From positions 1 to 27,620 of the IMG/VR virus record IMGVR_UViG_3300025132_000219: a DNA stretch of 27,620 nt; one strand, written 5' to 3'. Made by a program: the position numbers and the translations under genes. The DNA comes from a virus. Below the pieces are notes generated by a model, which was given only the letters and a program-made list of their open reading frames with translations, had not been told where the DNA came from and made no database searches. This document shows, in pieces, positions 1 to 27,620 of the stretch; the first letter of the stretch is position 1; every line of letters starts with the position of its first letter.

Positions 1-148
1 CCCCAATAATATTATCAGTATTTGCACCAGAAAAATGTGGATAATTATTAATATATATTGTTCCACTTTGAATGTAAAATTTAAATTGTGGATATGCCTC
101 GATAGTGTTTAAAAATAAATCGTCTTGGCTAAATTTATAAAAAGTCAT
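1..148 (-). CDS. Partial virion-type protein, first 49 residues only
   Basis: An open frame starts at the ATG at 148-146 and runs off the left edge of the window, giving 49 residues that begin MTFYKFSQDDLFLNT. An AGAGG Shine-Dalgarno sequence lies 7 bases upstream (156-160), which supports the start. The opening resembles that of the preceding gene, which begins MSTFYKNLNLTNDLVNT: both have TFYK, then a D-L and an N-T a few residues on. This suggests a shared N-terminal motif. From memory, similar short openings occur in marine metagenomic phage proteins of unknown function. It follows the same co-directional structural block, so a virion role is likely by context. No domain can be assigned from the visible part, and its length is unknown. 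Confidence 0.75.
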   Translation of the reverse strand, partial: MTFYKFSQDDLFLNTIEAYPQFKFYIQSGTIYINNYPHFSGANTDNIIG

Positions 149-195
149 TTGTTAACCTCTTTGTTAAATAGTTTTATAGAGGTTTATTGATTATA
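149..195 (-). promoter_or_regulatory. Intergenic hairpin overlapping the Shine-Dalgarno of the next gene
   Basis: On the minus strand AACCTCT (184-178) is followed after 17 bases by its exact reverse complement AGAGGTT (160-154). The 3' arm contains the AGAGG that serves as ribosome binding site for the gene starting at 148. A 7-bp stem with three G-C pairs would therefore cover the binding site. This could reduce translation, or link it to ribosomes finishing the upstream gene, whose stop is at 196-198. The stem is short and the loop AU-rich, so chance is possible. Confidence 0.35.
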
Positions 196-198
196 TCA
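190..198 (-). promoter_or_regulatory. Candidate extended -10 promoter
   Basis: The minus strand reads TGATATAAT, a perfect match to the extended -10 consensus TGnTATAAT. The TGA is also the stop codon of the 367-residue gene. No good -35 is seen 16-18 bases upstream. Initiation would fall near 183, just at the 5' arm of the hairpin at 154-184. In AT-rich DNA such matches arise by chance, so this is only a candidate. Confidence 0.25.
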
Positions 199-1299
199 GT
201 AGTCCAATCTGACACGAATTGTAAATTCATTATTTGGTGTCTTTTTAAGTGGCTCTGAGAGTTTGGCGACAGCCATCAATTCATTCGAATCACTATACAA
301 ACCAACAGTTGTAATATATGAGACAGGCACATCAGTAGATTGTTCTTTTACTCTAATTTTACTTCCAGTCAAATAAGTGGGGTTAGAAGAGAAATTAAAT
401 TCATTATTGTTCACTCGGCAAAAATAAACTGTTGAATTAAGTTCAACGGTGTTATTGAATTGAAGATTGAAAATGCGATTGCGAAGGTTGTCTGCAAAAC
501 CAGCAATATTGGAGCCAGTCATAACGGCACGAACATCTTCAGTCTTGCTAGAAGGGCCTGACATTGATATATTGCTGTGTGCATTACTCAAAATTCCACC
601 CTTATGTACTGAGTTAAAAATAGAAGAAGTTACGACTGCTATACCAGCTTGATAAAACAAAAGTCCAACAGGATAGCTTTTGTTAACAGCTAATACCTGA
701 CTACTACCAGCGCTCTGTGTTGCATAGAGAATACCATATTCTCCAACTGGTGAATTTACCAAGTATCCATTTGAGCCACTTACATCTGTCAATTGAAGTC
801 TAGAAGCAAAAACAGCTTTATTTTGTGTATATGCTGGTGTCATTCCTAATTCTAATTTAAAAGAACCTTTTTTGATTTCATCTTTAGATAATAGACGAGA
901 AAAGTTTATAAAAAAGTTTTCTTTTTGCTTTGTGCCACCAGCAAGCAAATCACCATCTTCATCAAATTCTAAAATTTTTCCGTTTTGGTCATATCCCATT
1001 AAAACTTGTGCCATTTGATTATAAACATTTATTTTCTTTGAATTCTGATTTGCTGCTGCTCCAGATAAAGATGAATTACTTGCATAGCCCATCGTTATAT
1101 CAAAAATATGATTTGCAGAGGAACTCATATAAGGATAATCATAAACCGATTGAAACATGCCATGGGCATAGTTTTTAATATTTTCAACACCATAAGTACC
1201 AGAAATTATTGTTCCTGTGAGTGGAATGGCTTCATGAAGAAGGGTTTTGGTGTTAACCAAATCATTTGTTAAGTTTAAGTTTTTATAAAAAGTGGACAT
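196..1299 (-). CDS. Probable virion protein of unknown function (367 aa)
   Basis: An intact 367-residue protein that begins MSTFYKNLNLTND. The start at 1299 has a purine run (GAGAG) just upstream and lies 14 bases after the stop of the preceding gene. I recognise no named domain. The central and C-terminal parts are rich in Ser, Asn, Gly and short hydrophobic strands, for example near residues 150-330, and the protein ends in an alternating strand-like segment (FTIRVRLDY). That composition fits a beta-rich tail or baseplate-attached protein. The first 35 residues resemble those of the following partial gene (TFYK, D-L, N-T, S-G-T), so both may use a common attachment segment. No signal peptide or membrane span is seen. 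Its role as a structural protein rests on context only. Confidence 0.8.
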   Translation of the reverse strand: MSTFYKNLNLTNDLVNTKTLLHEAIPLTGTIISGTYGVENIKNYAHGMFQSVYDYPYMSSSANHIFDITMGYASNSSLSGAAANQNSKKINVYNQMAQVLMGYDQNGKILEFDEDGDLLAGGTKQKENFFINFSRLLSKDEIKKGSFKLELGMTPAYTQNKAVFASRLQLTDVSGSNGYLVNSPVGEYGILYATQSAGSSQVLAVNKSYPVGLLFYQAGIAVVTSSIFNSVHKGGILSNAHSNISMSGPSSKTEDVRAVMTGSNIAGFADNLRNRIFNLQFNNTVELNSTVYFCRVNNNEFNFSSNPTYLTGSKIRVKEQSTDVPVSYITTVGLYSDSNELMAVAKLSEPLKKTPNNEFTIRVRLDY

Positions 1300-1313
1300 A
1301 TATTACTCTCTTA

Positions 1314-2276
1314 CTATATTGTTTTAATGAAGCGTACTGGAACATCTATCGAGTATCCCGTTGTTTTTCCCGTAACCCTTACCATAGTATCAATAAATCT
1401 ATAATTTGAAACAGTACCGCCATTGTTTTCCATCGTGGCTATGCCGCCGAGCTTAGTGAATAAAAAGGTACTTGTTTGTAAGTTTTGGGTTGCACCTATT
1501 TTAAATTGGACAATACTACCCCTTGGGCCAGCAATGACTTCGGCGCCACCGGGTTGTGTGTTCGTATTTTGAGAAACAATGCTTCCGGCTCCACCGCCCG
1601 TATTATCAACTGTGTAAAAAACTATTTCATCATCGTCTGTGTAGTCCTCGGCGATACCGGTGCCTTGATCATTTGTTATGTAACCCAATCGACCATCAAT
1701 TTGAATTATATAAGAAGTATCAGTCATAGAACCAATAAGAAGGGTTTGATTTGAAGGTGAAATTTCATTTGAATCGAGACCAGAATCAATTCTTATTTTA
1801 TTACTATCGGCAAATGTTAGACCAAACATGATACCATCAACCATGACACCGTTATTGTATCCAAGTGCATTAGCATTCATTGAACCCCCAGAAGATTGTT
1901 GACCTTCTGTGTCTGCATCAACAGCGACCATAAAAGCACCAGAGGTGTGCATTTTTGTATCAGTCTGTAGTGTGTTTAATTTCATGACTGGTAAATATAA
2001 GATATTGTTTGTTGTCATTTCCCTTATTAATTTTGTTTTCATTGAAGAAGCATTATTTGTAAACGATTCAAGAACGGGAGTTTGTAAGATTTCTAAATCA
2101 TAATAGGCCGAACCTGAAGCATGATTTATATTGTAAAGAGAATAATTGATCTCCTCATCTCCCAAAGCGAATTTTGAAATATTGAAAGACCCGTTAGCTT
2201 CAGCGAGCAATTTTCTTCCATTGTCTGTTAATACGGCGTCAAGTATAATATCGCCACTGTTGTCTAAAAAAGCCAT
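1314..2276 (-). CDS. Phage structural protein with LTxxGRxLL N-terminal domain (320 aa)
   Basis: An intact 320-residue protein beginning MAFLDNSGDIILDAVLTD. AGGAG at 2284-2288 lies 7 bases before the ATG. The first ~85 residues hold a recognisable signature: LTDNGRKLLAE, then SKFALGDEEINYSLY, then EILQTPVLE. The same order of motifs (LTxxGRxLL, F-x-D/E-D-x-I-x-Y, x-I-L-x-TP) opens the 298-residue protein at 7308-8204. From memory this N-terminus is widespread in marine metagenomic myophages, annotated as hypothetical or structural. The rest is Thr/Asn/Gly-rich with repeated strand-like segments, and the C-terminus (VPVRFIKTI) looks like a final beta strand. A particle component anchored through the N-terminal domain is my inference; no enzymatic motif is seen. 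Confidence 0.85.
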   Translation of the reverse strand: MAFLDNSGDIILDAVLTDNGRKLLAEANGSFNISKFALGDEEINYSLYNINHASGSAYYDLEILQTPVLESFTNNASSMKTKLIREMTTNNILYLPVMKLNTLQTDTKMHTSGAFMVAVDADTEGQQSSGGSMNANALGYNNGVMVDGIMFGLTFADSNKIRIDSGLDSNEISPSNQTLLIGSMTDTSYIIQIDGRLGYITNDQGTGIAEDYTDDDEIVFYTVDNTGGGAGSIVSQNTNTQPGGAEVIAGPRGSIVQFKIGATQNLQTSTFLFTKLGGIATMENNGGTVSNYRFIDTMVRVTGKTTGYSIDVPVRFIKTI

Positions 2277-2336
2277 TAAAAAACTCCTAAAATGTGTATC
2301 ATTTCCATAATAAATAGATTATATCGAGAAATGTTC
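2277..2336 (-). promoter_or_regulatory. 60-base gap with a GATATAATC motif, possible weak -10
   Basis: This is the longest gap between genes in the window. On the minus strand it carries GATATAATC (2325-2317), identical over nine bases to the sequence at the gap before the last gene (197-189), with matching A-T flanks. It contains a -10-like TATAAT, but no convincing -35 is seen. It also carries the AGGAG ribosome binding site of the gene starting at 2276. No terminator hairpin is seen. Confidence 0.2.
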
Positions 2337-4190
2337 TTAACTTTTATCCCTTACAATGTTAACTTTAACATTAAAATCAATAATTTTACCACTATCGTTT
2401 GATCGAACTCTAAATTTAAATTTTCTTCCCCAAATTTGATTTTCAAGTTTCATCCCAGTTTCGGGTGAAAGTGATAATTTAATATCATCAAGCATTTGTT
2501 TTGTGTAACCGGGAGATGGTGTAGGCCCTGGCATATCAAATCCTAACTGAGATTCTGCTACTTCAATCTTTAATAAACTTTTGAAATTCATACTTTCATG
2601 AAGAATATCAGAATTATCTTCTTTAATTAGAACCGAATTTACTAAAACTTTAGAATTATCTGCATCTCTTATTAATTCAACTTCAAAAATTGGTGTGGGG
2701 TTTGAAAGTGATCCATAGTAATTTACAGCACGGAAGGTATAATAATATGGTGTATTAGGAATCACAGTGTCCATAACAATCATATTCTCTAGTTTTGTTT
2801 GGTTTTCAAAAAAACCTATTTCTTTGCCTTCAAAATCATTATAAGAGTTTGGCTTCTCCATTGTTCTGTATATTTGAAAACGTGCTGGCTCTGATCTGTG
2901 TTTAAATCTAATTAAGCCGTCTTCTGTTAATATATCACCTTCAGCAACTTTATTTTCTTCCCCTTCAACTATGTCTTGAAAATAGGCATGTTCTTCGCCA
3001 GCCTGAGATTCTAAATAAATCCTTATTTTATTTTCTAAAAAATCTTTAGTGTGAAAAGAAACTATAGGGGTCATGGGCGGTGGAAACACATTCATAACTG
3101 TCTCTTCCATGAAAACATGCTGGTGAAAGGTTATCTTTGGTCTACTTTCAACGATGGCTTCGGAGAGATATGCACTTATTTCTCTATATTCAGAGAAAAA
3201 ATATTCTATTTGTGTTAAGGCATAATATGCTGTGGCTCGGTAAGAATAGTTCTTATCCTGCAATATTTGTGTGTCTATAAGATCAAAATATCCTTTTGAT
3301 GCTGGTATTATAAATACTTGATCTGGTTTACTTGGATTATCAAATGGTATTTTTCTAAACCACTTTTCTACTTTATAAAACAAAAGTTCAGATTTGGTTG
3401 CTTCTCCATTTAGAACATCCTTATATGACTGGCATGTTTTTGAGATTTGTTTTTTTATCGCTCTTAGTGATGCCTGTTGTACTAAGTCGGGAGTTAAAGA
3501 ATCATAAGAATAACTTTCAACATGATAAAGGCTTTCATCAATTGATAATTGATAGCTGTCTGTTAACATGTCCCACTCAATTATGCTAGATTGGGCTCTT
3601 TCTTGTATTGCATTAGAGTAATCACATAATAAGACTTCCATTCTTTCATATACATTAAATAAAATATTACATTCCAAAAGAAGTGGAATTATTTGTGCAT
3701 TATAATTAATATTTTTCAACCCTATTGAATTGTAGTAATCAAAATCATCTCCATTATTTAAATTAAATTGAGAAGATATTGGAACATCCGCATCACCTGC
3801 TCGAAATATGATTTTTTGATTATCTAACACAGTGCCATTAAAATTATAATAAGAAGGTATTTCATATTCTGATTTTTTCTTGGTCAAATTATCATTATTT
3901 TTAATTGTTCTAAGTGTATATGAATCTACAGCACCAACAGATATCTCTTTGTTATTAAGGCCATTAACTGGTAATTGAATTTTGCAATTTAAATAATCTC
4001 TAATGCCGGGATCAAATGCAATTTCTAATCTTGAATCAGACATGTGTTCTATCATGATTTTAATTCGCTTGTGGTAAATATCGCCCACATCTTGTATTGT
4101 TTCGCTCGATAAGCTGAAATTAGTTATACCATAAGATTCCGGGGCCATAAGCGGATCGTCAGGTTTTATTCTTTTAAGTATACTAGGCAT
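2337..4190 (-). CDS. Probable baseplate/tail protein with FnIII-like segments (617 aa)
   Basis: I place the start at the ATG at 4190 (MPSILKRIKPDDPLM), one base after the upstream stop, with a strong GGAGGA at 4198-4203. An in-frame ATG at 4220 would overlap the preceding gene and lacks such a site. Two segments look like fibronectin type III strands: roughly residues 290-335 (QVFIIPAS, then NYSYRATAYYALTQ) and 435-500 (RFQIYRTMEK, then TPYYYTFRAVNYYGSLSNPTP). The latter has the tyrosine-rich strand followed by N-x-x-G-x-x-S-x-P typical of that fold. FnIII-like modules are common in phage tail proteins as spacers or weak surface binders. The N-terminal 280 residues are unrecognised. Tight coupling to the preceding gene suggests the two products act together. 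Confidence 0.8.
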   Translation of the reverse strand: MPSILKRIKPDDPLMAPESYGITNFSLSSETIQDVGDIYHKRIKIMIEHMSDSRLEIAFDPGIRDYLNCKIQLPVNGLNNKEISVGAVDSYTLRTIKNNDNLTKKKSEYEIPSYYNFNGTVLDNQKIIFRAGDADVPISSQFNLNNGDDFDYYNSIGLKNINYNAQIIPLLLECNILFNVYERMEVLLCDYSNAIQERAQSSIIEWDMLTDSYQLSIDESLYHVESYSYDSLTPDLVQQASLRAIKKQISKTCQSYKDVLNGEATKSELLFYKVEKWFRKIPFDNPSKPDQVFIIPASKGYFDLIDTQILQDKNYSYRATAYYALTQIEYFFSEYREISAYLSEAIVESRPKITFHQHVFMEETVMNVFPPPMTPIVSFHTKDFLENKIRIYLESQAGEEHAYFQDIVEGEENKVAEGDILTEDGLIRFKHRSEPARFQIYRTMEKPNSYNDFEGKEIGFFENQTKLENMIVMDTVIPNTPYYYTFRAVNYYGSLSNPTPIFEVELIRDADNSKVLVNSVLIKEDNSDILHESMNFKSLLKIEVAESQLGFDMPGPTPSPGYTKQMLDDIKLSLSPETGMKLENQIWGRKFKFRVRSNDSGKIIDFNVKVNIVRDKS

Positions 4191-4191
4191 T

Positions 4192-7100
4192 TTAATATCC
4201 TCCACCTGTTGAGCCGCCACCGCCTGTTATTCTATTTATGTTTCCAACTGCTTCATTAAATCCAGTTGTGCCAGCATTATCAGCATAGCCACCACTTCCG
4301 TCATTTGGTTTAGTATACCCTTGAGTTTCAGCAATACCGCCGCTTCCGTCATTTGGCTTGGTGTAGGAAAGTGCTCCAGTTTGAGAAACAATGTTGCTTG
4401 TGGCACCACTTAAATCGTATCTTTTTGTTATATTATGACGAAGTGAAAGGTTTTCTATCTCGGTTCTTATATATTCTTCCGTGCCGGGAGTGTTTAGATT
4501 ATATAGATCCGAAACAGCCCTTAGTGATTCTGTTACAGAAGCATTGTTTAAATTTATGATAAAAAATTGATTTTCCAATGGAAACGAATAGAGATCTCTT
4601 TTGATTTTCAGCTCTGGGCTATAAAATCTCTTTAATCTGCAAAGTAAAAAACCACCGGAACTGGTTAAGTCTTTGTTTGTAAGTAATCTAAATTTCATCT
4701 CTGATATATTATCGTTATTATTTCTGTTTTTTCCAAAACCCTCAAAAACCTCAATGCTAGCAATTTGCATGTAGTTCATGTTAACTGCGGCTCTTGCAAA
4801 AACATTTTCCGCAATGTTTAAATCTGTGGGACCTTGTAATTTTTTAACAAATGAAAAGCGATATAAAAACAATGCTCTTATTTGATTTGGTAAAGATTGA
4901 AAAAATTTATTAAATTTCTGTACATCGAGAATTTCCTTTGCTATATTGATTAAGTTTCTATTAAAAAGAGCATTATATTCATTCACATTGGCTGTTTCTA
5001 AATCTGTGTTTAAAATTTCTTGAATTTGATCTTCTATTTCTTGCGGCAGATTTTCTTCTGGTGAATTTAAATCTGGTAGTTCACTATATCTAACAAATAA
5101 CGAGTCATCGCCCAAATATTCCGATGAACTTAAAAATTCATCTCCCTCTTGGCCTGTAGATACAACAGATCCGGCTGGCACCGTTGGCGAGGAGCCGCCA
5201 AGTGTATTAAAAGCAGACCCACCAGACATGCCAGTTAGAAATGATAAAACATCTTGCATTGCTTGTTGTACAACTTCTGACGCTGGTGGTGTAGCTTCAT
5301 CTTGTTGATCTAAAAGAATATCAATTACATTATTTAATGAACCAACTGATGCTCCAAAGGGAGTGCCGAGTAAGCTTGCAAATATATTTTTACTTCCTGT
5401 GTTTTTATTTGTTTTCTTATTAAAAAATTTGTTTACCTCATTAATGTCTATTTTTGATATATCGGTTAAATGCAACATTAAGCCTGAGTTATTCAATGCA
5501 ACGGGGCTTAAATAACTGCTTTTATTTGTTTGTAAATTTATCAAATCTCTATTATATTCTAAATTACTTATATCGCTTGGTTTTGGTTGACTTTTGAAAA
5601 ACTTATTAATTTCAAGATTTGTCCGGTCGAGAAGCTGTTTCTTCGAAAATATCATTATATCGCCGGGATTATTTATATGATTAAAATATTTATAAGAAAC
5701 ATTGAAATTCATTGGTGTGATAGCTTGTTTATATACATGTTCAATCGTAATAATATTTCTACTATTGGGGGTTTTAACAAATGTTTGCTCTGTTGTTGGA
5801 TGTAAAATATTATTTGATAAATTAAATATTCTTTCAAAGTTGGATGATAAATTTAATAACTTATTATTAAAATCATTTAATGAGAATAAATTTGCATTTC
5901 TAGGATCTATTTTTGAAGCATTCGAGAAGAGCATTTCCCTCTTTTTTGTTGCTCGTATATTATAGATATAACACATTCCACGTACATAGATTTCATTAGC
6001 AATTATCCATGGTGGAGTTGTAGCACCAGCATCGGCTCTGCTAGTATATTGGTTTTGATAAAAATTTTCTTTTGTTTGCTTTGTATCGTAGTTATAATTT
6101 CTATGTGCTTCAAAAATATTAATATATTCTCTCATGTGGCCCGCTGCATTTCTAAGGCTAGATATATACTCTTCTATAAAGGATACTGTTGGGTCTAAAT
6201 AGTTTATTCTAATTTCATAAGTATATGTTCCTAATGTTGTTTTATCAATCGTTTGATCAATAAAGTAAAACATTTTTACACCATTATCACCCGAAAGAGG
6301 TATTTCTGCGAATGATAGATTTTCCGTTGAACGATCAGATGCATTCAAAACTCCACTGTAGTCAAAACGAAACCCTTTCACAGCATCAACAAAAACCAAT
6401 TCTTGTGTATCCTCTCTTTTCCTAAAAATTTCAAAATTCTTTATTTCCATTCTGTTTAATATATTTCTTATTGCATCTTTTGATAGCATATTCATATAAG
6501 AACCATATTTTGTATCTCTAAAAATTATTTCTTTGAAATTTATTGCAAAAATACCAGAAATATTTCCTTGTGAATTCACAGAGTAAGATATTTTACTAAA
6601 TTTAGAAGTCTTCATGCCGCCCTTAACATTACTCATCTTTAAATCTGCATTTCTATAGTCTTTTATTTTATAATTTTGAACCTTTATATCTTGAAGTACA
6701 GCATGGGGAGTATTTGTGTGTGCTCCACCAACCATATATCCTTTTTTAGGATGCTGATGAACTGGTCCGATATATTGATTGTTATCAGGCAACAAAAACA
6801 CATTGGTTTGTTTATTAACTTTTCCATTTTCTAAAATAATTTCTGATCTGATTGAACCATACATTCTTTCAACACCAGATATCTCGGTGTTTAAACCGCC
6901 CAATATCCCCGGCATATCAAGATAAACAGCACAAAAGACTCTAATATCTTTTTTAGAAGAATCAAATATAGTATCATATTCACCCATGAATAATATTTCT
7001 TCTCCGAGGTTTATTCTTCTATTGTGTGCAACAGACTGATTAAAGATTTTGATATTTTCACCAACGTTGAAGTTTTTTCTTATGACAGACTCATTAAAAA

Positions 7101-7308
7101 TTATGCTTCCATTTTCCAACACTGTATTTAATGATTTATCTGAAGATATAACCATCAAAACTTTCATGTTTTCAAAAACAGATAAATCTGACCATTTTTC
7201 TCCAAATTGGTCTCTGATAGCTGTTGTGATACGAATACCAGTGTTACCACCCGAACCATCGAATACATCGATTTCTTTTATTAAAATGTTTGGAACCATC
7301 AGTTTCAT
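4192..7308 (-). CDS. Large probable virion protein with C-terminal repeats (1038 aa)
   Basis: The likely start is the ATG at 7308, which overlaps the preceding stop as TAATG, with GAGG 10 bases upstream. A TTG at 7317 and an ATG at 7299 are alternatives. The N-terminus (MVPNILIKEIDVFDG) and the first ~330 residues look like a folded beta-rich domain that I cannot name. It contains HPKKGYMVGGAHTNTPHAV near residues 190-210. A helical, Asn-rich middle follows, then a low-complexity stretch (about 660-800) rich in Ser, Gly and acidic residues. The end carries two tandem 16-residue units (YTKPNDGSGG plus six residues) and a glycine tail ending GGGGSTGGGY. The codons of that tail also form the ribosome binding site of the next gene. 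A structural role is inferred from position and composition. Confidence 0.8.
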   Translation of the reverse strand: MKLMVPNILIKEIDVFDGSGGNTGIRITTAIRDQFGEKWSDLSVFENMKVLMVISSDKSLNTVLENGSIIFNESVIRKNFNVGENIKIFNQSVAHNRRINLGEEILFMGEYDTIFDSSKKDIRVFCAVYLDMPGILGGLNTEISGVERMYGSIRSEIILENGKVNKQTNVFLLPDNNQYIGPVHQHPKKGYMVGGAHTNTPHAVLQDIKVQNYKIKDYRNADLKMSNVKGGMKTSKFSKISYSVNSQGNISGIFAINFKEIIFRDTKYGSYMNMLSKDAIRNILNRMEIKNFEIFRKREDTQELVFVDAVKGFRFDYSGVLNASDRSTENLSFAEIPLSGDNGVKMFYFIDQTIDKTTLGTYTYEIRINYLDPTVSFIEEYISSLRNAAGHMREYINIFEAHRNYNYDTKQTKENFYQNQYTSRADAGATTPPWIIANEIYVRGMCYIYNIRATKKREMLFSNASKIDPRNANLFSLNDFNNKLLNLSSNFERIFNLSNNILHPTTEQTFVKTPNSRNIITIEHVYKQAITPMNFNVSYKYFNHINNPGDIMIFSKKQLLDRTNLEINKFFKSQPKPSDISNLEYNRDLINLQTNKSSYLSPVALNNSGLMLHLTDISKIDINEVNKFFNKKTNKNTGSKNIFASLLGTPFGASVGSLNNVIDILLDQQDEATPPASEVVQQAMQDVLSFLTGMSGGSAFNTLGGSSPTVPAGSVVSTGQEGDEFLSSSEYLGDDSLFVRYSELPDLNSPEENLPQEIEDQIQEILNTDLETANVNEYNALFNRNLINIAKEILDVQKFNKFFQSLPNQIRALFLYRFSFVKKLQGPTDLNIAENVFARAAVNMNYMQIASIEVFEGFGKNRNNNDNISEMKFRLLTNKDLTSSGGFLLCRLKRFYSPELKIKRDLYSFPLENQFFIINLNNASVTESLRAVSDLYNLNTPGTEEYIRTEIENLSLRHNITKRYDLSGATSNIVSQTGALSYTKPNDGSGGIAETQGYTKPNDGSGGYADNAGTTGFNEAVGNINRITGGGGSTGGGY
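4198..4203 (-). promoter_or_regulatory. Strong ribosome binding site inside the upstream Gly-rich coding tail
   Basis: GGAGGA on the minus strand lies 7 bases before the ATG at 4190 and is read as two Gly codons of the preceding gene's terminal GGGY. It decides the start at 4190 over the in-frame ATG at 4220, and couples the two genes. Confidence 0.75.
4270..4365 (-). repeat. Two tandem 48-base units encoding a 16-residue repeat
   Basis: Two consecutive 48-base units (4365-4318 and 4317-4270) encode YTKPNDGSGGIAETQG and YTKPNDGSGGYADNAG. The first ten residues are identical, but several codons differ at third positions, for example TAC/TAT, ACC/ACT and AAG/AAA. The repeat is thus old enough to have drifted while the peptide was kept. 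It sits just before the glycine tail and probably forms a flexible linker. Confidence 0.85.
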
Positions 7309-8204
7309 TAATCGCAATCCTCAATGTCCATATCTGTGACATCTGTTTGGTATATATTTATTTCTGGGTCTATGATATCATCACATTGGATATTTAGTCC
7401 TAAGTAAATATTCGTATCTTTTAATTTTTTTAACCCCTTGCAAAGATCCGAGTTTGGTATTTGCCTATCGAATGAAATATTAAAAAATGTTTCAACTATA
7501 TTTTCATCATCAAACTCTAAATGAGTTTCTATACTATTGTTGGGATCATGTTCATCAAAAAACATTATCTTGTTCATATTAACTTCATCATAATCATATC
7601 TGAAAACCTCAAGCGATAATGAGTCTTTATATAAAAATCCATTTTTTTCTAAAATATATAAAATATAATCTTCTTTTTCAAGTTTTATAAAAGTATCATC
7701 TGGGGCCAAGTCAGAGGATTCGTAGTCCTCATCAAAATAAACATCTTCATCTATATTGGTAACCGACATTGTAAAGTTTAATTCACATTCAACTTGAGGC
7801 ACATTATACATGGGACTTGTTGAGGAAGATATATATATTTTTGAAGAAACAAATTCACCATCCAAGGCTGATATGTCCCATCCGTTGGCATCTTTAGAAA
7901 TTGTTTTATTGGTTCCAATTGGGTTTATTAAAACATTATATTCATCAGTTGTTTTTTCATTAAAAGCATTGCTTTCAATTCCTCTGTGTGTTACCTGTGG
8001 TTTTATACTTGGTGTTTGAGATAATATTCTTATTTTCGTATCTGCATTGTTTTCAGTAAAACCAGCAGCTTCAGAATCATATAGAATATCATCATCAAAG
8101 AAAGAGTAGTATTGTGGTTTTAACTGTCCTTTCATTAATAAATATCTTCCATGCGGAGTCAATTCAATTTTCATTACATCTTCTTTCTTATTAAAAAATG
8201 ACAT
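7308..8204 (-). CDS. Phage structural protein with LTxxGRxLL N-terminal domain (298 aa)
   Basis: An intact 298-residue acidic protein beginning MSFFNKKEDVMKIELTPHG. AGAGGA (8212-8217) overlaps the upstream stop and lies 7 bases before the ATG. The N-terminal ~80 residues share ordered motifs with the 320-residue protein at 1314-2276: LTxxGRxLL, then SFFDDDILYDSEA (F-x-D-D-x-I-x-Y), then IRILSQTP. From memory, close relatives occur in marine phage metagenomes without a named function. The second half is strikingly acidic (Asp/Glu runs around residues 150-225 and the terminal DVTDMDIEDCD), with strand-like hydrophobic stretches between. A baseplate or fibre adaptor is a reasonable inference. 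The next gene starts within its stop codon (TAATG), which implies translational coupling. Confidence 0.85.
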   Translation of the reverse strand: MSFFNKKEDVMKIELTPHGRYLLMKGQLKPQYYSFFDDDILYDSEAAGFTENNADTKIRILSQTPSIKPQVTHRGIESNAFNEKTTDEYNVLINPIGTNKTISKDANGWDISALDGEFVSSKIYISSSTSPMYNVPQVECELNFTMSVTNIDEDVYFDEDYESSDLAPDDTFIKLEKEDYILYILEKNGFLYKDSLSLEVFRYDYDEVNMNKIMFFDEHDPNNSIETHLEFDDENIVETFFNISFDRQIPNSDLCKGLKKLKDTNIYLGLNIQCDDIIDPEINIYQTDVTDMDIEDCD

Positions 8205-8215
8205 TCTCTAATCCT

Positions 8216-11200
8216 CTAATTTGTAGCCGCACTTACACAAGCATCGTATTGTTGTTGGTGAGTTGGGAACAATGTTAAACCAGCATTAACAAATCCAGCT
8301 AACTGGGCACATGTGTAAACAAAACTTTCACCCCTTGCATCATATACACTTTGAGCCGCAGCTAATGCTTGACCCGTAAGGTTTGTTGCCTGATTCTGGG
8401 GTGCTGCCATATTACCTCCACCAGTACCTCCACCAGTATTGGTAACAGGACCGACATTTGTAGTAGTTGCACCTTGTGGCACAGTGACTGATGTTGATGA
8501 AGTTTCAGCAGGTTGGCCAAGACTAACTTCAGTTCCTAGTTTTACTAATTCTATAAGCGAAAAGAAATCGTATGGCCAATTATATGTATTTCTTGGAATT
8601 TCGAATGCGGAAGCTCCCGTGACGGGACCTCCACCGCCACCAGCAGCATTATTAGCTGAAGCCGCTGATGTCTGTTGTCCAAGTATTGTATCATAATAGC
8701 TTGTTTTAGCTCTTTGTTTTGCTTTGAATACCATCCAGCGTATTCTATGAGGCAATGGAGTTCCCGGCGACCCATTGTCTATAGTTATTGTCTGTCCATT
8801 TTGTGTTAGTACTGCACCACCACCGAGAAGTTCTTTTGCTAACAATTTATGAGATATGGTAACAGAAGATTTTTCTGCTTTAGTTGAAACCTTTGGATAC
8901 AAACCTTGCCATATATTCGCCAAATCGCGTTTATCCAATGTATGTGTGAAAGGAAATATATACATTGCAAAAGGTTCGATTTCTGGTGTTATAATAAAGT
9001 CCATACTCGGCGGTAAAACAAAATCTAACATATTAGCAACCATTTTAAAAACTGATTGTCCAACCAAATCTTGCTGTCCACTTAAAGCATTATTAATATC
9101 TTCTCTCGGTATGTGAAAATATTTTCTTTCACCCTGCTCTTCAATATAAGGAACCGCCACAACCGCTTCTTTAATTTCTTTACTATCAGCAATTTCTCCC
9201 AATCTAGATTCTGAATTAGCAAAACCTAAGTGCTCTTTTAGCGGTAAAACATTTGTTGTTGTTTTTCCCAATATATTGGTAATCCAATCTTCATCAAGGT
9301 CTGTAATTTGCATAAATACTCCCTTTGATGGGTTTGGCTCAAGGCGTCCGTATTGGTGCCACATGCCTCTTGGGGCCGAAGCTGATCCGTTGGTTGGTAA
9401 AGTAACTGAGCTTTTTGCTTGAAGTCTATTAAAGTTCAACATTGGGCACTCCCATTTGGATTGGATAACCCATCGAGCAGTCTCCTCAGTTAAATCTCCC
9501 GGTGTATCTCTTTTAAAATTAAACAAATTAACAGATGCACTTAATTGTAAGGCATTAACATTGTAAAGAAAATTTTCTCCATATGCAAAGCCGTTTGGTT
9601 TAGTATTGTCTGAGCGGCCAAATATATCTTCTCCTGTGCCTGTATCTTTGTGAACATATCTATAATATTTTACTTTTGATTGTTGTATAATTTGCGGAAT
9701 TGTGTATGCTGCACTGGCGGTCGGTGTAAAGGTTATATCAGCCCAAGCTTGCCCATGATAATATGGCGGTGTAAAAGGATAGTTTTCTCCATTTAAAGGT
9801 CTGTTTCCTCTTATAATACCAGCACCTAAAGCCATGGGTGTAACTCCAACACTATAAGATAATTCATTTACACTAATGCCCACAGGCGGCCCAAAAGCAG
9901 TTGGACGAGAATACATCGTAAAGTTTTCAGTATTTGCATCAGCATATTGAGGGGCCAGGAAAGGTTTAGTAGTATTACTACCTGATACTTGCGGAACAAC
10001 AGAATCTGATGATTTGAACATTTTAACACGCATAGAGTATTCTTTATTTGCTTCAAATAAAGGTATCTCGTTTGAAGGTTTAGAAACAAATGAAGTATAT
10101 TTTTTATTCTTTAGGAAAAAATCTGCTGTTTCAGCTAAAAAGTTATTAATCATTAAAGTGTAGTTTGTTTGTCCTGAGTTTATTGCTATTTTTGCAGAAG
10201 AAGAATGATTAGAAAAATTAGATGGCTCATTACAATGAGTTAAACCTAGTTGATCTGGGTTTAATAATGTCTCAAAACTTACTCTATTATCAAAAACCAC
10301 TCCATCTTTTTCATTATCGAGCATTTTGAATTTGCCAATGCCGCCATTAGACCCACTAAAGGCTAAAAAATAATTTGAATTAGTGTCTTTGAAAACTCTG
10401 GAATTTGATTTTCCTGATTCTTCTAAGGTTTTTGTTATAATAGGATAATCTACAGCAACACCTGATTTTATGGAATTGAACAAAATACCGGGTGCCATAA
10501 GAGGAGTTAGTACATTTTGCATCGCTACATGCGGTCTATCACTATTAGAACCTATCCAGCCATTGGAAAAAGAGCTAGAAAAACCTATTGAACTACTGTA
10601 GTCATTAAAGAATTGTTGTGCCATTTGAACTGTTCTTTGTTGAGGGTAAAAGCCCTCATATGGAGCAAGTTTTTTTATAATCTCACATGTCATTTTTAAT
10701 TCTACTGGTTCTCCCATTTCTTCATGATCATTGAGAACAACCCTAAAATATTTCATGAAATCAGAATTTGAATAAGTTTCATAAAAATTTTGTTCATTTG
10801 AACCAGTTCTATTTAATAAACCACCTGTTAATTCAAAAACATTTAAATTTTCTTCAATTACAGAATTATTTCTATAGAATTCAACATGATTTGATATCTT
10901 AAACTCAGGCACGATTCCATATTCTTTTGCAAATTGCCTTGGACCTTGAATATAATCTTCATAAGTATTGTAGAAAGGTTTTAATCCAGATTGAGATGCA
11001 GCTTCCCACTTTGCTTCTCCACTTGGTAAATCTCTATTTGTAAGATTTCCAAAAGAAGAGCCGTAACTAATACCTTCAATGGGCATTCCATTAACATTTC
11101 TGCAAGAATCTTTATGTGTTAAAAAATGTTTTCTATTATATATTGGTGCCGCTCTTATAATACTATTAAGTGCCGATGAACTTAGACTTGCCTCTCTGTG

Positions 11201-12277
11201 CATATTGTGGTCAGCAAAAGAATATTGATTTTGTAAGATACCTTGATCAGTGAAGCCACTGTAAGTTGTAGTGCTATGGTTAGCGACAAGTCCATAATAA
11301 AGAGACCCAGTGGTTGTCCTAACTCCGGTATCAAAGTTTCTTTGAGCATCCATAACCCATACACTTTGTGAAACATTCGAACCAAGACCATTTGAACTTG
11401 CAACATTTGCAGTTCTTTCGCTTCTTAAGTCTTTCCATGGAAATGTAAATGTTGTTCTTTGTCTTCTAAAATTCTTATATGTATAAAGCTCTTGAGGATA
11501 TACAATCTCTTTATATAACACCTTATCAAAAACATCTAATGGAGATTGGTTCGTAAATAAAACACCATTAAGATATCGACTCTTTAAAGCTTCGTAAGGA
11601 TTAGAAATAAATCTTCTAAATCGCTCTGTTTTTTGATTTAGTTCTTGGTTTGTAAATTGATTAATATTATTTGCCATGGGGGCAAATATAGCAATAGCTT
11701 TTAATTGAGTTACGGCTGGATTGTTAGTAAGGGGAACATTTATACCGCCATGTACAACAACAGGGCGAAATTTTGACATAACGGGGAGTTCGGAATATTG
11801 CTTTATTGAGCCATATCTAGCCATTTGAGTTATTGTTCTGTTATTTCTAGTAAAAGTAAACTGACCACCGGGTTCTTCTATAATTGTTATAACATTGTTT
11901 TGTTTTTGTTTTCGGGTCAACGGATTTTCACTGACTCTTGTCTGCTTCCACATTGGATACCCATAAGGACCATTTCTATGAAGCATCAGGGCGGGAAAAA
12001 ATGATGCTGTTGTTGGTAATTGATGAGAAAAACGAAAATTTTTAAATACAAAACCCGTATAAAGTGGCAAAACAGTTGAATTGGTCCCAAAAGCCAAATC
12101 AATACCAAAATGATTTAAATACACTTGTAAATTAACACGCCCAATATTAGTAAGTTTAGTTTCTCGACCTTCATAACTTAAAGCAGTGTACACAGCATTT
12201 TGATTTTCTGGGTCCCATCCAGTGGGTTCATATATAAATGTATTTAATCCAACATAATCTTGATAATATTTAGCCAT
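8216..12277 (-). CDS. Giant probable virion protein, unrecognised (1353 aa)
   Basis: I choose the ATG at 12277 (MAKYYQDYVGLNTF), one base after the upstream stop, with GGAG 6 bases before it (12284-12287). An in-frame start at 12346 would overlap the preceding gene by 68 bases and lacks support. No named domain is recognised. It is rich in Asn, Ser, Phe and Tyr across most of its length, which fits a large beta-rich structural protein. A well-formed segment near residues 1087-1130 reads LPPSMDFIITPEIEPFAMYIF, then DLANIWQGLYP. I recall similar text from metagenomic phage proteins, without a function. Glycine-rich linkers lie near 1213 (GGGGGP) and 1280 (GGGTGGGN), ahead of a small C-terminal segment with two cysteines. 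Because it directly follows the LamG protein, the two may form one assembly; this is inference. Confidence 0.8.
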   Translation of the reverse strand: MAKYYQDYVGLNTFIYEPTGWDPENQNAVYTALSYEGRETKLTNIGRVNLQVYLNHFGIDLAFGTNSTVLPLYTGFVFKNFRFSHQLPTTASFFPALMLHRNGPYGYPMWKQTRVSENPLTRKQKQNNVITIIEEPGGQFTFTRNNRTITQMARYGSIKQYSELPVMSKFRPVVVHGGINVPLTNNPAVTQLKAIAIFAPMANNINQFTNQELNQKTERFRRFISNPYEALKSRYLNGVLFTNQSPLDVFDKVLYKEIVYPQELYTYKNFRRQRTTFTFPWKDLRSERTANVASSNGLGSNVSQSVWVMDAQRNFDTGVRTTTGSLYYGLVANHSTTTYSGFTDQGILQNQYSFADHNMHREASLSSSALNSIIRAAPIYNRKHFLTHKDSCRNVNGMPIEGISYGSSFGNLTNRDLPSGEAKWEAASQSGLKPFYNTYEDYIQGPRQFAKEYGIVPEFKISNHVEFYRNNSVIEENLNVFELTGGLLNRTGSNEQNFYETYSNSDFMKYFRVVLNDHEEMGEPVELKMTCEIIKKLAPYEGFYPQQRTVQMAQQFFNDYSSSIGFSSSFSNGWIGSNSDRPHVAMQNVLTPLMAPGILFNSIKSGVAVDYPIITKTLEESGKSNSRVFKDTNSNYFLAFSGSNGGIGKFKMLDNEKDGVVFDNRVSFETLLNPDQLGLTHCNEPSNFSNHSSSAKIAINSGQTNYTLMINNFLAETADFFLKNKKYTSFVSKPSNEIPLFEANKEYSMRVKMFKSSDSVVPQVSGSNTTKPFLAPQYADANTENFTMYSRPTAFGPPVGISVNELSYSVGVTPMALGAGIIRGNRPLNGENYPFTPPYYHGQAWADITFTPTASAAYTIPQIIQQSKVKYYRYVHKDTGTGEDIFGRSDNTKPNGFAYGENFLYNVNALQLSASVNLFNFKRDTPGDLTEETARWVIQSKWECPMLNFNRLQAKSSVTLPTNGSASAPRGMWHQYGRLEPNPSKGVFMQITDLDEDWITNILGKTTTNVLPLKEHLGFANSESRLGEIADSKEIKEAVVAVPYIEEQGERKYFHIPREDINNALSGQQDLVGQSVFKMVANMLDFVLPPSMDFIITPEIEPFAMYIFPFTHTLDKRDLANIWQGLYPKVSTKAEKSSVTISHKLLAKELLGGGAVLTQNGQTITIDNGSPGTPLPHRIRWMVFKAKQRAKTSYYDTILGQQTSAASANNAAGGGGGPVTGASAFEIPRNTYNWPYDFFSLIELVKLGTEVSLGQPAETSSTSVTVPQGATTTNVGPVTNTGGGTGGGNMAAPQNQATNLTGQALAAAQSVYDARGESFVYTCAQLAGFVNAGLTLFPTHQQQYDACVSAATN

Positions 12278-12278
12278 T

Positions 12279-15200
12279 CTATACTCCGAAAATTTCTGAT
12301 GCTGATGGGAAATGTATTGCTGGCACTTCAAAGCCAGAATCACCATTAATAATTACTGATGAACTTAAAATTCCATCGCGTGGGGCATAACCATAAATTC
12401 TTTGCTTACCGCTTGTAACTGAATAATTATTTCCTAAAGAAGAAGTTATCCAGTTATATTGATAATCTGATTGGGGTATTAGAGAAGTTATATATCCATT
12501 GTCAAAACTTGATGAAAAAACAGGAGCCAATACTGTTGATAAACCTGTTGGCTGTTTTCTACCGTTTCTCTGTTCCTTGTGGAAATTTGGAATTGTTACA
12601 TAGCTAGCAGCAGTTATACTACCATGTTGTGAATCATAACCAAACTTACCCGTATGTCTTCTTAATAATGTTTGCAACCCCTCTCGTCTATTTATTTGAC
12701 TATTTGCACACATTGTACCGACTTCGCCGCTTCCTGATGAGCGAACTGTATAGTTTCTATAATTAATATGATTATATGCCGAATATTCTCTTGCATAAAC
12801 ATCAAGATATCCTAAAGAATTTATTTCAACACCACCGGGAGCAGAAAAACGAGAGGTAATAATTGTATTTGTGGCAGATCCTGTGATGATTGCATTGACA
12901 ATATCGTTTGCTTCAACAAAATTAACACCACCTGCTAAATTATTGAAATTAAAGAATGTCTGGAATGTTGGTGTTGATCCCGTTATAATTCCATTAAATT
13001 GTGTTCCAAATTGAGATGCAGTTAATGAAACAATGATTTGAGATTTTGTAACAGCAGGGCTCTTTAAAAATCTAATATTACCTTCAGCATTGATTGATGC
13101 AGTTACACTTTGTGTATCATATTTTACATCTAAAAATTTATTACCATCTACAAATTGATGCCCAATCACATTATAATCAGGATTAGTCAAACTACTAGTT
13201 AAAGGAAGATATCCTTGCAAGTTGCCTGTTGGTGCTACCTGTGTTGTTAAATAATCTACAAACACATGTCCACCATAAAGATCATTAACTTGAGCTTGGC
13301 TAAGAACAGTATTCCAAACACCAACATTGCACAAGCCGCCTTTGTGTTCAGCAGTGTTAGTTCTAAGATTACTTTGGTTATAAAGAAAATATTTTGTTGT
13401 CATCGGATTCATAGTGAAGCCAGTACCCATGGTGGTGTTACCGGCTCTAGTAGTGGAAACGTTTACACCATTTAAATACATTTTAACATCGTTGCTTGCT
13501 GTACCGGCATAGGATGCACCGGAATTATGGGTAATGACAAGATGAAACCATTGATCAAGATATGGTGTCATAACGGGGCCGACCCATTCAATATATTTTT
13601 TAGCACCAGAATCTACATAATTGTTGTAAAGTTTTAAATTTCTTGTACCTGAGTTATATTTTATTTGTCTTGAATGATCAAGACCTGCTGATGAGCTTTG
13701 ACTGTAAACAACACCAGTTGACATGTTTGATTGAGAAATATACAACCAACCAGCCCAAGTAAACGGATTGTTGTGAGCCCAAGTTGATCTATATGTTCCT
13801 GACATAAAAACACGATGATTGACACCGGAATTTGGAAAAGCAACCAAGAAAGTCGCTGGTTTTACTGTAGAGGAAACATAAGTAGTTGCCGTTGTCATAG
13901 ACGAACTTGTTTGTATGTGAGCTTGCAAATTGTCCATAAAATCAGAATCACTTGATCCAGTCAAAACAGTTGAATGACCAGCAGTAGGTGTTTCAATAAC
14001 ATAGCCTCTTTGGTTGCTTGATGTAATTTGAAGCTTTGCGCCTTTGGAAATATGATTAATTCCATAAACTGTGAACGAGCCACTTGCTTTTACACCAGTA
14101 ACGCCGGTGATATCTGGCTGTCTGTTGTTGTTATGAGCCCCAAAAATATTCCCTGCTGCACCTGTGGTTTGGGCAATTAAAGACATGGGGTGTGTAGTGA
14201 GAGGCAATGCCTGACCAACTTGTGTTGGAAGATAAAGTGATTGATCTGGGTTGTCTCTTAGAAAAATATTATTTTCTAGTTTACCGAAACTTTCAACAAT
14301 TTCATGATTTTCAGTAAAGTTCCCATGCGAAAAGAAAGGACTACTGCTTGTCACGGTTCTAATATTTTTAATATTAACTGGTCGCTTGGCTCTTTCTTCT
14401 CGATATAAAGTAGCAGCCTTTCTTGCAGGGTCAGGATAAGGACCACCATAATCGGCTCCAACAAAGCCAAACGCACCATCACCGCTGAACCATTCACTAA
14501 ACATAATTTGCCATGCTTCTTCGCGAGTGTATTCGTTATGAAGTCCATTAAGGGGTGCAAGTCCCGTGTCATCATCTCTTCTCGATGCATCATAAAAATT
14601 TAAATCAACATGTCTATGTTGGTGGCCGCCAACCCAGTTTTGAGTAAATGTGCCCTGCATTGGAACTTCATTTGTAAAATCTGTTGTGTCAGAGTGTATA
14701 TTTGTTATAACGGCTCCGCTGTTAAAGTGTTTTACAACAATGGAGTTATATCCTGTTTTAACGGCACCTGTGACAACATTGACAGGCATTTTTTCAGATC
14801 CAAAGGTATAAAAATATGAATCTACATCATCAACTGATTTTGAAGGATGTACAATTCCTTCTGCGAATTTACCTACAAAACCCTCTACATGTACTCGTTT
14901 CTTTAAATTTGGATCCAATACATCATCGCATCTTTTCTGTTTTATCACACCCTTTCCGGTTCCTTGGCCAACCAAAAAAGTATTTTGAGGTACACCACCG
15001 GAAACATTACCCGCTCGTTGTACAAAATTGTGTATTATATCTCTATCTTTATTACTTGGATAGTTAATTCCACCACCAATTGAGTGTTTTAAGAGTTTTT
15101 CTAATTTATAAGGCTTACTGAGAGTTCTAAAAATATATGTTGAACCCTCATATGTTGGTCCTCCAAATTTATATAACTTAGGAATGGGAACATCATCATG

Positions 15201-18200
15201 TTTGTTAATACTTTTCCTTAATGTTTCTCTATTGGCTATATCAGTTCTTTCTTTTCTATCTTTTTGCCACAAGCAATTATCATTATGATCACCAACAACC
15301 GGAGCGTGACCATGCTTCCAATCATAATTCATCTCAGCATGGCCTCTAATAGCAGCCTCTGGAATGTCTGGTTCTATTAGAAGAGGGAATTTATTTTGAT
15401 ATTTGTTTCTCTCTAAAATGTGGCTATCTATAACAGTGGAGATGCCACCAGAAAAACGAGAACTAATCGGAAATAAATCTTCAACAATTCGTGATATTGC
15501 TGTGTCTATCCATTTAAAATATTCTGAAAATCTATCAAAATCTAAATCACCCGTCACTCTTTCAAAAAACAACCTTCGAAGGTTATTTAAATCCTTATAT
15601 TCCATTCTGTATTTGTCTACAGGTTTGCCCATTAAATTGCTAAACTCCGCAACAGAGGAAAACATATTTAACATTTCTTCAGAAATTACCTGATACATGC
15701 TTTTTTCAAGAGTGTAAAAATTATCTGATACATCTTCATCTCTTATAAAAAATTTCTGTTCTTCTCCTTTAATAATAATATTTGGAGAAGTTACAGATAT
15801 TTCTGGTAGTTCTTTCTTTTGAGAATAAATGTTTTTATTTTTTACAAACGAAGTTTTGGAAGCTCCAAATTTATCTCCAACACCTTTATGTTCTCGACGA
15901 ACAATATTATCAATCCAACCATACTTTGTATCGGTTGAACCACTTGACATATCCTCAACAATATATTTTCCCGATGCATCGGATCCAGTTACTGTATCAA
16001 AGTTCCAATTGATCGCTATCAAGTCACTACTTGGAATATCTGTCGATAAATTAAATGGAAATGCTGTGGCAAGACGATTACTTTCTTTTAATCCATAGTT
16101 TGAAGGATCAAGGTTATGTTGTCTTATAATTGTTTTGTCTAAATAATCCTCATACAGCCTAAAAGCACCCATCTGTATATCAGAATTTTGAATCAGTGCT
16201 CCTGTGAAGTTAGTATAATGGGCACCAACGAAGAAACGTTTTGCATTAGAAAGGTAACTTGAACCACTACTATAATTTAAACTAGCAGTTAGAGTAAATT
16301 CATTTGCGATAGTATCAAATGCATGTGTAACACCATAAAATTCTAATGCATAAGTTGGATTTGATGAAGAGACAACATTTCCAACCAGACCATACTTATC
16401 TGGTCTTACACTAACAGCCAAATTCCATCTTTGATTATCATAAATCTCAGGTATAAGACTTGTTGATAAATTTATTGTACCATCTTGATTTTTTAAAACG
16501 AATTTTGCATTTTTAGAATCTATTTTATCTCGAACCAAGTAAACTTGCAAATTTGCTATATTAGTAGAGAACCATGTATAATCGGCTGCACTAGAGGAGT
16601 TTGCTTGATGAAAGCCATATATCGAAGATGATAAAAATGGTGTTGAAAAATACCCTTCTTCATGAGCTTCTATTTTATATGGAATAACAATATCTGCTTC
16701 CGCTGTAAAAGCCGAGTATTTTTCTAACTTTTGAATACCAGAACCAGATATAAAACTTTGCGAGTTGTTGGCTGATGATGTTTGATATACCGTTGAAGCA
16801 AAATAATTTTGATCATTGAAATTAATATATTTCGTATTTAATGTGGTTTGTTTTGTTTTGTCAGAAAAGTAGTGAGTACCACCGTCTGTATATACATTTA
16901 ATTTTACAAGCTCATCATCAAAGCCAAAGCATCTTAGCAAATTTCTTACAGACCTTTCTGTTCCTTTGGATTTATAAATAAATTCTAAATTATTATAGAT
17001 ATTTGTATAAATTAAGTTCTTTACTTCTTGTATATTTTTTTCATAAAGAGTCTTATTTGCATCTCTGTCTCCATATTTTTCTAATATGGTAGAATCCACA
17101 AACAAATTATTAACAGTAATGCCTTTTTCTGATAATAATCTATCGGCAAATGGAAGTGCTTTTTTATTTGTTTCAACATACCTTTTGTTTTTTAATTTTG
17201 GCAGTTCATTAATTTGTGCATGTAAAGTATCAAAATAATTTGACATAATTTGAAACAAATATTTAACATTGCTGTTACTCTCTTCATCTTCTTCTCTAAT
17301 CCATTGTGGCAAAGTGTTCAGCAACATGCTACCGTTTTCTTCATCCCAATCAGAACCAGAATTTTGCATTTCAGTCAGCAAACTAATAACATTAGGATGT
17401 GTACTGTAGATAATTGGATCAGCGACTTCAGAGGAAACCAGTTCAGATTCAGTAAAAGCAGAATTGGTTGAACGTGCACCAGAAGAATACCCAGTCCAAG
17501 AACCGTTAGCAATTCGACCAGAATAATCCAGAACAACAGAATCTGTTGCTGATGTCCCGACTACACCTTCGTTAAATTTATAATAAACACCGAGCTTAAC
17601 ATTAGCATCGTCTGAGTTGGTTCCTCCACCGATGCCGCGATACCAATTATTATAAATCTCTTCTGAGGTTCTCCGAGTTTTCCAAAAACGGAAATCATCA
17701 AGAGAAGCAGAAAGCTTACCAGCAGCAGTTAAAGTGGTTCCATGAAATACATTACCAGATGGAGCAGTTTGAAGTGCACCTATATATCCATTTACAAGTC
17801 CATTAAAATCTCCAAAACCTTTTGTTCCAAGTGTTTTCTTCGAATTCAAATTACCGTTTTTATAAAATCTTGAAGTAATACCATTAGAAGCAGAAACCAA
17901 AGATAAGGCATAATGTGACCAACTAGAAAGTGAGGCAACCGTTACATCTGTTGTGCTAACAACTTGCTCAAATACCCCCGTAGAGCCCGATTGGAGGGTA
18001 ACTCTGAATACTTGATTGGCACCGGCACCAGCGGTTGGTGACCCTGTAATATTGAGAGTCAAACGTCCATAGTCTGCTGAAGAAGAAAGTTTGCCATTCC
18101 ATAAGTCAAGAATTACTTCTTTACCAGTTTTAGAGTGATTAAAACCTGCCTTCTTAAGCCAAAATTCAATTGTTACACCTTCAGATCCATTAATATCATA

Positions 18201-18719
18201 AGTGATTGTTCTGTTTTTTGCAGAATCATAAATGACTGATTTATCAAATGTTTCTCGTAATGGCTTACCTTCCATCCCGACAGAAGCAGTATGCATCCCA
18301 CCGCGAGAATAAATATATTCATAATCTGTGGAGGAGTTTGGTAAACCATACCCTTGTGTTATAGAAGCAGCGGTTCCCCACCCTCCATGTGAAAAATTTA
18401 TATAACCAGTTGATTTTGGATATTTATTATCAAAAACCCACTTATCAAGATAAGAGGAAGATAATTCAAAAAGTATTTTCTCTCTTTCGGAACCATCATA
18501 TGGATAATCTCCATATATTCTCTCTATTGTTTGAGTATAATATTCATAAGCAGAGCCATATTTTGCAAAATTAGAAGCAGTTGCAAAATCAACACTTGGC
18601 TGAAATGTGTCTAATTTTTCTTTTTTAGTTTTTATAAACTCAAATGATTCAACATCGGAGCTACCACTTGTTGCATTTTCAAAAGTTGTTATTTTTGTAA
18701 ATAAATCTTTAATACTCAT
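12279..18719 (-). CDS. Giant baseplate-type protein with three LamG/ConA-like regions (2146 aa)
   Basis: The longest complete gene in the window; its ATG overlaps the upstream stop by 11 bases. Three regions look like concanavalin/laminin-G lectin folds. Residues ~150-362 have VTIEFWLKK and end SASLDDFRFWKTRRTSEEI. Residues ~655-875 have NQRWNLAVSV and end MGAFRLYEDYLDKTIIRQHN. Residues ~1635-1815 have PFTWAGWLYISQS, WFHLVITHNSG, VKMYLNGVNVS and GVWNTVLSQAQVNDLYGG. Between the first two, near 575-600, a helical KSKGTERSVRNLLRCFGF resembles the KGT motif of P2 gpI / gp7-type wedge proteins. A helix-rich part lies at ~1005-1115. The C-terminus contains IPQSDYQYNWITSSL, which I recall from metagenomic LamG phage proteins. 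Inference: a peripheral wedge protein with built-in glycan-binding modules. LamG folds in phages may also be purely structural. Confidence 0.8.
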   Translation of the reverse strand: MSIKDLFTKITTFENATSGSSDVESFEFIKTKKEKLDTFQPSVDFATASNFAKYGSAYEYYTQTIERIYGDYPYDGSEREKILFELSSSYLDKWVFDNKYPKSTGYINFSHGGWGTAASITQGYGLPNSSTDYEYIYSRGGMHTASVGMEGKPLRETFDKSVIYDSAKNRTITYDINGSEGVTIEFWLKKAGFNHSKTGKEVILDLWNGKLSSSADYGRLTLNITGSPTAGAGANQVFRVTLQSGSTGVFEQVVSTTDVTVASLSSWSHYALSLVSASNGITSRFYKNGNLNSKKTLGTKGFGDFNGLVNGYIGALQTAPSGNVFHGTTLTAAGKLSASLDDFRFWKTRRTSEEIYNNWYRGIGGGTNSDDANVKLGVYYKFNEGVVGTSATDSVVLDYSGRIANGSWTGYSSGARSTNSAFTESELVSSEVADPIIYSTHPNVISLLTEMQNSGSDWDEENGSMLLNTLPQWIREEDEESNSNVKYLFQIMSNYFDTLHAQINELPKLKNKRYVETNKKALPFADRLLSEKGITVNNLFVDSTILEKYGDRDANKTLYEKNIQEVKNLIYTNIYNNLEFIYKSKGTERSVRNLLRCFGFDDELVKLNVYTDGGTHYFSDKTKQTTLNTKYINFNDQNYFASTVYQTSSANNSQSFISGSGIQKLEKYSAFTAEADIVIPYKIEAHEEGYFSTPFLSSSIYGFHQANSSSAADYTWFSTNIANLQVYLVRDKIDSKNAKFVLKNQDGTINLSTSLIPEIYDNQRWNLAVSVRPDKYGLVGNVVSSSNPTYALEFYGVTHAFDTIANEFTLTASLNYSSGSSYLSNAKRFFVGAHYTNFTGALIQNSDIQMGAFRLYEDYLDKTIIRQHNLDPSNYGLKESNRLATAFPFNLSTDIPSSDLIAINWNFDTVTGSDASGKYIVEDMSSGSTDTKYGWIDNIVRREHKGVGDKFGASKTSFVKNKNIYSQKKELPEISVTSPNIIIKGEEQKFFIRDEDVSDNFYTLEKSMYQVISEEMLNMFSSVAEFSNLMGKPVDKYRMEYKDLNNLRRLFFERVTGDLDFDRFSEYFKWIDTAISRIVEDLFPISSRFSGGISTVIDSHILERNKYQNKFPLLIEPDIPEAAIRGHAEMNYDWKHGHAPVVGDHNDNCLWQKDRKERTDIANRETLRKSINKHDDVPIPKLYKFGGPTYEGSTYIFRTLSKPYKLEKLLKHSIGGGINYPSNKDRDIIHNFVQRAGNVSGGVPQNTFLVGQGTGKGVIKQKRCDDVLDPNLKKRVHVEGFVGKFAEGIVHPSKSVDDVDSYFYTFGSEKMPVNVVTGAVKTGYNSIVVKHFNSGAVITNIHSDTTDFTNEVPMQGTFTQNWVGGHQHRHVDLNFYDASRRDDDTGLAPLNGLHNEYTREEAWQIMFSEWFSGDGAFGFVGADYGGPYPDPARKAATLYREERAKRPVNIKNIRTVTSSSPFFSHGNFTENHEIVESFGKLENNIFLRDNPDQSLYLPTQVGQALPLTTHPMSLIAQTTGAAGNIFGAHNNNRQPDITGVTGVKASGSFTVYGINHISKGAKLQITSSNQRGYVIETPTAGHSTVLTGSSDSDFMDNLQAHIQTSSSMTTATTYVSSTVKPATFLVAFPNSGVNHRVFMSGTYRSTWAHNNPFTWAGWLYISQSNMSTGVVYSQSSSAGLDHSRQIKYNSGTRNLKLYNNYVDSGAKKYIEWVGPVMTPYLDQWFHLVITHNSGASYAGTASNDVKMYLNGVNVSTTRAGNTTMGTGFTMNPMTTKYFLYNQSNLRTNTAEHKGGLCNVGVWNTVLSQAQVNDLYGGHVFVDYLTTQVAPTGNLQGYLPLTSSLTNPDYNVIGHQFVDGNKFLDVKYDTQSVTASINAEGNIRFLKSPAVTKSQIIVSLTASQFGTQFNGIITGSTPTFQTFFNFNNLAGGVNFVEANDIVNAIITGSATNTIITSRFSAPGGVEINSLGYLDVYAREYSAYNHINYRNYTVRSSGSGEVGTMCANSQINRREGLQTLLRRHTGKFGYDSQHGSITAASYVTIPNFHKEQRNGRKQPTGLSTVLAPVFSSSFDNGYITSLIPQSDYQYNWITSSLGNNYSVTSGKQRIYGYAPRDGILSSSVIINGDSGFEVPAIHFPSASEIFGV

Positions 18720-20265
18720 CTTTTTCTACTCTAAACTTGAATAAATACGGCTGTTCTCTGTATGAAGAAACAGAGCCCTCATAAAAACTATATTGAAATC
18801 CGTAAGTGTAACCAGCTTCAAGCATAGATAAATCAAGATCAAAATAGTTGCCAGATACATCATAAGACAACATAGAGTAGTTATTATCACTAGAGCCAGT
18901 ACCATAAGGGATAACAACTTTTTGATCCACTACTCTTGTAACTTGGTAAGAAGCACTTTCAATAATTAAAGTTTGTGGAGTAGCTTGTGCTTTGGAATAA
19001 ATGTTTGGACTCCAATTTTTATTCCTTACATAAATCCTAAAACGTTCGGTTTGATTACTGGAATAAGAATCTTTTAGATTAGGCATTGAAACGACATATT
19101 TACCATTTGGATTAATATTTGATGCTTGCAGGGTTATTGGTTTTATTGTACCTGTATGGAATTGAATGGATGCAGCGGCAGCATTAGTGATTGTTGTTGA
19201 TCCACTAAACCAAACATCGTAAATTGTTTCTAATGTTGATGATCCCGTGTAAGCGAATGAGCACTTATAGATACCAGTTGAAACATGGCTACCTGTGACT
19301 ACAAACAAATTGCCCGCTACAACATTAGTGCCATCAACTGATAGTTTGAGTGCGGCGTCATCTGGTGTAGTATCATCAGATGAGCCGGAAAAAATACTAA
19401 CATAAATTTTATCAGTACCAATACTTGGGATATTAGCTAACCTACCTCGAACATAATTATATAAAAATATTGTATTTAAATTATCCACCGCAGGGGCAAG
19501 TGAAGAACTATAATAAAAATTACCTCGTTGATCTTTTAAATTTGATTCCCATCTTGCTTCAAGATTTGGTCTATCGAAAAAATATTCACTACCTCTAGCA
19601 AAAAATTTCTTTGTGTAATAAGAGACAAGTGATCCATTAAGGTTGGAAGAGCTTGAAGCCTCATATGATGAGGATAATTTAATTAAAACACCGTTCCTAT
19701 CTTTGTTTCCTAGACTACCACCAGTCATCCATTGCTCTACAAGCGGTGTAATATCAACAGATAAGTCTTCAGTTCCAAGAGAAAATGTTTGTTCAAAAGA
19801 AGAACTTGCATCTGTGTAAATGTCTCCACCAGCAGAAGACCAAGAAGTGTTACCTTGTCTTTTAATCCAATTTGAACCAATCTTATCGTATGTTAAATCA
19901 GTGTAATTATCTAAATCTAAGCCATATCCCTCTTCCCAAGCTCCATTAACAGCATTTACAGTTAGTTTAAAGTCTCTTGGTAGTGTTGTTGAATGCGGTG
20001 CATTATATAAATTTAGAAAAAATTTAACACTTCCAGAAGCTGGGATAGAGCCCGCTGTTCTATCGGACTGTATATCAGAAATTGGAAAATTAATTAATAT
20101 TCTAGACAACTCTGTTGAAGTGGTAGATTGCTGTCCATAGATTGAAAATGTTTCCAATATATCAGCAGCGCCAGCATTAGAGCCAGTTCCTCTTGTCGAT
20201 AAGTCTTCTTTAAATGCATTTGTGATTGAATTATCTGCATTGGCTATATATCTTTTAATAGGCAT
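18709..20265 (-). CDS. Tail/baseplate protein with DNRLRE-like beta domain (518 aa)
   Basis: Starts at the ATG at 20265, overlapping the gp6 stop as TAATG, with AAGGAA about 10 bases upstream. The N-terminal ~240 residues resemble a DNRLRE/CBM96-type jelly-roll domain: MPIKRYIANADNSITNAF, SRILINFPISDI, NAVNGAWEEGYGLD, DLSVDITPLVEQWMTGG, NGVLIKLSSSYEA, and the closing FFARGSEYFFDRPNLEARW. The family is known from cell-surface and fibre-like proteins and is often linked to polysaccharide binding. The remainder (250-518) is Ser/Thr-rich and beta-like, with a final domain containing NYFDLDLSMLEAGYTYGFQY. Its position between gp6 and the giant LamG protein suggests a baseplate-periphery component. 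The domain match is by eye, so the fold is moderately sure and the ligand unknown. Confidence 0.8.
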   Translation of the reverse strand: MPIKRYIANADNSITNAFKEDLSTRGTGSNAGAADILETFSIYGQQSTTSTELSRILINFPISDIQSDRTAGSIPASGSVKFFLNLYNAPHSTTLPRDFKLTVNAVNGAWEEGYGLDLDNYTDLTYDKIGSNWIKRQGNTSWSSAGGDIYTDASSSFEQTFSLGTEDLSVDITPLVEQWMTGGSLGNKDRNGVLIKLSSSYEASSSSNLNGSLVSYYTKKFFARGSEYFFDRPNLEARWESNLKDQRGNFYYSSSLAPAVDNLNTIFLYNYVRGRLANIPSIGTDKIYVSIFSGSSDDTTPDDAALKLSVDGTNVVAGNLFVVTGSHVSTGIYKCSFAYTGSSTLETIYDVWFSGSTTITNAAAASIQFHTGTIKPITLQASNINPNGKYVVSMPNLKDSYSSNQTERFRIYVRNKNWSPNIYSKAQATPQTLIIESASYQVTRVVDQKVVIPYGTGSSDNNYSMLSYDVSGNYFDLDLSMLEAGYTYGFQYSFYEGSVSSYREQPYLFKFRVEKDEY

Positions 20266-22061
20266 TATTTAACAGTTCCTTGAATATCTAAGTCTGGGAA
20301 TTTCAATTCAGCTATACAATCTTGTGGGATTTTTATAAATGTACCATCTTTAGATATAGCATCTTCAAAGACTAAATTAGCTTTGGAATAATTTCCACCC
20401 GACAGGTTCTCTAAAACAACATTCTTAGTGTCAATAACACCTTGTATATTATTTAATAATTGATATATTCTTGATATATATATCGGCTCACCAATATAAG
20501 AAACTTCAGAAAAATGATCTTTTATTTTTGTTATACATTCTGCTAAAACTGAGTCATGATCATATCTTTTGTCAACATGAACGGTAAACGCAACTGAGAA
20601 ATTTACTATTTTTGCATCAAATATATCAATCACATCATTTAACATTTTATAAAAACTTAACCAATTTCTTATATTATTTTTTATAACATTATTACAAATG
20701 GCTAATTTATTACTTGAATTTTCTGCTATAACATATAATGCTAGCCTTCTGTTCGTAGCGGAGGGATCGTTTATAATATTGGCTCTTTTGATGGCACCAA
20801 ATTTATTTGGCATATTGTATATTAATGATTCATAGTCTTGTTTAGTTACTGCTCTATTTTGAGTTGCATAGTTGGAAATAGCCCTCCGCTTCAACTCTTC
20901 TAAAGAAATTCTTGAATTTACTGAATTAATTGGTAATAAATTTGTCACTTCTAAAGAATTTTCAATAATATTTCTCTGTTCTGTGGGTATATTTTGTCCA
21001 ACTTCAAATACAAGTTCTCTGTTTGAAATGTTTATTATACTATTTGCCGCCACACTACTTCCCATAGAACTATTTGATCTATAATTTATTGTCAAAGTGG
21101 TGTTGTAAGGAGAAATTCCAAGTTTATTTGTAGATAACAGTTTTGTTGGATCAAAAGAATTATTAGAAATTGTGTTTTTTCCATGAAGGTTTAGTGCAAT
21201 TTTAGAAGGTTCAACAAGACCAGTAGTATCTTCCTCTTCAGAGCCAAATCCAAATTGAATATAGGTACCAGTGTCATCTCTTTCTACCACAAACCTTCTT
21301 GTTGCCACAAAAGGTTTCAAAATTGATCTGACACCATCGGTAATAGCATCTTTGTTTGTTGTTTCGACAAAAATAACCTCTTGTGAGAGATTATCAACCT
21401 CATAATATTTATTGCCCTGTGAATCTACCACACTATGAATTTCAGTTACTGAAGGGTCGCCAACTTTTATTCTTTTAAATTTTTCAAAAACACTTCCTAA
21501 AACTATCTGAGACGAAAATAATAATCCAGATTGTATTTGTCCAGTCGCTCTTACAGCAAAGTAAGTTGTAGCTCCAGTTGTTTCATTAAAACGTGCTGCT
21601 ACAAATTCACTTTGTGCATTGTTGAAAACTATATCCTCGGTCAATACAAAATTAATACCCTGGGCTGTCGCAAAAGATGAGCCTCTTTTTAATCTTGGCA
21701 AAAAATCTAAATCAGGGGCGGTTCCCTCTGCATTTGCAGGGCACAATATATATGCAGTTATAATGCCAAAAGATGAGGGTGTACCAGCATACTTATACCC
21801 TAATGATCTTGCATGTTTTCTAATGTTGTCAAACTCTATTGCCGTGTCTAAAAAACTTTCGTTTACACTATAATCTACATAATATGATAATACATCCCCA
21901 ACATAAGAAACTGTATCTAAAACCAACGAACCAAATGAAGCATCTGTAAAATCCTTATAAGAATCAGGGTAGTATCTTCTTGCATAGTCTACTAAGTCTT
22001 GTTTTATAGACTCAAAATCTCTATTTGTATAATCTATATTGATATTTTTATTTTTTGGCAT
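20265..22061 (-). CDS. gp6: T4 gp6 / baseplate J-like wedge protein (598 aa)
   Basis: Baseplate wedge subunit that forms the ring-like core around the tail hub in contractile phages. The N-terminus is typical: INIDYTNRDFESIKQDLVDYA, then DASFGSLVLDTVSYVGDVLSYYVDYSVNESFLDTA and a helical IRKHARSLGYK. The central part has the expected beta-rich J-like core (residues ~90-330). It is followed by ELKRRAISNYATQNRAVTKQDYESLI near 395-420, the conserved stretch of this family. The C-terminus (VAFTVHVDKRYDHDSVL, then GVIDTKNVVLEN) also fits. Length is near that of T4 gp6 (660). I chose the ATG at 22061, with GGAG 10 bases upstream, over a GTG at 22085 that would place this site inside the gene. It follows gp25, the classic order in T4-like and related baseplates. 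Confidence 0.92.
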   Translation of the reverse strand: MPKNKNINIDYTNRDFESIKQDLVDYARRYYPDSYKDFTDASFGSLVLDTVSYVGDVLSYYVDYSVNESFLDTAIEFDNIRKHARSLGYKYAGTPSSFGIITAYILCPANAEGTAPDLDFLPRLKRGSSFATAQGINFVLTEDIVFNNAQSEFVAARFNETTGATTYFAVRATGQIQSGLLFSSQIVLGSVFEKFKRIKVGDPSVTEIHSVVDSQGNKYYEVDNLSQEVIFVETTNKDAITDGVRSILKPFVATRRFVVERDDTGTYIQFGFGSEEEDTTGLVEPSKIALNLHGKNTISNNSFDPTKLLSTNKLGISPYNTTLTINYRSNSSMGSSVAANSIINISNRELVFEVGQNIPTEQRNIIENSLEVTNLLPINSVNSRISLEELKRRAISNYATQNRAVTKQDYESLIYNMPNKFGAIKRANIINDPSATNRRLALYVIAENSSNKLAICNNVIKNNIRNWLSFYKMLNDVIDIFDAKIVNFSVAFTVHVDKRYDHDSVLAECITKIKDHFSEVSYIGEPIYISRIYQLLNNIQGVIDTKNVVLENLSGGNYSKANLVFEDAISKDGTFIKIPQDCIAELKFPDLDIQGTVK

Positions 22062-22102
22062 TAAAAGGAAACTCCGACAAATCACAGTAAATAGAATTTC
22101 AA

Positions 22103-22480
22103 TTAAATATTTGATATATCTATTTCAATGAAATCAACTATTTCAGCAAATTCTATTTCATATTTTAGTTTAATATGGATTGATTGTTCACCAGTTGGCT
22201 CTATAACTAATTCTAAAATATCTATATAAGGAACATAAAAAGAAAGTTGTTGATTTATTCTATCTTGCATAGATTGTAATAAATCAATTGTAAAATTTTC
22301 AAACAATGCTCTTTTTATCCCAACACCAAAATCTGGTATCATTATTCGTTCGCCGGGATTAGTAAGAATGACATTCTTTACATTAAATCTTACAGCGGTC
22401 TTTATATCAGCTAAGTCATAACCAGCATTTGTTTCTGTAATATCTAAAGGAAACTGTATTCCCGGTGTTTCTTTTGGCAT
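22103..22480 (-). CDS. gp25: GPW/gp25-like baseplate wedge protein (125 aa)
   Basis: Small baseplate wedge protein of the gp25/GPW family, which links sheath and wedge in contractile tails. The family core is clear: an initial segment with IQFPLDIT, then AVRFNVKNVILTNPGERIMIPDFGVGIKRALFEN with the hallmark NPGER and PDFG, then a helix (DLLQSMQDRINQQLSFYVPYIDI) and closing strands. Length matches the family's usual 110-135 residues. AGAGGA at 22489-22494 lies 8 bases before the ATG, so this start is secure. The gene precedes gp6 by 41 bases. Together they are the strongest evidence that this is a contractile tail module, either a phage or, less likely given the giant neighbours, a phage-derived injection system. 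Confidence 0.95.
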   Translation of the reverse strand: MPKETPGIQFPLDITETNAGYDLADIKTAVRFNVKNVILTNPGERIMIPDFGVGIKRALFENFTIDLLQSMQDRINQQLSFYVPYIDILELVIEPTGEQSIHIKLKYEIEFAEIVDFIEIDISNI

Positions 22481-22503
22481 TTGTTGATTCCTCTTTATAT
22501 TAA

Positions 22504-22519
22504 TTAATCAATTGATTAA
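22504..22519. repeat. Perfect 16-bp AT-rich palindrome upstream of gp25
   Basis: TTAATCAATTGATTAA equals its own reverse complement. It lies in the 44-base gap between the stop of the 1697-residue gene and the gp25 ATG, a few bases after a run of seven T residues on the transcribed strand. As RNA it would fold only as a weak 6-bp stem with an AATT loop, so a strong terminator is unlikely. It could be a protein site, an RNA processing element or chance. Confidence 0.4.
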
Positions 22520-22524
22520 AAAAA

Positions 22525-25500
22525 CTAATATTCTCCACTAAAACCAGAATCTCCACTACCGCCGGGTGATTGATCTTCTGGCAAGTCTGGATCGCCTGTG
22601 GGTTCTTCTGGCGGTGGCACTTCTGCTGTTCCCTTTGGTATTGTTGGATCAGGGTCAGGATCAAGATCAGGTTTATCGTCAGCTTTCGCAATTTGTAACC
22701 CATCGCCATCATATGTAAAATCAAACATTCCACCAAACTGATTTTCACATGGGGAACCATCTACATTAGTTTGAAGATTCTTTCTTATTCTTTTCTGTGT
22801 TAGCCAAGGAATTGCACTGTCTAATGAAAGTGCATTAAATGTTTTTGCCAATAGACTTTGTGTTAGCAAAGATAATTCATCAACATCATCCTCTTCATCA
22901 GGTGGATCAAAATCTTTTCTATTATAATTTGATACAAAGAGTTTTCTACAAACATGTTTTGAGTCATTGAATGTTTTTGAACGCTCATCTGAATCAGGAG
23001 GTGTTATTTCGCCATCAAGTAAATTAAAGACACCTCCTAATTCTGGCTCTCTTCTTTCATTTTCGCCAAGTCCCAAAGATGTTAAAAAGTTGACATCAGA
23101 GTATATTGAAAATATAGAACCAACTTTTTTCAAATTAAACACTCTATCAAATATCATCTTAAATTCATCTGTTGAAACTAGCCCATCAATATAGCACTTC
23201 AAATCTTGATTAAAATCTTCGTTAGCTTCTTTGAAAGAAACTAGTTTTTCATCAAGAATATCTTGTTCATATGATACGAGAGGGATGGTATATTTACCCC
23301 AAGTTTGATATCTTTGGTTTTGTTCTAAGGTATCGTTTTCATTAAAAAGCCAAGTTTTTTCTTTCAAAGAATTTGTTTTAATTTCTTTAATCTGTTCTGT
23401 ATCAAAAGTTTGTGAAATATCAAAATTACCAGCAGGTATATAACACAATCTAACACCAAATTTTATACCAGTAGATCCAACATAGCCCTTATCTGCAAAA
23501 GATAATTGAGCGTTTCCAAATAAATCTGAAATATTAGTATCTTCTGTTATTTCCTGTGTTTTTAAAAATTCAATAAACTCTGTGATATTTTGAACCCCAG
23601 AAGGAAGTTCCTTGGAGGCAGCATTTGATGGATTTATTTCACTTTCTCTTTTGTTAAAATCTAATGTGCCTGATTCTCTGTAGTCCATTAAAGCCATCTC
23701 TTCATCGCTTAAAGGTGCACCCTTTGGAATGATTCTTAAATATTTTTCTAAATAAAATCCACCATATCCTTTAATATCGATCCAATCAAAATAACTAAGA
23801 TCTGCTGATTCTAATGGATGAAAACCATCAGATTTAGCACAATGGTTAATTGTGCCATAATATTCTGGTGATTCTATTTCTGTGGGGATTAATCCCGAAG
23901 CTCCACCAATTGGAACCTCAACATCATACAGCCCTGCTCTAATATTTTTTCCATGAAGTATATTTGAACCTCCAATAAAATATTTATTAATATCATATAT
24001 TAATGGCCTTTGAGAAGCATCGGATGCTATTTTATCAGAAAAATATTTTATTTCCTCGCGGATTAGCCTTTTCAAAAATACCTTACAGTTTTCTTCATAT
24101 TCAGCAATATATGCAATTTTTGCCATGAAATTCATTCTATTTTGTGTAAAAAACGGACTCAAAAATGGTAGCTCTGCACCGGGATATATTATTCTTTGAG
24201 TCGCTTTGTCTTCTTCATATCCAGTTATTGGAATATCAGAAAAATCTTCCATCCAATCTCTATTATTTTTTCTCATTAAAATACCACCTGCAAACATATA
24301 TGCCATGTCTCTTCCGACTTGCTCGGTGAATGAATTTATGAGGTCAAAAATATTTGCTGGTTTGTTTTTTCCAACTTCAAGAAAAACATTTATATCTAAT
24401 TCAGCAAGATCATCTCTCTTTGGTTTTGTATAAGATATTTGAGCCTCATTTATTGCCATTGACATTTCGTCGGCTTCAATATCTGATTCTAATTCTCCAT
24501 TAATTATTTTTCTATTATAAGTTTGAGCACATTGTTCTAAGAATAAAAGCCAATAAGCATACCCCTCATAAGTTCCAAAAATATTAAATGCAAAGAAAGA
24601 AGTTTGTTCACTTAAGCCTTCTTGCATTTTTTCGGAAATATATTCCATTAACAATTCATCAAAATTCTTGTCATTAAAAGCTAAATTACCATGAATTGGG
24701 TATGAATTCACCAAAAACTCTGTTATATAGATCCTTATTGTTGCTGAAACACATGCTTCCAAAGTAGCTAATGTCGCTGGTGAGCCTATTTTTGCAAAAG
24801 GAACTTCAACCACACACTCTGGTCCTTCTTCTAATCTTTCATCAAATGGAATCTTTTGTTGGGTTACGGCTATCTTATCTTCTAATTGTTTTAAGCCTAA
24901 GAAATTAGAAGTACCCCTGTCACATCCATCAAAATTTGGAACCAAAGTTTTGGAAAATCCTATCCATCCAACATTTGTTGCTGGTTCAATGTAAATATTC
25001 GGTAGAGTATAGGTGCCGCCATGGACCTTTGGGTCTAAAAATTTAACTCTTGGATTGTCCGTGAAACTTCTACCTAACACTTTTGCTTCATCAGTGTATG
25101 TATATTCAGTTGCACCCGGTGTGGGATCTACATATGTTAGATCGTCAAGTGTGATTGTGTTATTTATACCACCATGCTTAAAAGATTCAGCCATTAACCC
25201 ATTTTGGTCACTTACGAGCGTTTCTTTAAATTGTTGAAACATAAATTGATTTATCATTTTTGTTATTACATGGCACCCTTCTATATCCAAATTAATATTG
25301 CCTATTTTGTCTTTCAAAATCTTTTCTATGTAATTTTTTAAAACATAGTTCCTAAAATTATTACTTCTATCGTTCACAGAAAATGATAGTTCGTCTTGAG
25401 AGGGAGCATATTGGTCAATAAAAAGTTTTTCTTCTTCTGTCATATAAGGTTCAACAATAAAATTGTTTTTTGCTGAAAGGGCAGTTTCGCCCTCCGCAGT

Positions 25501-27618
25501 AGATATAATTGTTTGATACATAAAATTAGAATTATTATATCTGTTTAAATCTTCTCCAAATGTTGGATAACTTTCCACTATTGAAATTCTAGACCTAAAT
25601 TGATCACTTTCTTCCAAATTATTATTATATTCTAATCTAAAAGATGCTCGCTCATCGTATGAAGGAACGTTAGAAATTATTTGATCTCTCAAATATAGGC
25701 CCACAGTTTCTGGAAATGGAGCCTCACCGTCAAACACACCGAGCCAAACAAGTGCTTTCAAAAACCAATTATTTCTAAGTGAAAAATGAAAACCATAATT
25801 ATAACCAACAACATCAGATGTTATCCTTAATAATACACCAACAGGGTCAGTAAATTCAAATGAGTTTTGTTGTATAGTATCGTCAAGATATGCTTTTTGT
25901 AGACCAGCAAACATCCCTTCAATAATTTCTGCTTTTAATTCTTTTACTTCTTCAGTGTCTTTTAATAATGATGGATCTAAGACACAATCAGGGTCTGGTG
26001 GTGCAAATAGTTTATCAATCTCTTTCTGTAAGGCTCCTTCTGGTCCTTCAACTAATATTTGAGCAATTTCTGTTAAATCATCAGCTAAATTTCTTTTTTG
26101 TTTGTTAACAAATTCTCTAGCGATATCAGGATCTCCAATTTGTTGTTCAAAAACATCCGTCAACTGGTTGTAATATTGTTCGGCTTCCTCGTTTGATAGA
26201 CAAATACTAGGGTTTAAAGGAAAAAGTTGTGCTGGTGTTTGTGATAATTCTTCGGCATATTCTCTCTGTTCAGCAGTCAATTGATTACCGGCAGCAACTA
26301 AAACACTCTCTAGCGACTGTGGATTTCCAAGAGATTCCCATTCGGGGTGGATGACTGATAATGTTCTGGATACATTATTTAAAAATGATGTATCTCCATT
26401 ACCAGTCATAGCAGATAAATATTCTTGCTCGGAACCCAATGTGGCCATTGTTTCTAATACATCTGATGCTGTGCTTATTGCACCGGGTGCAGATGCACCG
26501 CTCAAACTAAATAAGTTTTCCTTTGCTTTTTCTTGATCTTCTTCACTTAATTGATCACCGCAAACAATATCATCAAGCAACTCAGGAAAAGACCTTGGAA
26601 ACCTCCAATTGTTATTACTAGCACTAGCCAAATCCTTTATTCCTTGTCCGACAAATGCTAAACTTTTACACAAAGCTGCTTCTAATGTTTGAAGAACCTT
26701 GTAGATTAGTGCGGCAACAACTCTCTTACATGTATTTGCTAAAGCATCAACAAAACTTTCACCAACTAATACGAACCAATCCCAAAGTTCCGGCAGTTTT
26801 TTCAATTTAGGAAGTATAAACGGCTTTGTATCGCCATCGGCGCAGCCACCAAGAGTAAATGTTCCTAAAAACTCATCTAGACGAGGAGTGAAAAAGGTAT
26901 AACCGGGGCAATCAAAACCAGCAAATATTTGATTAAAAACTTTAGCTCCCGGTAGTGCATTTAAACCTTGAGAAATTTCCTCTATTGTTGCATTTTCTAA
27001 AATAACATCTACATATGCTGCCATCACTTCTTTTTGAAAAGAACCAACGGCCCTTCCATAAGTTCCTTGTTTTATTTTATCAGGATCAGCACCTGCGATG
27101 AAATTCATCTTTTGCTTTTCTGCTTCAATAACTTTTTCTTGCTCTTCGGGGGGCAAATCTGAGAATCCTACCGTAAGCGCATTCCTCTCTATCCCTGCAT
27201 CTATCTCATTTAAGAGTTTTTCCTTTTGGGCCAATAGTGTCTTTTGTTCTTCTATTAGATCAAGTCTGCGTTTTTCCATTTGTTGATAATAAAATTCCTG
27301 TGAGTCGGGCTTTATACCTTGTTCGGCAGCGAGGGCTGCATCATATTTTGTTAATAATACTTGAAGCTGTTGTTGTAATATTTTTAGTTTTTCATTTTCC
27401 TCATTATATTTTTGCCATGCGGCTGTTTGCATATCTGAAGCAACACTAAGGCCGCTGACGGGAGCGGTGGGATTTTCTGCTAATGATTGGAAAAAATTTA
27501 TTGCATCTTGTAATTCGTCATATGCTGCATTTTTATCTGCAATTTGTAAATCAACAGAAGCTTGTTTAGTATTTACATTAGATAAAGCCCGTGCTGTAGC
27601 TTCCTGCAATTGAACCAT
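22525..27618 (-). CDS. Giant structural protein preceding gp25, unrecognised, 5' end uncertain (1697+ aa)
   Basis: The frame is open from the stop at 22525-22527 to within two bases of the right edge. The first visible Met is at 27618, so the true start is probably outside the window. The visible N-terminal ~150 residues are predicted coiled coil: heptad-like Leu/Gln/Lys text such as YNEENEKLKILQQQLQVLLT and IEEQKTLLAQKEKLLNEID. A hydrophobic amphipathic segment lies near 276-325, with cysteines scattered before and after it. A Pro/Asp-rich linker (PDLDPDPDPTIPKG) and a Gly/Ser tail ending FSGEY close the protein. No known family is recognised; it is not a gp53 or gp5 by length. Its place before gp25 suggests a baseplate hub, wedge or tail-tip component. 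A tape-measure-like role is possible, but the mostly globular middle argues against it. Confidence 0.75.
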   Translation of the reverse strand: MVQLQEATARALSNVNTKQASVDLQIADKNAAYDELQDAINFFQSLAENPTAPVSGLSVASDMQTAAWQKYNEENEKLKILQQQLQVLLTKYDAALAAEQGIKPDSQEFYYQQMEKRRLDLIEEQKTLLAQKEKLLNEIDAGIERNALTVGFSDLPPEEQEKVIEAEKQKMNFIAGADPDKIKQGTYGRAVGSFQKEVMAAYVDVILENATIEEISQGLNALPGAKVFNQIFAGFDCPGYTFFTPRLDEFLGTFTLGGCADGDTKPFILPKLKKLPELWDWFVLVGESFVDALANTCKRVVAALIYKVLQTLEAALCKSLAFVGQGIKDLASASNNNWRFPRSFPELLDDIVCGDQLSEEDQEKAKENLFSLSGASAPGAISTASDVLETMATLGSEQEYLSAMTGNGDTSFLNNVSRTLSVIHPEWESLGNPQSLESVLVAAGNQLTAEQREYAEELSQTPAQLFPLNPSICLSNEEAEQYYNQLTDVFEQQIGDPDIAREFVNKQKRNLADDLTEIAQILVEGPEGALQKEIDKLFAPPDPDCVLDPSLLKDTEEVKELKAEIIEGMFAGLQKAYLDDTIQQNSFEFTDPVGVLLRITSDVVGYNYGFHFSLRNNWFLKALVWLGVFDGEAPFPETVGLYLRDQIISNVPSYDERASFRLEYNNNLEESDQFRSRISIVESYPTFGEDLNRYNNSNFMYQTIISTAEGETALSAKNNFIVEPYMTEEEKLFIDQYAPSQDELSFSVNDRSNNFRNYVLKNYIEKILKDKIGNINLDIEGCHVITKMINQFMFQQFKETLVSDQNGLMAESFKHGGINNTITLDDLTYVDPTPGATEYTYTDEAKVLGRSFTDNPRVKFLDPKVHGGTYTLPNIYIEPATNVGWIGFSKTLVPNFDGCDRGTSNFLGLKQLEDKIAVTQQKIPFDERLEEGPECVVEVPFAKIGSPATLATLEACVSATIRIYITEFLVNSYPIHGNLAFNDKNFDELLMEYISEKMQEGLSEQTSFFAFNIFGTYEGYAYWLLFLEQCAQTYNRKIINGELESDIEADEMSMAINEAQISYTKPKRDDLAELDINVFLEVGKNKPANIFDLINSFTEQVGRDMAYMFAGGILMRKNNRDWMEDFSDIPITGYEEDKATQRIIYPGAELPFLSPFFTQNRMNFMAKIAYIAEYEENCKVFLKRLIREEIKYFSDKIASDASQRPLIYDINKYFIGGSNILHGKNIRAGLYDVEVPIGGASGLIPTEIESPEYYGTINHCAKSDGFHPLESADLSYFDWIDIKGYGGFYLEKYLRIIPKGAPLSDEEMALMDYRESGTLDFNKRESEINPSNAASKELPSGVQNITEFIEFLKTQEITEDTNISDLFGNAQLSFADKGYVGSTGIKFGVRLCYIPAGNFDISQTFDTEQIKEIKTNSLKEKTWLFNENDTLEQNQRYQTWGKYTIPLVSYEQDILDEKLVSFKEANEDFNQDLKCYIDGLVSTDEFKMIFDRVFNLKKVGSIFSIYSDVNFLTSLGLGENERREPELGGVFNLLDGEITPPDSDERSKTFNDSKHVCRKLFVSNYNRKDFDPPDEEDDVDELSLLTQSLLAKTFNALSLDSAIPWLTQKRIRKNLQTNVDGSPCENQFGGMFDFTYDGDGLQIAKADDKPDLDPDPDPTIPKGTAEVPPPEEPTGDPDLPEDQSPGGSGDSGFSGEY

Positions 27619-27620
27619 TT

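Follow-up and report, generated by a model that had tools for sequence, protein, structure and literature searches.

In contractile systems other than the one described here, the core of the baseplate wedge packs with two gp6 subunits. Siphophages with an 'evolved Dit' have non-contractile tails, and the structural protein concerned is one other than the wedge. For these phages, two reports describe carbohydrate-binding modules added to the structural distal tail protein (PMC7291167, PMC10688798). Wedge proteins can carry sugar-binding modules as well. In Bacillus phage Vp4 the baseplate wedge protein Gp119 has CBM folds and binds bacterial cells (PMC11406892). Alg11, a wedge protein of AlgoCIS, has two protruding CBM-type domains with a proposed role in attachment, and its authors regard the gp7-like part as a hotspot of re-engineering (PMC8894135). 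In XM1, a loop and the C-terminus of gp17, the gp7 counterpart, hold the host-binding tail spikes (PMC10457771). An earlier note on the DNA studied here took as its premise that wedge and lectin are kept on separate chains; after Vp4 and AlgoCIS this is no longer general.

We describe a locus of an uncultured phage encoding a giant protein, probably a wedge component of the gpI/gp7 type, with three LamG/ConA folds. Like P2 gpI, T4 gp7 and XM1 gp17 it comes after gp25 and gp6/gpJ, and it has a KGT-bearing, gpI-like module in common with P2 gpI; it differs from all three in its LamG domains, which are undescribed in those proteins, and in sequence it matches P2 gpI weakly and T4 gp7 not at all. 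With Vp4 Gp119 it would share the status of a wedge protein with carbohydrate-binding-type folds, although Gp119 is another wedge protein (BW3, like A511 gp105) and has CBM folds rather than LamG in a gpI-like protein. The likeness to Alg11 is again that of a wedge protein with domains built in (CBM-type there, LamG here), but AlgoCIS is an extracellular injection system rather than a phage, and its CBMs form a cage around the spike. Because Gp119 and Alg11 are precedents for sugar-binding modules in wedge proteins, novelty is lowered to that extent; the new elements are the occurrence of LamG at several sites of a gpI-like protein, the existence of LamG-free homologues, and a split between fixed and swappable domains.

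The analysed DNA (hereafter the window) is the whole 27,620-base IMG/VR virus record IMGVR_UViG_3300025132_000219, whose large genes all lie on the minus strand (Table 1). The 2146-residue protein claimed in the earlier note, which gave no strand, is a real open reading frame, running from an ATG start to a TAG stop with no internal stops, and is kept at full length in relatives at 69–72% identity. A profile search gave 155 relatives, and tblastn against INPHARED gave none. The whole protein had no useful match in Pfam, PHROG or PDB sequences, and slices were needed. Among the 68 relatives' loci with enough upstream DNA, all but one (67) have the order gp25, gp6, 518-aa gene, giant gene. The gp6-like protein also matches, by tblastn, the annotated wedge protein of Flavobacterium phage vB_FspM_immuto (immuto below). 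A tail sheath match was present in 8 of 15 relatives' contigs checked, and the phages are therefore taken to be contractile-tailed.

Table 1. Features of the window and of the giant protein (residue numbers are those of the giant protein)
Feature	Coordinates	Strand	Evidence or remark
gp25-like baseplate wedge protein	22103..22480	-	Pfam GPW_gp25, E 8.8e-11
gp6-like baseplate wedge protein	20265..22085	-	phrog_219 baseplate wedge subunit, E 6.5e-21
518-aa gene between gp6 and giant	18709..20265	-	neighbour kept in 67/68 loci
Giant protein, probable gpI/gp7-like wedge protein with LamG modules	12279..18719	-	2146 aa; open frame, full-length conservation
N-terminal core helices (residues 25-102)	18414..18647	-	AF2 helices 26-99; immuto-family homology
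LamG1 (residues 103-435), fixed lectin-type sandwich between core helices	17415..18413	-	fold, Laminin_G_3
gpI-like module (residues 436-619): helical pair, LPFADRLL helix, KGT, helix, strand	16863..17414	-	
KGT motif (residues 585-587)	16959..16967	-	nearly invariant in 77 sequences of LamG-bearing and immuto-type families
LamG2 (residues ~620-970), divergent lectin-type sandwich after KGT module	15810..16862	-	AF2 strands, profile
Second helical core part (residues 995-1110)	15390..15737	-	hhalign probability 98.0 to immuto 664-753
Hypervariable cassette site (residues 1608-1936)	12912..13898	-	short stretch instead in L002, L003, L004, L006
LamG3 (residues ~1628-1870), swappable cassette	13110..13838	-	Laminin_G_3, VIA
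Next gene	8216..12277	-	probable ATG start at 12277, one base past giant's stop

All three LamG/ConA folds of the giant protein are real. The lectin-type regions that the earlier note had placed at residues ~150–362, 655–875 and 1635–1815 were borne out by slice searches, which returned Pfam Laminin_G_3 matches for the first and third, and by structure prediction, which returned sandwich folds; their limits proved wider (Table 1). LamG1 is modelled by AF2 at a pLDDT of ~85–90 and superimposes on pentraxin 3flp (VIA Z 19.4, 3.1 Å, 209 residues). Its Laminin_G_3 match is under the curated cut-off in the window (E 2.4e-4, 21.7–22.4 bits) and over it in LamG1 of relatives. LamG2 has no Pfam match. 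It is a well predicted beta sandwich, with strands at pLDDT ~90; chains with two LNS domains align over residues 103–951, and at the closing strands the profiles of LamG2 and LamG1 match with a score of 29.1 (shuffled maximum 17.6). LamG3 matches Laminin_G_3 above the cut-off (E 8.4e-11, 42.7 bits), with a VIA fold match of Z 13.7. It is the exception in a poorly modelled C-terminal half (~1110–1610 and 1940–2146; mean pLDDT 51).

Between the first two sandwiches lies the gpI-like module. Its KGT motif falls within the segment KSKGTERSVRNLLRCFGF named in the earlier note. Of 77 module sequences, 23 are touched by NCBIfam TIGR02242 (phage tail protein domain) and 4 by the next family; all TIGR02242 matches are weak and below cut-offs (best E among members 0.0024), and none is listed for the window's own module segment. 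Pfam Tail_P2_I (PF09684) scores 11.1 bits on the window's KGT stretch, for a cut-off of 20.6, and also matches weakly the KGT stretch of a homologue in LR756508. Since these scores are below the curated cut-offs, we call the module gpI-like and do not file it under PF09684 or TIGR02242. Profile alignment of the module to a gpI/TIGR02242 set of five sequences is colinear from end to end and scores 29.5 (shuffled mean 9.9, maximum 15.8); the window-family segment against a smaller gpI set scores 20.8 on the KGT stretch (shuffled maximum 16.6). The secondary structure of the module in the AF2 model agrees with the gpI-like pattern of helical pair, LPxxA helix, KGT, helix and strand.

None of the profile alignments to 27 T4 gp7 sequences was significant, Mu gp48 gave no profile match (PF09684 also misses this annotated wedge subunit), and the module profile against PDB sequences gave chance-level matches only. 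In Foldseek/VIA searches of the PDB lectin chains filled the matches listed, among which there was no wedge protein, an absence that carries no weight against a wedge fold of the core. The second helical part was also tried as the gpI C-terminal helix-PAR motif and rejected, its score of 13.8 being below the shuffled maximum of 17.1.

The gpI/gp7 link proposed in the earlier note thus survives testing, with one qualification: a gpI-like module is present close after gp25–gp6, and similarity to T4 gp7 is undetected in sequence, for which reason the protein is termed gpI/gp7-like rather than a demonstrated T4 gp7 orthologue. This probable assignment is supported by the module, its position and its gene company, not by a formal family match. 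One could instead take the giant for a peripheral adhesin of the baseplate or tail-fibre network that is no partner of gp6 and follows it by chance, its KGT likeness being convergent or a short shared motif. The missing T4 gp7 match, the gpI-like scores under curated cut-offs and the 518-aa gene separating gp6 from the giant would all suit such an adhesin. We nevertheless consider it very unlikely: TIGR02242 is far above noise, the alignment spans the whole module and not KGT alone, and LamG-free homologues occupy the corresponding position.

These homologues emerged from the gp6 search, which led to proteins without LamG1 at the corresponding place downstream of gp6. Immuto35A_161 (QQO92079.1, 1265 aa) lacks both LamG1 and LamG2; WWT39511.1 of Microcystis phage Mel-JY01 and the 1404-aa ORF of LR756508 lack LamG1 and have LamG2-type sequence. 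All three share with the giant the KGT module, the second helical part and the place downstream of gp25/gp6, and differ from it in size (1265–1404 aa), in having LamG1 in none and in the missing LamG2 of immuto. In Mel-JY01 the positional counterpart of the 518-aa gene matches CBM96 slightly below the cut-off (E 5.5e-5). Immuto-related LamG-free homologues occur on at least 572 contigs. Together with the 155 relatives they make up a large uncharacterised family, now named, whose two annotated cultured members (immuto and Mel-JY01) go by 'hypothetical protein'.

The gpI-like module aligns with the immuto family at an hhalign probability of 99.6. Removing the LamG1 columns raised the score to that family from 160.7 (module alone) to 181.4 and extended the alignment to the N-terminal helices, for a maximum of 167.4 when the N-terminal columns were shuffled. 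With LamG2 columns cut from the profile as well, the second helical part joins the core in one continuous alignment of 371 columns (score 260.8, E 8e-33). Both lectins therefore lie in loops of one core, and the LamG-free homologues make this a clear case, open to comparison, of lectin folds in the loops of a wedge-type protein.

Whether the loops were filled or emptied is a matter of history only. The family may have been LamG-rich originally and the immuto-type homologues may have lost LamG1 and LamG2, which would be compatible with the functional reading given below; the comparison is unrooted, and change counts do not distinguish gain from loss. We hold this order of events to be quite unlikely. 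Stepwise gain is simpler, because simple gpI proteins (P2 gpI, 176 aa) are without such domains and because, of the three homologues that are cultured or complete, none has LamG1 and one has no LamG2.

Within the LamG-bearing family the three domains behave differently, and one chain thus has fixed and swappable lectin domains that can be told apart: LamG1 and LamG2 are fixed parts of the family and LamG3 is a swappable cassette. Mean pairwise identity is 0.436 for LamG1, 0.431 for the KGT module and 0.342 for LamG2. Four sister phages (L002, L003, L004 and L006; 69–72% identical) lack residues ~1608–1936 and hence LamG3, and where other relatives have a LamG at this same site it is only ~21% identical to LamG3, between flanks at 42–64%. 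Relatives have extra LamG domains at five further sites (near residues 300, 720, 1141–1172 and 2053–2075, and at the C-terminal end). Four sites were tested on a quick, unrooted tree of core columns, and each required at least 3 or 4 changes, counts that do not separate gain from loss and are approximate because Pfam misses divergent LamG copies.

The earlier note had left a choice between host-binding modules and lectin folds reused as scaffolding. By their predicted roles both probably hold, though not for the same domains, with LamG1 and LamG2 as fixed parts and LamG3 as a cassette. That every LamG should be scaffolding, as rigid spacers in an enlarged wedge arm with separate downstream fibres recognising the host, strikes us as fairly unlikely. 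The fixed position of LamG1 and its conservation, equal to that of the core, would fit spacers well, and several relatives have LamG on separate ORFs that are potential receptor binders; but sister phages lack LamG3, its site is hypervariable, and cassettes turn over at several sites, unlike a load-bearing part.

We therefore favour a mixed reading and think it likely that the giant is a gpI/gp7-type wedge component, with LamG1 and LamG2 fixed in loops of its core and LamG3-type cassettes pointing outward for adhesion. The helical core (residues ~25–102, 436–619 and 995–1110), with LamG sandwiches inserted into its loops, would pack with two gp6 subunits. The two permanent sandwiches would most likely be rigid elements in the peripheral arm of the wedge, and might make general contact with surface glycans. 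LamG3 and the further cassettes of relatives would be swappable adhesion modules, presumably exposed on the outer face. Any binding of host surface glycans by these modules would act on the wedge directly, with no separate fibre chain, and could help to trigger sheath contraction. If so, these phages may have their host-sensing modules on the wedge itself, and glycan binding would have a possible direct route to the baseplate.

Forty relatives have the giant fused in frame to the next gene, and 21 loci on the window's side of the tree have the two apart, the fused or split state requiring one change. In the window the junction reads TAG-A-ATG. A frameshift joining the two genes was considered and dropped, given this junction and the frames of L021, L034 and L051, which do not overlap; a broken gene was dropped as well, the split being kept in one clade (that same single change).

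A further-reaching reading, which we offer tentatively and think doubtful as it stands, is that the wedge is itself the adhesin: fixed LamG domains would shape the arm, cassettes at six sites would help set host range, often on a fused chain, and recognition and triggering would be united on one molecule with no separate short fibre.

Some relatives have a wedge protein without Pfam LamG and LamG domains on separate ORFs instead, and LamG-bearing relatives may also have separate LamG ORFs. The fused open frame of L007 reaches at least 4986 aa.

LamG domains are found on separate ORFs elsewhere where the wedge protein itself is without Pfam LamG, as in Flavobacterium phage immuto, Microcystis phage Mel-JY01 and the related locus L150. 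Fusion of the giant wedge gene to the next gene was observed at L007:10001-24959 and likewise at the related loci L028, L032 and L082; these open frames run to ∼5000 aa, and between their giant and next-gene parts lie additional LamG-like segments and repeated ∼80-residue segments.

The 518-aa gene product may be a second carbohydrate-type protein of the wedge operon, since its positional counterpart in Mel-JY01 scores barely below the CBM96 cut-off. The 1697-aa open frame has no Pfam match and nothing significant in PHROG, and is conserved (∼46–49% identity to relatives).

Features of the window and separate-ORF LamG domains in relatives
Feature	Sequence	Coordinates	Strand	Context
518-aa gene	window	18709-20265	(-)	between gp6 and giant
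1697-aa open frame	window	22525-27618		upstream of gp25
Separate-ORF LamG	immuto, MW353176	139848-142372		wedge protein without Pfam LamG
Separate-ORF LamG	L150 contig	9757-16752		wedge protein without Pfam LamG
Separate-ORF LamG	Mel-JY01	180455-180970		wedge protein without Pfam LamG

A 1559-aa giant homologue lies on a WOR-3 MAG chromosome (L083, CP070664.1, 9445-14677); upstream of it the 518-aa gene is present only as a piece, and gp25 and gp6 are both absent from this stretch. This homologue may stem from a degraded provirus or from contamination of the bin.

In relatives' contigs G005, G007, G008, G010, G012, G013, G014 and G015 the open frame of the tail sheath measures ∼940–1170 aa, which is long by the standard of sheath proteins.
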